Source: Balneicella halophila
GTDB lineage: Bacteria; Bacteroidota; Bacteroidia; Bacteroidales; Balneicellaceae
Assembly (NCBI RefSeq): GCF_003096835.1
Contig: NZ_QENZ01000003.1
Coordinates: 496,001-560,000, forward strand
Reading direction: 5' to 3'
DNA length: 64,000 nucleotides
Position 1 is the first letter of the stretch. Each line of letters starts with the position of its first letter. This document shows, one piece after another, positions 1-64,000 of this stretch. Made by a program: the position numbers and the translations under genes. The notes under the pieces were generated by a model that saw only the letters and a program-made list of their open reading frames with translations, made no database searches and was not told the DNA's origin.

Positions 1-1417
1 ATGATGGTGCTCTGAAAGCAGAACATGGAACAGGTCGTAACATGGCTCCTTTTGTGCAGAAAGAATGGGGAAAGGCTGTATATGTAATGATGCAAAAGAT
101 TAAAAAAATATTTGATCCGAATAATCTCCTGAACCCTGGAGTGATTATCAATGATGATAAGCAAGCCCATCTTAAAAATTTAAAACCGCTGCCTGTTGCT
201 AATGAATTAATTGATAAATGTATTTAGTGTGGTTTTTGTGAATCAAATTGCGTTTCACATGGACTTACCTTATCACCTCGTCAACGAATTGTTGCTTATC
301 GCCACATATCGGCTTTACGAAACAGTGGCAGTAAAAAAGAGGAGTTAGGAACAATGTTATCCTCTTACCAATATCAGGGTAAAGATACCTGTGCTGCTGA
401 TGGACTTTGTGCTTTAGCTTGTCCTGTTAAAATTGATACAGGTAAATTTATTAAGGAATTACGATTTGTAGATATTTCTGAAAAGGATAATAAAATAGCT
501 TCTTGGATTGCAAATCATATGGGATTTGTGACTGCGACTATGCGGGTCATGTTAACGATTGTTGGTTTCTTTCATGATATTTTAGGAGATAAATTGATGC
601 ATAAAATAGCTATAGGTCTTAGGTGGATTTCCGGAAATAGAATTCCTTTGTGGAATAAATATATGCCAAGAGGTGCTAAGAGGTTGAAAATCATTCCGAT
701 AAGCGAAGCTAATCCTAAGAAGGTTGTGTATTTCCCATCATGGATTAATAGGTCTATGGGAGTTTCTAAGAAGGATAAGGAAAAACAACAACTTACACAG
801 GTTATGCAAAATTTATTGAAAAAAGCAGGCTACGAAATTGTTTATCCTGAAGGACTCAATAGTTTATGCTGTGGAATGCCTTTTTAAGCAAAGGATTTAA
901 GGAGCAGGGTAAACAAAAATCAGATGAGCTTGAAGTTACTTTGCTTAAAGCTAGTAAAAATAATAAATATCCTGTTCTTTGTGATATGAGCCCATGTCTT
1001 TATACTATGAAAGAAAATATGCAAGATTCACTGCATGTCTACGAACCCGCAGAATTCATTCTGGAATATCTGAAAGATGAACTAAAATTTACTCCTATTC
1101 AGGAAACGGTATCTATATTCCCAGTATGCAGTTCTAAGAAAATGGAAGTTGATACACTACTTGTCGAGTTAGGAGAGCTCTGTGCAAAAGACGTAATAGT
1201 TCCGGAAACTAATTGTTGTGGATTTGCAGGAGACCGAGGGTTTACACATCCTGAGTTAAATGCTCATGGACTGCGAAACTTGAAAGAGCAAATATTTGAC
1301 AATACACAAAGAGCTTATGCAACTTCCAGAACATGCGAGATAGGTCTGTCAAAACATAGTGAAATAAACCATGAATCCATAGTTTATTTAGTTGACGAAG
1401 TTACAGAGCCTAAGTAA
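1..1417 (+). pseudogene. FAD-binding/Fe-S oxidoreductase (D-lactate dehydrogenase type), broken, 5' end outside window
   Basis: This is the C-terminal part of a GlcD/Dld-type flavoprotein fused to a 4Fe-4S ferredoxin/CCG domain. Such proteins oxidise D-lactate or another 2-hydroxyacid at the membrane. The reading frame enters at base 3 with the family motif HGTGRNMAPFVQKEWG. It then meets an in-frame TAG at 225-227 exactly where the first iron-sulfur motif should read KCI-E-CGFCESNC, so a GAG/GAA codon has probably become TAG. The same frame continues without a stop through CAADGLCALACPVKIDTGKF to SLCCGMPF, where a T5 tract (881-885) appears one base short. Adding one T gives CCGMPFLSKGFKEQG, which joins the frame ending at 1417 with CCGFAGDRGF. 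One nonsense and one frameshift lesion make a full product unlikely. Which hydroxyacid it used cannot be told. It lies 10 bp from the convergent cbiA. Confidence 0.88.
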
Positions 1418-1427
1418 TGACGAATTA

Positions 1428-2726
1428 TTAATCAAATATCTTTAAGAAATCTTTATGAGATTTCCAATAAATGTGAGTATAGCCAGCAATAACGTTCTTA
1501 TATCGAAAGAGTTTCGTAGGAACCGGTTTATTTTTAGCACTGTAGAGTTGTGCAATGCTCGGTTCGTGATTCTCTGTAAGTGATGAATAGTGGAATTCAT
1601 GACCTTTCAGAGGTATGCCATTGTGTTCAAATTGACGATAGCCAAGCTTTAGCTTCATTTCCTCTAGAGTTCCTTGGAGGTTTAAGATATTCGCAAGAGG
1701 ATAAGTATTTCCGCTTTCATCACTCATCTGTTGGCAGAGGTAGAGCATGCCACCACATTCTGCCCAGATGTATCCACCTCGTTCGGCAAACTCCTTTATA
1801 GCAGTTTTCATAGAGGTATTTTGACTTAATTCTTCCAGAAAAAATTCAGGATAGCCGCCCGGCAAATAAATATGTGTAAGTTTTTCAGGCAATGCTTGGT
1901 CTCTGATTGGACTAAAAAATGAAACTTCTCCTAAAGAGGCTAATTTTCGAACGTTTTCTGGGTACATAAAGTTGAAAGCTTCGTCTTTTGCAATGCCAAT
2001 TTTGAGGTTTTGAGATTTCGGAATTCTGAACTTGTTTGTTGACAATATTTCTTTCTTTGTAGATTTTAGAAGTAAATCAATATCAACATGATTCTGTACA
2101 TGATTGGCTAATTCATCAGCGTAAGAAGTCAACCTGTATTTTTCATCTATATTTAATCCTAAATGACGAGAAGGTACGGATATGTTTTTATTTACAGGCA
2201 CATAGCCAAAGCTCTTTAATCCAACAGACTCAGCTGCATCCTTTAAAATTTTATAATGGCTTTCTGTAGATACATTATTAAAGATAACACCTGCAATGCG
2301 GATGTCTTTATCGAAATTTTTGTATCCGTAGAGCAGTGCAGCCATTGAGTAGGCGACAGATTTTCCATTTACTACCAGAACGACAGGAATATCTAAGAGC
2401 TTAGCAATGGCGGAGCTGCTCCCTTTTTGTCGGTCATAGCCATCAAATAGTCCCATGACTCCTTCAATAATTGCAACATCTTTATCTTTAGCATAGTAGT
2501 TAAAGAGTTGTTGTATTTCATCATCTTCACAGAAAAACATATCTAAATTGATAGATGGCTTTTGCGTAGCCAGCTCATGAAATTTTGTGTCTATATAATC
2601 AGGACCGCTTTTGAATGCTTGTACTTTCATCTCTCTGTTGTGTAATGCCCTAAGAAGACCAAGTGTAAGAGTCGTTTTTCCTGCTCCTGATGATGGAGCT
2701 GCTATGAGAAATGCAGAAGTCGTCAT
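1428..2726 (-). CDS. cbiA: Cobyrinate a,c-diamide synthase (CbiA/CobB)
   Basis: This enzyme amidates the a and c side chains of cobyrinate using glutamine and ATP, after the corrin ring is complete. The 432-residue protein has the usual two-domain layout. The N-terminal dethiobiotin-synthetase-like ATPase carries the P-loop PSSGAGKTT (about residues 11-19) and the EGVMGLFDGYD motif (about 89-98). The C-terminal class I glutamine amidotransferase has its nucleophile Cys324 in WAECGGMLYL and the LPGGYPE loop before it. Length is within the family range. It is divergent from the cbiET gene across 116 bp and convergent with the broken dehydrogenase. No cobalamin riboswitch is visible upstream of it. 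Confidence 0.95.
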   Translation of the reverse strand: MTTSAFLIAAPSSGAGKTTLTLGLLRALHNREMKVQAFKSGPDYIDTKFHELATQKPSINLDMFFCEDDEIQQLFNYYAKDKDVAIIEGVMGLFDGYDRQKGSSSAIAKLLDIPVVLVVNGKSVAYSMAALLYGYKNFDKDIRIAGVIFNNVSTESHYKILKDAAESVGLKSFGYVPVNKNISVPSRHLGLNIDEKYRLTSYADELANHVQNHVDIDLLLKSTKKEILSTNKFRIPKSQNLKIGIAKDEAFNFMYPENVRKLASLGEVSFFSPIRDQALPEKLTHIYLPGGYPEFFLEELSQNTSMKTAIKEFAERGGYIWAECGGMLYLCQQMSDESGNTYPLANILNLQGTLEEMKLKLGYRQFEHNGIPLKGHEFHYSSLTENHEPSIAQLYSAKNKPVPTKLFRYKNVIAGYTHIYWKSHKDFLKIFD

Positions 2727-2842
2727 GCTTTTAATTTTAGTTGCTAAAGATACGAAAATAGAGAAAAAGACTTAAAACTATTTTTCTTACTTGAAAAAAC
2801 TTTACCTTTATCATTTTAGAAAATAAGACAACTTTAATTAGG

Positions 2843-4033
2843 ATGAAATTTACCGTAATTGGGATTGATGATAACCAAGAACAACATTTTCAGCAAGACG
2901 TTTTAGCTATTATTGCCAATACATCCGTTTTTAGTGGTGGCAAAAGGCATTATGAGATTGTAAAAAAATACTTGCCATCGGAGCATGCTTGGGTTGAAAT
3001 AAAAGTACCCTTATTGCAAGTGTTTGAAGCATACAAGGCGTATGATGAAATTGTCGTTTTTGCTTCCGGAGATCCGCTTTTCAATGGTTTTGGCAATACG
3101 ATTTTACGAGAATGTCCTGATGCTGAGGTTAAGGTTTTCCCTTATTTTAATTCGCTTCAACTGTTAGCACACCGCATGTTGTTGCCTTACCAAGATATGC
3201 ATACCGTTACGCTTACGGGGCGTCCTTGGGCAAAGTTTGATGAGGCTTTGATAAAAGGCTGTGGTTTAATTGGTGTCTTGACGGACAGGAAGTTACACAC
3301 CCCTCAAACCATTGCAGAACGAATGTTGACCTATGGTTTTGATAACTATATGATGACAGTCGGCGAATTGTTGGGAAATAACGAACGGGAAAAATACACG
3401 ACTTTGTCGTTGGAAGACGTGGGAAAACATACATTCCAATTTCCGAACAATATCATTTTACAGAAAACGCACAGTTTGCCTCGTCCTTTTGGCATTCCTA
3501 AAACGGATTTCCATTTGTTGAATGGCAGAGCCAAGATGATAACCAAGATGCCCATTCGTTTGTTATCCTTACATCTTTTGGATTTGAGGAATAGATCAGT
3601 TTTTTGGGACGTCGGCTTTTGCACTGGCTCGGTTTCCATAGAGGCTAAAATGCAATTTCCTCATTTGCAAATATTTTCTTTTGAAATAAGAGAAGAAGGA
3701 ACAGCCTTGATGCGAGACAATAGTCGGAAATTCCATACGCCAGGCATTGAATCGTTTATTGGGGATTTTTTAGCACAAGATGTGGAAGAATTACCACGAC
3801 CTGAGGCTGTTTTTATAGGAGGATACGGAGGAAAATTGAAAGAATTTATGATTAAAATCAACAATTATCTTTTGCCTAACGGAGTAATCGTCTTTAATTC
3901 GGTATCTGAAAAATCCTTGGAAACCTTTAAGAGTAGTGTACAAGAATTGGGAATGGAATTGGCGGAGAACATTAGAATCAGAATAGATGATTTTAATGAA
4001 ATAACAGCATTAAAAGCAATAAAAACGAGATAG
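2843..4033 (+). CDS. cbiET: Cobalt-precorrin-7/6B methyltransferase fusion CbiE-CbiT
   Basis: This bifunctional enzyme methylates C5 and C15 of the ring and decarboxylates the C12 acetate, giving cobalt-precorrin-8. Residues 1 to about 200 form the CbiE tetrapyrrole methylase domain, with VIGID at the N-terminus and the ASGDPLF substrate/SAM loop. Residues from about 205 form the CbiT class I methyltransferase, whose glycine-rich SAM motif DVGFCTGSVSIEA starts at Asp256. Family members more often read DVGAGTG; here FC replaces AG, which looks like ordinary divergence. The 396-residue length fits a CobL-like fusion. The cbiGF gene follows 26 bp downstream, so the two are probably cotranscribed. 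Confidence 0.93.
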   Translation: MKFTVIGIDDNQEQHFQQDVLAIIANTSVFSGGKRHYEIVKKYLPSEHAWVEIKVPLLQVFEAYKAYDEIVVFASGDPLFNGFGNTILRECPDAEVKVFPYFNSLQLLAHRMLLPYQDMHTVTLTGRPWAKFDEALIKGCGLIGVLTDRKLHTPQTIAERMLTYGFDNYMMTVGELLGNNEREKYTTLSLEDVGKHTFQFPNNIILQKTHSLPRPFGIPKTDFHLLNGRAKMITKMPIRLLSLHLLDLRNRSVFWDVGFCTGSVSIEAKMQFPHLQIFSFEIREEGTALMRDNSRKFHTPGIESFIGDFLAQDVEELPRPEAVFIGGYGGKLKEFMIKINNYLLPNGVIVFNSVSEKSLETFKSSVQELGMELAENIRIRIDDFNEITALKAIKTR

Positions 4034-4059
4034 TATAACAACATAAACAATAATATATA

Positions 4060-5880
4060 GTGGAGAATACAGCGATAATTTTAATATCAGAAGTTGGCTT
4101 GCCTCTTGCAGAAACAATAAAGAGAGACTATCCTGAGGCAAAGATATTTTCGAAGAATAAGTTTGACGGAGTTGAGGAGATTGATTCTATCAGTGAATTC
4201 TTAAAGGAAAATCATTCAAAATATGATGCATATATTTTCATCGGGGCGATGGGAATTTGTATTCGCAGTATTGCACCGTATGTAACTCATAAGTACTCTG
4301 ACCCTGCAATTATCAATATAGACAGCACAGGAAAGTTCGTCATTTCCGTGATGAGCGGGCACGTAGGAGGTGCTAATGCCTTGACTAAAGATTTAGCTTT
4401 GTTGTTGGGAGCAACTCCTGTTATTACTACGCAAAGTGATAATTTAAATGTATGGAGTTTGGATATTTTAGGCGAGCGATTTGGTTGGAAAACGCAGACG
4501 AATTGCTCCAACTTTAATGAACCACTTACGCTTTTCGTCAATGGTAAAAAAACGGCTCTTCTCTTAGAATGTCGAGATAAAGGAACGGCATACTTAGAAC
4601 AAAATTTACCAAATTATACCACTGTGTTTTATAAGTTTGAGGACATTAATCTTGCTGATTTTGAATTGCTTTTGCTTGTTTCCCCATTTCTGTATCCTGA
4701 CGTAGCGATTCCTTGTATTCAATATATTCCTAAGGTATTGCATTTAGGCGTAGGTTGTCGCAGACAATGCAAAAAAGAAGGAATTGCAGATTATGTTGAG
4801 AATGAATTACGAAAACAAAACATTTCAGCTGATGCCATTGCAGACCTTTCCACGATTACATTGAAGAAAGACGAGCCGTTAATGGCAGAAATACAAACAC
4901 ATTTTGGAGATATTCCGATGAATATTTATACTTCTGAAGATTTGCAGAAAATAGATGTTCCCAATCCTTCCGAAAAAGTGAAACAAGTTACACAATCGGT
5001 AAGCGTTTCGGAAGCCTCAGCAATAGCAAGTGCTGAAGGAGGTCCATTAATTATTGAAAAACAAAAAGGGAAATTGAGCGAGGGCAATGATTTTACCTTT
5101 GCAGTTGCTTTTTCTCAAAGATACATTCGCCAAGGTCATGTTGAAATTGTAGGTGCCGGACCCGGCGACCCTGAATTGGTGTCGGTAAAAGGGAAGCACT
5201 TTTTAGAAATGGCTGATTTGATTTTGTATGCAGGCAGTTTGGTTCCTAAGGAGTTGACGTACTATGCAAAAGACGGTGCTACAGTTCGTAGTTCTGCAGA
5301 TATGGATTTGGAGGAGCAATTTCAGACAATGAAGACCTTTTATGATAAAGGTTTATTAGTTGTTCGTTTACATACAGGCGACCCGTGCATTTATGGAGCT
5401 ATTCAGGAGCAAATGGCATACTTTGACGAATACAATATGTCGTATCATATTACGCCGGGGATTTCTTCATTTCAAGCTGCAGCTGCTGAATTGAAGTCGC
5501 AATTTACCATTCCTGAGAAGGTGCAGACTATTATTTTGACACGAGGAAGCGGACGTACACCGATGCCTGAAAAAGAACAGTTAGCGAAGTTGGCGAAGTC
5601 ACAAAGTACGATGTGTATTTATCTGAGTGCCGGTATTGCCGAGAAGGTGCAGCAAGAATTATTGGAGCATTATCCACCGACAACACCGGTAGCCGTTTGC
5701 TATAAATTGACTTGGAAAGAGCAGAAAATTTTTAGAGGAACATTAGAGAATTTGGCAAAGTTAGTGAATGATAACAATCTGAAATTAACGACTTTAATGG
5801 TTGTGGGCGTGGCTATTGACAACCGCAAAGGTTTGTCGAGACTTTACGCTCACGAGTTTAAGCATATTTTCAGAAAGTAA
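4060..5880 (+). CDS. cbiGF: Cobalt-precorrin-5A hydrolase / cobalt-precorrin-4 C11-methyltransferase fusion CbiG-CbiF
   Basis: Two consecutive steps sit on one 606-residue chain. CbiF methylates C11 and CbiG then opens the ring lactone and releases the C20 carbon as acetaldehyde. The N-terminal half shows CbiG motifs GAMGICIRSIAPY and SGHVGGANALT and the CbiG C-terminal LGVGCRRQCKKEGI. The CbiF methylase begins near residue 358 with EIVGAGPGDPEL, then VVRLHTGDPCIYGA and YHITPGISSFQAAA. The start is GTG at 4060; a TAA at 4051-4053 closes the frame upstream and no ATG lies nearby, so the non-ATG start is the best choice. A long repeat-bearing gap follows the stop codon. Confidence 0.93.
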   Translation: MENTAIILISEVGLPLAETIKRDYPEAKIFSKNKFDGVEEIDSISEFLKENHSKYDAYIFIGAMGICIRSIAPYVTHKYSDPAIINIDSTGKFVISVMSGHVGGANALTKDLALLLGATPVITTQSDNLNVWSLDILGERFGWKTQTNCSNFNEPLTLFVNGKKTALLLECRDKGTAYLEQNLPNYTTVFYKFEDINLADFELLLLVSPFLYPDVAIPCIQYIPKVLHLGVGCRRQCKKEGIADYVENELRKQNISADAIADLSTITLKKDEPLMAEIQTHFGDIPMNIYTSEDLQKIDVPNPSEKVKQVTQSVSVSEASAIASAEGGPLIIEKQKGKLSEGNDFTFAVAFSQRYIRQGHVEIVGAGPGDPELVSVKGKHFLEMADLILYAGSLVPKELTYYAKDGATVRSSADMDLEEQFQTMKTFYDKGLLVVRLHTGDPCIYGAIQEQMAYFDEYNMSYHITPGISSFQAAAAELKSQFTIPEKVQTIILTRGSGRTPMPEKEQLAKLAKSQSTMCIYLSAGIAEKVQQELLEHYPPTTPVAVCYKLTWKEQKIFRGTLENLAKLVNDNNLKLTTLMVVGVAIDNRKGLSRLYAHEFKHIFRK

Positions 5881-5916
5881 CAAAGTTTATTCTTAAAGAT
5901 GCCTAACTAGCAAAAA

Positions 5917-5981
5917 GACTCTTCATTTAATTCAGAGTGACAATATGATTTGTTGTCATGCTGAACGAAGTGAAATATCTC
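5917..5981. repeat. Inverted pair of TGTCATTCTGAACGAAGTGAA-type boxes
   Basis: Bases 5917-5942 carry the box in reverse orientation and 5954-5981 carry it forward, so the two can pair around a short AT-rich spacer. Related forward copies lie at 6105-6131 and 6428-6455, and a degenerate reverse copy near 27494-27520. All five are intergenic. I recall similar boxes from other Bacteroidota genomes but cannot verify this here. Confidence 0.55.
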
Positions 5982-6010
5982 AACCTACTATTATTACGTA
6001 GTGAATATGT

Positions 6011-6080
6011 TCTCCCTTGGCAAAGGGAGTTAGAGGGATTGAAAAAGTCAATCTTCCTGCCCTCTTCTCCAAGAGGGAAA
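6011..6080. repeat. Palindromic intergenic element, copy 1
   Basis: About 70 bp. The outer arms are TCTCCCTTGG and CCAAGAGGGAAA; the inner arms are GAGGGATTGA and TCAATCTTCCTGCCCTC, so the element can fold into a long branched hairpin. Related copies are at 6498-6571 (same orientation) and 27391-27467 (opposite orientation). Confidence 0.65.
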
Positions 6081-6320
6081 ACACGAAATTGACGAGCACT
6101 TTTCTGTCACTCTGATGAAAGGAAGAGTCTCATGCAATAATGAAAAATTAAAAATTATCTGTTACCATTATCGCGTAATGAGGACAGACATTGAAAGCGT
6201 TGCGTAAAAAAACAAAGTTTTGTTGTCGTGAAGAAAGTATCACGAGGCTGTTCGGAAAGCATTTTCGACAGACTCTGTGGTACTTTTAGACAGCGAAACA
6301 TTTGTTTTAGCATAAGCTTT

Positions 6321-6371
6321 CACAGTCTTGAGTTTTTGGTTCGTTTTGGGTCAAGCCAAAATGAATAGAAA
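6321..6371. repeat. Dispersed TTGGTTCGTTTTGGGTCAAG element, copy 1
   Basis: Runs from CACAGTCTTGAGTTTTTGG through GTTCGTTTTGGGTCAAG to CCAAAATGAATAG. The reverse complement of the central part recurs at 27191-27222, and the ACTCAAGACTGTGAAA end recurs at 10842-10870. It is intergenic in every case. Confidence 0.5.
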
Positions 6372-6497
6372 GAAAAAGTTTCTTAGCGTGGGTTTTTTCA
6401 TTGCATTCAGAAAGACATATTAATCGGTGTCGTTCTGAGCAAAGCGAAGAATCTCACATTTCTATTATCCGATACCATTATCACGTTGTGAGCAATT

Positions 6498-6571
6498 TCT
6501 CCCTTGGCGAAGGGATTTAGAAGGATTGAAAAGAAATATCAATCTCACTACCCTCTTCTCCGTGAGGGAAG
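6498..6571. repeat. Palindromic intergenic element, copy 2
   Basis: Same architecture as the element at 6011-6080: TCTCCCTTGGCGAAGGG, then GAAGGATTGAAAAG, then CAATCTCACTACCCTCTTC and CTCCGTGAGGGAA. The two copies differ at scattered positions, which argues against a recent duplication. Confidence 0.62.
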
Positions 6572-6751
6572 AAGAATATGTAGTTATTTCAAGTGTTTTT
6601 CTTTTGAAAAAAAGAAAAATGTATCGAGAAATTCAATACAAGTTCTTCTTGAAACAATTTTTCACTCCTTATACTCGTAAAACCCGCTCAAACAAAGAAG
6701 CGGAAAGTTATTTAACCTCTAAAAGCTAACTCCTAATAGCTAAAAGCTAAT

Positions 6752-8158
6752 CTAAACATCTCTACCTGGACGAAGTTTTTCTGCATCATCAAAAGTCAAT
6801 ATCGTATTAACCAGTGTAGCTGCAAGATTACTTCCACCCTTACGTCCCTCTATGATTATCTTCGGTGTATCGGTGAATACTTTTACTCTATGTTTTGATT
6901 CACGTACATTTACAAAGCCAACAGGAGCAGCAATAATTCCTGCAGGTTTAATGTTTTTCTTTCGGATAATATCGCACAACTCAATCAATGCCGTAGGAGC
7001 ATTCCCGAAAGCATAAAGTGCATCAGGGTGTTCTTTTGTAGCCAATCGTATTCCCGCCTGCGTACGTGTAATTCCTTCTTTTTTTGCCAACTCTGCCACT
7101 CTCGGGTCATGCAGATAGCATTTCACTTCAATGCCTAATCGTTCTAAAGCACCTTTGCGAATCCCCGAAGCTACCATCGTTACGTCAGTGATTACTGTCG
7201 TTAGCTTTTTGTCTTTCACTGCTTGGTAAAGTTGCTCTACTGCGTCATCATCTGTGTAAACAAGGTCTTCCATTTCAAAGTCAGCAGTGGTATGAATAGC
7301 GTGAATCATAGCCCATTTTTTTCCTAAAGGAATATCAGGATTTTTTAATTCTCCGGCGATAGTTCTAAAGCTTTCTATCATAATAGATTGCCCTAAGTTT
7401 TTACCATCACCCTCAGCATTGGTGTAGTACCCACGTGGTGTAGCCATATGTTTACCGATGAAGTGCGTTTGTGAGTTCCCAATGATGACGATTGTAAACA
7501 TATCAACCTGCTCAGGGTCAAAATCCTGAAGCGTTGTGAGTGCTATTTCTTGTTCTTCTCTTCCAGCTTGCCTTACGATGCCAACAGTTCTATTTTCTTG
7601 ACATTCTTGTAGAAAAATTTCTCTTAGTCGATACAGTTGCCAATAGCGTCCTTTACTTTTAGGATTATATATTGCGGTCACAAAATCACCATTAGCAGCA
7701 GCGAAAATACGCTTTTCTATCTTTTCCCAAGGAGTTAATAAATCAGATAGGGAAATAATGCAAAAATCGTGACCAATCGGTGCTCCTAACAAAGCCGAAG
7801 CTTTTTGAAAAGCACTAATTCCCGGAACGACTTCGATACTTACCTCTTTATCAAATTCTTTTTGCATTTCGAAAAGCAAAGGAGACATTCCATAAATGTT
7901 GGCATCCCCGGAACTAATCACGCAAACAGTTTTTCCTTCTATAGCCAACTCAAATGCTTGTCTTGCTCGCTGTCTTTCTTGACGCATTCCTGTATCGATA
8001 CATTGTGCATCTTCACGAAGATAAGCTTCTATAAATTGAAAATAATATTTATAACCAACAACTACGTCAGCTTTTTTTACTGCGTCTAATGCTTCTGCAG
8101 TTATATCTCCTATTGAGCCCGGACCTATACCGACCACAATGATTTTTCCTTCTTTCAT
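6752..8158 (-). CDS. cbiHC: Cobalt-precorrin-3B C17-methyltransferase / precorrin-8 methylmutase fusion CbiH-CbiC
   Basis: Residues 1 to about 245 are a CbiH/CobJ tetrapyrrole methylase that methylates C17 and contracts the ring: VVGIGPGS at the start, CVISSGDANIYGM (about 79-91), EVVPGISAFQKASA (about 109-121). Residues from about 255 are CbiC/CobH, which moves the C11 methyl to C12 to give cobyrinate; the catalytic histidine is probably His289 in AIHTTADFE, followed by YAFGNAPTAL and AAPVGFVNVRESK. The two halves act early and late in the pathway, so this fusion does not join consecutive steps. Its start overlaps the upstream cbiJD stop by four bases (ATGA), implying translational coupling. 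Confidence 0.92.
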   Translation of the reverse strand: MKEGKIIVVGIGPGSIGDITAEALDAVKKADVVVGYKYYFQFIEAYLREDAQCIDTGMRQERQRARQAFELAIEGKTVCVISSGDANIYGMSPLLFEMQKEFDKEVSIEVVPGISAFQKASALLGAPIGHDFCIISLSDLLTPWEKIEKRIFAAANGDFVTAIYNPKSKGRYWQLYRLREIFLQECQENRTVGIVRQAGREEQEIALTTLQDFDPEQVDMFTIVIIGNSQTHFIGKHMATPRGYYTNAEGDGKNLGQSIMIESFRTIAGELKNPDIPLGKKWAMIHAIHTTADFEMEDLVYTDDDAVEQLYQAVKDKKLTTVITDVTMVASGIRKGALERLGIEVKCYLHDPRVAELAKKEGITRTQAGIRLATKEHPDALYAFGNAPTALIELCDIIRKKNIKPAGIIAAPVGFVNVRESKHRVKVFTDTPKIIIEGRKGGSNLAATLVNTILTFDDAEKLRPGRDV

Positions 8159-9999
8159 GATATTTTATTGTCTGTTATTTCTATTATGTTTCCAGAGTTG
8201 TCAATCAGCAAAACTTCTAAAGTTCCAGTCTGAAATAACGGCTGACAGACCTCTTGGCATTTTCTAAGTAATTCTTGATAGAATTTATTAGTTCTTTCGG
8301 GAATAATATCCCAAAGTTCACGAGCCATATTCATTGTTGCTATCTTTTCAATAACCTCCTCAGAAGCGTTGGCTTCTTTAGCGAGCGAAGTAATGAATTT
8401 TTTGTTCATTACGACCTTTTTACTGTGCGTGTCTAAGAATCCTTCTGCTAATTTTACCGCCTTTCCAATCATTATTCCCAAAGATAATTTTTTGATACCT
8501 ATTTTATCAGCAACCTTAATTGTTTTGCCTATAAAATTGCCATAGTGTATAAATGACTGGCTTGGCAAATCTGGATAATGTGATTTTATATAAGCTTCAC
8601 TCTTAGCACCGGAATTAATAACAATGTGCGTAGCTCCTAAGGCTTTTGCTACTTGCATCTCTCTGTGAATAGCGGCGACAAATGCTTCTGATGAAAACGG
8701 CTTTACAACACCAGAGGTGCCAATGATGGAGATACCATCAACAATTCCAATTTTAGGATTAAATGTCTTTGTTGCTAACTCTTTACCGTCAGGCACAGAA
8801 ATAGTTACATCAATTCCGATAGACAATTTTCTATTCGGAATCTTCTCTTGATGATGGCGAAGCACCTTAAAAACCTCTCGTTTCATCATCGTTTGCGGTG
8901 TTTTGTTTATCGCAGGAGCACCGATTGGTAAGCCAACTCCTGGCAATGTCACACGACCTACGCCTTCTCCTTGCAAAAACGTAACGCCTTTGTGGTTAGG
9001 ATTTAGTTTAATTGTCGATTGTATCCTCGTTCCATTTGTCACATCTGGGTCGTCGCCGGCATCTTTTATGACGGTAGCACTTGCTTCATCCTCATGGACT
9101 TCAATCTTTGAAATAGGAATAAACACCCACTCTCCATTAGGTAAAGTTATGCTTACTTTTTCTTGGTTCTCTTTTGTAAAGTAGGCAAGAAGGGCTGCTT
9201 TTGTTGCCGCGGTAGCACAAGTACCTGTCGTAAATCCTGTTTTTAGTTTGAAAAAGCCATCAGTGAGCCGGTCTATTTCTTTTCTTAATCCATGTTCTCC
9301 ATATACATTTATAAAATGTTCAGAAAGTTTTGGACGCTTGATGACTAAAAAAGGAATATTTAATTCGCGAGCTGCCGAAAGTTTCTTTGTAAACCCACCA
9401 GACTCTCCACTTTCTTTGGTAACTATAGCGTCAGGTTTGAGCCTTTTGAATAAACGACTCTCATCTTCATCTTTGTGATAATAGAGAATTTGCTCTTTAG
9501 GGAAACCGTTGGCTGAGGCTACTTCTCTAGATTCATTTCTGTCCAAAATTCGAAACCAACAGAAAGTGTTTTGCCAAAGTTTTTTGAGCTTTTCAATAGT
9601 GTTAACGCCCGTGAGTGCTAAAATATTATTTTTGTTCGTTCGTAAAAGATATTCCGTTGCCTCGTCATAATTGTCGAACCATAAAGCATTTTTATAAGAT
9701 TTTGGATATTGTCTTTCTAAACGAACTACTGGAATGTTTGTTTCTTTGGAGACGTTAGCTATGTTTTGGTGTAGGTTTTCTGCAAAAGGATGTGCTGCAT
9801 CGATGATTAACTGTATCGCTTTTTCTTGACAAAATTTAATTATCTGTTTGTCATCCATCCCTCCTGTTAGATGTATGGAGTGAGCACTCTCAATCATTTG
9901 CTGATTCCCTTTGGTAGCATAGTAGAAAGGTGTGCCTGCTTGGTCACAAACCTTTACCGCTTTTCTCCCCTCTGTAGTACCGCCAAAGATGAGAATCAT
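8155..9999 (-). CDS. cbiJD: Cobalt-precorrin-6A reductase / cobalt-precorrin-5B C1-methyltransferase fusion CbiJ-CbiD
   Basis: The N-terminal 245 residues are CbiJ/CobK (LIFGGTTEGRKA at the start, DAAHPFAENLHQN near 68-80, TKESGESGGFTKKL near 194-207), an NAD(P)H-dependent reductase of the macrocycle. From about residue 252 the chain is CbiD, with the signature GFTTGTCATAATKAAL, later KDAGDDPDVTNGT and GIVDGISIIGTSGVVKP. CbiD methylates C1 and CbiJ reduces its product, so these are consecutive steps written in reverse order on the chain. It follows cbiL with a one-base overlap and precedes cbiHC with a four-base overlap: a tight three-gene operon. Confidence 0.93.
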   Translation of the reverse strand: MILIFGGTTEGRKAVKVCDQAGTPFYYATKGNQQMIESAHSIHLTGGMDDKQIIKFCQEKAIQLIIDAAHPFAENLHQNIANVSKETNIPVVRLERQYPKSYKNALWFDNYDEATEYLLRTNKNNILALTGVNTIEKLKKLWQNTFCWFRILDRNESREVASANGFPKEQILYYHKDEDESRLFKRLKPDAIVTKESGESGGFTKKLSAARELNIPFLVIKRPKLSEHFINVYGEHGLRKEIDRLTDGFFKLKTGFTTGTCATAATKAALLAYFTKENQEKVSITLPNGEWVFIPISKIEVHEDEASATVIKDAGDDPDVTNGTRIQSTIKLNPNHKGVTFLQGEGVGRVTLPGVGLPIGAPAINKTPQTMMKREVFKVLRHHQEKIPNRKLSIGIDVTISVPDGKELATKTFNPKIGIVDGISIIGTSGVVKPFSSEAFVAAIHREMQVAKALGATHIVINSGAKSEAYIKSHYPDLPSQSFIHYGNFIGKTIKVADKIGIKKLSLGIMIGKAVKLAEGFLDTHSKKVVMNKKFITSLAKEANASEEVIEKIATMNMARELWDIIPERTNKFYQELLRKCQEVCQPLFQTGTLEVLLIDNSGNIIEITDNKIS

Positions 10000-10715
10000 T
10001 AGTTATTGCTTTTTTGAATAATCATTAATGAAAAATAAGGAAATTTACGTGCTAATATTTCGTTTTTGCTTTTGGTATAATATTCTTTTTCTTCTACTCC
10101 AACATTTTCGAAATAATGAAATGTTGTGTTTGCAAAGTCTTGTATAGCCGTTTTTATAATCTCTTCACTCTGTGACATTTTCATAATCACAACGGTATTT
10201 TTAGCCTCGCATTCTTGTCTTAATTCTTCCATAGTGAAAACCCCGGGTAGTACCCTTAAGCGTTCTTCTTGTTTTACAATATGGATATTAGCTAAAGTTC
10301 CCGCTGCAATAAAAGCAGGAACGCCTGCAATTCGCTTTATCGGCAGATTTTTAGCGGTCAATAACTCACTGATGTAATATACTGATGAATAAAAGCTTGC
10401 ATCACCTTGTGCACATACGACAATATCTTTTTCGGCTTTTTCGAAATACGAAGCAATCTTTTCAGCGGTTGTTTCGTAATCTTTCTTGGTCAGTGAACGT
10501 TCTTTGCTCATAGGAACATCAAACGGATGAATCTTCCCCTCATCAATTCCTAAAGTCTTCATAATTTTTAAAGCTCTTGAGATAGTTTTGCCTGATTTTG
10601 TAGTCGTTGAGGGACAAAAAATAGCTTCGGCATTTTCTAAGCATCTTAGTGCTTTTATAGTGACTAATTCAGCATCTCCTGGTCCTAAAGAAACGAAAAA
10701 AATTGCTTTGTTCAT
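9999..10715 (-). CDS. cbiL: Cobalt-precorrin-2 C20-methyltransferase CbiL
   Basis: SAM-dependent methylase that adds the C20 methyl to cobalt-precorrin-2, the first methylation after cobalt insertion in the anaerobic route. The 238-residue protein shows family marks VSLGPGDAELVTIKAL at the N-terminus, the VVCAQGDASFYSS loop (about 110-122) and IAGVPAFIAAGTLAN. It is the first gene of the minus-strand cbiL-cbiJD-cbiHC operon. A TAnnTTTG-like box sits about 60 bp upstream. I see no riboswitch on this strand, unlike the divergent cobalt-uptake operon. Confidence 0.92.
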   Translation of the reverse strand: MNKAIFFVSLGPGDAELVTIKALRCLENAEAIFCPSTTTKSGKTISRALKIMKTLGIDEGKIHPFDVPMSKERSLTKKDYETTAEKIASYFEKAEKDIVVCAQGDASFYSSVYYISELLTAKNLPIKRIAGVPAFIAAGTLANIHIVKQEERLRVLPGVFTMEELRQECEAKNTVVIMKMSQSEEIIKTAIQDFANTTFHYFENVGVEEKEYYTKSKNEILARKFPYFSLMIIQKSNN

Positions 10716-10773
10716 ACTTTCATTAAATTTCTATTCAGAAATGTCCCTTAAAAAAAGACTTGCTTATCCTTTA

Positions 10774-10781
10774 CAAAGATA
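10774..10781 (-). promoter_or_regulatory. Possible -7 promoter box for the cbiL operon
   Basis: Read on the minus strand the bases are TATCTTTG, a match to the Bacteroidota -7 consensus TAnnTTTG, 58 bp before the cbiL start. A clear TTTG at -33 is missing, so the call is tentative. Confidence 0.35.
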
Positions 10782-11257
10782 TATTAAATGAATTAAAGAT
10801 TTCTGTTCTCTGTTTATTTCTTTGCTTTCTCAAAGAGACTTACCAAAAAAACTCAAGACTGTGAAAACAGTCTAAAATAAAGCACCGTAGCCTAAAACAG
10901 CAAAACTGCTCAAACATTTCCTGTTTCTTGACGGTCACTAACAATCTGTATAGTGCATAGGGCGGAAAGCGAGTATCTGAGGCTTCGGCTACTTAACGAC
11001 TTGAAAAGTTATTGATTTCTAATGCCCTACGAAATCATACACTCACCGTTTGGACGATAATGCCTATGGCACACAAAAAACACTCTGACATTTTCTAAAG
11101 CCTAACAGTTAATTCCTACGCCTAACAATTAGCCCCGATTGTAGTGATTATCTTTTTTTTATGGTTGGGGAATAGGTGTGAAGGTGAAAAGATAAAAACG
11201 GAAAGCGGGACTTCGTTCCACAAATATCGTAAAACGTAGCGCTACAAAATCAGAATA
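10782..11257. other. Intergenic region between divergent cobalamin operons, with repeats
   Basis: No open frame of substance. It holds a fragment of the TTGGTTCGTTTTG element in reverse (10842-10870, ending in ACTCAAGACTGTGAAAACAG) and one full copy of the AGCCCCGATTGTAGTG element (11131-11249). Bases from about 10950 to 11080 match neither and show no clear feature. Confidence 0.6.
11131..11249. repeat. AGCCCCGATTGTAGTG...GCGGGACTT dispersed element, copy 1
   Basis: About 120 bp: AGCCCCGATTGTAGTGATTA, a T-rich stretch, AAAAGATAAAAACGGAAAG, CGGGACTTCG, then GTAGCGCTACAAA. The same blocks in the same order occur at 27566-27676. The CCCCGATT and CGGGACT ends and the TATCTTTTTTT / AAAAGATA blocks are complementary, so the element can form a hairpin. 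Confidence 0.6.
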
Positions 11258-11290
11258 TTCTGTTAAAACTGGAAAATAATACTAATTTTG
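11258..11290 (+). promoter_or_regulatory. Candidate promoter of the riboswitch-controlled cobalamin operon
   Basis: TAATTTTG at 11283-11290 matches the Bacteroidota -7 consensus TAnnTTTG. A TTCTG at 11258-11262, near the -33 TTTG, lies 20 bp upstream. Transcription would start just before the riboswitch aptamer, which is the expected geometry. Confidence 0.45.
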
Positions 11291-11297
11291 TAATTGT

Positions 11298-11465
11298 TGA
11301 AAAAATGGTGTTTGCAGAGAGTGCAAAAAAGGAAATTTGGTGAGAATCCAAAACTGTACCCGCAGCTGTAAATTCTATGCTAACTGAGCTACGTAATAGC
11401 CACTGTCTTTAGTTAAAGATGGGAAGGGGTAGTGAGGGATGAGAATAAGTCAGAATGCCTGCCTT
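11298..11465 (+). promoter_or_regulatory. Cobalamin (adenosylcobalamin-type) riboswitch
   Basis: The conserved core blocks are present in order: GGAAATTTGGTGAGAATCC, then CTGTACCCGCAGCTGTAA, then GCCACTG, then GATGGGAAGG, and finally the B12 box GTCAGAATGCCTGCC at 11449-11463. This matches the AAnnGGGAA / GGTGnAAnTCC / CCCGCnnCTGT / CCACTG / GGGAAGG / B12-box layout of the class. The box ends 37 bases before the precorrin-2 dehydrogenase ATG, so translational or termination control of cysG-cobA-cbiX-cbiMNQO is likely. The 5' limit is approximate. Confidence 0.92.
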
Positions 11466-11501
11466 TTTTTAATAAAACAAACTTTCGGGGTTAAAAGTTT
11501 T

Positions 11502-12089
11502 ATGAGTTTTTACAATTTATCGATAGATATCAGGAAACAAAAATGTGTTGTAGTAGGCGGTGGTAGAGTTGCTCTACGCAAGGTGAGGAAACTTTGTGAA
11601 GCTGATGCTCATGTTGTTGTGAATGCCTTAGACTATCTTCCCGAATTTTATGAAAAGCCTTTAGCGTCTCAAATTTCAATAGAGCAGTCTGAGTATTCTA
11701 AAGAATTACTAAAAGGAGCGACTTTAGTCTTTGCAGCTACTTCGGATTTCCAACTAAATCAACAAGTATGTGCGGATGCAAAAGAGTTAGGGATTTTAGT
11801 GAATTCTGTAAACGGTGAAGAATATGGTTCTTTCATTATTCCTGCGACTTATTCGAATTCCATTTTGACTTTAGCGATTACAACTGACGGACAAGCACCA
11901 CTTTTATCCAAAGAATTGAGAAAATATTTCCAAGAAAAGATAGAGAATGTTTCCACTGAATTGTTAGAGGAAATAGTACTTCTACGTAAGGAAATGGTGA
12001 GTGAAGATGATGAAAAAGAGAAGCAGGGTTTGGAAGAAAAATTACATAAAAAAATAAAACAAATAATCAATCAAATAGAAAGAGTTTAG
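11502..12089 (+). CDS. Precorrin-2 dehydrogenase (CysG N-terminal/Met8-like)
   Basis: NAD-dependent oxidation of precorrin-2 to sirohydrochlorin, feeding the chelatase CbiX. The 195-residue protein starts MSFYNLSIDI and carries the Rossmann motif VVVGGGRVALRKVRKL, then LVFAATSDFQLN and a Met8-like helical tail. The frame stays open upstream to ATG 11439, but that start lies inside the riboswitch B12 box region; ATG 11502 gives the normal family length and is preferred. It is the first gene of the riboswitch operon and abuts cobA with no gap. Confidence 0.9.
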   Translation: MSFYNLSIDIRKQKCVVVGGGRVALRKVRKLCEADAHVVVNALDYLPEFYEKPLASQISIEQSEYSKELLKGATLVFAATSDFQLNQQVCADAKELGILVNSVNGEEYGSFIIPATYSNSILTLAITTDGQAPLLSKELRKYFQEKIENVSTELLEEIVLLRKEMVSEDDEKEKQGLEEKLHKKIKQIINQIERV

Positions 12090-12860
12090 ATGAAGAAAGG
12101 GAAGGTATATTTAGTAGGAGCAGGACCCGGAGATGCAGACCTTATCAGCGTGAAAGCTGTTAAGCTACTTAAGCAAGCGGATATAGTACTGTATGACTAT
12201 TTGGTTAATGTAGAACTGTTGGACTATTGTTCTGATGATTGTGAGAAGGTTTATGTAGGGAAAAGAGACAAACAACACACTTATCCCCAAGAAGAAATCA
12301 ACAGAATGCTGGCAGATTATACTGAAAAATATAACTGTGTTGTAAGATTGAAGGGTGGAGACCCATTTGTTTTTGGTCGCGGAGTAGAAGAAATTCAGAC
12401 GATGGTAGCAAACGAGATAGACTATGAAGTAGTGCCGGGAATTACTTCAGGTGTGGCGGTGCCTGCATATATGGGCATTCCCGTTACCGCACGTAATGTT
12501 GCATCATCAGTGGCTTTTGTAACAGGACATTCGGCTAAAGGGTCTTACACTCACGTTGATTTTCAAGCCTTAGCTAAAGCAGTCGATACTTTAGTTGTAT
12601 ATATGGGGGTTACGAATACCAGTAGAATTATGAAAGAGTTAAAGGCAGGCGGTAAGAGTGGGGATACTCCTGTGGCATTAATCCGCTGGGGCACGTATCC
12701 CGAACAAGAAATGGTAAAAGGGACTATAGGCACAATAGTTTCAACATTGAAAGGGTCTGGATTTAAACCTCCTGCATTGATGGTTGTTGGTGAAGTTGTT
12801 AATTTTTCAGATAAATTAAATCCTATTGTATTTGAAGCAAAAGAAAAAATGACGAAATAA
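12090..12860 (+). CDS. cobA: Uroporphyrinogen-III C-methyltransferase (SUMT)
   Basis: Adds methyl groups at C2 and C7 of uroporphyrinogen III to make precorrin-2, the branch point to B12 and siroheme. It is a 256-residue stand-alone methylase with VYLVGAGPGDADLISVKA at the N-terminus, VVRLKGGDPFVFGRG (about 86-100), YEVVPGITSGVAVPAY and PVTARNVASSVAFVTGH. It begins directly after the dehydrogenase stop codon, so the two activities are split into two genes here rather than fused as in enterobacterial CysG. Confidence 0.95.
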   Translation: MKKGKVYLVGAGPGDADLISVKAVKLLKQADIVLYDYLVNVELLDYCSDDCEKVYVGKRDKQHTYPQEEINRMLADYTEKYNCVVRLKGGDPFVFGRGVEEIQTMVANEIDYEVVPGITSGVAVPAYMGIPVTARNVASSVAFVTGHSAKGSYTHVDFQALAKAVDTLVVYMGVTNTSRIMKELKAGGKSGDTPVALIRWGTYPEQEMVKGTIGTIVSTLKGSGFKPPALMVVGEVVNFSDKLNPIVFEAKEKMTK

Positions 12861-12861
12861 A

Positions 12862-13779
12862 ATGGAAAAAAAAGGAATAATGCTTTGCGGACACGGCACA
12901 CGACTGAAAACAGGAGTGGAGGCGTTCAATCAATTTGCAGAAGAGTTTCAAAATCAGATAGATGGTTATGAAACTACTTCGGCATTCATGGAGTTTGCAC
13001 AACCAGATTTTGAGGCTGGTGTCAAGAAATTAGCTGATAAAGGTATTAAAGAAATTATCGCTTTACCGTTATTTTTGTTTACCGGAGTGCATACTGAAAA
13101 GGATATTCCTTGTATGCTTTATCAGTTGGGCAAAAAGTATGATGTTTCTATAAAATTAGGAAATTATATGGGAGTTTGTGAGGAAATGGTTACTGTATGC
13201 GAAAATTTGATACGAGAAGCTGCACCTGAAGAATTTATAAACGATATTGGTAGCACTACCTTGGTAATTGCGGGTGTTGGTTCATCTAGAGTCAAGGCAA
13301 ATGCTGATTTAGCATCAATAACAAGATACGTACAGGAACGGTTTCGCTTTCCATCTGCCACGGTAGGCTATTTGAGCCGAATGACTTTCCCTCCTATTCA
13401 AGAGGTTATAGATGATGTTTGTTTATTACCGTATAAAAATATTATCGTGTTGCCTTATTTCTTTTTTGATGGAATATATATGAGAAGAGCTAAAGTGGCT
13501 ATGGAGAGAGGGCAGCAATCGCATCCTGAAAAGAATTTTGTATTTACAGATTTATTGGCTTCTGAAAACACCTTGTTCGAACTGTTAAAAAAACGCTTAA
13601 ATGAGGTTATTTCCGGAAAAGTTGATGCTATTCAGGATATTCCAAAAGAGGAATTAGAAAATTATCATGGTCATCACCATCATCATGGACACGGTCACCA
13701 CCACGATCATAGTCATCACCATCATCACGGGCATGACAACCACCACTCAGAAGAATGTAACCATAAAAAAGACAACTAA
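12862..13779 (+). CDS. cbiX: Sirohydrochlorin cobaltochelatase CbiX with histidine-rich tail
   Basis: Inserts cobalt into sirohydrochlorin. The 305-residue protein is the long, two-domain CbiX form. The first domain has the metal-binding His11 in MLCGHGTR and His77 in GVHTEKDIP. The second (about 135-245) has VIAGVGSSRVKANADL and NIIVLPYFFFDGIYMRRAK. Residues from about 270 form a tail dominated by His, Gly and Asp, ending SEECNHKKDN. Histidine-rich regions are known in long CbiX proteins such as that of Bacillus megaterium; storage or delivery of cobalt is inferred. CbiK is a less likely label because of the CbiX-type second domain. Confidence 0.9.
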   Translation: MEKKGIMLCGHGTRLKTGVEAFNQFAEEFQNQIDGYETTSAFMEFAQPDFEAGVKKLADKGIKEIIALPLFLFTGVHTEKDIPCMLYQLGKKYDVSIKLGNYMGVCEEMVTVCENLIREAAPEEFINDIGSTTLVIAGVGSSRVKANADLASITRYVQERFRFPSATVGYLSRMTFPPIQEVIDDVCLLPYKNIIVLPYFFFDGIYMRRAKVAMERGQQSHPEKNFVFTDLLASENTLFELLKKRLNEVISGKVDAIQDIPKEELENYHGHHHHHGHGHHHDHSHHHHHGHDNHHSEECNHKKDN

Positions 13780-13780
13780 A

Positions 13781-14554
13781 ATGAAAGATTTAAAACTATT
13801 TATACAGAATAATTTTACTCATTATTTATTCTTGTCTATATTGGTAGCTTTCCCATACTTCGCTTACAGTATGCATATTATGGAAGGTTATCTGCCATGG
13901 GAATGGTGCTTGGTTTGGAGTTTAGTCTATCTCCCTTTCTTCTTTTGGGGATTTAAAAATTTGAAACATTATTTAAAAGGAGATACAGACATCAAAATGC
14001 TCTTAGCTATGGCAGTTGCTTTTGCCTTTTTGCTTTCGTCGTTAAAGTTGCCCTCAGTATCAGGAAGCAGTTCACACGCTACAGGCGTAGGATTTGGAAC
14101 AGTCTTGTTTGGACCTATGGTAATGGCAGTTTTAGGAATTATTGTATTAATTTTTCAAGTATTTCTATTGGCACATGGCGGACTAACGACCTTAGGTGCT
14201 AACGCGACGTCTATGTGTGTGGCGGGACCATTGGTGACTTGGGGATTGTATATATTGTTAAAGAGAATGAATGTAAAATGGCAGTGGGCTGTTTTCTTAG
14301 CTGTAATGATTGGCGACTGGGCAACATATCTCGTGACTTCGATTCAGTTAGCTCTTGCTCATCCTGATTTACATGAGGGATTCTGGGGAGCTGTTGTGAA
14401 ATTTATAAGTGTTTTTGGTGTTACACAAATACCCATTGCAATTATTGAAGGAATCTTAACAGTAATGTTGATGAATGTTTTGGTAAAGACCAATCTGTTT
14501 GATATTACTAGCGGATATCCAAAATTGAAGAAAAACGATGTTGAAATAGCTTAA
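13781..14554 (+). CDS. cbiM: Cobalt ECF transporter S component CbiM
   Basis: Substrate-binding membrane subunit of the CbiMNQO cobalt importer. The protein is 257 residues with about seven membrane segments. The MHIMEGYLPWEW stretch near residue 31 is the family's metal-binding N-terminal motif, although here about 30 residues including one hydrophobic helix precede it. Later motifs include LPSVSGSSSHATGVGFG and LLAHGGLTTLGANATSM. The open frame extends back to 13667, but that part is an out-of-frame reading of the chelatase His tail; ATG 13781, one base after the cbiX stop codon, is the real start. Confidence 0.93.
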   Translation: MKDLKLFIQNNFTHYLFLSILVAFPYFAYSMHIMEGYLPWEWCLVWSLVYLPFFFWGFKNLKHYLKGDTDIKMLLAMAVAFAFLLSSLKLPSVSGSSSHATGVGFGTVLFGPMVMAVLGIIVLIFQVFLLAHGGLTTLGANATSMCVAGPLVTWGLYILLKRMNVKWQWAVFLAVMIGDWATYLVTSIQLALAHPDLHEGFWGAVVKFISVFGVTQIPIAIIEGILTVMLMNVLVKTNLFDITSGYPKLKKNDVEIA

Positions 14555-14566
14555 TATTTAAGAATT

Positions 14567-14857
14567 ATGAAAAATAGAAATTGGAATATCATTTTATTGC
14601 TCCTTGCTATTGGTGTAGTCATCGTTTCGTTATTATGGGGTGGTAATGCAGAGTTTGGAGGAACAGATAACAAAGCTGTAGATATTATAGAAGCCTCAAA
14701 TTACAGACCTTGGTTCGATTATATTCTTGCGCCCTCAAGTCCCGTAGTTGAGAGTTTTTTGTTTTCACTACAGGCCGCTATCGGTGCAGGAATACTTTTT
14801 TATTGTGTTGGTTACTTTGTAGGCAGTAAATCCAAGATGGATGAACGTCGAAAGTGA
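14567..14857 (+). CDS. cbiN: Cobalt transport protein CbiN
   Basis: Small auxiliary subunit of the cobalt importer, 96 residues with one N-terminal and one C-terminal membrane helix around a short outside loop. The loop has the family pattern FGGTDNKAVDIIEASNYRPW followed by PSSPVVESFLFSLQAAIGAG. It lies 12 bp after cbiM and its last 17 bases overlap the start of cbiQ. Confidence 0.9.
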   Translation: MKNRNWNIILLLLAIGVVIVSLLWGGNAEFGGTDNKAVDIIEASNYRPWFDYILAPSSPVVESFLFSLQAAIGAGILFYCVGYFVGSKSKMDERRK

Positions 14858-15608
14858 TAACAGGAAATCATCACTCAAACTAAGCATAGTAGAACGTTTT
14901 ACATTTACCGTAGGACTGTTAACTATGAGTTTAGTAATGACGGAAACTCCTATTGCACCTATACTATCAATTGTTCTTATTCTATTCCTGAAAGCTGAAA
15001 GAATAGGCTGGTTACAAATACTCCGTTTTTTACTGATTCCTCTTGTATTTATCGCAGTGGGTTTAATTAGTATTGTTTTAGTTTTAGGAGTTGATGAACC
15101 GGATACCGTTTTTGTGATTTCGAAGAAATATATTCCTTTATCAATTACGCTGGAAAGCCTTCGTATGGGAGAGGTTGTGCTATGGAGGTCTTTTAATGCT
15201 TTGCTATCACTTTATTTTCTCATTGCAACCACCACACCAAAAGAGAAGAATTTGTTAGCAATAAAACTGCACTTGCCTCAGGAAATGGTAGAACTGGGCA
15301 TCTTATCTTATCGATACATCCAAGTATTGCAGAAAAAAAAGGAAGAGATACGTTTGGCTCAGCAATTAAGATTAGGTTATACGTCTTATCGGAAGTCGTT
15401 TCGTTCCACAGCATTACTATTGTCAACGGTTTTTATTTATAGTGCATATGCTTTCAGATTAAATCATCAAGCTTTACTTACCAGAGGCTATAATGGACAA
15501 CTTTATTTTAATTCGGAAAATAATGCTACGGTTGAGCGTTGGTGGCTTATTGTTCTTTTTATCTTACTCGGAGCTACACTTATTCTTACTTATAATTACT
15601 ATTTTTAA
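14841..15608 (+). CDS. cbiQ: Cobalt ECF transporter T component CbiQ
   Basis: Transmembrane coupling subunit that links CbiM to the ATPase. It is 255 residues with several hydrophobic helices and a cytoplasmic segment containing LGILSYRYIQVLQKKKEEIR, then QLRLGYTSYRKSFR, the usual coupling-helix region. It overlaps cbiN by 17 bp and precedes cbiO by 3 bp, consistent with one transcript. Confidence 0.9.
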   Translation: MNVESDNRKSSLKLSIVERFTFTVGLLTMSLVMTETPIAPILSIVLILFLKAERIGWLQILRFLLIPLVFIAVGLISIVLVLGVDEPDTVFVISKKYIPLSITLESLRMGEVVLWRSFNALLSLYFLIATTTPKEKNLLAIKLHLPQEMVELGILSYRYIQVLQKKKEEIRLAQQLRLGYTSYRKSFRSTALLLSTVFIYSAYAFRLNHQALLTRGYNGQLYFNSENNATVERWWLIVLFILLGATLILTYNYYF

Positions 15609-15611
15609 AAG

Positions 15612-16325
15612 ATGGAAAGTATTTTAGAATTGAAGAATGTTTGTTTTACTTATCCAAGAAGCTCGAAAGGACTTTATAATGTTTCTGTTTGTATTCCTGA
15701 GAAACAAAGAATCGCTGTTTTAGGACTCAATGGAGCTGGAAAATCGACACTTTTTCTCACTCTTTGTGGCGTTCTTAAACCTAAGTCAGGAGAGTACTAT
15801 ATTGATGGAAAGCAATTTAAATTTACCAAGAAAGAACGTTTATTATTAGGCAAGCAAATTGGTTATGTTTTCCAAGATCCTGAAGTGCAGCTTTTTGCCG
15901 TTACTGTTTATGATGATATCGCTTTTGGATTACAAAATATGGGGGTGACAGAGAGTGAAGTGAAACAGCGAGTGGAGAAATACATGCAGTTCTTGAATAT
16001 TACTCATCTAAAAGACAATGCACCTCACGAATTGAGCTACGGACAGAAAAAATTAGTGGCAATCGCTGGCGTTTTGGTAATGGAACCGAAAGTAGTCATT
16101 CTTGACGAACCTTTTGCTTGGCTTGATGTAGTGCAAGAAGAAAATATGAAAAGCATGTTAGAAAAGCTTTCCCCGCAAGGAATGACTATCGTTATGAGTA
16201 CACACAATTTAGATTTTGCCAAAGAGTGGGCAGATTATGGCATTGTGTTGAATGAAGGAGAGTGTGTAGAAGAAGGTGAAATGAAGCAACTTAATATTGA
16301 GGAGCTAATACATGCTAATCATTAA
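15612..16325 (+). CDS. cbiO: Cobalt ECF transporter ATPase CbiO
   Basis: ATP-binding subunit powering cobalt uptake. It is 237 residues with Walker A GLNGAGKST (about 38-46), Q-loop GYVFQDPEVQLF, ABC signature LSYGQKKLVAIAG and Walker B VVILDEPFAWLD, then the switch histidine in MSTHNLDFA. It is the last gene of the riboswitch operon. A hairpin follows at 16335-16362. Confidence 0.95.
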   Translation: MESILELKNVCFTYPRSSKGLYNVSVCIPEKQRIAVLGLNGAGKSTLFLTLCGVLKPKSGEYYIDGKQFKFTKKERLLLGKQIGYVFQDPEVQLFAVTVYDDIAFGLQNMGVTESEVKQRVEKYMQFLNITHLKDNAPHELSYGQKKLVAIAGVLVMEPKVVILDEPFAWLDVVQEENMKSMLEKLSPQGMTIVMSTHNLDFAKEWADYGIVLNEGECVEEGEMKQLNIEELIHANH

Positions 16326-16334
16326 AAATCAGAA

Positions 16335-16362
16335 AAGCAGTTATGAAATCTCACAACTGCTT
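16335..16362 (-). terminator. Hairpin between cbiO and the phosphatase pseudogene
   Basis: AAGCAGTT and AACTGCTT form an 8-bp stem. On the minus strand it is followed by TTCTGATTTTT, so it fits best as the terminator of the pseudogene; it may also stop cbiO readthrough. Confidence 0.5.
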
Positions 16363-16396
16363 AATACTTAGAATATAAAAGTTAAATCTTTGTTAA

Positions 16397-17513
16397 TTAT
16401 TCTTCCAATATTGATTTTCCTATTCTTTCATCTTTTGTCTCAAAATTTAACAGATGAGCAATAGTGTTAGCTATTTGGTTGGTGTAGTAAGTTTACCATC
16501 ATTTATCTCACCTTTAGCATCGATACCTTTTCCTAGCATTGCGATCCAAGTATATTCAGAGTCTTTGTATTTAGTGCCGTGATGCCTCCATGACTGTTTG
16601 CCGGAATCAGGATCAATACCACGTCCGTGATCAGTAGTTATAATTAACGTAGTATAATCCCTGTAAAATGGGTCGCTTTGTAAAAACTCCCATATCTCTT
16701 GTATCATTTTATCGGTATTGTGAGCAGACTTTAAGTAGTGCTCATACCTGCCATCATGAGCAAAATCATCAGTTTCTCCATAGCTTAAATAAACCATTTG
16801 AGGATGTTCTTTTTTTAGTGTTTCCAGTGCATAGTTATGAGTGAAAACGTCAAAACGAACGCCAGCCCATCGTCTGGGTGTTTTGTCTTGGATTTTATTC
16901 AAAAACAGGTCTTTCTCCGACGGATTTTTTGCCAAGCTATGACTATAGCCTGCATTTACAGGAATTTCACTTCGTTTATCATTGATTATATACGGGAATA
17001 CGTCCTAACTGGCAAATGCATAAACACTTCCACGGAATAGGTCATCATTATTAAGTTTTTCTAAAATGGTGATGTTTTTATTGTAAATTTTATCATTGCT
17101 ATTAATATTCTTATCATCTGCATATCCTGTTAATATCTCGTTATAACCGGGATAAGAGAAGCGCATTGTGTTTGTTAGTTTTACTTGAGAGTTTTTATAC
17201 ATATTTCCAAGAATAGTTCCATCTTCAACGATCTTACTCCAAAAGAATGGCATCAGTTTTTCTCTTCTTTCCATTTTGTCAGCTCCTGCAAATAAAGAGT
17301 CGAGTTCATTTTTATTTTCTACAAATTCTTTATTGGCTATTAGTGAGGAGTCTGCACCGGCAAATAATTCTTGCCAACGTAAGCCATCTATGGTTATTAG
17401 AACTACCTTTGGCTTTTCATTTGGTGACGTGTTTTAGCTTCAGTAGACTGTGATTTGCATGTAAGACTCCAAAATAAAGTTAGGACTATTAATGTAAATT
17501 TAATTGTTTTCAT
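16397..17513 (-). pseudogene. Alkaline-phosphatase-superfamily lipoprotein/secreted protein, broken in three places
   Basis: Fragments of one gene for a metal-dependent alkaline phosphatase superfamily protein lie in order. The N-terminus is a signal peptide ending near FWSLTCKSQ (ATG at 17511-17513). A frameshift near 17420-17440 separates it from VVLITIDGLRWQELFAGAD. The frame then runs through MRFSYPGYNEILTG to SVYAFAS, where TAG at 17005-17007 replaces the Trp expected before DVFPYIINDKR. It continues through YLSYGETDDFAHDGRY and LIITTDHGRGID. Another frameshift near 16480-16490 follows LTTP; the other frame then reads QIANTIAHLLNFETKDERIG to a TAA at 16397-16399. Three independent lesions make function very unlikely. 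Original substrate unknown. Confidence 0.88.
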
Positions 17514-17743
17514 ATTGATTTAACTATTTGTTTGAAACAAAAGCACTTATAAATACAAGTTTTAGGGTTACTTAATTCTTATCAATAAGTATAGATATCA
17601 TTAAGATTTTAAGGATATTTCGTTATGACCTAAAATTAAGTTTCACAAAAAACTATTAAAATTACATTCGTTGTGCAAATAAAATCCGGGAAATAATCTT
17701 CTTAGAAATCAATAAGAATTGAGTTTGTTTGCTGGCTGGCAAT

Positions 17744-17780
17744 AAAAAAGCGATTAGGAGTTGAATCTCCTAACCGCTTA
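17744..17780 (-). terminator. Terminator downstream of tRNA-Met
   Basis: On the minus strand GCGGTTAGGAG, a short loop and CTCCTAATCGC form an 11-bp stem with one mismatch, followed by TTTTTTATTG. It lies 12 bp past the tRNA 3' end. Confidence 0.8.
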
Positions 17781-17791
17781 TTTATGGTTTG

Positions 17792-17865
17792 TAGCGAGAG
17801 GCGGGCTTGAACCGCCGACCTCATGATTATGAATCATGCGCTCTAACCAGCTGAGCTACCTCGCC
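17792..17865 (-). tRNA. tRNA-Met (CAT), elongator type
   Basis: The 74-base cloverleaf starts GGCGAGGTAGCTCAGCTGG, with the anticodon loop TTCATAA on a CATGA/TCATG stem and a GGCGG-TTCAAGC-CCGCC T-arm. The acceptor stem has G4-C69 and A5-U68 and so lacks the C4-G69/C5-G68 pairs that mark tRNA-Ile2 for lysidine modification; it also lacks the initiator-type three-G anticodon stem. Elongator Met is therefore the best call. CCA is not encoded in full (only ACA follows). Confidence 0.92.
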
Positions 17866-17965
17866 AAAACGATGGGCAAAGATATAATATTATTGCTAAA
17901 AATGCACCTGTTTTCGTATTTTTTTACGAAAAAAGTAGTATATTGTCAGTCAAATTTAGTAACAA

Positions 17966-18352
17966 ATGCCTGTGAAGACCAAATTCGAAATAGAATACCC
18001 GTTACGCGCTTCAGCCGAGATGATTTATAAAAGAATAAGTAATTCTGCGGGACTCTCAGAGTGGTTTGCAGATAATGTCACACAACAGGGCTCAATGTTC
18101 ACATTTGATTGGAATGGAAACAAACAGAGAGCTAAACAAATTGAAAACGAAAGATTACGGCACGTCACTTACCAGTGGATTGATGAATGTGATGAAGAAG
18201 GTTCTGTTTTCAAATTTCTATTGAGAGAAGATGAATTAACAAAAAGTTTATCGCTTATTATTGAGGATTTTGCAGATGAAGATGAAGCTGATGAAACTAT
18301 TGAACTTTGGGACAAGCAAATTGGAGTATTAAAAAGGAAATTGGGCATTTGA
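17966..18352 (+). CDS. START-like domain protein
   Basis: A 128-residue protein of the Bacteroidota START-like (SRPBCC/AHSA1-related) family: a single helix-grip domain with EYPLRASAEMIYKRISN, then LSEWFADNVTQQG near residue 31. It has no signal peptide, so it should be cytosolic. Ligand and function are unknown. It lies between tRNA-Met and lptF. The frame extends upstream to 17836 only in a different, AT-rich reading; ATG 17966 begins the recognisable domain. Confidence 0.82.
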   Translation: MPVKTKFEIEYPLRASAEMIYKRISNSAGLSEWFADNVTQQGSMFTFDWNGNKQRAKQIENERLRHVTYQWIDECDEEGSVFKFLLREDELTKSLSLIIEDFADEDEADETIELWDKQIGVLKRKLGI

Positions 18353-18371
18353 GAGAATTCTTCTACTTTTG
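18341..18371 (+). promoter_or_regulatory. Candidate promoter for lptF
   Basis: TACTTTTG at 18364-18371 matches TAnnTTTG. TTGG at 18341-18344, close to the -33 TTTG, lies 19 bp upstream. The lptF ATG follows 24 bp after the box. Confidence 0.4.
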
Positions 18372-18395
18372 TAACTCATCTACAAAAGAGCTTTC

Positions 18396-19862
18396 ATGAA
18401 GCGACTACATCTTTATATAATTAAAAGTTTTACAGGACCTTTCTTGTTTACGCTTTTTATTTCAGTATTTGTCTTGTTAATGGCAAGTATTTGGAGATAT
18501 GTAGATAATCTAGCTGGTCGGGATTTGCCAATTTCAGTTCTTATTGAATTTTTTGGTTATTATTCCATTACTACATTATTTATGGCTATCCCTTTAGCCA
18601 TATTGCTTGCTTCCATCATGACTTTAGGTAATTTAGGTGAGCGTTATGAGCTTATTGCAATGAAGGCTGCAGGTATTTCATTATTTAGAATATTACAACC
18701 ACTTATTATTGTAGTTGTTTTTCTATCTTTTCTTACTTTCTATATCTCTAACTATATCGTTCCGATATCTATGTTTAAATCTAAAACATTGCTATCAGAC
18801 ATGGTGGATAAAAACCCTGAGTTTTTATTGAAAGAGGGAACGTTTATCTCCGATATGCCCGGTGCTACTATTAAAGTTGAGGGAGTGAGTAAAGATGAAG
18901 CAGGACTATTTTATGACGCTATAATCTATGAAAGAGCACCTAGCGGGCGAATAGCCAGAACCATAACTGCACAGTCCGGTAAGATGCTTGCCTCTAAGGA
19001 TATGAGTTTTATGACAATATGGCTTTATAAAGGGAGAATGTATGAAGAAGATAATCAATCGAAAGGTGTTCCATTTACTCGCACATCATTTGATGAGTAT
19101 ATGGTTATCACACCAATGGAATCCTCTGACCTGGAGCGTACAGAAAAGGAGGTTAACAAACAAGACTATAGAATGTTAACCTACCAACAATTAGATACAT
19201 TAATAAGCAAGACTAAAACACAAAGACAAGATGAATATGCTAGGACATATAATCATTTAAGTGACTACAGGTTCTTTAAAAAGTTGCCTAAGGATAGTGT
19301 TGAAATAGCTAAGGTTAACAATGCTGTAAATGTGGATAGTATCGTAGAAGCATTGCCAAGCAGTGAGAAAGCAATCATCTTTTCATCTGCACTTGGAGAA
19401 GCAAAATCGATGCAAAGCTATTTGTTATCTAAGGAAGAAAGTTATAGCCAATATCAAACTTATATTGCTAAAGCTGAGGAATATTGGCATCAGAAATTTA
19501 GCTGGCCTTTTGCGTGTATTATTTTCTTTTTAGTAGGTGCATCTTTGGGTGCCATTGTAAGACAGGGTGGTTTTGGAATGCCGGTATTGATTTCTATAGT
19601 GCTATTTATTTCTTACTATATGATTACTAAATATGGAGCTAACTACTTTGTGTCTAGAGGTTATCTTCCAGCCTACATTGGTAATTGGATTGCCACTGTT
19701 TTATTCCTAATTCTCGGAATTTGGTTGATGATTAAAGCAGCGACGGACTCTGCATTGATGGATTCAGATGTTTATGAAAAGTTTATTAAGAAGATTTTCA
19801 GAGGTAGATTGCCGAAACAAATTAGTAGGTTTATACCATTTACGAGAGATCGTATCGATTAG
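18396..19862 (+). CDS. LptF/LptG-family lipopolysaccharide export permease
   Basis: Inner-membrane permease of the LPS transport complex (YjgP/YjgQ family), 488 residues. Three membrane helices lie at the N-terminus (about 15-125, including IPLAILLASIMTLGNLGERYELIAMKAAG, a conserved coupling region). A large periplasmic jellyroll domain carries a charged insert around residues 245-340. Three helices close the C-terminus (about 370-460, with VGASLGAIVRQGGFGMP). LptF and LptG cannot be told apart with certainty. It is 24 bp upstream of fmt. Confidence 0.88.
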   Translation: MKRLHLYIIKSFTGPFLFTLFISVFVLLMASIWRYVDNLAGRDLPISVLIEFFGYYSITTLFMAIPLAILLASIMTLGNLGERYELIAMKAAGISLFRILQPLIIVVVFLSFLTFYISNYIVPISMFKSKTLLSDMVDKNPEFLLKEGTFISDMPGATIKVEGVSKDEAGLFYDAIIYERAPSGRIARTITAQSGKMLASKDMSFMTIWLYKGRMYEEDNQSKGVPFTRTSFDEYMVITPMESSDLERTEKEVNKQDYRMLTYQQLDTLISKTKTQRQDEYARTYNHLSDYRFFKKLPKDSVEIAKVNNAVNVDSIVEALPSSEKAIIFSSALGEAKSMQSYLLSKEESYSQYQTYIAKAEEYWHQKFSWPFACIIFFLVGASLGAIVRQGGFGMPVLISIVLFISYYMITKYGANYFVSRGYLPAYIGNWIATVLFLILGIWLMIKAATDSALMDSDVYEKFIKKIFRGRLPKQISRFIPFTRDRID

Positions 19863-19886
19863 TCTATTTTTTTAACGTAAATAAAT

Positions 19887-20840
19887 ATGAAAGAACAACT
19901 TAGGATTGTATATATGGGTACGCCGGACTTTGCGGTAGCACCATTAGTAAAATTGTTAAATGCGGGATGCAATATTGTGGGAGTTGTAACGAATCTTGAT
20001 AAACCAGCAGGTAGGGGGCAGCGTATAGTTTCTTCGCCCGTAAAACAATTTGCAGAAAAAAAAGGACTGCCAATTCTTCAACCTCATAAGTTCCGCGATG
20101 AACAGTTTTTAAGAGATTTGAGAGCATGGAATGCAGACTTACAAATTGTAGTAGCATTCAAGATGCTTCCTGAAGTTGTTTGGTCTATGCCTACATTCGG
20201 AACTGTAAATCTTCATGCATCGCTCTTACCTCAGTATAGAGGAGCTGCGCCGATAAATCATGCTATTATCAATGGAGAAAAGACCACAGGAGTTACTACA
20301 TTCCTATTGCAGAAAGAAATTGATACAGGAAATATCTTGTTGCAAAAGGAAGTTGCTATAGATGTGGATGAGACTGCAGGTACATTACATGACAAATTAA
20401 TGGATGCTGGTTCTGATTTGTTAGTAGAAACCGTAGACTTGATAACTTCTGGGAAATATGAAGCAAAGCCACAGCCTAAGGTAACAAACCTAAAAACGGC
20501 CCCTAAGATTTTTAAAGAAGATTGTCGCATTGATTGGGATGTAGAAGGACAGTTTATTTCTAATTTTATTAGAGGATTATCTCCATATCCGGGTGCATGG
20601 ACTACTTTGAACTCTGATAATAAAACCGTTAATTTGAAAATTTACGAATGTAAGTTTGAAAGTGCTGTTCATCAACATGGAGTAGGGGATGTAGTATCTG
20701 ATGGGAAAACGAATATGAAAGTTGCAGTGAAAGGTGGCTTTATAGCCATACTGAAGTTGCAACAGGCAGGCAAAAAGGCTCTGGATATAGAGGCTTTTCT
20801 TCGTGGTTTTAAGCTAAGTAATAATGCCGTATTAGCGTAA
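19887..20840 (+). CDS. fmt: Methionyl-tRNA formyltransferase
   Basis: Formylates initiator Met-tRNA using 10-formyltetrahydrofolate. It is 317 residues with IVYMGTPDFAVAPL at the N-terminus, the catalytic HASLLPQYRGAAPIN segment (near 109-123), and TTFLLQKEIDTGNIL, then the OB-fold C-terminal domain (LSPYPGAWTTL onward). Its stop codon overlaps the convergent glucosaminidase gene by 9 bp. Confidence 0.95.
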   Translation: MKEQLRIVYMGTPDFAVAPLVKLLNAGCNIVGVVTNLDKPAGRGQRIVSSPVKQFAEKKGLPILQPHKFRDEQFLRDLRAWNADLQIVVAFKMLPEVVWSMPTFGTVNLHASLLPQYRGAAPINHAIINGEKTTGVTTFLLQKEIDTGNILLQKEVAIDVDETAGTLHDKLMDAGSDLLVETVDLITSGKYEAKPQPKVTNLKTAPKIFKEDCRIDWDVEGQFISNFIRGLSPYPGAWTTLNSDNKTVNLKIYECKFESAVHQHGVGDVVSDGKTNMKVAVKGGFIAILKLQQAGKKALDIEAFLRGFKLSNNAVLA

Positions 20841-21743
20841 TAGAATGTATTGCCCCTCATAAGGAATACGTACATCTTGCATCCCATTTCTTTCCTCAAG
20901 AATCTTGAAACGTATAGCGTATCGCTGTGCAATATCATGCAAAGTTTCTTTACCGTCAGCTATGTGAATCGGGTATTTTCGTGGAGTAGATTTCTTCTTC
21001 TTTTTCAAATAAATAGGCTCACCTAATACCAAGGGCTTGTACTTTTCAAAATCATTGTACTTAGCTATGCGTTTACGCTTTAATCCTAATTCTTGCTCTA
21101 TAGAGCGGTAGGTATCACCCTCCATCACAATAAAATAAGGTACTCCATTACGGTAACGAATTCGTTTTTCAATAGAGACATTATTCTTGAGCTTTGCAGA
21201 AGGACTTACTTCTGCATATTCCACCATTTTCTGTGTAGAAATCTCATCATATTGATGAAGGGAATATCTTTCTATCAATGAAATCAATCGGTGAGCATAG
21301 TCTGGTGCAGTAGCATATCCTGCTTTTTTGAGTCCTTTAGCCCAACTTCTGTAATCCTTAGGGTGTAATGAGAATAATGGCGCATACCGTTTTTTCCCGG
21401 TGAGAAAATCAGAATGGTCAATAAATGATTCATCAGCAGTTCGGTATTTCCGGAAACACTCATTTCTTAAATCATCGTCTTCAAAAATACGTCTGCCAGT
21501 CCAATTATGACACTTTATTCCAAAATGATTATTCCCTTTTTTGGCTAATCTGGAGTTGCCGCTGGCTGATTCTAAAATTCCTTGGGCAAGGGTAATGCTA
21601 GCGGGAATTCCTGTGCGTTGCATCTCTCTGATAGCCATATTTTTATATTGAGAAGCATATTGCTCAGGCGTTTGGCGCTGTGCAAATGCCAAAACTGGTA
21701 ATAAAAGTATTGCTATGTAAAGGAACAATGATCTTCTGTGCAT
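20832..21743 (-). CDS. Glucosaminidase with two LysM repeats
   Basis: Exported peptidoglycan hydrolase of the mannosyl-glycoprotein endo-N-acetylglucosaminidase (FlgJ/Lyz2) family, 303 residues. A signal peptide (FLYIAILLLPVLAFA) precedes the catalytic domain with IPASITLAQGILESASGNS, where the glutamate of ILES is the expected catalytic residue, and NNHFGIKC. Two LysM-type peptidoglycan-binding units follow (about 195-245 and 255-303), separated by a KKKKKS linker. It lies 5 bp after queD on the same strand. Confidence 0.88.
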   Translation of the reverse strand: MHRRSLFLYIAILLLPVLAFAQRQTPEQYASQYKNMAIREMQRTGIPASITLAQGILESASGNSRLAKKGNNHFGIKCHNWTGRRIFEDDDLRNECFRKYRTADESFIDHSDFLTGKKRYAPLFSLHPKDYRSWAKGLKKAGYATAPDYAHRLISLIERYSLHQYDEISTQKMVEYAEVSPSAKLKNNVSIEKRIRYRNGVPYFIVMEGDTYRSIEQELGLKRKRIAKYNDFEKYKPLVLGEPIYLKKKKKSTPRKYPIHIADGKETLHDIAQRYAIRFKILEERNGMQDVRIPYEGQYILLR

Positions 21744-21748
21744 AATTC

Positions 21749-22198
21749 TTAGCTATTGTCTGAGGCGTACCATTCTGAGTATGAAGTTGGTGTTTCATAC
21801 ATTTTTAAAGAAAATAGTTTCACATCTTCTGGCAAATGTTTTTTTATACGCGAGGCAAAATCGGCAATCATATTTTCACAAGTAGGTTGATAGGGTAGCA
21901 GATAATAGCGCTCAAAAAGAGCAGAACCCTCGACCTTAATAATCTCTTCTTTTTGTGATTCGTTTAAAACAAGAGAATGATCAAACTTATCTACAATCTC
22001 TCGATTCACAATCTCTTTTAAATCTCCAAAATCAATAACCATTCCTAATTTTTTGTTGGAGATGTCAGTAATTGGCTCTCCGATAACGGTTACAAAAAGA
22101 TGATACGAATGCCCGTGGATGTTTTTGCATAAGCCATCATAACCATGGAGTGCATGTCCCATATCAAAACGAAATTCTTTGGTAACTCGAATCTTCAT
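21749..22198 (-). CDS. queD: 6-carboxy-5,6,7,8-tetrahydropterin synthase (QueD)
   Basis: Makes carboxytetrahydropterin from dihydroneopterin triphosphate, the first committed queuosine/preQ0 step. It is 149 residues with the zinc ligands His15, His28 and His30 in MGHALHGYDGLCKNIHGHSY and the catalytic Cys24. A 6-pyruvoyl-tetrahydropterin synthase role is possible in principle, but the C-x3-HGH pattern favours QueD. queA lies elsewhere in the window at 29922. It is downstream of deoC by 18 bp. Confidence 0.9.
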   Translation of the reverse strand: MKIRVTKEFRFDMGHALHGYDGLCKNIHGHSYHLFVTVIGEPITDISNKKLGMVIDFGDLKEIVNREIVDKFDHSLVLNESQKEEIIKVEGSALFERYYLLPYQPTCENMIADFASRIKKHLPEDVKLFSLKMYETPTSYSEWYASDNS

Positions 22199-22216
22199 TA
22201 TCTGTTATTTTATAAA

Positions 22217-23110
22217 TTAAAAATAAGATGCTTTGGCTTTTAATTCTTTACGTGTGACTAATTCTTTTAATACACTATTTGCAAGTCTTGAAGCTCCAAA
22301 TCTAAAATAATCTTTATCAATTCTATCTTCTCCTAAGATATAAGAAACAACAGATGCATAATCTAAGGCTTCATCTAAAGTAGATATTCCCCCAGCAGGT
22401 TTGAAACCCACCTTTCTGTTGTGTTTGGCTTCGAATTCCTTGATTGCGGTACACATTACGTAACTTGCTTCTAATGTAGCATTTTCTTTCACCTTGCCTG
22501 TAGAGGTTTTGGTAAAATCAGCACCAGCCTCCATCGATAGAATCGATGCAATTTTTACATTCGTCAATGTATTTAATTCACCTGTTTCCAATATCACTTT
22601 CAGATGTTTACGACCTACGGCTTCCTTCATCGCTCTTACTTCATTGAAAACCTTCTCGTAATTCGCATCTAATAAAGCGCCTACCGGAATAACAACATCG
22701 ACCTCATCAGCTCCCTTTTCAATAGCCATCTTGCATTCAGCTGTTTTTATTTCTAAAAAAGATTGAGAAGATGGGAATACACCTGCCACTACAGCTAAAC
22801 TCACCCCTTTTGCGACTAATGTTTTTCGTGCCAATTCCGTAAAAGACGGATAAAGACAAATAGCGGCAACGGGAGAAATATCCGGATAGATTTCCTCAAA
22901 CTTATTCACTTTATCTATAAAGTTAGTGATATTCGTTCTAGAATCAGAAGTGTTCAATGAAGTTAAATCAATACAAGAAAATATTTTCTCAATAATTGAA
23001 GTGTTTGAGGCGAGCTTTTCTTTTAATTCAGCAAGAATAGTTTGTACTTCTCCCTCCACGTAGTCACGTGAAACAGCTGTGTTATAACTTTCTAATATAT
23101 TAATGTCCAT
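22217..23110 (-). CDS. deoC: Deoxyribose-phosphate aldolase
   Basis: Cleaves 2-deoxyribose-5-phosphate to glyceraldehyde-3-phosphate and acetaldehyde in deoxynucleoside salvage. It is 297 residues, longer at the N-terminus than the short bacterial form. The Schiff-base lysine is Lys201 in ADFTKTSTGK and the second active-site lysine is Lys237 in GFKPAGGI. It sits directly downstream of a NupC-type nucleoside transporter, which fits uptake followed by breakdown of deoxynucleosides. Confidence 0.94.
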   Translation of the reverse strand: MDINILESYNTAVSRDYVEGEVQTILAELKEKLASNTSIIEKIFSCIDLTSLNTSDSRTNITNFIDKVNKFEEIYPDISPVAAICLYPSFTELARKTLVAKGVSLAVVAGVFPSSQSFLEIKTAECKMAIEKGADEVDVVIPVGALLDANYEKVFNEVRAMKEAVGRKHLKVILETGELNTLTNVKIASILSMEAGADFTKTSTGKVKENATLEASYVMCTAIKEFEAKHNRKVGFKPAGGISTLDEALDYASVVSYILGEDRIDKDYFRFGASRLANSVLKELVTRKELKAKASYF

Positions 23111-23150
23111 ATTTATCCTTAAATATTTAATTCAAAGGTACAATTTTTTT

Positions 23151-24995
23151 CTATCCTAAAATCATTCCAACTAATGTTGCTGAAAGAAGAGACGCTAAAG
23201 TTCCTGCAAGTAAAGCACGCATCCCAAACTCGGAGAGTAACTTCCGTTTCGTGGGGGCTAAAGTACCAATTCCTCCAATTTGGATACCAATAGAAGCAAA
23301 GTTTGCGAAGCCACATAGCATATAGGTTGCAATCAAAATTGATTTGGAAGATACAAAGGCTCCTGCTGATTTGAGCGATGCCAAACTTACATAGCCGATA
23401 AACTCTGTCATAATCACTTTCTCTCCTAACAATCTTCCTACAAGAGTAATATCTTCGGTGCTAACGCCAATAATCCACATTAGTGGAGCAAAGATATAAC
23501 CTAAAAGCATTTCTAAAGAAAGTTGATTATACTGTCCTCCAGTCCAATCTGCCACGAAACTATTTAGTGTAGTGATATCTCCAAACCATCCTAAAATATG
23601 ATTCGCCATTGCTATCAGTGCTACAAAAACGAGCAACATTGCAGCAACATTAGCGGCTAGTTTTAATCCTTCACTAGTTCCGTTAGAGATAGCATCTAAT
23701 ACGTTAGATCCAATTTTGTCTTTAGGAACGTCAACATCGGTATTTATATCTTCTGTTTCAGGAACAAGGATTTTGGATATAATAATAGCACCAGGAGCTG
23801 CCATAAAAGAGGCAGCCAATAGATGTTTTGCAAAGAACAAGCGTTGTACAGGATCATCTCCTCCCAAGAATGCAATATATGCAGCCAATACACCACCAGC
23901 TAAAGTTGCCATGCCACCTGTCATTACAAGCATGATTTCGGAGCGAGTCATCTTTTCCAAATAGGCTTTTATCATTAATGGAGATTCTGTTTGCCCAAGG
24001 AAGATATTTCCTGCTACAGAGAGGCTCTCCGGACCAGAAATACCAAGTAATTTTGTCATCACCCAAGCAAGTCCGTAAACGATTTTTTGGATAATTCCCA
24101 AGTAAAAAAGTAATGATGTAAGTGCTGCAAAGAAGATAATGGTAGGTAAAACCTGGAAAGCAAATATAAAGCCCATAGTATCTACATCCATAAATCCTCC
24201 GAAAAGAAAGGTGCTACCTTCTTTAGTAAAGTCTAAAATGACAACGAAAAAACTACCAATTGCTTCGAAAAAGCTTTGCACGAATCCTACTTTCAATATA
24301 CCAATAGCTAGTAGAACTTGAAGTATCAACCCAATACCTACGGTGCGCCATGATATTTTTTTTCTATTTGTACTAAAGAGGAAAGCGATAGCTATCAATG
24401 CGATAATTCCTAATAGTCCTCTTAATATTGAGATAAATGAAAATGTAGTTTCTAAAGAAGGAGGTTGGTAAGATAACTCCCAAGTATCTGTATCACTTTG
24501 AAGAACCAGGTTTTCCAAATCCAATTGCTTGATGACTAAACTTAGTTCTTTTTGACTGATGGCGAGTTTAAAATCTTTAGGATTTATTTCATGTTGATTA
24601 CCCTGCTCGTCACTTAGAACAAAATGTTGCTGTCCTTTTTCTGCGACTATGCTCATAGAATCTATGCCTAATACGGTGTCTGCGAGATAGGTCAGTTTTA
24701 GTAAGCCTTGAGAATCTCCCCTTTCAATAAATTCCCAGTCTCCATTGATTTCATGTGTTCCAAATAGTCCTCCTGTAGCGGTAAATTTTTGATGCATTTC
24801 TTTCTTTACTGCCATACCACCTCCGTCAACGAACTGCAGGTATTTAGACTCGCTTTTTGTGAGATGCAAAACACTTCCATCTAGAGCCGTCCATCTTTTT
24901 TGAAGTTGGGTGAAATCATCAATTTCTTCTGCTTTCTTATTGCCACAGGAAATAAGAAGCAGTAAACTGATGGTTATATAAAAGATATTTTTCAT
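23151..24995 (-). CDS. NupC-type concentrative nucleoside transporter with N-terminal lipoprotein-like domain
   Basis: The C-terminal part (about 190-614) is a Na+/nucleoside cotransporter of the CNT family, with GISGPESLSVAGNIFLGQTESPL, MTGGMATLAGGVLAAY and FANFASIGIQIGGIGTLAP. The N-terminal 185 residues are not part of the normal family: a signal ending in a lipobox-like LLLISC|GNKK, then a soluble, beta-rich segment (DFTQLQKRWTALDGSVLHL onward). The soluble head would sit outside the inner membrane and may be lipid-anchored, possibly capturing substrate; that is inference. Gene order DUF151-nupC-deoC suggests a nucleoside salvage operon. Confidence 0.88.
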   Translation of the reverse strand: MKNIFYITISLLLLISCGNKKAEEIDDFTQLQKRWTALDGSVLHLTKSESKYLQFVDGGGMAVKKEMHQKFTATGGLFGTHEINGDWEFIERGDSQGLLKLTYLADTVLGIDSMSIVAEKGQQHFVLSDEQGNQHEINPKDFKLAISQKELSLVIKQLDLENLVLQSDTDTWELSYQPPSLETTFSFISILRGLLGIIALIAIAFLFSTNRKKISWRTVGIGLILQVLLAIGILKVGFVQSFFEAIGSFFVVILDFTKEGSTFLFGGFMDVDTMGFIFAFQVLPTIIFFAALTSLLFYLGIIQKIVYGLAWVMTKLLGISGPESLSVAGNIFLGQTESPLMIKAYLEKMTRSEIMLVMTGGMATLAGGVLAAYIAFLGGDDPVQRLFFAKHLLAASFMAAPGAIIISKILVPETEDINTDVDVPKDKIGSNVLDAISNGTSEGLKLAANVAAMLLVFVALIAMANHILGWFGDITTLNSFVADWTGGQYNQLSLEMLLGYIFAPLMWIIGVSTEDITLVGRLLGEKVIMTEFIGYVSLASLKSAGAFVSSKSILIATYMLCGFANFASIGIQIGGIGTLAPTKRKLLSEFGMRALLAGTLASLLSATLVGMILG

Positions 24996-25000
24996 AGTAC

Positions 25001-25594
25001 TTAGTCGTTAGATTCCTGTCTTTTTTCTATTTCTTTCTTTAGACGTGCTGCTCGTTCATAATTCTCCTCTTTTACAGCTTCATTCATCATCATTTCTAAT
25101 TGTTTTTGCGTGTAGTCGCTAAATGATTTCGTGTCGCTGGACGTTGGCTCGTCGTTCTCACCATCCTGCATTTCTTGAGCATGCTCTTCCATGATAAAAC
25201 TCGCCATCTGCATTACCTCTTCAGCACAGTAGATAGGGGCATCAAAACGAAGAGCAACAGCAACTGCATCAGAGACACGAGCATCTATTTTGAAGACATG
25301 CGTGTCTTTTACTAAGCAAATTTCAGCATAAAAGACGCCTGCTACCAATTTCGTAATATCTACTTCTATTACTTCACCTTGTAAAGTTTCAGTGATCACT
25401 TTTATTAAGTCATGAGTAAGCGGTCTTGGTGATTCTAAATGCTCCAGATAAATGGCGATAGCTTGTGCTTCGCTCTTTCCAATGATGATTGGCAATCTTC
25501 GATCACTGTCTTCTTCTGCTAATATAAGAGCATAGGCTTCAGTTTGACTATGACTATACGTTAATCCTGTTATATTTAATTTTACTCTACCCAT
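25001..25594 (-). CDS. DUF151 bifunctional nuclease family protein with UVR motif
   Basis: A 197-residue protein. Residues 1 to about 140 are the DUF151 (BFN) domain, with IIGKSEAQAIAIYLEHLESPRPLTHDL and HVFKIDARVSDAVAVALR. Plant members were reported to have RNase and DNase activity; the role in bacteria is unproven. The C-terminus (about 160-197, TQKQLEMMMNEAVKEENYERAARLKKEI) is a UvrB/UvrC-type UVR helix pair. It is first in the minus-strand run ending with the glucosaminidase and lies 5 bp upstream of the transporter gene. Confidence 0.88.
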   Translation of the reverse strand: MGRVKLNITGLTYSHSQTEAYALILAEEDSDRRLPIIIGKSEAQAIAIYLEHLESPRPLTHDLIKVITETLQGEVIEVDITKLVAGVFYAEICLVKDTHVFKIDARVSDAVAVALRFDAPIYCAEEVMQMASFIMEEHAQEMQDGENDEPTSSDTKSFSDYTQKQLEMMMNEAVKEENYERAARLKKEIEKRQESND

Positions 25595-25797
25595 ACAATG
25601 CTATTTTAACTCTGTGTATATAAGAATATCATTCAAAAAGAATGTCCTCTTGAACAACTTAATCTAACATGCACGATGAGTTATTTTACTAAACAAATAT
25701 AAGTTTTTCCTGAAAGCTTAACCATAAATACTCGAAAATATTTATTTTTATCGTATAAATGCTTTTTAGATTTAACAATAGATAAAATTAATAAACG

Positions 25798-26787
25798 ATG
25801 AAAGTAGCGGTAGTAGGAGCCACGGGAATGGTTGGAAGAAAAATATTAACCCTATTAGAAGAGCGTAATTTTCCTGTTGAGGAGTTGCTTCCTGTAGGGA
25901 GTAAAAGCTCTGTGGGAAAGCAGGTTCTATTTAAGGATAAAGAATATGTAGTGCTATCTGTAGAGGAAGCAATAGAAGCTGAACCAAACTTAGCGATTTT
26001 TTCTGCTGGTGGATCACTTTCATTAAAGGAAGCACCTCGTTTTGTAGCCACAGGGACAACTGTGGTTGATAATTCTTCTGCATGGAGAATGCATGTAACT
26101 ACTCCTTTGATTATTCCGGAAATTAATGCGAAGGTACTGAAACCTACAGATAAAATAATTGCTAATCCGAATTGTTCTACGATTCAAATGCTGATGGCTC
26201 TTGCTCCTATACATAAAGAATACGGAATAAAGCGAATTATTGTTTCAACTTATCAATCAATAACAGGGACTGGCGTTAAAGCTGTGGAACAAATGGAAGC
26301 TGAGCGTAGAGGAGAAGATGCAGAGAAAGTCTATCCCTATGAGATTGATAAAAATTGCTTGCCTCATTGTGATGTGTTTTTAGAGAATGATTATACCAAA
26401 GAAGAAATGAAACTGGTAGAAGAAACACAAAAGATATTAGATGCTCCTGAAATGCGGATAACTGCTACTGCAGTGCGTGTTCCTGTTGTGGGTGGACACT
26501 CTGAGAGTATTAATGTGGAGCTAGAAAAAGCGTTTACCATTGAGGGAATTAGAGAAGTCCTTGGAAGTGCTGATGGGGTGGTGGTGCAAGATGATGTGGC
26601 AAACTTGCTATACCCCATGCCTTTACTAGCACATGATAAAGATGAAGTTTTTGTAGGGCGTATTCGCCGAGATACTTCCTGCCACCAAGCATTAAATCTT
26701 TGGGTAGTAGCAGACAATATCCGAAAAGGAGCTGCTACCAATGCCGTTCAGATAGCCGAGTACCTTTTGAAGAAGGACTGGTTGTAG
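25798..26787 (+). CDS. asd: Aspartate-semialdehyde dehydrogenase
   Basis: NADPH-dependent reduction of aspartyl phosphate to aspartate semialdehyde, for lysine/DAP, threonine and methionine synthesis. It is 329 residues with the N-terminal nucleotide motif VAVVGATGMVGRKIL, the catalytic Cys126 in IANPNCSTIQ and the substrate-binding RVPVVGGHSESINVELEK segment with its conserved histidine. Length is normal. It stands alone with intergenic DNA on both sides. Confidence 0.95.
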   Translation: MKVAVVGATGMVGRKILTLLEERNFPVEELLPVGSKSSVGKQVLFKDKEYVVLSVEEAIEAEPNLAIFSAGGSLSLKEAPRFVATGTTVVDNSSAWRMHVTTPLIIPEINAKVLKPTDKIIANPNCSTIQMLMALAPIHKEYGIKRIIVSTYQSITGTGVKAVEQMEAERRGEDAEKVYPYEIDKNCLPHCDVFLENDYTKEEMKLVEETQKILDAPEMRITATAVRVPVVGGHSESINVELEKAFTIEGIREVLGSADGVVVQDDVANLLYPMPLLAHDKDEVFVGRIRRDTSCHQALNLWVVADNIRKGAATNAVQIAEYLLKKDWL

Positions 26788-26841
26788 TAAGTCAAAAATA
26801 TTTTCTAACTTTATAAACTGTAATCCCCAAAATATATTGTT

Positions 26842-27122
26842 ATGAAAACAAAAATCTTTTTGATTACAATCTTTGCTTTATGCTTTTCTTTAGGAGTAAT
26901 AAGCTGTGATGATGATAAAAATGGGAGAGAAGATAAAATATTGTCAGTAAAGGATTTTATAAAATCAAAATCAGGAAAAGCGATTTTCCGTTAAATATAG
27001 TTTTGAGTAATAATAAATCAAAGAAAGAATTTGAATTCCAGTATAAAGACGGAACTGATTGGATGAATACTGATTTCTTAATAAACTCTGATAATGATTT
27101 TTCAATTTTGGGGTATTCCTAG
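26842..27122 (+). pseudogene. Small lipoprotein gene, frameshifted
   Basis: ATG 26842 opens a 50-codon frame with a lipoprotein signal (IFLITIFALCFSLGVISC|DDDKN). It stops at 26992 after KSKSGKAIFR. A second frame overlapping from 26982 reads DFPLNIVLSNNKSKKEFEF, then QYKDGTDWMNTDFLIN, to TAG at 27120-27122. The amino-acid composition and direct continuation suggest a single gene of about 93 codons with a one-base shift near 26975-26985. No family is recognised. Both pieces could instead be the remnant of a longer gene. Confidence 0.5.
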
Positions 27123-27190
27123 ATATCTCCTATAAGCTCATTTATAAAGAGTATCAATGTTGTTAAATTTTCTATATCTCTGTTTATTTA

Positions 27191-27222
27191 TACTTGACTC
27201 AAAACGAACCAAAAACTCACTT
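27191..27222. repeat. TTGGTTCGTTTTG element, inverted copy
   Basis: ACTTGACTCAAAACGAACC followed by AAAAACTCACTT is the reverse complement of the central part of the element at 6321-6371, with one or two changes. Confidence 0.5.
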
Positions 27223-27390
27223 TCGTTCAAACAGTTGATGTTTTCGGAACGGTTACATTACACTATTTCTTAACGCTTTATTTTCAAGGTTTCTCTTAAA
27301 CTACTTGATAATCGTAGCGTGATATGCCTTCTCTCTTCAGCATGTCAGCAAAACAGTTTTAGTCAGTTCGATTTCTATGACAAAAGCAAT

Positions 27391-27467
27391 ATTCCCCCTT
27401 GTAGAAGAGGGACAGGGAGATTGACTATTATATTTCAATTCCTCTAACTCCATTCGCCAAGGGAGAA
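27391..27467. repeat. Palindromic intergenic element, copy 3 (inverted)
   Basis: TTCCCCCTTGTAGAAGAGGG, CAGGGAGATTGA, then TCAATTCCTCTAACTCCATT and CGCCAAGGGAGAA. It is the reverse complement of the layout at 6011-6080. Confidence 0.6.
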
Positions 27468-27565
27468 TTTACTCACTATTGGATAATACTAACGTGGGAC
27501 TCTTCACTGTGTTCAGAGGACAAAAAACAAGGATAAAATAGGCTGCATGACAAACCATGAAATAT

Positions 27566-27676
27566 AGCCCCGATTGTAGTGGTTATCCTTTTTTGTAAAA
27601 AATATAGTGTAAGCGCAAAAAAGATAAAAACGAAAAGCGGGACTTTGATTACAAAATAGGATAACCTACCGCTACG
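27566..27676. repeat. AGCCCCGATTGTAGTG...GCGGGACTT dispersed element, copy 2
   Basis: AGCCCCGATTGTAGTGGTTA, CCTTTTTTG, AAAAAGATAAAAACGAAAAG, CGGGACTT, then ACCTACCGCTACG: the same blocks in the same order as at 11131-11249, with differing internal spacers. Confidence 0.62.
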
Positions 27677-27765
27677 AAAAAAACAGTTACAACTAGAGTT
27701 CTGTAACTTAATTTATGTTGAGAAAACACTAATAGAAGATATGCTTGCTATATCGTGAGTGAATT

Positions 27766-28170
27766 CTAATATTTCTTAGAATTAAAAACATTTGTTGACC
27801 AAAGTGCCCAAAGTATTAATAATGGCTGAAAAAACAGACGTATTAGTCTTTTAGTGTCAGTATTAAGAACAAATGCATTTATTTCATTCATATATTGAGA
27901 TAAGTTTCCGAAGAATACTAACACTAGAAATATAGCCAAAGCTATTCCCACAGCTTTTCGCTTGCGAACAATGAATAGAATTGCCAATCCAAATAATATT
28001 TCTACGATTCCTGACGAGACAACCATGAAATCTAGAAATTCAGGATTTTATGGTAGCCACAGAGGAACTAACTTTTGAAATTCTACTCGTTGAGAGGTAA
28101 GATGTGCCACTCCTGCGTAAATCATGAAAATAGCGAGGAGAATACGCATTATCCGCTTAAATAACTGCAT
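27766..28170 (-). pseudogene. DoxX-like membrane protein, inactivated tandem copy
   Basis: From ATG at 28168-28170 the frame reads MQLFKRIMRILLAIFMIY, then a segment matching the intact neighbour, and reaches LVPLWLP where an in-frame TAA (28048-28050) interrupts before NPEFLDFMVVSSGIVEILF. The remaining 86 codons stay in frame to 27766 and align with the intact paralogue immediately upstream (both read TDTKRL.RLFFQP.LILWALWST). A single substitution therefore separates it from an intact gene. Translation could restart at the internal ATG 28024-28026, but the product would lack the first helix. Confidence 0.85.
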
Positions 28171-28181
28171 TACTGTATTCG

Positions 28182-28640
28182 TTAATTATTTGATTTATTA
28201 AATAGGTATTTTAAGGCACCAGTAGACCATAAAGCCCATAAAATTAACACGGGCTGAAAAAACAATCTGACTAATCTTTTAGTATCAGTATCTAAACCAA
28301 ATGCATCAATACCGTTTGTGTATTGAGAAATGTTTCCAGGGAAAACTAAGACAAAGAATATGGCTAGCGCAATACCAACTTTGATTTTGTGCTTCACTAA
28401 GAATATCATAGCTAAACCAAAAAGGATTTCCACGATACCTGAAGATACAACAACAAAATCTATAAATGCAGGGTCAGAGGGTAACCATCTTGGTACCTGT
28501 GCTTGAAATTCTTCTCTCTGAAAGGTTAGGTGCCCTATTCCTGCTAAGGTCATAAAACCGCCTAAAATGATTCTTGCAGTGTTTTGAAAAATATTTGTTT
28601 TCATATAGCTATAGTTGTTTTGTATGGAATGTAATTCCAC
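28182..28640 (-). CDS. DoxX-family membrane protein
   Basis: A 152-residue (or 140 from the second ATG, MKTNIFQNT) protein with four predicted membrane segments: ILGGFMTLAGIGHLTF, FVVVSSGIVEILFGLAMIFLV, VGIALAIFFVLVFPGNISQY and RLFFQPVLILWALWS. The order and the conserved GH and glycine positions fit the DoxX/DoxD-like group. Substrate unknown. The second ATG gives the cleaner N-terminus. A broken tandem copy lies 11 bp downstream. Confidence 0.75.
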   Translation of the reverse strand: MELHSIQNNYSYMKTNIFQNTARIILGGFMTLAGIGHLTFQREEFQAQVPRWLPSDPAFIDFVVVSSGIVEILFGLAMIFLVKHKIKVGIALAIFFVLVFPGNISQYTNGIDAFGLDTDTKRLVRLFFQPVLILWALWSTGALKYLFNKSNN

Positions 28641-28711
28641 AAAAATACAGGCACAGGGTAAATAATTTGTCGTTCAGTTTAAAGATTTAATAAAATAGAA
28701 AGCTAAGTCTT

Positions 28712-29041
28712 TTATACTTTTTTGCTACTATAGCCTTTATCAGTAAGTATTTTATGAACCTTTTCTTTATTGTCTCCTTGTATGATGATTTCGCCGTCTT
28801 TAGCATTTCCGCCTACGCCACATTGTCGTTTAAGTTGCTTGGCAAGTTCAGCCAAATCTTCATCAGAACCTACAAAACCTTGAACTAAAGTTACAACTTT
28901 CCCTCTACGTTGCTTTCTGTCAAGAACTATTTTTAAGTGTTGCTCTTCGGGGACAAGGGTTGTTTCTTCCTCAAATTCATCTTCTATTTGGAAATTAGGA
29001 TTGGTCGAATAGACGATATTTCGTTCTTTTTTCTTACTCAT
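28712..29041 (-). CDS. SUI1/YciH-family translation initiation factor-like protein
   Basis: A 109-residue protein with the SUI1/eIF1 fold in its C-terminal 80 residues: RRGKVVTLVQGFVGSDEDL, then LAKQLKRQCGVGGNAKDGEI and IIQGDNKEKVHKILTDKGY. The RQCGVGG-K-GEI stretch is the family signature. The bacterial YciH role in initiation fidelity or stress is only partly defined. Its start overlaps the upstream nucleoside phosphorylase stop by 8 bp. Confidence 0.88.
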   Translation of the reverse strand: MSKKKERNIVYSTNPNFQIEDEFEEETTLVPEEQHLKIVLDRKQRRGKVVTLVQGFVGSDEDLAELAKQLKRQCGVGGNAKDGEIIIQGDNKEKVHKILTDKGYSSKKV

Positions 29042-29909
29042 CGCTAGTAAGTTTGTTCAATACGAGTTCGATCAATTCCTGTACCTTAGGATGGTAATCA
29101 GAATTAGCTTCTTTAAGCACTCTATTAGCAATAATAAGACAACAACAAGCTGCTTGGTGTCCTAAGAGTTTTGAGAGTCCAAAAATTGCAGAACTTTCCA
29201 TCTCATAGTTCGTAATATGGAAATTTTTATACTCAAAAGATGCTAACTTATCATTCAATTCCGGGTCAGCTGTTTTTAATCTCACTACTCGCCCTTGCGG
29301 TCCATAGAATCCATTTGCTGAGACAGTTACGCCTTTCATCATGCTCTCGTCCATTAATTTGTCGAGTAGTTTTGTACTAGCATCGACAATATAGGGTGAG
29401 GCTAAATTAGGCATCCAATCCATATGCTTTTTGAATGCTTTTTCAAATTCCAAATCTGCTACCTTATCGCGGTCTGCATAGAAATTTAACATTCCATCAA
29501 AACCTATAGATTTTTCAGATAATAAAAATGAATTCACAGGAATATCTGCTCGTAATCCCCCAGAAGTACCAACTCGAACTATGTTAAGTTCTGTGTGTTG
29601 TTCTTTCGGTTTTAAGGTTTCAAAATCCATATTCACCAAAGCATCTAACTCTGTGATGACTATATCAATATTGTCAGTGCCGATTCCTGTAGAAACTACA
29701 CTTAAGCGTTTGCCATTATAGTATCCAGTTTTGGTTACAAACTCACGGCTGCTTACATGGTGTTCTACACTTTCGAAAAAACTTGCTACTAGGTCGACTC
29801 TCCCGGGATCACCAACGAGAATCACAGTTTCAGCCAATTGCTCTGGACGTAGGTGAAGATGGAATATACTTCCGTCTTTATTGATAATCAATTCAGAATT
29901 TGTTTCCAT
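29034..29909 (-). CDS. Nucleoside phosphorylase (uridine phosphorylase-like)
   Basis: A 291-residue member of the PNP/UDP family, which splits nucleosides with phosphate. Visible motifs are VILVGDPGRVDLVASFF at the N-terminus (phosphate site), VVSTGIGTDNIDIVITEL, IVRVGTSGGLRADIP and the ribose-binding ITNYEMESSAIFGLSKLLGH near residue 230. The NYEMESS motif is typical of uridine phosphorylases, but the exact base preference is not certain. It follows queA by 12 bp. Confidence 0.88.
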   Translation of the reverse strand: METNSELIINKDGSIFHLHLRPEQLAETVILVGDPGRVDLVASFFESVEHHVSSREFVTKTGYYNGKRLSVVSTGIGTDNIDIVITELDALVNMDFETLKPKEQHTELNIVRVGTSGGLRADIPVNSFLLSEKSIGFDGMLNFYADRDKVADLEFEKAFKKHMDWMPNLASPYIVDASTKLLDKLMDESMMKGVTVSANGFYGPQGRVVRLKTADPELNDKLASFEYKNFHITNYEMESSAIFGLSKLLGHQAACCCLIIANRVLKEANSDYHPKVQELIELVLNKLTSDE

Positions 29910-29921
29910 GAGAGTTGTTTG

Positions 29922-30974
29922 TTAGCGTATCATTAGCATTGCATCACCGTAAGTACCAAATCGGTATTTTTCTTTGATAGCCACTTGGTAGGCATCCATA
30001 ATCAATTCATGACCTCCAAAAGCCGTTGCTGTCATCAGCATTGTAGAATAAGGCATGTGGAAGTTGGTAATCATTGCATTAGGAATTACCACATCATAAG
30101 GAGGGAATATAAATCGGTTTGTCCATCCTTGAAATGGTTTTAATAAACCTTCAGAAGTTATTGTGCTTTCAAGGGTACGCATAACGGTTGTTCCCACTGC
30201 ACAAACTTTATGATTGGTTTTTTTTGCTTTATTCACAATCTCACAAGCCTCTTCACTTACAAATATCTTTTCAGAATCTACTTTGTGTTTTGCCAAAGCT
30301 TCCACATCTACGCTACGGAAGTTGCCGAGACCTACATGCAAGGTCACAAAAGCTGAGTTAACACCTTTTATCTCCATTCGTTTTAACAGCTCACGGCTAA
30401 AGTGTAAACCTGCAGTAGGTGTTGCTACCGCACCTTCATGCTTAGAATAGATTGTTTGATAACGTTCTCGATCTTCCTCATCTGGTTCACGCTTGATGAA
30501 TATTGGGAGTGGTGTCTCGCCGAGTGAATACAGCGTTTCACGAAACTCCTCATAACTGCCATCATAAAGGAATCGTAACGTGCGCCCTCTTGAGGTTGTA
30601 TTATCAATAACCTCAGCTACAAGAGCTTCATTTTCACCAAAATACAATTTGTTGCCAATACGGATTTTTCTTGCTGGAGAAACGAGAACATCCCATAATT
30701 TCATTTCGTTGTTGAGCTCTCGTAATAAAAAGACCTCAATCTTAGCTCCTGTTTTCTCTTTATTTCCGAATAGTCTTGCAGGAAAAACTTTAGTATCGTT
30801 AAAGACAAATACGTCGTCTTCTTCGAAATAGTCTAAAACCTCCTTAAAAACACGATGTTCAATATCACCTGTTTTGGTATTGATAACCATCAAGCGTGAT
30901 TCATCACGATGCTCTGCTGGACGTTGTGCTATAAGTTTCTCTGGTAAGTTGTATTTAAAATTTGATAATTTCAT
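29922..30974 (-). CDS. queA: S-adenosylmethionine:tRNA ribosyltransferase-isomerase (QueA)
   Basis: Transfers and isomerises the ribosyl part of SAM onto preQ1 in tRNA to make epoxyqueuosine. It is 350 residues with the family segments [20 protein letters not shown] (about 10-29), [31 protein letters not shown] and [15 protein letters not shown]. With queD in the window this points to queuosine synthesis. It lies in the conserved DUF3098-uppP-truB-queA block. Confidence 0.95.
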
Positions 30975-31016
30975 GTAAGGAAAGTATATTTTATGCGCAA
31001 AAATAAGTGAACAAAG

Positions 31017-31730
31017 TTAGTGATAATTTTTGATTTTTTCAAGACAGCTTTCAATATCACTCGCCTTGGATAAATCGTAGCTTCCTATGCGAGAGCGAAT
31101 TAATCCGGTAAGATAAGCTCCACTTCCTAATGCTTCGCCAAGGTCTCTCGCGATAGAGCGAATATAAGTTCCTTTCCCGCAAACAATCTTTAGTCGGAGT
31201 TCTTGTCCTTCAAATGAGAGGAATTCAATGGATTCTATCTTCACAGGGCGAGATTTCAACTCAAAATCCTGTCCGGCGCGCGCGCAATCATAAGCACGTT
31301 TACCTTTTATTCTCAAAGCAGAAAAGTTTGGAGGAATTTGGGAAATCTCACCGACAAATTGCTTCAGTTGTTCTTCGATAAGTTCCTTGGTAATATGTGA
31401 AAACGGATAGGTCTTATCCTCAGGCTGTTCGGCATCGTAGCAAGGCGTTGTTGCACCAACTTTCAAAGTCGCAATATATTCTTTATCCAATCCTTGGAAA
31501 TCTTCAATTCGTTTTGTATATCTTCCGGTACAGACAATGACAACACCTGTAGCTAATGGATCAAGGGTGCCTGCATGTCCTATTTTTATTTTTTTGAACT
31601 TTCCTCGAAATTGATGTAGCAAACCAAATTTGAGTTTGTTGACTACTTGAAAAGACGTCCACCCTAAAGGTTTATCAACTACGAAAAATGCTCCTTCTTG
31701 AAAATTTTCTTCTTCTTTAAATTCGATCAT
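31017..31730 (-). CDS. truB: tRNA pseudouridine(55) synthase
   Basis: Makes pseudouridine 55 in the T-loop. It is 237 residues from ATG 31728-31730 (MIEFKEEENF), with FVVDKPLGWTSFQVVNKLK and the catalytic Asp57 in GHAGTLDPLATGVV. The open frame continues back to 31799, but that stretch overlaps the uppP coding sequence and adds 23 unrelated hydrophobic residues, so the later start, 5 bp after uppP, is chosen. Confidence 0.93.
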   Translation of the reverse strand: MIEFKEEENFQEGAFFVVDKPLGWTSFQVVNKLKFGLLHQFRGKFKKIKIGHAGTLDPLATGVVIVCTGRYTKRIEDFQGLDKEYIATLKVGATTPCYDAEQPEDKTYPFSHITKELIEEQLKQFVGEISQIPPNFSALRIKGKRAYDCARAGQDFELKSRPVKIESIEFLSFEGQELRLKIVCGKGTYIRSIARDLGEALGSGAYLTGLIRSRIGSYDLSKASDIESCLEKIKNYH

Positions 31731-31735
31731 TTGAT

Positions 31736-32530
31736 TTAAAATAAGGTATATACAACAGCAATAGTTCCAATAATTGCACAGTAAATAGAAAAGTACCAAA
31801 GTTTAGCATTCCGAACCAGTGCAACCATCCAACGGCATGCAATAATACCAAAAATAAAAGCACCAATGAAACCTGCACTTAAAGAGGATAGCATTTCATT
31901 TGAAAAATGAAGTGTATCAGCATCAAGCAGGTCTTTTGCCATAGCTCCGAAGATAAGAGGAATCACCATAAGAAAAGAGAACATCGCCGTTTTGGAACGG
32001 TCATTCCCAAGAATAACGGAAGTAGCAATTGTAGCCCCTGAACGTGACACTCCTGGAAGGATTGCCACAGCTTGTGATAGACCAATGATAAAAGAGTCTA
32101 TAAAGCCAATATCTTTCTTGGTTTTCTTTGCACGTCCTGCCAGAAGTAACAATAATGCAGTAAGTAACAACATGCAACCTACCAGCAGAATATTGCCGGA
32201 GAATAATTTCTCTATGGTATCTTTCATAAAATATCCGACTAAAGCTGCAGGAATCATGGAAACGATGATTTTTAAAGTGAAATCTATAGCCTCATTTTTT
32301 CCTTTAACTAATCCGACTAAAATTTCTCCGACTTCTTTGCGAAAAACCACTAGCGTACTCAATGCAGTAGCCGTATGTAAGGTGAGCGTAAAGAGTAGGT
32401 TTTGATCACCTTCCAAGTCAAGACCCAGCATCACTTTGAAAAGTTCAATATGTCCACTCGAGGAAACAGGTAAAAACTCGGTAAGTCCTTGAACTATTCC
32501 TATAATTAAGGCTTTAAAAATTTCGTACAT
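31736..32530 (-). CDS. uppP: Undecaprenyl-diphosphate phosphatase (UppP/BacA)
   Basis: Integral membrane enzyme that recycles the undecaprenyl carrier for peptidoglycan and LPS. It is 264 residues with eight or so membrane segments and the two family motifs GLTEFLPVSSSGHIEL (about 15-30) and LPGVSRSGATIATS (about 158-171). It lies between DUF3098 (3 bp) and truB (5 bp). Confidence 0.95.
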   Translation of the reverse strand: MYEIFKALIIGIVQGLTEFLPVSSSGHIELFKVMLGLDLEGDQNLLFTLTLHTATALSTLVVFRKEVGEILVGLVKGKNEAIDFTLKIIVSMIPAALVGYFMKDTIEKLFSGNILLVGCMLLLTALLLLLAGRAKKTKKDIGFIDSFIIGLSQAVAILPGVSRSGATIATSVILGNDRSKTAMFSFLMVIPLIFGAMAKDLLDADTLHFSNEMLSSLSAGFIGAFIFGIIACRWMVALVRNAKLWYFSIYCAIIGTIAVVYTLF

Positions 32531-32533
32531 GGA

Positions 32534-32785
32534 TTATTTTTTGCGAGGTTTTTTGATGATGGCATAAAATACCGTTGCAAAACCAGCTATCACGATAAAA
32601 GGGGCTAAGGTTATTCTGCGAAAGCTAAAAATGCTATCATCAAAAACCGCAGGGTCTTGTGAGCCTGAGCCTGTCATCAAACTAAAGCCTAATACTACAA
32701 CCCCAAATCCTATAGCAATAAGAATATAGTTTTTTGCAGATAGCGGATATCCCTTTTCGTTATTTTCTTTGTCTGTTTGTTTCAT
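32534..32785 (-). CDS. DUF3098 small membrane protein
   Basis: An 83-residue protein with two membrane helices (YILIAIGFGVVVLGFSLM and LAPFIVIAGFATVFYAI) linked by a segment with GSQDPAVFDDSIFSFRR. DUF3098 genes usually sit next to uppP in Bacteroidota, often with ftsX upstream; ftsX is absent here. Function unknown. Confidence 0.85.
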   Translation of the reverse strand: MKQTDKENNEKGYPLSAKNYILIAIGFGVVVLGFSLMTGSGSQDPAVFDDSIFSFRRITLAPFIVIAGFATVFYAIIKKPRKK

Positions 32786-32895
32786 TTTACTAACAATTTG
32801 AACTACAAATTACGTCAAAATTTTAGAGAGTTTAGACAGAAACGTTAAAAAAGTAAGTTTTTATCCTTGCTTACTACTGATTCTGTTATAAACGA

Positions 32896-32926
32896 AAAGC
32901 TCTTTTACACATAGCAAAAGAGCTTT
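32896..32926 (-). terminator. Terminator after the DHODH-like gene
   Basis: AAAGCTCTTTT and AAAAGAGCTTT form an 11-bp stem around a 9-base loop. On the minus strand it is followed by TCGTTT; on the plus strand by CTTTTTTTT, so it could act in both directions. Confidence 0.7.
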
Positions 32927-32951
32927 CTTTTTTTTAAAAGGCAAATAAAAC

Positions 32952-33968
32952 CTATGCAGGAGTTTGCATATGTTTGAGCACAAAATGTCTAAATTCTTTC
33001 ATAAATTGTACACGCTCCCATGAAGCGGTATCACCTTCTCCTTTGTGATTAAGTTTACCTCTAAAATCCTCAATAGACTTATATTCTTTTTCTTTCATCC
33101 ACTTTTCAATGAATTCAAGCATTTCTCCGACAACTGTGAAGTTATTTTTGTAAAGTGCTGTTGCTATTTGTACTAAAGGCGCTCCAGCTAATAATAATTT
33201 TACAACATCTTCACCAGTATGAATACCAGTAGTTGCAGCCATATCTGCATCAATCTTATCAGACATTAATCCGACCCAACGCATAGGCAGTGCAATTTCA
33301 TTATTATGACTGAGGACAAATGCAGAATCCAATGTTTCGTCATGAATGTTTATATCTCCGGAGTAGTATCTGTTGAAAACAACAATACCCTTTGCACCTG
33401 CTTCTGAGAATCTTTGAATCATGTGTCCCATAGCAGTGAAATAGTGACTAATCTTCACAGTTACCGGGATATTCTTTACTTCAGAAATCACTTGTTTAAC
33501 GATAGAAATATAAGTGTCCTCAATTTCTTGAGATGTTTTATTGATATCAGATGGTAATGCAAACATATTCAATTCGATAGCATCAGCACCTGCTTTTTCA
33601 ATTTCTGAAGCCAAGTATGTCCATTTCTGATTGCTTACTGCATTTATACTGGCAATAATAGGAATATCAACCGCTTTTTTACATTCTGAGATTAAACTTA
33701 AATACGTACGAATAATATCTTCGTGTTGATCTTCTTCCATATAGTCTAGGGTCTCAGGATAGACAAATGGACGTGCAGTCATTTTCTGCATCAACTCTTC
33801 CATCTCAATAAGAATTTCTTCCTCAAAGATAGACTTTAGTACCACTGCACCTACGCCTGCCTCAGCTAGTTTTTTAACTCTTGGCAATGAATCTGTGACA
33901 CCAGAGCTAGATGCTATGATTGGATTTTTTAATTTTAATCCTGCATATTGTGTTTCTAAATTTGCCAT
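32952..33968 (-). CDS. Dihydroorotate dehydrogenase-like FMN protein
   Basis: A 338-residue TIM-barrel protein of the DHODH/PreA class: ETQYAGLKLKNPIIASSSGVTDSL at the N-terminus, IIASINAVSNQKWTYLA, GADAIELNMFALP, IPVTVKISHYFTAM and TTGIHTGEDVVKLLLAGAPLVQIATALY (FMN phosphate site). Such proteins are commonly annotated dihydroorotate dehydrogenase-like; whether pyrimidine synthesis is the true role is not shown here. It is monocistronic with a terminator downstream. Confidence 0.83.
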   Translation of the reverse strand: MANLETQYAGLKLKNPIIASSSGVTDSLPRVKKLAEAGVGAVVLKSIFEEEILIEMEELMQKMTARPFVYPETLDYMEEDQHEDIIRTYLSLISECKKAVDIPIIASINAVSNQKWTYLASEIEKAGADAIELNMFALPSDINKTSQEIEDTYISIVKQVISEVKNIPVTVKISHYFTAMGHMIQRFSEAGAKGIVVFNRYYSGDINIHDETLDSAFVLSHNNEIALPMRWVGLMSDKIDADMAATTGIHTGEDVVKLLLAGAPLVQIATALYKNNFTVVGEMLEFIEKWMKEKEYKSIEDFRGKLNHKGEGDTASWERVQFMKEFRHFVLKHMQTPA

Positions 33969-34081
33969 GTATGTATTTTTTTAAGGTTTGTTTTTTATTA
34001 CTAACAAAGATAAAAATATTTTATGAGTTTTGTAACGATTGCGTGCTTCTTTAGATTATTTTTAGATAACTAGTAATGAGG

Positions 34082-35347
34082 TTATTTGCCAAACTTTCCT
34101 AAAATAGAAGCTATAGTCATATCACCTGTTACATTAACCACTGTTCGGCACATATCTAAAAGTCTGTCAACGCCCAATATGAGAGCGATACCTTCCATAG
34201 GTATTCCCGCAGAACTCAAAATTACGGTAAGCATAATAATACTTCCTCCAGGGATTCCCGGTGTTCCAATAGACGATGCCAGTGCGGTGAGGACGATCGC
34301 TATTTGGTCTGCTAAAGTCAAATCTATGCCCATCACTTGTGCAATAAATACAGCGGCTATGGCTTGGTAGCAACCAGTTCCATCCATATTTATAGTTACT
34401 CCTACAGGCAATACAAACTCCGCAACATTTTCTGGAATGTCCAATTTCTCGGTGGCTTGGGAAAGCGTAAGAGGTAATGTGGCTGCACTTGAACTTGTGG
34501 AGAAAGCTGTTAGTTGCACAGGAAGCATATGCCTAAAGAATTGTCTGATATCGACAGTTTTTAAGAGCATAATAAGTGTAGGATAAAATATCAAGATGAG
34601 TGCAAGCAGAGAGCCAGCAACGCATAGCACATACCAACCAAGCGCTTTAAATAATGCAATATCTCCTGAAAAATCGATGATTAGGGCTGCTAATAAAGCA
34701 AAAGTACCGTAGGGTGCTAACAACATGATGATATCTATTATTTTAATAATGACAGCATCAGTAGCATCTATCACTTTTTTCAGTGGTTTTACTTTTTTCC
34801 TCCCAACTAGCACCATGCTAATGCCAAATAAGAATGCAAAGAAGATTACTTGTAGCATTTGCTTATTATCCATTGAGGCTTTAAAAATATTATCAGGAAC
34901 AAGATCAACTAAAGGTTGCAGTTTAGGCTGTTCTTTCACCTCACTGGCTTGTAGTTTGAGTGTTGCCGCATTGCCCCCGTATTGTTCAAGCAATTCGTTT
35001 CGCTGTTGTTGCGGGAAGGTATCGCCTGGTTGGAAAGCATTGGCAACAAATAATCCTAAGCTAATGGATACGATGGTCGTAAGGGTATATAAAAGAATTG
35101 TTTTCCCTCCTATGGAAGACAGTTTTGCCATGTCTGACATACTCGTAATCCCTTTGATGAGGGAAAGAAAAACTAAGGGAACGGCGACTAGTTTTAGTGC
35201 TTTTATGAAAATGGTTCCCCAGGGTCTTATCCAATCATTTGTGAAGTCAATAAAATTGTATTCAACTGCAATAAGTCCCCAAATAACTCCAAATACCATT
35301 CCTAATAGGATTTGTACATACAGAGGTATTTTTAGTTTCCTTTTCAT
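34082..35347 (-). CDS. Dicarboxylate/amino acid:cation symporter (DAACS/GltP family)
   Basis: A 421-residue secondary transporter for glutamate, aspartate or C4-dicarboxylates driven by Na+ or H+. Family marks are AFSTSSSAATLPLTLS (hairpin HP1 serine-rich motif, near 280), VTINMDGTGCYQAIAAVFIAQ (the NMDGT motif) and ASSIGTPGIPGGSIIML (HP2), with DRLLDMCRTVVNVTGD near the C-terminus. It has about eight membrane segments. Confidence 0.93.
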   Translation of the reverse strand: MKRKLKIPLYVQILLGMVFGVIWGLIAVEYNFIDFTNDWIRPWGTIFIKALKLVAVPLVFLSLIKGITSMSDMAKLSSIGGKTILLYTLTTIVSISLGLFVANAFQPGDTFPQQQRNELLEQYGGNAATLKLQASEVKEQPKLQPLVDLVPDNIFKASMDNKQMLQVIFFAFLFGISMVLVGRKKVKPLKKVIDATDAVIIKIIDIIMLLAPYGTFALLAALIIDFSGDIALFKALGWYVLCVAGSLLALILIFYPTLIMLLKTVDIRQFFRHMLPVQLTAFSTSSSAATLPLTLSQATEKLDIPENVAEFVLPVGVTINMDGTGCYQAIAAVFIAQVMGIDLTLADQIAIVLTALASSIGTPGIPGGSIIMLTVILSSAGIPMEGIALILGVDRLLDMCRTVVNVTGDMTIASILGKFGK

Positions 35348-35379
35348 ATTGCTAAATGGTTCAGTAGGGCAACAAAATT

Positions 35380-36894
35380 TTATGTGTTTTCATTATTTAA
35401 TTTGACTAGTTCTTCTACAAACTTCCGCTCATTAGATAGGCGAGGAACTTTATTTTGTCCTCCTAGTTTGTTGCGTGATGCCATCCAATCATAAAACAAT
35501 CCATGACGTGCTTTATGAAAAGTAGGATACCTTAAGGTGATATCTTTGTAGCGTTTGGCCGCATAGTCAGAATTAACAGCTTGCAATTCTTTATCTAAGA
35601 TTTTACAAAATTCATCAAAATCAGTAGGTTCTTGCTCAAACTCTATCACCCATTCGTGAGTTCCCTGCTCATTATTACCCATGAAAACAGGAGCAGCAGT
35701 ATATTCTTTAACAATCGCTTTTGTAGCATCACATGCCACTTTCAAAGCGTTCTCTGCATTATCAATAATAACTTCTTCGCCAAATGCGTTGATAAATAAT
35801 TTTGTGCGTCCGGTGATTTTTATTTTATGGGGATATAATGATGTAAATGTGATAGTATCACCAATCATATATCGCCAGAGTCCGGCATTGGTTGTTATGA
35901 TTATTGCATAATTTTTATCTTTTTCTACTTCCCCGATGGTATAAGTTTTAGGAAGTTCTTTGCCGAGCTCGTCTAATGGCATGAATTCATAGAAAATACC
36001 ATAGTCTAACATCAAAAGCAGGCTGTCATCCGTCAAGTCATCTTGTATAGCAAAGAATCCTTCAGAAGCATTATAGGTTTCTAAATAAGTCATATTGTCA
36101 GAAGGAATCAACTCCTGGTATTGTTTTTTGTAAGGAGTAAAGCTGACACCTCCATGTATAAATAATTCAAGGTTAGGCCATACTTCTAATAGGTTTGAGG
36201 CACCCGATTCCTTCAAGATATTTTTGATAAGGACTAAGTTCCACGATGGAACGCCTAAAAAAGAGGTAACGTTGGTTTGCAATGCTACTTTTGTGATTTC
36301 AGCAAGTTTCGTTTCCCAATCATCAATTAAAGCCACGTCTGCTTTGGGTGTACGTATAAAATTAGTCCAATAGGGTGCATTTTCAATCAAAATAGCAGAT
36401 AAATCACCGTAGTAGGAAACATCACTACTCCCATGATAAGTTCCACCTAGAGTAAGTCCTTTGCCCGAAAAGATATTAGATTCAGGTCGCTGGGCAGCAA
36501 AGAAGGCAATAATATCTTTTCCACCGCGATAATGGCAATCGTCTAGAGCCTCTCTGCTCACGGGTATAAATTTGCTAACGTCGCTCGTAGTGCCTGATGA
36601 CTTGGCAAACCATCGTATAGGACTTGGCCACAAAATGTTTTCCTCACCTTTTCGTGTTCTATCTATATCGGCCTTTAGCGTATCATAATTTTGAACTGGA
36701 ACACGTTCTGCAAAGGTCTTCGCATTATTTATTGAAGAGAAGTCATAGCGCTTACCCCATTCTGTATTTTTGGCTATTTGCAGTAAGTCCTGTAAAGTTT
36801 CTGCTTGAACTTCCTCGGGCTTTTGTCTGAATACGTCTATTTTTTCTAATCGTTTGTTGTAAAACAAATTGATTAGTGAATTTAGTAAAGGCAT
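35380..36894 (-). CDS. GH3 auxin-responsive promoter family protein
   Basis: A 504-residue member of the GH3 acyl-adenylate/amido-synthetase family. Visible segments are IRWFAKSSGTTSDVSKFIPVS (the serine/threonine-rich ATP loop, near 89-109), TYLETYNASEGFFAIQDD (near 267) and LWRYMIGDTITFTS with FKITGRTKLFINAFGEE-type sequence following. Plant GH3 enzymes conjugate amino acids to jasmonate or auxin; substrates of the bacterial members are unknown. No neighbouring gene gives a clear hint. Confidence 0.88.
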   Translation of the reverse strand: MPLLNSLINLFYNKRLEKIDVFRQKPEEVQAETLQDLLQIAKNTEWGKRYDFSSINNAKTFAERVPVQNYDTLKADIDRTRKGEENILWPSPIRWFAKSSGTTSDVSKFIPVSREALDDCHYRGGKDIIAFFAAQRPESNIFSGKGLTLGGTYHGSSDVSYYGDLSAILIENAPYWTNFIRTPKADVALIDDWETKLAEITKVALQTNVTSFLGVPSWNLVLIKNILKESGASNLLEVWPNLELFIHGGVSFTPYKKQYQELIPSDNMTYLETYNASEGFFAIQDDLTDDSLLLMLDYGIFYEFMPLDELGKELPKTYTIGEVEKDKNYAIIITTNAGLWRYMIGDTITFTSLYPHKIKITGRTKLFINAFGEEVIIDNAENALKVACDATKAIVKEYTAAPVFMGNNEQGTHEWVIEFEQEPTDFDEFCKILDKELQAVNSDYAAKRYKDITLRYPTFHKARHGLFYDWMASRNKLGGQNKVPRLSNERKFVEELVKLNNENT

Positions 36895-36941
36895 ATTTTT
36901 AATTTAGAAACTCAAATGTAGCTTTATTTTTTTGAAAATTT

Positions 36942-38939
36942 TTATTCAGCCTCAGTTTTTTCAGGATAGGCTATGCGAGAATGATAAATATCTGTTAGTT
37001 TCTTGATAAATATTTTTTTTGTGAGTTCAATCTCTGCAAAGGTAATTGGTGCATTGTCAAACCTGCCCTCGCTTTTCTGAAAGTCTATGATGTCAGAAAC
37101 CATCTTAGAAATATTAGTTTCGTTTTTCTTTTTTAGGCTTCGGGTTGCCGCTTCGCAGGCATCAGCCATCATTAGGATTGCTTGCTCTTTCGTAAAAGGA
37201 TCAGGTCCAGGATAGGAAAAATACGATGGATTCACTTCTTCATCAGGATTTTCTTTGATATATGAGCGGTAAAAATATTCTGTTTTGCCTTTCCCATGGT
37301 GCGTAGCGATAAAATCAATCAATTGCGAAGGCAAATTATGTTTTTTTGCCATTTTTATGCCATCTGTCACATGGTTGATGATGATTTGAGCACTTTCTTC
37401 ATTAGACAGTTTACTGTGCGGACTGATGTCTCCATATTGATTTTCCGTAAAATACATGGGGTTTTCCATTTTCCCAATATCATGATACAGAGCACCGGCT
37501 CTTACTAAAAGTGGATTTCCTTCTAGTTTTCGGACTGCTTCTTCTGCCAGATTCGCCATCTGCATAGAGTGCTGGAACGTTCCGGGTGCCACCTGTGATA
37601 GTTCGCGGAGGAGTTTATTGTTTGTGTTACTTAACTCTATTAAAGTAACATCAGATAGGAATTTGAATGTTTTCTCGAGCAGATATAATAGAGGATAGGC
37701 GACTGTTAAGAATATGGCATTAAGTCCTAAACGAACAAAAATCATCGGATTCAAGGTTTCTATTTTCCCTTCTCCAGTTGTATATATGGCAAGATAAATA
37801 ATTGTATAGGAACAAAATACGATGAGCGCAGTGCTTAGAAGTTGTGAGCGTCTATCGAGCTGTTTTAAATAAAGCACGGCTATTGTACCCGTAATAAAAT
37901 GCATTGTGACAAACTCATAGCCTTGGGGTACTATAAAACTGCAAATGAGTATGGTGGCTAAAAACGTGAAAAGTGCGGTTCTGCTATCAATAAAGGTACG
38001 GATAATTACCGCAAGCAAGGTATAGGGAATAAGTAAAATTTCAAAGCGCCCAAAATATAATAAGGCTCGAGTAAGTGCTACAGATACGATAATGCTGAGA
38101 AGGATAAAGCTAAGTTCCAATGGCTTATCAAGTAATCTTACCCTATAATTTCGTAGAAATAAATATAAGAAAGACAGACAGAGTGCGACAAATAGGAATT
38201 GTCCCAAAAGCACATAACCGATATTAGATGTTTTGCCTACTAATTTGGAGTATTGGCTCTTTAGGGATTCTAATATTAGGTAAGTCCGCGGTGTTACAAT
38301 TTCCCCACGTGAGATAATCAGCTCGTTCGCTTGAACTTCCCCCATATAGGCAGAAATATTATCAACATTATTTAAGGCTTCTGTTTGTTGTTTGTCAAAC
38401 CTTAAGTTTGGAGCGATATACTTCCTCATTGCAGCCTTTTCTTCTTCGCTAAAAGCTTGCTGATCTATTAAGTTTAGAACAGAGGTTATGGTGCGAACCT
38501 CAGATACATCCATCTTTGTGGAAATATGATCTTTGATAATAAATACAGACTCGCTTTTTGTAGCCAGACTATCTAGCGCCAAAATAGGTTGTGCATAAAT
38601 ATTTTTTAAAAAATCTATTTGTTTAGTATGCAATTGGGCATCCTTTTTTGCCTCTATAATTTGTTTTTCTCCTGTAGCTGACTCATAACGATAGTAGGGA
38701 ACCGATGAGGCTAAGAGTTGCTCTTTCTCACTGGCAATTTGCTCAACTGATTTTCTAACAGGAAATTGGAAAGGAGCATAAAGTGTTTCATACTGCCAAG
38801 GCTTTCCGGCTTGATAGCTGTATCGAAAATGCTTAATGTTTGGATACAAAAGCAAAATAATCAATAAGGTCAAGAGAAATAAACTGACAGCCATTCCTCT
38901 GCGAAACTTCGTATGGGGTGTATTTCTTCCGTATTTCAT
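36942..38939 (-). CDS. 7TM-HD (PgpH-like) membrane HD phosphohydrolase
   Basis: A 665-residue protein with an N-terminal membrane helix, a periplasmic 7TMR-HDED domain (about 45-240), seven membrane segments (about 245-425) and a cytosolic HDIG domain. The metal site includes His486-Asp487 in LYHDIGKMENPMYF, with HSKLSNEESAQIIINHVTDG and FIATHHGKGKTEYFY after it. Characterised relatives hydrolyse cyclic di-AMP; the same role is likely but inferred. Confidence 0.9.
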   Translation of the reverse strand: MKYGRNTPHTKFRRGMAVSLFLLTLLIILLLYPNIKHFRYSYQAGKPWQYETLYAPFQFPVRKSVEQIASEKEQLLASSVPYYRYESATGEKQIIEAKKDAQLHTKQIDFLKNIYAQPILALDSLATKSESVFIIKDHISTKMDVSEVRTITSVLNLIDQQAFSEEEKAAMRKYIAPNLRFDKQQTEALNNVDNISAYMGEVQANELIISRGEIVTPRTYLILESLKSQYSKLVGKTSNIGYVLLGQFLFVALCLSFLYLFLRNYRVRLLDKPLELSFILLSIIVSVALTRALLYFGRFEILLIPYTLLAVIIRTFIDSRTALFTFLATILICSFIVPQGYEFVTMHFITGTIAVLYLKQLDRRSQLLSTALIVFCSYTIIYLAIYTTGEGKIETLNPMIFVRLGLNAIFLTVAYPLLYLLEKTFKFLSDVTLIELSNTNNKLLRELSQVAPGTFQHSMQMANLAEEAVRKLEGNPLLVRAGALYHDIGKMENPMYFTENQYGDISPHSKLSNEESAQIIINHVTDGIKMAKKHNLPSQLIDFIATHHGKGKTEYFYRSYIKENPDEEVNPSYFSYPGPDPFTKEQAILMMADACEAATRSLKKKNETNISKMVSDIIDFQKSEGRFDNAPITFAEIELTKKIFIKKLTDIYHSRIAYPEKTEAE

Positions 38940-39139
38940 TATTCACAAAAATAACGAAATTTAAGTTATGAACTTATTTAAATCTTGATTATAAATATTT
39001 GCCACCATACGTATAGTGGCTTTGAATGATAAAATAGGTTCATTCTTTTTGCGGAAACGGTATGTAGAGATTGGATTTTCTATGGGGTTGTTATAGAAAA
39101 CATTCTTTCCCGAAAGAGTTTGAACTCCTCATTTTTGGC

Positions 39140-39718
39140 TTAGCATTCTTCTACCTCTCTTTCAAGTTCTTTGCTCGGCATTACCCACCAACAAGCCATC
39201 GCGAAGTAGATAGCTATACAAATCCATACTGAAACGAAAGATAGAGGAATAGCAATGAAATAGAAGAATATCGAAAGCTTTTCTTTGCGTCCCTCTCGGT
39301 GCAGTTTTCTTAAAGGGAACGATTTATCATGAGATTTTATTAAAGCCCCTTCGAGGATACGGAAAGCAATGGCTGACATAAGTAGCACGCCACCATAAAA
39401 AGCAATAGGAATAGGGGCTAGATGATTTTTCCCTACCCATGCAGTAGTAAAGGGAATAAGAGATAACCAAAAGAGCAAGTGTAGATTTGCCCATAATATT
39501 TCACCATTGATACGGCGGGTCACTTGCATAATGTGGTGGTGATTGATCCAATAAATACCTACGTAGATATAGCTCAATAGGTAACTTACAAACACTGGCA
39601 ACACAGGGTATAGGGCTTTCAGGCTCACTTCTTCTGGAGTATCCATGGCGAGAACCATTATCGTAATGATAATTGCCAATACACCGTCACTAAATGCCTC
39701 AAGTCTGCCTTTGTTCAT
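39140..39718 (-). CDS. TMEM175-family potassium channel protein
   Basis: A 192-residue protein with the FSD signature at residues 9-11 (RLEAFSDGVLAIIITIMVL) that lines the pore of TMEM175 channels. It has about five or six membrane segments. Bacterial TMEM175 proteins carry one six-helix repeat and assemble as tetramers that leak K+. The short second half is consistent with one repeat. Confidence 0.85.
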   Translation of the reverse strand: MNKGRLEAFSDGVLAIIITIMVLAMDTPEEVSLKALYPVLPVFVSYLLSYIYVGIYWINHHHIMQVTRRINGEILWANLHLLFWLSLIPFTTAWVGKNHLAPIPIAFYGGVLLMSAIAFRILEGALIKSHDKSFPLRKLHREGRKEKLSIFFYFIAIPLSFVSVWICIAIYFAMACWWVMPSKELEREVEEC

Positions 39719-39874
39719 TAAGTTGTTTTTTTAATTTGTTTTTCCAACTAAACTTAAAAGAGAATTGACACGACCTCTATTAGAAATAGGTGTCGTGTAA
39801 AAACTATCTAAGAGTAAGCATGTTAGTTGTATTTTGAATCCTAAAAAAGACTTTCTTTGAGATTTTATGTCAAG

Positions 39875-40180
39875 TTATACATTAATACCTCGAAGAATAA
39901 TTTCTCTCCATTCAGGATGCCTCTTTATATAAGTAGCTACAAAAGTACATAATGGTACCAATCGTAAATTTTGTTTTTTAATATCGATAAGTGCTTTCTC
40001 AACAAGCTGTGTCCCAATTCCTCTGCCTTCAAGTGCTGAAGGAACTTCGGTATGCGTCAAATATATCTCGTCATTCTTGGATTTAATATATTCTATCCTT
40101 GGGGTGTAGCCATCAATATGAAATTCATACTGTTTCTTCTCTTTATTATCGATAAGTTCAAGATCAGTTTCCATCATCAT
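39875..40180 (-). CDS. GNAT-like N-acetyltransferase (NATD1/PF14542 type)
   Basis: A 101-residue small GNAT domain. It shows ISL-type segment EIYLTHTEVPSALEGRGIGT, whose EGRGIGT is the acetyl-CoA loop, then LVEKALIDIKKQNLRLVPLC and ATYIKRHPEW, a pattern typical of the short YidJ/NATD1 family. Substrate unknown. The start could be any of the first three Met codons. Confidence 0.82.
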   Translation of the reverse strand: MMMETDLELIDNKEKKQYEFHIDGYTPRIEYIKSKNDEIYLTHTEVPSALEGRGIGTQLVEKALIDIKKQNLRLVPLCTFVATYIKRHPEWREIILRGINV

Positions 40181-40224
40181 CCTTTTTTAACTTATTCTAT
40201 ATTCTTCTTGACTAAAAGTGGCTC

Positions 40225-40827
40225 TTATTTATGTACGAAAAGTCTTTCGTCAATAGGTTTCATATCTTTATCACCAGGCTCACCAGTTGGAACACCAAAT
40301 GGCATTTGTGCCACTAATTCCCAGTTTGGATTCAAATCCCACTCATTTCTTACTGCCTCATCAATGATAGGATTGTAGTGTTGCAATGATGCTCCAAAGC
40401 CTTCATCTTCCAGCATTGTCCAAATCGTAAGTTGATGCATAGCAGAAGTGTGCTGTGACCATACAGGGAAACGATCTTTGTAAGTTGGGAAAGATTCTTG
40501 CAATCCGTTTACCACTTCATTATCTTCATAGAAAAGAACGGTACCATATCCTGAAGCAAAGCTTCCATCAATTTTTTCTTCTGTTTTAGAAAATGCCTCT
40601 GCAGGTACCATCTCTTTAAGAATCCCCTTAGTGATATCCCATAATTTTTTGTGGTTTTCACCTAATAATAATACTAAACGGGTTGATTGTGAGTTGAATG
40701 CAGAAGGAACATGAGTAAGTGCTGTTTTAAGAATTCCTTCAATTTGCTCATCTGAGATAGGAGACTTTGCTGATAGTTGATAGTAACTCCTTCTGTTCTT
40801 TAATGCTTCTTCAAGATTTCTTGACAT
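40225..40827 (-). CDS. Nitroreductase family protein
   Basis: FMN-dependent NAD(P)H oxidoreductase of about 200 residues from ATG 40825-40827 (MSRNLEEALKNRRSYYQLS), with the RRS(Y) FMN-phosphate motif, HVPSAFNSQSTRLVLLLG and LEDEGFGASLQHYNPIID. The sequence fits the HBN1/Frm2-like branch. The frame extends to 40881, but the added 18 residues (MNLNFLEIEHNNYL) are AT-rich and do not match the family start. Physiological substrate unknown. Confidence 0.87.
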   Translation of the reverse strand: MSRNLEEALKNRRSYYQLSAKSPISDEQIEGILKTALTHVPSAFNSQSTRLVLLLGENHKKLWDITKGILKEMVPAEAFSKTEEKIDGSFASGYGTVLFYEDNEVVNGLQESFPTYKDRFPVWSQHTSAMHQLTIWTMLEDEGFGASLQHYNPIIDEAVRNEWDLNPNWELVAQMPFGVPTGEPGDKDMKPIDERLFVHK

Positions 40828-41277
40828 ACCGTTTTTATTTAAATAGTTATTATGCTCTATTTCTAAAAAATTCAGATTCAAAAAAAGGCTGAGCTTTTTA
40901 ATCCTTATTTTGAAAAGCCTATTTTTCTTATGTTACAAATATAACAATTCTAAGGCTAAAAGTCCAGAGCGATTTTTCAATATTGATATAGATTTTGTCT
41001 ATATTTTATAGTTTAATATTGGCATCGTTTTGATGATGTAATGGTGCTTCCCAATGGTATTGTGAAAAGTATCTTGCAAATCGAGTTTATCCATAGATTT
41101 CTGAAGAATAATATAGTTTGTTTTGTCTATACTCATAATCTACACAAATTCTCAAATGATTTTTGTACTCCTTAGTTTTTACATCTCAATATCACTAAAA
41201 CAGGGTATTGTAATAATAAAATACTTTTTGTTCTTTTGTTGAGTTGGAAGTTTTTAATGACACTGAATGAACTCTAA
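40828..41277. other. 450-bp intergenic region
   Basis: No clear gene. A 45-codon minus-strand frame (40999-41136) is listed separately. The rest is AT-rich and must hold divergent promoters for the nitroreductase and PepSY genes, but I cannot place them with confidence. Confidence 0.5.
40999..41136 (-). CDS. Possible 45-residue orphan ORF
   Basis: ATG 41134-41136 reads MSIDKTNYIILQKSMDKLDL, then QDTFHNTIGKHHYIIKT, to TAG at 40999. It has no signal peptide and no recognised domain. The composition is plausibly protein-like, so it may be a small gene or a remnant, but chance is not excluded. Confidence 0.2.
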   Translation of the reverse strand: MSIDKTNYIILQKSMDKLDLQDTFHNTIGKHHYIIKTMPILNYKI

Positions 41278-42807
41278 ATGATAAAACTCCTTAGAAAGTA
41301 TCACAAATGGATTGGTCTTATATCAATACTGTTTGTGCTCCATTTTGCTATTTCTGGAATCTTGCTCAATCATCGCAAAGCCATATCAGGAATTGATGTG
41401 TCAAGAAACTTATTGCCTAAATCATATCATTTTGAGAATTGGAATAATGGAGCAGTTATAGGAACCTTAAAAATCAACGCTGACAGTATTTTGATGTATG
41501 GAAATAGTGGGATTTGGCTCACAGATTCTTTATGCTCCAAAGTGGAGCCATACCACACAGGCATTAGCAAAGGAATTGATAATCGGAGTTTCCGAGCGGT
41601 GAAAAAACTTGGCGATAATGCTGTTTTTGGAGTCAGCACTTATGAGCTTTATCGGCTTGATATCACAACCAATTCTTGGGAGAATCAAACTTCAAAATTA
41701 GATGTAGAAGGAGAAAGGCTTTCAAACTTAGCCCTAAAAGGAGATACTTTATTTGTGGTAAGTCGTTCTCATGTTTTTAGGTCTGTGCCACCTTATGATA
41801 CTTTTGAGAAAATACAACTGTTGCCGCCATCAGATTATTCTCCTAAAGTTTCGCTTTTCAAGATGATATGGATACTCCATAGCGGTGAAGCCTATGGCTT
41901 ATTCGGAAGACTTTTGGTAGATGCTTTGGGGTTAATCATCATTATTATTACACTTTTAGGACTTGCTCTCACGCTATTCCGTATTCCTATTCGTAAACGA
42001 ATAAAAAAGAAAAGAGATGCTGAGCGTTTAAAAGACGCTTGGAAATTTTCACTAAAATGGCACAATAAACTCGGTTTTGGGTTGTTTTATTTGTTGCTTT
42101 TTGTAGTTGTCACTGGAACTTTCTTACGACCTCCTTTATTAATTCCTATTGTGCGAGCGAAAGTAAATCCCATTCCATTCTCCACATTAGATAGTGATAA
42201 TCCATGGAATGAAAAACTACGTGTTCTTCGTTACAATGAGCATACTGATAGTTGGCTTTTATACTCCTCAGATGGTTTTTATCAATTCCCAGACTTTAAC
42301 ACCACACCAAAACCCTTGGCTAATAAACCTCCTATAAGTGTAATGGGAGTGACTGTTTTAGAACCCCAATCAGAAGAAGTTTGGCTTGTAGGCTCATTTT
42401 CAGGCTTGTATCTATGGAATAAGAAGACTGGAGCCTCTTATGATGCATTTACAAAAGAACTTTATGTGCCGGAGAAGACTTTTGGACCTCCGGTACTATC
42501 CGACCCTATCAGTGGTTATTCTGATGATTTTTCGATGGGCGAGGTAGCTTTTAATTATGACAAAGGAGCTGTAGGCTTGTCTCAGCAATCTTTTGTAGAG
42601 ATGCCTGCCATTGTAAAAGCTGCACCAATGTCGCTTTGGCACTTTGCCTTGGAACTGCACGTGGGTAGAATGTATAGTCCGTTTTTAGGTGCTCTATCAC
42701 CGTTTTTCGTCTTCTTTTCGGGCTTGTTGTTCTTTTTTATCTTGTTTTCAGGCTATAAAGTCTATAAAAAACGACACAAAAAGCGCAAAAAGAAAAGAGT
42801 GAGATAG
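41278..42807 (+). CDS. PepSY-associated TM helix protein
   Basis: A 509-residue inner-membrane protein of the PepSY-TM type: an N-terminal helix in HKWIGLISILFVLHFAISGILLNHR, a soluble segment (about 40-205), two helices (about 210-235 and 262-285, with KWHNKLGFGLFYLLLFVVVTG), a second soluble segment and a last helix with a very basic tail (KRHKKRKKKRVR). Conserved membrane histidines (HK, HNK, LHVGRM) suggest haem or metal-linked electron transfer, as proposed for iron-reductase-like PepSY proteins; this is inference. Confidence 0.75.
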   Translation: MIKLLRKYHKWIGLISILFVLHFAISGILLNHRKAISGIDVSRNLLPKSYHFENWNNGAVIGTLKINADSILMYGNSGIWLTDSLCSKVEPYHTGISKGIDNRSFRAVKKLGDNAVFGVSTYELYRLDITTNSWENQTSKLDVEGERLSNLALKGDTLFVVSRSHVFRSVPPYDTFEKIQLLPPSDYSPKVSLFKMIWILHSGEAYGLFGRLLVDALGLIIIIITLLGLALTLFRIPIRKRIKKKRDAERLKDAWKFSLKWHNKLGFGLFYLLLFVVVTGTFLRPPLLIPIVRAKVNPIPFSTLDSDNPWNEKLRVLRYNEHTDSWLLYSSDGFYQFPDFNTTPKPLANKPPISVMGVTVLEPQSEEVWLVGSFSGLYLWNKKTGASYDAFTKELYVPEKTFGPPVLSDPISGYSDDFSMGEVAFNYDKGAVGLSQQSFVEMPAIVKAAPMSLWHFALELHVGRMYSPFLGALSPFFVFFSGLLFFFILFSGYKVYKKRHKKRKKKRVR

Positions 42808-42830
42808 AATTTCTAGCTCACTCTTTTTTT
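42793..42830 (+). terminator. Terminator of the PepSY gene
   Basis: AGAGTGAG and CTCACTCT form a stem, extended by TAGA/TCTA, followed by TTTTTTT. The stop codon lies within the hairpin's left arm. Confidence 0.85.
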
Positions 42831-42849
42831 ATAATGGTTTGGTAAGTTT

Positions 42850-43392
42850 TTAGTGCTTACCTTCTTCTATTTCTTCGACCATTTTATCCATAAATGCTGG
42901 AAGATCGTCAGGAGTTCTGCTTGTTACCAAGCCTTGGTCAACTACAACTTCCTCATCTACCCAATTTGCTCCAGCATTTTCTAAGTCTTTACGGATTGAA
43001 CTATATGAAGTCATATTCTTTCCTTTAACTGCTTCTGCATTTATCAATGTCCATGGGCCATGGCATATTGCTGCTATTGGTTTTTTTACGTCGCTAAAGT
43101 GTTTTACAAACTTTACAGCATCTTCATTATTTCTAAGGGTGTCCGGATTTACAACACCACCCGGTAAAACTACCGCATTGTATTCTTCAGGAGACACCTC
43201 ATCAAAGGTTTTATCTACTGCAATGGTCTTAGTCCACTCTTTACCCTTCATCGCCTGAATTTCTCCTTTTTTAGAAGAAACAATATGTACCTCAGCACCT
43301 TCTTTTTTTAATCTATTATACGGCTCAAATAATTCAGACTCTTCAAATCCGTTTTCTGCTACTACTGCTACTTTTTTATTCTTCAATTCCAT
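42850..43392 (-). CDS. DJ-1/PfpI family protein
   Basis: A 180-residue type 1 glutamine-amidotransferase-like protein of the PfpI/YhbO group. The nucleophile elbow is AAICHGPWTLI with Cys110-His111, and Glu18 or a neighbour in ENGFEESEL is the acidic partner. Relatives act as stress-linked glyoxalase/deglycase or proteases; which one applies is not settled. Confidence 0.9.
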   Translation of the reverse strand: MELKNKKVAVVAENGFEESELFEPYNRLKKEGAEVHIVSSKKGEIQAMKGKEWTKTIAVDKTFDEVSPEEYNAVVLPGGVVNPDTLRNNEDAVKFVKHFSDVKKPIAAICHGPWTLINAEAVKGKNMTSYSSIRKDLENAGANWVDEEVVVDQGLVTSRTPDDLPAFMDKMVEEIEEGKH

Positions 43393-43570
43393 AATAATTA
43401 TTTTTTTAATTAGTACTGTTTAGACTTGTATTAAAGTCATAAATAAAGGCACATAAATCATTCCACGAATAGGCAAAAATACAGTTGATTGAGATTTTTT
43501 ATATAGATTTAACATTTGAAAAGAATTGCTATTTAAACATGATAAGTTCGTTCTTGTCAACCTCTTTTTA

Positions 43571-46500
43571 TCATTTCGTTGAGTTCTCAATAATTTCTAT
43601 TTCTTGGGGAGTTAAATCATAAAGCTCATACACCATTTGGTCTATTTCTTTGTCTGTTTTATCAATTTCTGCTTTTAATTTGGCTGCTTTTGTTTTTTCT
43701 GCAAGGAAATAATCTTCCCACTCAGTTTCTTCTGAAAGGCTTAGTTTTACTTTTTTCCTACTCAACTCTTTTGTGAATTCCTTGTAAGATAAAGAATGCC
43801 ACTCTTCTAACTTCTTGCTGAGTTTCTCTATTTCAAACTTCCTGTGAAGTGTACGTAGAAATTTATCAGTAATTTGTTGCAAGTATTTGTTCAACGATAA
43901 CATTTGGTTTACATTATCTATTATCGCATTAGGATTGTCAGGTATTTCAGGTAGAGGAAATGGTTTTAAATAATTGGTTTTGAATCTAAAATAACCACCT
44001 CTTAACTCTGTGCCTGTATTTTTTAAGAAAAACCACAGAACTTTAGAGTTCATAATACCTAAATAAAACTTTTCATCTACATCAAAGCTATCATTTTTTA
44101 CAAATGAATAAATTGTTGTAGGATGATAAAATTCTCCATTTTCATCATAAGTCATATTACAACCAGAGGATATTTCTTGTGTCATTATTTTAGGATGATG
44201 AAATTTATTTAAATTCTTGGGGTATATGTATAAATACCAGTCTTCCTCAATATCCATTTTCCCACGTTCCCTACCTCTAATTTCTGATTCGAAGTGTTTT
44301 AAATATTCATATGTCTTAGGAAGATTATTTAGAATATAATCCTCTTTCACTGAAATACCTTCTTCTGTATAAGGGAAAAAAACATAGTGAGTATTATTTA
44401 AATCTCGAAACTTTGAAATTTCATTGCCCTTTATAAAAGGCTTAACAATTTCCTTTTCAATTTCAAAATGATAATTATATTTACTGTTATATCCTTTAAT
44501 AATATTACCTTCTTCTACACCTTCAAATACATATATAGCATCCAAACTAGTTTGTAGTCCTACAAATATTTTATCAAATACTGTTTCTATTTTATATGGT
44601 TGTGTATTCAATTTTTCAATTAATTCAAAAACCTTTTGACTTTGTAAGTTCCAATTAGTTTCATCTAAATTTTCATATAATATATAATCCCATTTAAAAG
44701 GATTATTAATTTCCATAGGTTCTAGTTTTTTAAAAAGAAGCCTTTCCTTAGAATGCTTATTTAGGTTAATTATACATGTATAAGTTGAAGCATCTGCAAA
44801 AACCATATGAGAACCAAAATGGATAAGCTCACTTACTGCGTTACGTTCTTTAAAAAATGCTCTGATACCTTCTCCAAAATCAGCAACCAAGAACTTATGG
44901 GGCAAAATAAATGATACAATACCATGATTTTTAATCAATCCAAAACTTCTTTCCATAAATAAAGCATAGATATCATAATTACCAGTAGCGGATTGAAATC
45001 TATCCTCGTAGAAAATAGTTAATTCAGGATAATTTTCCATTAATCCTTGTTTTCGGATATAAGGCGGATTCCCTATCACCACATCAAAGCCCCCTTTGGC
45101 AAAAATATGGGGAAATTCCTCTTGCCAGTTGAAAGCTTTATCTCCGGCTACCTCTGGTTCATCTATTAACGAATTACCACATTTTATGTTATTGCTCAAT
45201 GTATTTAGCTTCCTGCCTTTTTGGGCAGTTTTCAACCAAAGGGAGAGTTTGGCAATCTCTACAGATTCCTCATTAAGGTCAACACCATAGATATTTTTCT
45301 CCAAAATGTCATTTGTAATATCAGCGAAAACCAAACCACCACCAAAGAGCTGTGCCCTAAGTTGATCTATTTTTTTATGCTCTTGTATCAAAAAGTCCAA
45401 AGCTTGGTTGAGAAAAGCTCCTGAGCCACAAGCAGGGTCAAGGATAGTAAGTGTAAGTAGCCAATCTCTATAATCTGTAAGCTTTTGGTCAAGCGTTTTT
45501 ATAGTATCTTTCTTTCTGTTTTTACGTCCTTTGCCATATTCTTCATCTACAATATCAAACTCTTTACGTTTTTCTTCACAGAGCTTGCCTACCGTATTTT
45601 CAACAATGTATTTAGTAATGTACTTTGGCGTATAGAAAATGCCATCTTTCTTACGCTTGGTCTTTTGAGTATCTACTTGCTCACCTTTTATCTCAGCCTG
45701 TACATTTTCAATCTCACCCAAAGAGTGTTCAAAGATATGTCCTAAGATATTTACATCTACATCTGTTTCAAAGTCATATTGGCTCAACTTTAAGGTATGG
45801 GTGTATAGTAATTCATCATCAATAGTAATAGCATCAAGCACCTCATCAGGTGCAAACAGTCCACCATTATAGGCATAAATGTCATAATTCTTACCTTTAT
45901 AGCCGGTATTCATATATCCAAAATATTTTTTGAACCTGTTATATAAAGGTACATAGGCATCTAATTCTTCTTTGAGAGTCTTCCACTTTTTAATAATATC
46001 TCCAATAGAATTTGGAGGAAGCAGGAGTCTGTCCTCAGCAAAAAATATAAAAAGAAAACGGTCTAATAATTTTTGTGTTTTCTTAAAAAGTAACAGTTTA
46101 TCAGTATTAGGATTATTCTTTACAAGGTTACTGTAAATCTCTGTACGGAACTTGGAATAATCAGCATAAAGTTCTTTAGTGATATTCTCTTCTTGTATTA
46201 ATGATGATTCCTTTATTTTTAAAGGAATATCCCTCAATAAATTTTCCTTTGCCAAGCACAACCAAAGGAGTGCAAATTGCTCTTTAGTTAAGTTAAAGAG
46301 GTCAAATTCCAAATATTCAATAGCATTGTGTATATAAAAGCGAAGCTTCTCAAAGTTAGAGGTAATAACATACACACATTTAGGATGATGATTTTTATAG
46401 CCAAATGCTTGAGCTTCTACCTTATCTAAGTCCGGTGTATTAGTTCCTTTTAGTTCAATGACAGCTACTGCATTATCATCTTTTATAATTGCACCATCAG

Positions 46501-46759
46501 CTTTCTTACTGTTGGCTATATTCTTGAGTTCTGTAGTAAGATTAAAATCAGGCTGAGGGTTAGGGGTGTATCCTAAAATATTCACAAACAACTCCCTTAA
46601 AAATCCTTCTTGAAATTGTTCCTCTTTGGCATTTCTGATGTTTTCCTGAATTTCAGGATTTCCAAAATACATTTGGAAGATGCTATATTTTTCTTGGACT
46701 AACTCAGCATCTAATTGACTTAGGTATTTTTTCTCTACTGACTTTTGAAATAAACTCAT
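43571..46759 (-). CDS. Type IIG (Eco57I-like) restriction-modification enzyme
   Basis: A 1062-residue fused nuclease-methyltransferase. The N-terminal PD-(D/E)xK nuclease core is Asp88 in KKADGAI and Glu102-Lys104 in AVIELKG. The adenine methyltransferase has SAM motif I DPACGSGAFL (441-450) and catalytic motif IV NPPY (564-567). The region from about 700 to 1000 fits a TaqI-like target-recognition domain (LRGGYFRFKTNYLKPFPLPEIP). All core motifs are present and the frame is intact, so it is probably active; the recognition sequence cannot be read. It is the only complete restriction gene in a decayed defence cluster. Confidence 0.92.
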   Translation of the reverse strand: MSLFQKSVEKKYLSQLDAELVQEKYSIFQMYFGNPEIQENIRNAKEEQFQEGFLRELFVNILGYTPNPQPDFNLTTELKNIANSKKADGAIIKDDNAVAVIELKGTNTPDLDKVEAQAFGYKNHHPKCVYVITSNFEKLRFYIHNAIEYLEFDLFNLTKEQFALLWLCLAKENLLRDIPLKIKESSLIQEENITKELYADYSKFRTEIYSNLVKNNPNTDKLLLFKKTQKLLDRFLFIFFAEDRLLLPPNSIGDIIKKWKTLKEELDAYVPLYNRFKKYFGYMNTGYKGKNYDIYAYNGGLFAPDEVLDAITIDDELLYTHTLKLSQYDFETDVDVNILGHIFEHSLGEIENVQAEIKGEQVDTQKTKRKKDGIFYTPKYITKYIVENTVGKLCEEKRKEFDIVDEEYGKGRKNRKKDTIKTLDQKLTDYRDWLLTLTILDPACGSGAFLNQALDFLIQEHKKIDQLRAQLFGGGLVFADITNDILEKNIYGVDLNEESVEIAKLSLWLKTAQKGRKLNTLSNNIKCGNSLIDEPEVAGDKAFNWQEEFPHIFAKGGFDVVIGNPPYIRKQGLMENYPELTIFYEDRFQSATGNYDIYALFMERSFGLIKNHGIVSFILPHKFLVADFGEGIRAFFKERNAVSELIHFGSHMVFADASTYTCIINLNKHSKERLLFKKLEPMEINNPFKWDYILYENLDETNWNLQSQKVFELIEKLNTQPYKIETVFDKIFVGLQTSLDAIYVFEGVEEGNIIKGYNSKYNYHFEIEKEIVKPFIKGNEISKFRDLNNTHYVFFPYTEEGISVKEDYILNNLPKTYEYLKHFESEIRGRERGKMDIEEDWYLYIYPKNLNKFHHPKIMTQEISSGCNMTYDENGEFYHPTTIYSFVKNDSFDVDEKFYLGIMNSKVLWFFLKNTGTELRGGYFRFKTNYLKPFPLPEIPDNPNAIIDNVNQMLSLNKYLQQITDKFLRTLHRKFEIEKLSKKLEEWHSLSYKEFTKELSRKKVKLSLSEETEWEDYFLAEKTKAAKLKAEIDKTDKEIDQMVYELYDLTPQEIEIIENSTK

Positions 46760-46824
46760 ACTTAAATTCTAAAAAACCAAAACCTGCAAGATTCAAAGAT
46801 AATGAAAATAGGTTTAAACAAACT

Positions 46825-47359
46825 TTACTCTTCATGATAAAAAACTTGATTATCAACAATTCTCGCTGGGGAGGTGTAAGGATGTTCTTTTGGTTCGTTT
46901 TGATTGATAATATGTAAAACTTCCCAACCTCTGACTTTTAAGCTATCGGAAATCATTGAGCGATGGCATCGCCACCAGACGGCTTCCGCACACATTATTG
47001 TAGTTCTTTTTTTTTGAGGCAATTGACATTAATCTTTCTAAGACTTCTCGGTATTCTTCTGTGCCCATATAGTCAGCATAGCCCTGAAAAGATTTATTCC
47101 TCCAACTTGTATTTATCGAGTTCTTCAATACTTGTCGTCGACCTCCTAATTCTTTCATATATATGTACTCAATATCCTCATTCTTTAGCGTTTCTGAGAG
47201 TACCTCTTGGTTGTACTGAGGAAATTTATTAGAGCCGGGTAAACTTCTTACATCTACCAAAGTTTTCATCTTATTTGTATGCAACAAGTCTATGAATTCC
47301 TCAATGGGACGAGTGGAATGACCTATAGTATAAATCGTCTGCTTTTTTACATTCTTCAT
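46825..47359 (-). pseudogene. DUF488 family protein, frameshifted in a poly-A tract
   Basis: From ATG 47357-47359 the frame reads QTIYTIGHSTRPIEEFIDLL, with LVDVRSLPGSNKFPQYN and YMKELGGRR, all DUF488 motifs, then runs out of frame after RLMSIASKKK. The second frame picks up KKRTTIMCAEAVWWRCHRSM, then ISDSLKVRGWEVLHI, to 46825. The junction is an A9 run (47007-47015 as T on the plus strand); eight A's would restore one protein of about 178 residues. It could be a true mutation, a sequencing error or a phase-variable tract. DUF488 function is not established. Confidence 0.85.
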
Positions 47360-47371
47360 AAACTTGCCTTT

Positions 47372-48004
47372 TTAGATCTCACTTGTTAGAGCATTTACGT
47401 ATTTGTCAATATAAAGTTCTCGCTCTTTGTATTTATATTGTTGGATATAGCGAGGATGCTCTAAGACTACCATTTTGTTGAATAAATTGGCTTCATCATT
47501 TAGTTTTTGAATGAATTTCGCATTTTTCACTCCCAAGATATACACTTCAGAGGTGTACACTCCCATTTCAATATGTTTTCTCAAACTATCAATCATATAC
47601 TCTTTTGTAGAATCAAAGAGAGCTTTGCTATCATAGTAATTCGCGTTTAACCAATTACCACTTTTCGCTAACATTGTAATAGCAAGAGTGAATGGGGAGT
47701 TTACATAGAAGTCAGAATAAAAACGTTGCGGACCGCCATAGGCTTTTACCACATCATAAAAGAATACCGATGATACTTCATGGGTACGTATGCTTTTCAT
47801 CTTAATGCCACAAACGCTCTCTAAACGTTTCGTGTCCGTGAAAGGAATGCCTGTAACACCTGCACCATGACGACTCGGATTGATACCGATGATGAATTTT
47901 CTTTTTTTGGTGTCGTTGTAGTATTTAGTATAAAACCTATCCATGACTACTTGAGTTTCTGGAAGTTCCATAAACGGATTAATTACCTTAAAATTCTCAG
48001 GCAT
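47372..48004 (-). CDS. SMUG2-like uracil-DNA glycosylase family protein, 5' end lost
   Basis: A 210-residue protein of the SMUG2/DUF4918 uracil-DNA glycosylase superfamily. Motif 1 is [18 protein letters not shown], then [11 protein letters not shown], and motif 2 is [12 protein letters not shown]. Such enzymes excise damaged bases in repair. The frame stays open upstream of ATG 48002-48004 for 16 more codons ([16 protein letters not shown]), which look like the family's natural N-terminus, but no start codon lies there and a TAA blocks at 48053-48055. The original start therefore seems to have been deleted at the HsdR junction, leaving [11 protein letters not shown] as a substitute start. 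Activity is uncertain. Confidence 0.82.
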
Positions 48005-48045
48005 AGCACCGTTGTATTCAAGGTTTTTATTGAATTCAAAGAAAC

Positions 48046-48700
48046 CTACTTTTTATCAGATGATGATATAGGTAAGATGAAAGCCATTGATGTGCCAGCA
48101 GAGAGAACAATTCAAGATTATCGTTCTACCTATAATGACATACGCGATTGGTTGCGAAGACAAAAAGAAGGTAACCAGCCAGAGGAATCCAATATTGATT
48201 GGGATGATGTGGTTTTTGAAATCGATTTATTAAAATCTCAGGAGATTAATTTAGATTATATTCTCGAATTGCTTTTTGAACACAATAAAAAGACACGCAA
48301 TAAATCGGATTTGGTAGAAGAAATTCGCCGTGTAATACGTTCCAGCGTTGGCAATAGAGCCAAAGAAAGTTTGGTGGTAGATTTTATTAACGAAACAGAT
48401 TTAGACAAGATTAAAGATAAAACCAGCATTATAGAATCTTTCTTTTCATTTGCGCAAGAAAAACTAAAAGAAGAAGCGACTGAACTTATTGAGGAAGAAG
48501 AATTAAACGAAGAAGCCGCCAAGAGATATATTTTATCCTCCTTAAAGCGAGAATATGCCAGTGAAAACGGCACAGAACTTAATGCTGTATTACCTAAAAT
48601 GAGCCCACTCAACCCAAAATATCTAACTTTAAAACAACAGGTTTTTGAAAGGATATCTTCTTTTGTAGAGAAATTTAAAGGTGTTGGTGGTAATGTATAG
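48046..48700 (+). pseudogene. C-terminal remnant of type I restriction enzyme subunit HsdR
   Basis: In frame with the stop at 48698-48700 the sequence reads [77 protein letters not shown] and [18 protein letters not shown], ending KGVGGNV. This is the C-terminal helical domain of HsdR, which docks on the HsdM/HsdS methylase. About 215 of roughly 1000 residues remain; the nuclease and helicase parts are gone. ATG 48077 could start a 207-residue product. The longer open frame back to 47867 is only the antisense shadow of the SMUG2 gene. No hsdM or hsdS is nearby. Confidence 0.87.
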
Positions 48701-48833
48701 TATATTGACTATATTTATGCTATTAATTACATCATTTTGGAAAGATTATTGTGGCTTTTGGGAATGATTTTATTCTGATTTAAAGGATTTAATATTCATC
48801 TAAAAAAGAATAATCTCTTGGGGCTTTTGGCAA

Positions 48834-48986
48834 GTGCTTGTGGTTAATATATTTTTTGCTCTTTGTTTTTACTTTGTTGTTAAGCGTAAAACTACGGCAA
48901 AAGCAAAAATAGCAGAAACAGTATGGATAGTTTTAACAGGAATATTTGGACCTATAGCTGTTCTTGCTTTGGAGAAGAGAAAATAG
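48834..48986 (+). CDS. Possible small two-helix membrane protein
   Basis: From GTG 48834 a 50-residue frame reads VLVVNIFFALCFYFVVKRK, then AETVWIVLTGIFGPIAVL, with a basic end EKRK. Two hydrophobic helices are plain. The frame extends a few codons upstream without an ATG, so it may be a real gene with a GTG start or the tail of a deleted one. It lies 19 bp before a lipoprotein gene. Confidence 0.35.
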   Translation: MLVVNIFFALCFYFVVKRKTTAKAKIAETVWIVLTGIFGPIAVLALEKRK

Positions 48987-49005
48987 ATGTTTAATAGTAT
49001 AAAAA

Positions 49006-49548
49006 ATGAATAAAATGAAAAAAACAGTATTCTTATTAGGATTGGTGATGGTATTTTTTGCTTGCAATAGTAAGACAGATTCATCTAAAGAAAACGAGAA
49101 TGTAAATGAAGAATTGAAAGTTCAGACAATTGATGAAGTCGTTGCAAATACAGAACGAAATGTTGGTAATACCATATTCGTGAAAGGCTTAGTAACCCAT
49201 ACATGTGAGCATTCTGGGCGACGTTGCTTTATTGAAAATGACGATGAATCGTTATCACTACGAATCGATGCGGGGGGTGACATAAAAAGTTTTAGCAAGG
49301 AATTAGCAGGTTCAATCATAGCGGTTAAGGGTACATTGGAAGAGAATAGGTTAACTAATGAGTATATTGATGAATATGAGGCAAAAGTAAAAGCTAAAGA
49401 AAAGGAGGAAGATATCGAAGAAGGAGGAGAACACTGTAGTGCTGAAATAAGCAATATTATAAAGATGCGTAAGTGGATGAAGGACAATAATAAAGATTAT
49501 TATCCCGTTTATTATATAACTGGAGAATCATATGAAGTGGTGGAGTAA
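49006..49548 (+). CDS. Lipoprotein with OB-like domain and CxHxGxxC motif
   Basis: A 180-residue exported lipoprotein (signal LLGLVMVFFAC|NSKTD). The middle (about 38-115) looks like a small OB-fold: VGNTIFVKGLVTHTCEHSG, then RRCFIENDDESLSLRID and LAGSIIAVKGTLEE. The two cysteines in HTCEHSGRRC could bind a metal or form a disulfide. A charged linker (EKEEDIEEGGEHC) and a short helical end follow. I recall similar lipoproteins near PepSY and TonB-receptor genes in Bacteroidota, but function is unknown. It overlaps the PepSY gene downstream by 17 bp. Confidence 0.7.
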   Translation: MNKMKKTVFLLGLVMVFFACNSKTDSSKENENVNEELKVQTIDEVVANTERNVGNTIFVKGLVTHTCEHSGRRCFIENDDESLSLRIDAGGDIKSFSKELAGSIIAVKGTLEENRLTNEYIDEYEAKVKAKEKEEDIEEGGEHCSAEISNIIKMRKWMKDNNKDYYPVYYITGESYEVVE

Positions 49549-50086
49549 AAAAAGTCTGAATAAGCTAAATAGAACATTACATCGTGACTTGGGCTATTTG
49601 TTTATTGGATTGACTGTTATTTATGCTTTTTCTGGAATTGCGTTAGTATTAAAGCAATATAATATTGATATAGAATATAGCGAAGAAACAATAAAGAATG
49701 AGTTTTCGCCAAATCTATCTAAGGATGAGTTTAAACTTGACTGGAGTAAGCAGGATGAACTTCCTAGACTTACTCGAGTCAAAATAGATAATCATTCAAA
49801 TTATAGACTACTTGTAAAGGGCGGTGAGGGTGTTTATAATATAACTACAGGGGAAGTTAAACTCTCAATTTTTAAGACGAATAAGTTGATCAAATTTGCC
49901 AATGATATTCATTATAATATTGGTAAACGGTTTACTTGGCTAGCCATTTTATACTGCTGTATGTTGATTTTCTTTGCTATATCCGGAGCTATTATAGTAA
50001 AAGGTAAAAAAGGATTTAAAAGACGTGGAGTTTGGTTTGCCCTTATCGGAATTGGAATTCCAGTTATTTACTATTTTATAGTGTAA
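49532..50086 (+). CDS. PepSY domain membrane protein (short form)
   Basis: A 184-residue protein with N-terminal helix LHRDLGYLFIGLTVIYAFSG, a PepSY-like soluble segment (about 45-125, including YRLLVKGGEGVYNITTGEV) and two C-terminal helices (TWLAILYCCMLIFFAISGAI and WFALIGIGIPVIYYFIV). Membrane histidines HRD and HYN may hold haem. Its start overlaps the OB-like lipoprotein gene by 17 bp, so the two are translationally coupled and probably work together at the membrane. Confidence 0.78.
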   Translation: MKWWSKKSLNKLNRTLHRDLGYLFIGLTVIYAFSGIALVLKQYNIDIEYSEETIKNEFSPNLSKDEFKLDWSKQDELPRLTRVKIDNHSNYRLLVKGGEGVYNITTGEVKLSIFKTNKLIKFANDIHYNIGKRFTWLAILYCCMLIFFAISGAIIVKGKKGFKRRGVWFALIGIGIPVIYYFIV

Positions 50087-50203
50087 TGTTTTTTGTAAAA
50101 GATGAATTTGGTCTAGTTATTTAAAAATCATTTTATTTAGAATGAATAAATCTCCTATGTTGGATATTGAGGAAAAACTGTAAAGAATAAGCTCTGTTCT
50201 TGT

Positions 50204-50238
50204 AAACAAAAAAGCCACCTACATTTTCGTAAGTGGCT
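50204..50238 (-). terminator. Terminator downstream of the CAT tRNA
   Basis: On the minus strand AGCCACTTAC, loop GAAAAT, GTAGGTGGCT, followed by TTTTTTGTTT. It lies 12 bp past the tRNA 3' end. Confidence 0.82.
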
Positions 50239-50249
50239 GATATCTAGTG

Positions 50250-50323
50250 TGGTCCCACTTGGGCTTGAACCAAGGACTCCCTGATTATGAGTCAGGTGCT
50301 CTAACCAACTGAGCTATAGGACC
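50250..50323 (-). tRNA. tRNA with CAT anticodon, probably tRNA-Ile2 (lysidine-modified)
   Basis: The 74-base cloverleaf begins GGTCCTATAGCTCAGTTGG, with anticodon loop CTCATAA on a CCTGA/TCAGG stem and T-arm CTTGG-TTCAAGC-CCAAG. The acceptor stem pairs fully and includes C4-G69 and C5-G68, the pairs known to guide TilS on tRNA-Ile2; the other CAT tRNA at 17792 lacks them. A name of tRNA-Met from anticodon alone would therefore probably be wrong. Confidence 0.88.
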
Positions 50324-50348
50324 CGAAAAATCAAAAGAAAAGTTTTAC

Positions 50349-50356
50349 TATCTTTG
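50349..50356 (+). promoter_or_regulatory. Possible -7 box for the HAD-comF-rsgA genes
   Basis: TATCTTTG matches TAnnTTTG, 56 bp before the HAD gene start. No good -33 TTTG is visible. Confidence 0.3.
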
Positions 50357-50412
50357 ATTTGGTTTGCAAAGCTACATTATTCTTAGCAATTTTCAAATAA
50401 AATGCCGTAAAA

Positions 50413-51024
50413 ATGTCGAAATATGATGAATATGAAGTGTTAATTTTTGATTTAGGTAATACCATTTTGCCTATTGCTCCGGAATTAACCATTCAATCTT
50501 TCCAATCATTAGGATTTGAAGGAGATATTCTGAAACCTCATGTGAAACTAAAGAGGTTGCTCTCGAATTATCAAAAAGGAGAAGTTTCTACGACATATTT
50601 TCTTTCCTTTTTGCAAAATGAGCTTTCAAAGGAAGTCGCTGAATATGAAGTAGTTGAAGCATGGAACGCTATGTTGCTTGATTTCCCTAAAGAACATATT
50701 GCCTTAATTAAGCAACTGAAAGAAACGCATCAGTTGATATTATTGAGCAATACAAATGAGTTGCATACGCAGTGTTTTCAAGCAAAAGCAGCATCCTTGT
50801 ATTTTCGTCTCAGTGATTATTTTCATAAAGTATATTATTCTCAGGAATTAGGGATGAGTAAGCCTGATAAGGAAATCTTTGATTTTGTGCATAAGGAGAA
50901 TCTACTAGATGGGAAGAAAGTGTTATTTTTAGATGATTTGGAAGAGAATTTAGTATATCCTCAAGAAATAGGTTGGAACGTAGGGCAAGTATCAACAACG
51001 AAAACAATATTAGAGTGGGTATGA
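50413..51024 (+). CDS. HAD-superfamily hydrolase (YihX-like)
   Basis: A 203-residue HAD protein: motif I LIFDLGNTILP with the nucleophile Asp, motif II LILLSNTNELH, and the motif III/IV region LGMSKPDKEIFDFV then VLFLDDLEENL. Motif I reads DLGNT rather than DxDxT, as in YihX-type sugar phosphatases, which are active. Substrate unknown. Its last codon overlaps the comF start (ATGA), so both are cotranslated. Confidence 0.87.
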   Translation: MSKYDEYEVLIFDLGNTILPIAPELTIQSFQSLGFEGDILKPHVKLKRLLSNYQKGEVSTTYFLSFLQNELSKEVAEYEVVEAWNAMLLDFPKEHIALIKQLKETHQLILLSNTNELHTQCFQAKAASLYFRLSDYFHKVYYSQELGMSKPDKEIFDFVHKENLLDGKKVLFLDDLEENLVYPQEIGWNVGQVSTTKTILEWV

Positions 51025-51719
51025 GGCATATTCATAGATATATAGAGGGTTTCACTCACCTGTTTTTCCCAGATGTTTGTCTAACATGTTCACATCCGTT
51101 ACTGTATGGAGAACGTACGGTATGTTATCGGTGCATTTCAAGATTAGAACCAAGCAGATATAACGAGTATTTCGACAATGAAATCACTCACGTATTTGAT
51201 GGGCAAGTGCAAATTCAATATGCATTTGCCGGCTTCCATTATCATAAAGAAGGACTTTTACAGCGACTTATTTTTCAATTGAAATATCATCATCATAAAG
51301 AGATCGGAGTGATATTGGGCAGAGAAATAGGCTATCGCTTAAAAGACACAGTTTTTGAAAATGTAGATTATTTAATTCCTGTACCTTTGCACTTGAAGAA
51401 AAAACGTAAACGAGGCTATAATCAATCGGAGCATATCGCACGGGGGATAGGTGAAGGATTGGAGAAGGAAGTGCTTACAGATGTGTTGATAAGAAAAGTA
51501 CATGGTGTATCCCAAACTCGAAAGAGCAGAATGGAGCGCTTTGAAAATATGGAGAAAACATTTGCTGTAAAAGCTGGGGAGGTGCTTAGAGGGAAGCATG
51601 TTTTGCTTATAGATGATGTTGTAACCACCGGAAGTACATTAATAAATTGTGTGAGAACCTTGCAAGAAAGTAGCCAAGACCTCACAGTTAGCATCGCATG
51701 TTTGGCTAAAGCAGATTAA
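51021..51719 (+). CDS. ComF family protein / phosphoribosyltransferase-like
   Basis: A 232-residue protein. The N-terminus has a zinc-finger-like set Cys20, Cys23, Cys35, Cys38 and the C-terminus a type I PRTase fold, with YLIPVPLHLKKKRKRGYNQS and the PRPP loop VLLIDDVVTTGSTL. In naturally competent bacteria ComF is needed for single-strand DNA handling during uptake; the role here is not shown. The frame extends back to 50973 inside the HAD gene, but ATG 51021 with its ATGA overlap is the better start. Confidence 0.88.
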   Translation: MRHIHRYIEGFTHLFFPDVCLTCSHPLLYGERTVCYRCISRLEPSRYNEYFDNEITHVFDGQVQIQYAFAGFHYHKEGLLQRLIFQLKYHHHKEIGVILGREIGYRLKDTVFENVDYLIPVPLHLKKKRKRGYNQSEHIARGIGEGLEKEVLTDVLIRKVHGVSQTRKSRMERFENMEKTFAVKAGEVLRGKHVLLIDDVVTTGSTLINCVRTLQESSQDLTVSIACLAKAD

Positions 51720-51729
51720 ATATTCGACT

Positions 51730-52662
51730 ATGGAATTAAACAAAGGATTAGTGCTGAAATCGACAGGGAGTTTCTACCAAGTGGTCTTGGAAAATAATCG
51801 AAAAATCACTGCAACTCTCAAAGGTAAGTTGCGGACTAAGGGAATTCGTACAACGAATCCTGTTGCTGTTGGGGATTATGTGCAGGTTGAAGTAGGTGAA
51901 AATGACACAGGAGTCATTAAATCAGTCATAGAGCGAAAGAACTACATTATTCGAAAAGCTACGAATCTCTCTAAAGAAAGCCATATTTTAGCAGCAAATA
52001 TAGACCAAGCTTTGTTGCTCATCACTCTAACTTCACCGGTGACTACAACGATGTTTATCGATCGATTTTTGGTTTCGGCTGAGGCATATCGTATTCCTGT
52101 GATTCTTATTTTTAATAAGATAGATCTGCATTCCAATGATGAAGAAAAATACTTGCAAGAGCTTCGTACAATTTATGAGAAGGTAGGATATCCTTGTTAT
52201 GCCATAAGTGCACATAATGAAGCCGATGTAGCCACAGTAAGGGAATTGCTGAAAAATAAAGTGTCTATGGTAGCAGGGCATTCCGGAGTGGGGAAATCAA
52301 CTTTGATAAATGCTGTAGATTCACGTTTCGATTTGAAAACCGGCAAGATCTCAACATCGCACAACAGTGGAAAGCACACGACCACTTTTGCAGAAATGTT
52401 CGAATTGGCATTTGAAGGTTATATTATTGACACGCCCGGCATCAGAGGTTTTGGTTTGGTGGATATTGACAGAGAGGAATTAGCCCATTTTTTTAAGGAG
52501 ATATTCAAATATTCTCATGGATGTAAATACAACAACTGCAAGCATGTTTATGAGCCTGAGTGTGCTGTAAGAGAGGCAGTTCAAGATGGTCTTATTAGTG
52601 AATCTCGTTACGAAAACTACTTACGTCTTTTCTTAGATGAGGATACCAAACATCGGCAATAA
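51730..52662 (+). CDS. rsgA: Ribosome small-subunit-dependent GTPase A
   Basis: A 310-residue circularly permuted GTPase that checks late 30S assembly. The order is an OB-fold, then G4 NKID (129-132), G1 GHSGVGKS (183-190), G3 DTPG (234-237), and a C-terminal zinc site from Cys265, Cys270, His272 and Cys278 in HGCKYNNCKHVYEPEC. It follows comF by 10 bp. Confidence 0.95.
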   Translation: MELNKGLVLKSTGSFYQVVLENNRKITATLKGKLRTKGIRTTNPVAVGDYVQVEVGENDTGVIKSVIERKNYIIRKATNLSKESHILAANIDQALLLITLTSPVTTTMFIDRFLVSAEAYRIPVILIFNKIDLHSNDEEKYLQELRTIYEKVGYPCYAISAHNEADVATVRELLKNKVSMVAGHSGVGKSTLINAVDSRFDLKTGKISTSHNSGKHTTTFAEMFELAFEGYIIDTPGIRGFGLVDIDREELAHFFKEIFKYSHGCKYNNCKHVYEPECAVREAVQDGLISESRYENYLRLFLDEDTKHRQ

Positions 52663-52663
52663 A

Positions 52664-52696
52664 AAAAGAGCAGAACTTCAAATTTCTGCTCTCTTC
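52664..52696 (-). terminator. Terminator between rsgA and the DUF937 gene
   Basis: AGAGCAGAA and TTCTGCTCT form a 9-bp stem. On the minus strand it is followed by a run of seven T's, so it mainly ends the DUF937 gene; it may stop rsgA as well. Confidence 0.75.
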
Positions 52697-52715
52697 TGTA
52701 CTAGTGTTTCTAAGA

Positions 52716-53309
52716 TTATTTCTTAAACATATTTCCCAGTAAAGATTTTCCAATATCAGCAACATCGTCCATGATGCTACCATCATTATCTTGGTCTAGA
52801 AGCTTTTCAATAATTGTTTGTTCTTTACTACTGGTTCTCGTATGCATTTCACCTGTAATACTATCTAAAATATTCCCTACATTGGTATTAGAATTTTGTT
52901 TCTTTCCAGCTAATGCTCCCATAATTACAGGTGCCGCTGCACTCAAAAGCTTATCCACAATGCCTGAAGAAATTCCACTGTCTTTACTTACAAATTGCTC
53001 TACGGTACTGCGTTTTCCTCCTAAGACATGATCCAGAATTTTACTCCCCTCAGAGGTGTTAGGTTGTTCTAAATAATCCGTAATATTTTCTAAGATAGAA
53101 GGGCTGTGGTCTTTTTGTAATGCATTTTCCAAGGCTCTTTCGCCTTCTGGTGTTGATGCATTGCGTTTCATCGCTTGCATTATAATAGGAAGAGCTGTAG
53201 CCAATGCACTTTGTGCTTGTGACTTTTCAACTCCAAACTTTGAAGCCATTTTTTCTGTTGCTTGATCTTGCATTAATGTGCCGAGCACGTTGTCTAGTAA
53301 TCCTGACAT
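52716..53309 (-). CDS. DUF937 (YidB-like) protein
   Basis: A 197-residue protein with two DUF937-type repeats: MSGLLDNVLGTLMQDQATEKMASKFG with ATALPIIMQAMKRN, then SKDSGISSGIVDKLL with AAAPVIMGALAGKK. A helical C-terminus with EKLLDQDNDGSIMDDVADIG follows. No signal peptide is seen. Function unknown. Confidence 0.82.
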   Translation of the reverse strand: MSGLLDNVLGTLMQDQATEKMASKFGVEKSQAQSALATALPIIMQAMKRNASTPEGERALENALQKDHSPSILENITDYLEQPNTSEGSKILDHVLGGKRSTVEQFVSKDSGISSGIVDKLLSAAAPVIMGALAGKKQNSNTNVGNILDSITGEMHTRTSSKEQTIIEKLLDQDNDGSIMDDVADIGKSLLGNMFKK

Positions 53310-53350
53310 ATTGTGATTGTTTTTTAGTGATTTATAATGATTTTGATAGT

Positions 53351-54037
53351 CTATCTTCTTGCTGCAATATTAAATACCAAGTATAGCAAAGTAGCGATAG
53401 AACCAATTGCTGCGACTAAATAGGTGCGTGCTGCCCATTTTAAGGAATCTTTTGCTCCGCTATGTTCCTGGTCAGTCACTATATGCTCTCTTTGCATCCA
53501 CTTTAGTGCCCTATTGCTAGCATCATACTCCACAGGTAGTGTTATCAGGCTGAATAAAGTAGTTGTTGCAAATAATGCGACTCCGAGCCAAGCGACTAAT
53601 GGATTTCCTGTAGTGGCAAGAATACCAATCCCTACCATAATAACAATATTAAATGCTTTTGCACCTATATTAACCACAGGTACCAATTTAGAACGCAACG
53701 TAAGCCATTGATAAGCTTGAGCGTGCTGTACTGCATGCCCGCATTCGTGAGCTGCCACTGCCGCAGCCGCTGCATTGCGTTGCATATAGACTGGCTCACT
53801 AAGGTTTACGGTTTTATTTCTAGGATTGTAATGATCTGTTAATTGACCACTAACGGATATAACCTTTACATCAGTGATGCCATGATCATGCAACATCTTT
53901 TCTGCAATTTCTTTCCCGCTCATGCCATTTCGCAATGATACTTGGGAGTAATATCTAAATTTTGATTTGAGTTTGGCACCGACCCAACTGCTGATAGCAG
54001 CGAATATCACACCAATAATTACATAACCTATATACAT
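53351..54037 (-). CDS. Zinc metallopeptidase (YugP/Zn_peptidase_2 family)
   Basis: A 228-residue membrane peptidase with an N-terminal helix, the zinc motif HECGH at 97-101 (AAHECGHAVQHAQ) and three further membrane helices (about 118-140, 147-170, 205-222). Zn_peptidase_2 members are membrane-bound neutral metalloproteases of undefined substrate. Length and motif spacing are normal. Confidence 0.9.
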   Translation of the reverse strand: MYIGYVIIGVIFAAISSWVGAKLKSKFRYYSQVSLRNGMSGKEIAEKMLHDHGITDVKVISVSGQLTDHYNPRNKTVNLSEPVYMQRNAAAAAVAAHECGHAVQHAQAYQWLTLRSKLVPVVNIGAKAFNIVIMVGIGILATTGNPLVAWLGVALFATTTLFSLITLPVEYDASNRALKWMQREHIVTDQEHSGAKDSLKWAARTYLVAAIGSIATLLYLVFNIAARR

Positions 54038-54106
54038 TTTTCAATTTAAAATATAATTATATAGCTTCTACAATACAAATAGTATGCCTAAGATTGTTAC
54101 TGACAA

Positions 54107-54751
54107 TTAAGGTAATTCAAATAACAAATCGATGCTTTTAGATGTAGCCATCGCGTTAGGATTTATTCCTAATTCTCCTTCTGGTATAGCCACTTGCAAC
54201 TCGTTGTAATATTTTATCCAAGTAGGATGAAAATGATCCTTTCCTTCTTCTTTGAATGTCATCGGTTTCGGTGTAAATGCGTGATTTTGTCCTGCATAGC
54301 TAAACATTTTATAGCTTAATTCTGAGCAATAAAATGCTTCGTCGTTCCAAGAAAAGGGGTTGTCATAGGGTTTTCCAAGTTGCTTTTTCCCATATTCTAT
54401 GAGTTTTTCGAGATCAAAAGGATAGTTCGTCTTTAATCTTCCTACAACTATTATCACTTCTTCTCCTTTTGCATATGAGGAAAAACCAGGAAGTGTTGAT
54501 ATGCGCACACCATATTCGGGAACAGCTTCCAAGACTTTCCATTCATTATTTTCAAAAAATAGGACTCCTACATGTGAAAAGCTAAAATTACTAGCTGAGG
54601 GTGTTACATCTTTTATCGCTTGCGAAATAGCGTTGTTTCGTGTGTCTTTGAACAGTAAGTCCCCTTCTTTGAGAACATAATTTTGAGAGAATGCTGTTAA
54701 GCAGTTTGCCGAAACAATTACGAGCAAGAGTATTTTTAAGAGTTTGTACAT
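54107..54751 (-). CDS. YiiX/YebB-like permuted papain-fold hydrolase
   Basis: A 214-residue exported protein (signal LLLVIVSANCLTAFSQ). It shows the YiiX/YebB (NlpC/P60-related) pattern: EGDLLFKDTRNN, the catalytic-histidine region FSFSHVGVLFFENN, and the catalytic-cysteine region NDEAFYCSELSYKMF preceded by QLGKPYDNPFSW. Peptidoglycan or another amide bond is the likely substrate; neither is shown. Confidence 0.85.
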   Translation of the reverse strand: MYKLLKILLLVIVSANCLTAFSQNYVLKEGDLLFKDTRNNAISQAIKDVTPSASNFSFSHVGVLFFENNEWKVLEAVPEYGVRISTLPGFSSYAKGEEVIIVVGRLKTNYPFDLEKLIEYGKKQLGKPYDNPFSWNDEAFYCSELSYKMFSYAGQNHAFTPKPMTFKEEGKDHFHPTWIKYYNELQVAIPEGELGINPNAMATSKSIDLLFELP

Positions 54752-54767
54752 TATGTAAATCTGTGAC

Positions 54768-54806
54768 TAAAAAAGAAAGCTATCTATTTTTAGTTAGATA
54801 GCTTTT
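54768..54806 (-). terminator. Terminator of the coiled-coil protein gene
   Basis: On the minus strand AAAGCTATCTA, loop ACTAAAAA, TAGATAGCTTT, then CTTTTTT. It lies about 25 bp after the 54832 stop. Confidence 0.8.
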
Positions 54807-54831
54807 CTATATTTTAATATTTTCTAATTCA

Positions 54832-55707
54832 TTATTTAATCCTAAAACTTGTAGAGCCGATAACTTTTCCGTCTAATACGATATCTGCTTTGTATTGTCC
54901 TTTTATTAGGCTCTTGTCATTATCCCAAAATAATGAAACAGGAAGTACTTCGTTTTCGTAATATATAGTACGCTTCATGGTGTACGTCATTTGCTCGTCG
55001 TTGTATTCGAAAGTTTCTCCGAGAGGATTGCTTACAATAACATCGTCAGGACGAGTGATAACGACATACACGTCTTTAGCACCTTTTTCTACAGTTGGGT
55101 TTTTAGGGAATGTGAAATCAACTTTTATCTTACGCGTCCAGCCTAATCTGCGTACTGGTTTATTCCGTCTATTTGCAGGATATGCCTCTAAATTCATAGG
55201 CTCTAAGATAGATGCACGGCTTACGATTTTCTGTAATTCTTCATTAGTCATTGATAAACTATCAACAACAGCCGTTTTCTTTTCTGCCTCTTCTTTGTAA
55301 AGGTCTTTCTCTTCTGCTAATTGCAATGAAAGCATATTAAGAGAATCAACTTGGAATGAATATTCTTTTACAAGAGCCTTTAGAGAAGCGATTTCGTCTT
55401 TATATTTTTTGATTTGAGCATACGAACTGTTTTTTGTTTGTTTTAGCTCTGTAATCATCTTCTCAATTTTAGCTTTCTCTATTTCAAGCTCATAACTCAA
55501 AGTGTCGTTAGTTGTTTTTAGTTTGTCATACTCTGCCGAGAGTGACTCTAACTCTGTAGTTAATTCTTGTTTTTCATCTTCTAATACTTGTTGGATCTCA
55601 TTATTTTTGTTTCGCTCTTGAAAATACATAACCGATCCTCCGATAAGTAATAAAGCTAAAACGACAATAGCTGCAATATACCCAGCGTTATTCCTCTTCT
55701 TTTCCAT
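54832..55707 (-). CDS. Membrane-anchored coiled-coil protein
   Basis: A 291-residue protein with a short basic start, one membrane helix (AGYIAAIVVLALLLIGGSVMYF, about 8-29), a long coiled coil (about 32-175, rich in Glu, Lys and Leu) and a beta-rich C-terminal domain (about 185-291, RRLGWTRKIKVDFTFPKNPT onward) in the periplasm. I do not recognise a characterised family; the layout suggests an envelope spacer or scaffold. Confidence 0.75.
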   Translation of the reverse strand: MEKKRNNAGYIAAIVVLALLLIGGSVMYFQERNKNNEIQQVLEDEKQELTTELESLSAEYDKLKTTNDTLSYELEIEKAKIEKMITELKQTKNSSYAQIKKYKDEIASLKALVKEYSFQVDSLNMLSLQLAEEKDLYKEEAEKKTAVVDSLSMTNEELQKIVSRASILEPMNLEAYPANRRNKPVRRLGWTRKIKVDFTFPKNPTVEKGAKDVYVVITRPDDVIVSNPLGETFEYNDEQMTYTMKRTIYYENEVLPVSLFWDNDKSLIKGQYKADIVLDGKVIGSTSFRIK

Positions 55708-55932
55708 GTTCTTAGGTGTTTATTAATTTAATTACCTATGTGCAACAATAATTGTACCACTTAAACGAAAAGTAGGGATTCAATTCTATGGGACTTCGAA
55801 TATAGAAATAAACTGACTGTGTATTGTATTGAAAACAAATCATTTATGTCTCTTTTTTAATGAAGAAATAATTATCTAATAAACTTACTAAAGCATTTTT
55901 GTATTTTTGTGGAATAGATATTTATAAAAAGG

Positions 55933-56292
55933 ATGATGAAAAAAGGGATAATTAGGATAGAGGATATGAAGTTTTACGCCTATCATGGGTGTTTTGATAA
56001 GGAAAAAGTCGTGGGAACTCCTTTTGCAGTTTCGGTGCGAATGGAATATGATGCTAGTAAAGCTATGGAATCAGATGATATTGATGATGCCCTCAATTAT
56101 CAAAAAGCGTATGAACTTATTGCTGAAGAAATGCAAGAAACTTCTAACTTGTTAGAGCATGTGGCTCAGCGAATCTTGAATTGCTTGTATGATAACTTTT
56201 CAGAGTTGTGTTTTGCCAGAGTGCAAGTTAAAAAAATTGCTCCACCAATGGGTGGTGAGATGAGTAATGTTAGTTTGACTTTAGAACGATAA
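55933..56292 (+). CDS. folB: Dihydroneopterin aldolase
   Basis: Splits dihydroneopterin into hydroxymethyl-dihydropterin and glycolaldehyde in folate synthesis. It is 119 residues with RIEDMKFYAYHGCFDKEK (about 8-25), LNYQKAYELIAEEM, LLEHVAQRILNCLY and the active-site lysine in FARVQVKKIAPPMGG. Start is ATG 55933 or the next ATG at 55936. A TATTTTTG box at 55902-55909 could be its -7 element. Confidence 0.9.
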   Translation: MMKKGIIRIEDMKFYAYHGCFDKEKVVGTPFAVSVRMEYDASKAMESDDIDDALNYQKAYELIAEEMQETSNLLEHVAQRILNCLYDNFSELCFARVQVKKIAPPMGGEMSNVSLTLER

Positions 56293-56297
56293 TTGTG

Positions 56298-56825
56298 ATG
56301 GATAACGATGCAACATACGAACAGATATTTTCTGAGAGCATTCCGAAGTCTGAAACAATTATTTTTGAATCACTTTTGCCGAAATATAGAAAATTAAAAG
56401 CGATAGAATGGGGCATTTTCTTTGGTATTTTATTAATAGGGGCGATTGCAGCGTATATTTTTATTGATGAGATTCCTAGTTGGATATTTATTTTATTTAT
56501 TTCACTTTATGTGCTGACTCTTAATTTTGTTTACCTTTCTATTTATCGTGGATTTAGACATAAAGGTTTTGCTATCCGAGAAAAAGATGTGCATTACAAA
56601 ACAGGGTGGATCACTCGGAGTATAACCACAGTTCCAATGAGTCGCATACAGCACATGAAGGTACAACAAAGCGCCATAGAAAAGCTTATGAACTTGGCTA
56701 AGCTAAATATTTATACTGCAGGTGATTCTTCTAATGATATGACCATAAGAGGAATATCTTTCGAAAAGGCACAGCAACTCAAAGCCTTATTGTCTGGGAA
56801 AATTGAAGAGAATGACCAAGATTGA
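56298..56825 (+). CDS. bPH2 (YdbS-like) membrane protein
   Basis: A 175-residue protein from ATG 56298. Two membrane helices (WGIFFGILLIGAIAAYIFI and SWIFILFISLYVLTLNFVY) precede one bacterial PH-2 domain with KGFAIREKDVHYKTGW and TTVPMSRIQHMKVQQSAIE. The frame also contains a GTG at 56295. It overlaps the following gene by 14 bp, and the two form a YdbS/YdbT-type pair of unknown function. Confidence 0.85.
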   Translation: MDNDATYEQIFSESIPKSETIIFESLLPKYRKLKAIEWGIFFGILLIGAIAAYIFIDEIPSWIFILFISLYVLTLNFVYLSIYRGFRHKGFAIREKDVHYKTGWITRSITTVPMSRIQHMKVQQSAIEKLMNLAKLNIYTAGDSSNDMTIRGISFEKAQQLKALLSGKIEENDQD

Positions 56826-58290
56826 CTTTAGCATACCACAACGGAAAGATGTGCTTGGAGTTATTCTATCCATAGGATTTTTTTTGAGGAAATCCTTTGA
56901 AGCTTTCTGGGCATTTTTTGCCTACCTATTGTTGAATAGCCAATTAGATATTTTCACAGATTACAAAACCTACATCGTTTTTTTTATTATAATTGTTATG
57001 ATTGCCATACATAGCTATTTGTCATGGAGGTATTTCTATTTTTATATTAAAGATGATGAGTTTGTCATTGAAAAAGGATATTTGAAAAAGAGTATCACAA
57101 CCTTGCCTTTAGAAAAAATCATTTCTGTAAATACCAATCAGAAATTGTTACATCAGTTACTTGGTGTGGTCGAAGTAAAGGTGGATTCTGCAGGTACTGA
57201 CAACAAGGAAGTTAGTATCAGTGCTGTGAAAAGAAAGTTTGCTATGGCTCTCGAAGAAGCACTTAGTTATGCATCAAAAAGTAGTATAGAGGATAAAGAA
57301 GAGGCAGAAGTTGATAGGAATTGTGAAGAAATCATTTCATTGTCACCGTCTAATTTGCTCAAAATAGGTATTGCTAGAAATCATATTTACGGACTGATGT
57401 TGTTGTTGGTTTTTGGCAATCAAATTTATTATCAGATTAAAGATTTTTTTGATGATGAGATTGATAAGGTCTTGTCTGAGACTGCTTATACGCTGGAGCA
57501 TGCCAGTCTAATGATATGGGTTAGCGTAATCATTTTTATTGTCATTGGGGCAATTATTATTTCATTTGTAAGAACATTTTTAGCTTATTATGATTTTAAG
57601 TTTTTGAAAGTAAACAAGGTATTTTTGCTCCAATCAGGTTTGTTGAAGCGAAAGAAGATTACAGTTCCATTTTCAAGAGTGCAAGCTTATCAGCAGTCTG
57701 CAAATCCTTTACAGAGATTACTCAAAATAAAAACAGTGCGATTAATACAGGCGAGTAGTGGAAATGTGACAAAAGATGCAGAGAAAGTCTTAATTCCTGG
57801 TTGTGAAAACGTTCAAACTGACCGCATTAAATCAGCAATATTCTCTAAAAAATTAGATGCTGGACTGGTCATAAAACCTCATTGGGCATTACGCAATAGA
57901 TTGTTTTTTGAAAAATGTTTTCTTCTGCCTCTTCTAGTGATTCCAGCATTCTTATACCCATGGTTCTGGGTGTTGACTTTTATTTATTTGGTTTGCATTC
58001 TACTGCTTTCTCATTATGAATATAAAAGGCGCGAGTATCGAATTGATAACACACTGCTGCATGTAAGGTCTGGAGGTATAGTCCATGCTAACAGTTTCAT
58101 AGAGCATTATAAAGTACAAGCTGTTCGTATTTCTCAAAGTTATTTTCAAAGGAGACGAAATACAGCCTCTTTACATCTTGGCTTGGCAGGTGTTGAAGTT
58201 TCTTTGAGCTATATACCTTATGAAACAGCTGTGAAAATCAAAGACTTCTTATTGCATGAGGTTATAAATACCAAGAAAGATTGGATCTAA
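56812..58290 (+). CDS. bPH2 (YdbT-like) membrane protein
   Basis: A 492-residue protein with several membrane helices and three bacterial PH-2 domains: FVIEKGYLKKSITTLPLEKI (about 85-104), VFLLQSGLLKRKKITVPFSR (about 275-294) and HVRSGGIVHANSFIEHYK in the last 70 residues. ATG 56812, overlapping the YdbS-like gene, is preferred over TTG 56803. Function is unknown; the pair may assist membrane or secretion processes. Confidence 0.85.
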   Translation: MTKIDFSIPQRKDVLGVILSIGFFLRKSFEAFWAFFAYLLLNSQLDIFTDYKTYIVFFIIIVMIAIHSYLSWRYFYFYIKDDEFVIEKGYLKKSITTLPLEKIISVNTNQKLLHQLLGVVEVKVDSAGTDNKEVSISAVKRKFAMALEEALSYASKSSIEDKEEAEVDRNCEEIISLSPSNLLKIGIARNHIYGLMLLLVFGNQIYYQIKDFFDDEIDKVLSETAYTLEHASLMIWVSVIIFIVIGAIIISFVRTFLAYYDFKFLKVNKVFLLQSGLLKRKKITVPFSRVQAYQQSANPLQRLLKIKTVRLIQASSGNVTKDAEKVLIPGCENVQTDRIKSAIFSKKLDAGLVIKPHWALRNRLFFEKCFLLPLLVIPAFLYPWFWVLTFIYLVCILLLSHYEYKRREYRIDNTLLHVRSGGIVHANSFIEHYKVQAVRISQSYFQRRRNTASLHLGLAGVEVSLSYIPYETAVKIKDFLLHEVINTKKDWI

Positions 58291-58297
58291 GTTACAG

Positions 58298-59533
58298 CTA
58301 AAAATTATAAAGCACATGCAACTGGAAACGGGTCAATCCCACTCTGTTTGTATCTTTCACCTTCATTTTAACATTTGGAGTTCCATAATCGGCATATATC
58401 TGAGTAATTTCTGCGATAATTTTAAATGTTTTGTGTTGTAACGAGATGCGTGGCGCTACTTTAAAAAGCTGGTTAATGTCTTTACCTCTTGTATAAACGC
58501 CGTTTTCTGCTATCACTTCTTCTGATGCTCCTAAATTCTTTGAATAAGCAGCAAAAAGCCCAAAATTAACAAGAGAGGGATAATGAGAAACTATTTCTCC
58601 CCAACTTGATAATGAAGCAATTGGGGTATAATTATATTCTCCCTTTGCTTGATTAATACCACTTACCGCATAGCCTCCAAGTAATCTCATATTATTGCCA
58701 TTTTCAGCATATATTCCCTGTAGCTTATATTCCATTTTGGAAGTTTTCACAGCGCTATATACAGCGAGATGGTAACTCTGAATGCTTTCATCAACCTTAT
58801 TATTTTCGTCATTTACCGTACGGGGCACTAACTTTTTGGTTCCACCGACAGCTCCGATTGTCCATTGTGATAACGGTTTTGCTTCTATATGAAGATTAAA
58901 TTCAGGGATACCGGAATTAGAGATGTAGTCTGCACTTGCACCTTGAGGGCCATCAGATTTGAAATTTAGTTGAGAAAGAGCAGTAATGGAAGCCTTAATG
59001 TCTTTAGTAAAATGGTATGTATAACGTATTTGCGGGTTTCGAGAAAGCACGCCTCCCGGGGTCCCTAAGCTAATTAAAGAAGTTGTGGGATAACAACTTG
59101 TAACAAACATAGGGTGCCAATATTGTCCAACAATTAAATTAGATTTGTTTCTTTTATAATCTAAATATGCATGCCTTATTCGGAATTGTCCAATATCTCC
59201 TTGACTGATACCATAAAAATCGGCCTCTAAATATGAAGAGAGACTCCCACCCCATAATGAAAAAGATGTTGTTTTGACTCTAAGTCGGCTATGGAGTGTA
59301 TTGAAATGGAATTTTGAGACATCATTCAGATCATTGCCATTATCATCAATAATTTCAGGTGCAGGGTAAAAGAGAAAATCTCCGTTGCGACTGCTAATGC
59401 CTTCACGCGTATCGTAGAAAAATTTAGCAGATATAAAACCGCTAAGTTCCACTTTAACTTTGTCATCTGTTTGTCCGAAACTGCCATTTATTGCACTAAG
59501 GCTCGCAATGATAAATAATATAAATTTTTTCAT
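58298..59533 (-). CDS. DcaP-like trimeric porin / outer-membrane beta-barrel
   Basis: A 411-residue exported protein with signal peptide FILFIIASLSAINGSFGQ, then alternating beta strands typical of a porin: VELSGFISAKFFYDTREG, LRVKTTSFSLWGGSLSSYLEADFYG, RHAYLDYKRNKSNLIVGQYWHPMF and a C-terminal strand ending in Phe (RFQLHVLYNF), the usual outer-membrane assembly signal. The QYWHPMF segment fits DcaP-like proteins. Solute unknown. Confidence 0.82.
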   Translation of the reverse strand: MKKFILFIIASLSAINGSFGQTDDKVKVELSGFISAKFFYDTREGISSRNGDFLFYPAPEIIDDNGNDLNDVSKFHFNTLHSRLRVKTTSFSLWGGSLSSYLEADFYGISQGDIGQFRIRHAYLDYKRNKSNLIVGQYWHPMFVTSCYPTTSLISLGTPGGVLSRNPQIRYTYHFTKDIKASITALSQLNFKSDGPQGASADYISNSGIPEFNLHIEAKPLSQWTIGAVGGTKKLVPRTVNDENNKVDESIQSYHLAVYSAVKTSKMEYKLQGIYAENGNNMRLLGGYAVSGINQAKGEYNYTPIASLSSWGEIVSHYPSLVNFGLFAAYSKNLGASEEVIAENGVYTRGKDINQLFKVAPRISLQHKTFKIIAEITQIYADYGTPNVKMKVKDTNRVGLTRFQLHVLYNF

Positions 59534-59800
59534 AGTACTAATAATTTATGCTTCTGCTTTAAGGGGAAAAATAGTTTACAGGTAATAAAAACGAATGCAA
59601 ATGTAAGTCAAGTTGTATAGATTACTTGCCTGCTTGTTTATGTTATATACCATTTTGTAATCTTTTTCTAAGATGAATTTTCTTAAAGTAGAGGTTTGTA
59701 AGAATCGAAGCTGGATTCACTGTTTTTCTTAAATAAGGTTAAGAGTGGTGCTATTTTTGTCAATTCCTATAACTTTGTATTTGTAAAAATTATAATCATC

Positions 59801-61489
59801 ATGAAGAAAATTTATATCATCAATTTATTTTGTGTCTTTTTATGCACAAGTACTTTTACACATGCGCAGGAAACAGATAAAGCCGCTTTTGATCTTTCTA
59901 AGAATTTAACCATCTATCATAATATCCTAAAAGAATTAAACCTTCTTTATGTGGACAGCTTAGATAATGAAAAGCTCATTAATAAAGGAATTGAAAGTAT
60001 GCTGGAGGAATTAGATCCTTATACTATCTATCTGAATGAGAAGGATATGGTTGACTTTAAAACACAAACTACTGGAGAATATGGGGGAATCGGAACTCTT
60101 ATTGGAAAACGTGATGAGCATGTTTTTATTTCTCAAGTTTATGAGGGATTGCCTGCTGACAAAGCCGGACTGAAGGCTGGTGATAAAATTATCTCTATAA
60201 ATGGGGAAAACACCGTTGGTATGGATATGCAAGAGGCTACCGATATTATGAAAGGCAGACCAAACACTTCATTTACTATGACAGTGGAGCGCCCCTATTC
60301 GGATCAAAAGGTACAAACATTTACGATACATAGAGAAAAAATCCAGTTAGACTGTGTTCCTTATGATACTTTGTTGAACAACAATGTTGGTTACTTATTG
60401 TTTACCAATTTTACCAATAAGGCAGAGCAAAGAGTGAAAGAAACAGTCAAAAAGCTTAAGAAAGAAGGAGCAACTTCTTTGATTATTGACCTAAGAGGTA
60501 ATCCCGGGGGCTTGTTAGACCAAGCAGTAAAGGTTGTGAATTTATTTATCCCTAAAAATGAAACTGTTGTAGCAACTAAAGGGCGTATTTCACAGTGGGA
60601 CAGAAGCTATCAGACCACAAAAAACGCATTAGATGAAGAGATTCCTATTGTAATATTGATTAACAGGGGGTCTGCTTCGGCTTCAGAGATTGTTGCAGGA
60701 ACTATCCAAGATCTAGACAGAGGGGTAATTATGGGAACGCATTCTTTTGGAAAGGGGTTAGTACAGACGACTCGAGAAGTTGGTTATAATAGCAAATTGA
60801 AAGTGACCACTTCAAAATATTACATACCTAGTGGTCGTTGTATTCAGGCTTTAGATTACACGCACAGAAATGACGACGGAAGTGTAGGACACATACCTGA
60901 TTCCTTGATCAGTGCTTATAAAACTCGTAATGGTCGCACAGTGTATGATGGAGGAGGTATTATGCCGGATATAAAGGTAGAGAGCGAAGACTTTAGCAAT
61001 TTAACAAAACAGTTGTCAAGAACTTATCAGATTTTTGATTTTGCAACTTGGTATGCAAACACACAGCCTAAACCGAGTAGTTTAGTTACAGTAGATGATA
61101 ATTTATTCGAAAAATTTGTTTCGTTCGTCGATACCTCTGACTTTGATTATGAATCTGAGAGCTATTCAATGCTGAAGAAACTCAAAGAGGCTGTAGCTAA
61201 AGAAAAACACGAGCACGCTCCAGATTTATCAGCTGTTGAAACATTGCTAAAACCAAAGTTAAATACTGACTTGTGGTTGTATAAAGATGAGATTGAAGAT
61301 TTAATCGAATTTGAAATTAACAAACGATTTTTCTATCAAAAAGGAGGCTATGCCCAAGCCGTTCATACTGACGAAACTGTTGAAGAAGCTGTAGAGTTAC
61401 TCAATGATGGAGAGAAATATAAGGGGATGCTAGATGGAACTATTCCAGTAGATAGTAGTATAAAACAAAAGCAAGAGAAAGATGACTAG
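59801..61489 (+). CDS. S41 family C-terminal processing peptidase (CtpA-like)
   Basis: A 562-residue exported serine protease (signal NLFCVFLCTSTFTHAQ). A PDZ domain spans about 88-165 (GGIGTLIGKRDEHVFISQVY, AGLKAGDKIISING). The S41 catalytic domain carries RGNPGGLLDQAV, the Ser nucleophile, probably Ser293, in RGSASASEIVAG, and the general base Lys318 in HSFGKGLVQTT. A 180-residue C-terminal extension follows. Targets are unknown. It meets rdgB convergently with a four-base overlap. Confidence 0.93.
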   Translation: MKKIYIINLFCVFLCTSTFTHAQETDKAAFDLSKNLTIYHNILKELNLLYVDSLDNEKLINKGIESMLEELDPYTIYLNEKDMVDFKTQTTGEYGGIGTLIGKRDEHVFISQVYEGLPADKAGLKAGDKIISINGENTVGMDMQEATDIMKGRPNTSFTMTVERPYSDQKVQTFTIHREKIQLDCVPYDTLLNNNVGYLLFTNFTNKAEQRVKETVKKLKKEGATSLIIDLRGNPGGLLDQAVKVVNLFIPKNETVVATKGRISQWDRSYQTTKNALDEEIPIVILINRGSASASEIVAGTIQDLDRGVIMGTHSFGKGLVQTTREVGYNSKLKVTTSKYYIPSGRCIQALDYTHRNDDGSVGHIPDSLISAYKTRNGRTVYDGGGIMPDIKVESEDFSNLTKQLSRTYQIFDFATWYANTQPKPSSLVTVDDNLFEKFVSFVDTSDFDYESESYSMLKKLKEAVAKEKHEHAPDLSAVETLLKPKLNTDLWLYKDEIEDLIEFEINKRFFYQKGGYAQAVHTDETVEEAVELLNDGEKYKGMLDGTIPVDSSIKQKQEKDD

Positions 61490-62064
61490 AGCGTCTTTCT
61501 CAGAAATGAGGCAAGGGCTCTTACAGCCTTGCCTCTATGGCTAATTTTGTTTTTCTCACTGCTAGCCATTGTTGCGAAAGAATCTTCATACCCATCAGGT
61601 AAGAAAACTGGGTCATAACCAAAGCCCTCATTTCCTTGTTTGCTCTCTAAGATTTTACCAGTTACTTCACCTTCAAATAAATGCTCATGCCCATCGATGA
61701 TTAAAGCAACAACAGTACGAAAACGAGCTTTTCGATTTTCAATACCCTTTAACTCTCTTAATAATTTTTGAATGTTGTCTTCAAAACTGCAATCATCACC
61801 TGCATAACGAGCAGAATAGACACCGGGAGCATTATCAAGAGCCTCCACTTCTAAGCCAGTGTCATCAGCAAAGCAGTTCTTAGAATATTTATCGTAGATA
61901 TACCTGGCTTTTTGTAATGCATTTCCCTCAAGGGTATCTTGCGTCTCGGGAATTTCTTCTACGATACCAATCTCCCTCAATGATTTTACATCAATATTTG
62001 CAGGTAAGATTTCTTTTATCTCTTCAACTTTATGGGAGTTATTGGTTGCGATGATTAGTTCCAT
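61486..62064 (-). CDS. rdgB: Non-canonical purine NTP diphosphatase (RdgB/HAM1)
   Basis: Removes dITP, XTP and similar damaged nucleotides by hydrolysis to monophosphates. It is 192 residues with IIATNNSHKVEEIKEIL at the N-terminus, CFADDTGLEVEALDNAPGVYSA (the metal-binding aspartates), GFGYDPVFLPDG and SHRGKAVRALASFL near the end. It precedes the DUF3108 gene region by 6 bp on the same strand. Confidence 0.94.
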   Translation of the reverse strand: MELIIATNNSHKVEEIKEILPANIDVKSLREIGIVEEIPETQDTLEGNALQKARYIYDKYSKNCFADDTGLEVEALDNAPGVYSARYAGDDCSFEDNIQKLLRELKGIENRKARFRTVVALIIDGHEHLFEGEVTGKILESKQGNEGFGYDPVFLPDGYEDSFATMASSEKNKISHRGKAVRALASFLRKTL

Positions 62065-62070
62065 AACTAA

Positions 62071-62904
62071 TTACTCTTCATTCTCAAACACACCGTTGGT
62101 GTTATTAAAAACATTGTTTGAATGCTTTAAACCACTATAGTTTTTAAGAACACCTTTCACAGAACCTACACGAATTTTTGCTTCTACCATAACAGGAACT
62201 TTATTTTCATCTTGAGTTAGCCAAACACTCATTCCATCACCGTCCTCAAACATAGCACCGTTTGGAAGCACTGGTGTTATACGGTAGCATTTAACTTTTA
62301 ATCCGCTCTTTGTCTTAATTTCTTCTTTGCCACGGTAGCGAATTTCAACATTGCTTATTTCTGCATCTACCAACATTTTAATAGGTATTCTATCTCCTTT
62401 GTTAAGAGCTTCATAATCAATATTCCGTGCATAATAAAGAACGTTCATTAGATTAGTCACGCATCCATTAAAAGGAATGCTTGAGTTTTTTTGTTTGCCT
62501 TTTTTATTAATAAAAGCATTTATTGTATTGTTAGAATAATTGTAGGTATAGACATGTCTGGCTTTATAACTTCCTTCATTAGTAATTCTATCTAATGAAT
62601 AGGGAATAAGGGTTTCCTTATCAACAACCGAAGTTAAAGTGTCTCGTAATGAAAAAAACATATCAAAGGCTTTTGCATTACGACCAATGCCTTTTAACTC
62701 ATAGGCTGGTTTCCCTAGAAACTCCGTTTTTTTTACATTCATTGTTATTTTACCCGCATTCACCCAGAGAAGTCCCCAGTTGTAATATCCGGTAAATTCT
62801 AATTTTTCTCCTGCAGTAAATGCGTTGTTTTCTATACATTGTGCATTCAGATGAGATACGCTAAAAGCACTTAGTGCAATTAATAATATGACAGTCTTTT
62901 TCAT
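62071..62904 (-). CDS. DUF3108 exported protein
   Basis: A 277-residue exported protein (signal VILLIALSAFSVSHLNAQ) with one DUF3108 domain: AGEKLEFTGYYNWGLLWVNAGKI, SLDRITNEGSYKARH, YYARNIDYEALNKGDRIPIKM and VWLTQDENKVPVMVEAKI. Probably a periplasmic beta-structured protein. Function unknown. It lies 11 bp after the Ig-like domain gene and may share its transcript. Confidence 0.85.
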   Translation of the reverse strand: MKKTVILLIALSAFSVSHLNAQCIENNAFTAGEKLEFTGYYNWGLLWVNAGKITMNVKKTEFLGKPAYELKGIGRNAKAFDMFFSLRDTLTSVVDKETLIPYSLDRITNEGSYKARHVYTYNYSNNTINAFINKKGKQKNSSIPFNGCVTNLMNVLYYARNIDYEALNKGDRIPIKMLVDAEISNVEIRYRGKEEIKTKSGLKVKCYRITPVLPNGAMFEDGDGMSVWLTQDENKVPVMVEAKIRVGSVKGVLKNYSGLKHSNNVFNNTNGVFENEE

Positions 62905-62915
62905 TTTTTCCTTTT

Positions 62916-64000
62916 TTAATTATTTAGATTCCAATCAACTTCTAATTCCCAATTGGATCTTAACTCTATTTCTTTAGAAAAGATTTTTGTTCGTTCAGGC
63001 TGGCGTTGAGTTTCATAATCTCCAACATCCCATTTACCGTTACCGTTGGTGTCCCATAGCGCTTTTAGCTGATAGGTTGCTGGGGGTAGATTTTCAAAAG
63101 TAATTACTTCGCCCTCTGTCCAATTTTGTTGTGCTATGACTACATTCGGATTACTTTTCTTCACCAGTTGTATGAGAACATTTTCTTCTCCTCCTGCAAT
63201 CATTACAAAGAGTTTGCCATAAAATGAATTATCATAAGTAGAGAAAGAGTTTTCTAGCTTTTTATTCGGTCTTCCTCCGCTGTCATAGACAGCCATTGAA
63301 TCTATTCTAATAGTATATTCTTCATTAGGTTCTATTTGGAATATGACATGATACTTTCTGTGTGGTAAGATACTGTCAGGTGTTAATGTTAATTCAATAG
63401 GAGAACTGATAGTATCCTTTTTTGTAAAAAGAGCGACATGCTCTTGATTTAAAGTTGTGACTGGTCGTTCAAATGTCAAAATAAGCGGATCGAAATAATT
63501 TATTTGACCTGACATATTTGTCTGAATATCCATAAACTCTATATTGGCCCCTTCTTCTTCCTCTTTTTGTTCTTTTTTGCTTTTTTTCGGTTCTTTGTAA
63601 ACCAATTTTAATGTGTCATCATAAGGGCTGAGATAACCTAAAGTGTCAGTTTTTAGATAAGATAATTTTGCTAATAGTGTGTCTTTTTGTGCTATATCTT
63701 TATCCGCAATCCAATAAATTAAACTGTCATTAGTTTCATTACTTTCAGTATAGAATGGAACGTCTTTTGAACTATTTAGTATTTCTATAGATAGAGAATC
63801 TTTAAGTGGCGCATTAAAAAGGAAATTCAGTTGTTCAGGCAACGGGCGAGTATAATCTTCTAGATATTGCAGACTCTTTACTGGAGTATACATGCGTAGT
63901 TGTAAACTGATGTTTTTGAATAAAGTATATTTATCCAACTGTAGAGAATCTTGATCTCCTCGGTCGGTTTCTGAGGTATGCACATTCTCTTTTAGAAAAG
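62916..64000 (-). CDS. Ig-like domain (Big_5-type) envelope protein, 5' end outside window
   Basis: The C-terminal 361 residues of a longer exported protein; the frame continues to the window edge as FLKENVHTSETDRGD, so the GTG at 63981-63983 is an internal Val codon. It has Big_5/Ig-like beta segments (FDPLILTFERPVTTLNQEH, RKYHVIFQIEPNEEYTIRID) and ends with a calcium-site-like DTNGNGKWDVGDYETQRQPE, a pattern typical of Bacteroidota lipoproteins with Ig-like domains. Function unknown. Confidence 0.78.
   Translation of the reverse strand, partial: FLKENVHTSETDRGDQDSLQLDKYTLFKNISLQLRMYTPVKSLQYLEDYTRPLPEQLNFLFNAPLKDSLSIEILNSSKDVPFYTESNETNDSLIYWIADKDIAQKDTLLAKLSYLKTDTLGYLSPYDDTLKLVYKEPKKSKKEQKEEEEGANIEFMDIQTNMSGQINYFDPLILTFERPVTTLNQEHVALFTKKDTISSPIELTLTPDSILPHRKYHVIFQIEPNEEYTIRIDSMAVYDSGGRPNKKLENSFSTYDNSFYGKLFVMIAGGEENVLIQLVKKSNPNVVIAQQNWTEGEVITFENLPPATYQLKALWDTNGNGKWDVGDYETQRQPERTKIFSKEIELRSNWELEVDWNLNN

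Follow-up and report, generated by a model that had tools for sequence, protein, structure and literature searches.

A probable deletion scar joining a SMUG2-like glycosylase gene to the 3' end of a type IC hsdR gene in Balneicella halophila

Illegitimate recombination leaves deletion scars in bacterial genomes. At one locus of Balneicella halophila, as at such scars, two unrelated truncated genes abut with little or no common sequence, and the genes expected between them are absent; unlike at described scars, the ancestral state and any microhomology are here judged without an intact relative. The two genes encode a SMUG2-like uracil-DNA glycosylase, on the minus strand, and the C-terminal part of the restriction subunit HsdR, on the plus strand. 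The solved structures closest to the former, 5h0j and 5h0k, which are labelled 'Uncharacterized protein' in the structure table, are presumably those of SMUG2 of Pedobacter heparinus. The SMUG2 paper is Pang et al. 2017, as given in a reference entry of PMC10776899, and EcoR124I, the reference for the latter gene, is assigned to type IC in an excerpt of PMC3874165. A literature search found no description of this SMUG2/hsdR junction. The window, that is, the whole stretch of 64,000 nucleotides that was analysed, covers positions 496001-560000 of contig C3 in an assembly of 2,089,523 bases (11 contigs, 98.2% complete), and coordinates are those of the window unless a contig is named.

The right-hand gene is what remains of the 3' end of an hsdR of the EcoR124 type (type IC), at 48035-48700 on the plus strand, stop codon included. 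Specifically, the plus-strand open reading frame scores 183 bits with the EcoR124_C family (PF12008), whose cut-off is 23.1. The 221 residues encoded by 48035-48697, which run from Phe 48035 up to the stop codon, show an ungapped match to residues 818-1038 of EcoR124I HsdR (2w00, 1038 residues; E value 1.7e-90). Unlike EcoR124I HsdR, the remnant is missing residues 1-817; the nuclease (HSDR_N) and motor domains, which are present in a relative from Marinilabilia (L042), are absent from the locus, and neither hsdM nor hsdS lies beside it. An HsdR C-terminus with no HsdR upstream had been described in the earlier note, and this description stands, but its start is at 48032-48035 rather than at about 48046. 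The HsdR-type match holds from Phe 48035 and Lys 48038, each shared by 76 of 77 homologues. Left of 48032, no HsdR homology is found, the residues there break positions that are kept in all 77 homologues, and the DNA is SMUG2 sequence on the opposite strand.

A scan of genome contigs yielded 80 HsdR-homologous loci with 71-79% identity, of which 77 entered the alignment, three frames of at most 300 aa (274, 293 and 293 aa) being left out. In 70 of the 80 loci, the open frame has a length of 1000 aa or more. Among the ten shorter ones, four (L079, L093, L096 and L106) start where the locus itself starts and are HsdR-like from residue 1; in two (L064 and L080), the remainder of HsdR lies in a different frame or farther upstream; and two (L069 and L110) begin partway. 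The remaining two, from Psychrobacter (L107 and L108), are 293-aa frames that start at 1000 and 970 and cover HsdR 781-1038 only, preceded by 35 unrelated residues; these are possibly another HsdR C-terminal remnant. Additionally, in the survey of the order described below, matches with 56-77% identity come from 11 other genomes, ten of which have HsdR frames of 1038-1085 aa and one a frame of 478 aa. Because of these lengths, an HsdR of 221 residues departs from the usual form of the protein, and HsdR is not naturally short. Near the junction, ATG starts for the remnant are found only at 47867, inside antisense SMUG2, and at 48077. From the former, the list of open reading frames gives a mechanical chimaeric ORF of 277 aa (47867-48700, plus strand), in which 56 antisense-SMUG2 codons precede the HsdR C-terminal domain; we found no evidence that this 277-aa ORF is a real gene.

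The left-hand gene, at 47372-48034 on the minus strand, encodes a 5'-truncated SMUG2-like uracil-DNA glycosylase. Its open frame (47372-48052) matches PF03167 with 48.8 bits and the two SMUG2 structures with E values of 2.4e-65 (5h0j) and 7.6e-65 (5h0k), and residues 5-222 of the frame align with residues 9-228 of the 5h0j chain. The remnant contains the stretch GINPxRxGAG, which we take to be catalytic motif 1 of SMUG2, and it keeps 31 of the 32 columns that are conserved at 97% or more. Leaving aside the window's own locus, 56 genomes of the order have a match, and the remnant was aligned with the best 29 of them. In contrast to the P. heparinus protein, the window gene has neither the N-terminus nor a start codon. 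Two stop codons lie directly upstream of the frame, and no start of translation table 11 (ATG, GTG, TTG or other) occurs before ATG 48004. The earlier note was thus right about a SMUG2 frame that reaches 48052 and meets a stop with no start, but only partly right in reading its first 16 codons as family-like: residues 4-5 are Phe-Phe, where the family has I/V in 29 of 29 homologues and I/L/V in 28 of 29. The homology reaches as far as Phe 7 (48032-48034), which is Phe in 27 of the 29 homologues, and begins at that residue or at the adjoining E, whereas the first residues of the frame, KVGFF, are antisense HsdR.

ATG 48004, which encodes Met 17 of the frame, aligns with Leu in 28 of the 29 homologues and with Val in the other, and is therefore an internal codon rather than a natural start at MPENF. 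Translation from it would yield a protein about 20 residues shorter than 5h0j, and all 29 homologues extend upstream with an N-terminus (e.g., ...TFADKVIEFN) that is absent from the remnant. These alignments bear on the reading in which both short genes are natural and functional, with SMUG2 starting at ATG 48004 and HsdR being a stand-alone C-terminal domain protein. Although both frames are open, conserved columns are retained and the Psychrobacter frames offer a parallel, this reading is highly improbable, given the Leu at the position of ATG 48004, the mostly full-length HsdR homologues and the lack of any ATG near the junction for HsdR other than those at 47867 and 48077.

Both homologies are far above chance, and they abut or overlap in GAATTC at 48032-48037. 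The break point was modelled with nucleotide profiles of the 29 SMUG2 and 77 HsdR homologues; positions were treated as independent, rows were given no weights, and the prior was flat over 48014-48064. In this simple profile model, about 99% of the posterior weight lies between 48031/48032 and 48039/48040, and the best break point is 48034/48035 with all rows and 48031/48032 with the closest rows. Profile and codon alignments together place the junction between SMUG2 (left, minus sense) and hsdR (right, plus sense) at 48031-48040. The homology limits given earlier, 48046 for HsdR and 48052 for SMUG2, were about 10-20 bp too far to the right, and the claim that the two homologies end within about ten bases of each other is borne out even more closely than it was put. 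There is good support for a single breakpoint behind both truncations.

With up to three mismatches allowed, the 28-mer spanning the junction occurs only once in the genome, so that no repeat is present there; nothing beyond the small palindrome was seen at the junction, and no strong repeat pairs were seen in 47300-49600. The GC content is similar in the flanks, at 0.344 for the 10 kb to the left and 0.350 for the 10 kb to the right. A junction that falls on GAATTC, in an 11-contig assembly judged without reads, might suggest an assembly or library chimaera of two distant genome parts. However, the two parents have at most about 8 bp in common at the junction, which is too short for an ordinary k-mer misjoin, the 28-mer has no second copy, and the rest of HsdR and HsdM were not found elsewhere in the assembly, all of which leaves a chimaera with very little credence.

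The absence of the missing parts was seen in searches of the whole genome. The full HsdR of a Sunxiuqinia relative (L046) matched the genome at two places only, namely the C-terminus at the junction and, with 32% identity in a motor region, contig C4; the type IC HsdM of the Marinilabilia relative (L042) found only a 29% match on C4, and HsdS matches occur only on C4, beside the HsdM relative. Because a close copy of the missing part of HsdR and of HsdM is absent elsewhere in the assembly, a deletion fits better than an inversion or a translocation. Against a deletion, the missing part could in principle sit in a gap of an assembly that has 11 contigs and is 98.2% complete. The matches on C4 belong to a separate, distant type I system at about C4:366952-372038, with an HsdM, two HsdS matches, one of which contains a TAA stop, and a 942-aa HsdR frame (L120, L122-L124, L126 and L127). 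A further HSDR_N match in the genome lies in a 153-aa frame at C4:106332.

The order was surveyed in 393 genomes, in which the genus and the family are represented by the window's genome alone, with cut-offs of E ≤0.001 for SMUG2 and E ≤1e-20 for the HsdR C-terminus. SMUG2 was found in 57 of the 393 genomes and the HsdR C-terminus in 22, and the window's own genome is the only one of them with both. By chance, about three other genomes with both would be expected among the 393, which makes their absence a weak signal. The sequence flanking the 80 HsdR loci contained no SMUG2, and that flanking the 29 SMUG2 loci, about 1.5 kb or less, contained no HsdR. The lack of the intact arrangement in any relative surveyed counts against a deletion, but in itself it neither proves one nor rules one out. 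The earlier note had proposed that one breakpoint removed most of a type I system and the glycosylase start together; the breakpoint that truncates both genes is upheld, whereas removal in one step, like the former adjacency of the genes and the mechanism of joining, is something that we infer, because no second genome among the 393 carries both genes.

The same survey bears on an insertion, in which a horizontally acquired piece already starting inside hsdR would have been joined into the 5' end of SMUG2, and complete hsdRMS would never have been present here. Such an event would agree with the patchy distribution of this HsdR type in the order (22 of 393 genomes) and with SMUG2 and type IC hsdR being neighbours in no other locus examined. 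Yet the SMUG2 start is missing as well and is not seen nearby, 47300-49600 contains no repeat pair of an element boundary, and GC is alike on both sides; we regard an insertion as unlikely. A scar of illegitimate deletion, with no visible repeat or mobile element as its driver, is in our judgement the probable explanation, held with good confidence. In the ancestral state, the SMUG2-like gene would have had on its right a set of hsdMSR genes of the EcoR124 family, or hsdR at the least. The deletion would have taken out the stretch from about the tenth SMUG2 codon through hsdR codon 817, and the ends would have been joined close to two Phe codons, one on each strand, perhaps via a microhomology of 6-8 bp, GAATTC(AA).

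Relatives carry GAATTC in the same register in 3 of 29 SMUG2 genes (L011, L026 and L028) and in 3 of 77 HsdR genes (L045, L046 and L091). In particular, L011 (SMUG2) and L045 (HsdR) have GAATTCAA in common at the junction register, and 6-8 bp are common across this register in 18 of the 2233 pairs of SMUG2 and HsdR homologues. The Phe codon TTC on one strand is the Glu codon GAA on the other, and the match at GAATTC is thus partly automatic. A GAATTC(AA) microhomology at 48032-48039 is a plausible candidate rather than a firm one, because a blunt join of two Phe codons would look identical. The interval 48044-48056, in which microhomology had been sought by the earlier note, lies outside the junction. 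EcoRI-like cutting and joining at GAATTC was considered as well and is unneeded, since the palindrome follows from the Phe codons on the two strands.

Highly conserved columns are broken at 2 of 97 positions in the HsdR remnant (0-7 in homologues) and at 1 of 32 in the SMUG2 remnant (0-8 in homologues). The remnants thus show no more decay than expected, which would fit a recent event or the retention of some product. Recent loss is the simplest reading, and the deletion is probably recent. The open frames and conserved residues of the remnants would equally suit a retained function, which counts against a deletion. Judged from their predicted products, both remnants are probably non-functional, the HsdR remnant because it is without nuclease and motor, in which state HsdR cannot restrict, and the SMUG2 remnant because it is without its native start. 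That the isolated C-terminal domain of HsdR (about 207-277 aa, depending on the start) has been retained as a small protein, which for example would bind methylase/restriction complexes and damp restriction, is a reading to which we give next to no weight; the stand-alone Psychrobacter fragments might be of this same kind.

In line with a deletion, the neighbouring gene is broken too. Directly downstream of SMUG2, at 46825-47359 on the minus strand, lies a DUF488 gene (PF04343, 75.1 bits) that a frameshift within nine consecutive T (47007-47015) divides in two. In a tblastn search, two frames at this locus were matched by DUF488 from L015, where the SMUG2-DUF488 pair is intact in the same order and on the same strand. 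The frameshift could reflect decay, phase variation or a sequencing (indel) error in the T run. Adjoining the broken genes, 43571-46759 on the minus strand encodes a type IIG-like protein of 1062 aa, which resembles Eco57I/MmeI and has a methylase and a TaqI-like specificity domain.

Taken together, the event is ordinary genome decay of an already-known kind and does not represent a new system. It illustrates that a single break point can cost a genome both a defence gene and a repair gene, and that homologues alone can place such a break point within about 10 bp. For annotation, the locus carries a warning: the 210-aa glycosylase ORF that starts at ATG 48004 and the 277-aa HsdR ORF that starts at ATG 47867 are truncated or chimaeric rather than natural genes.
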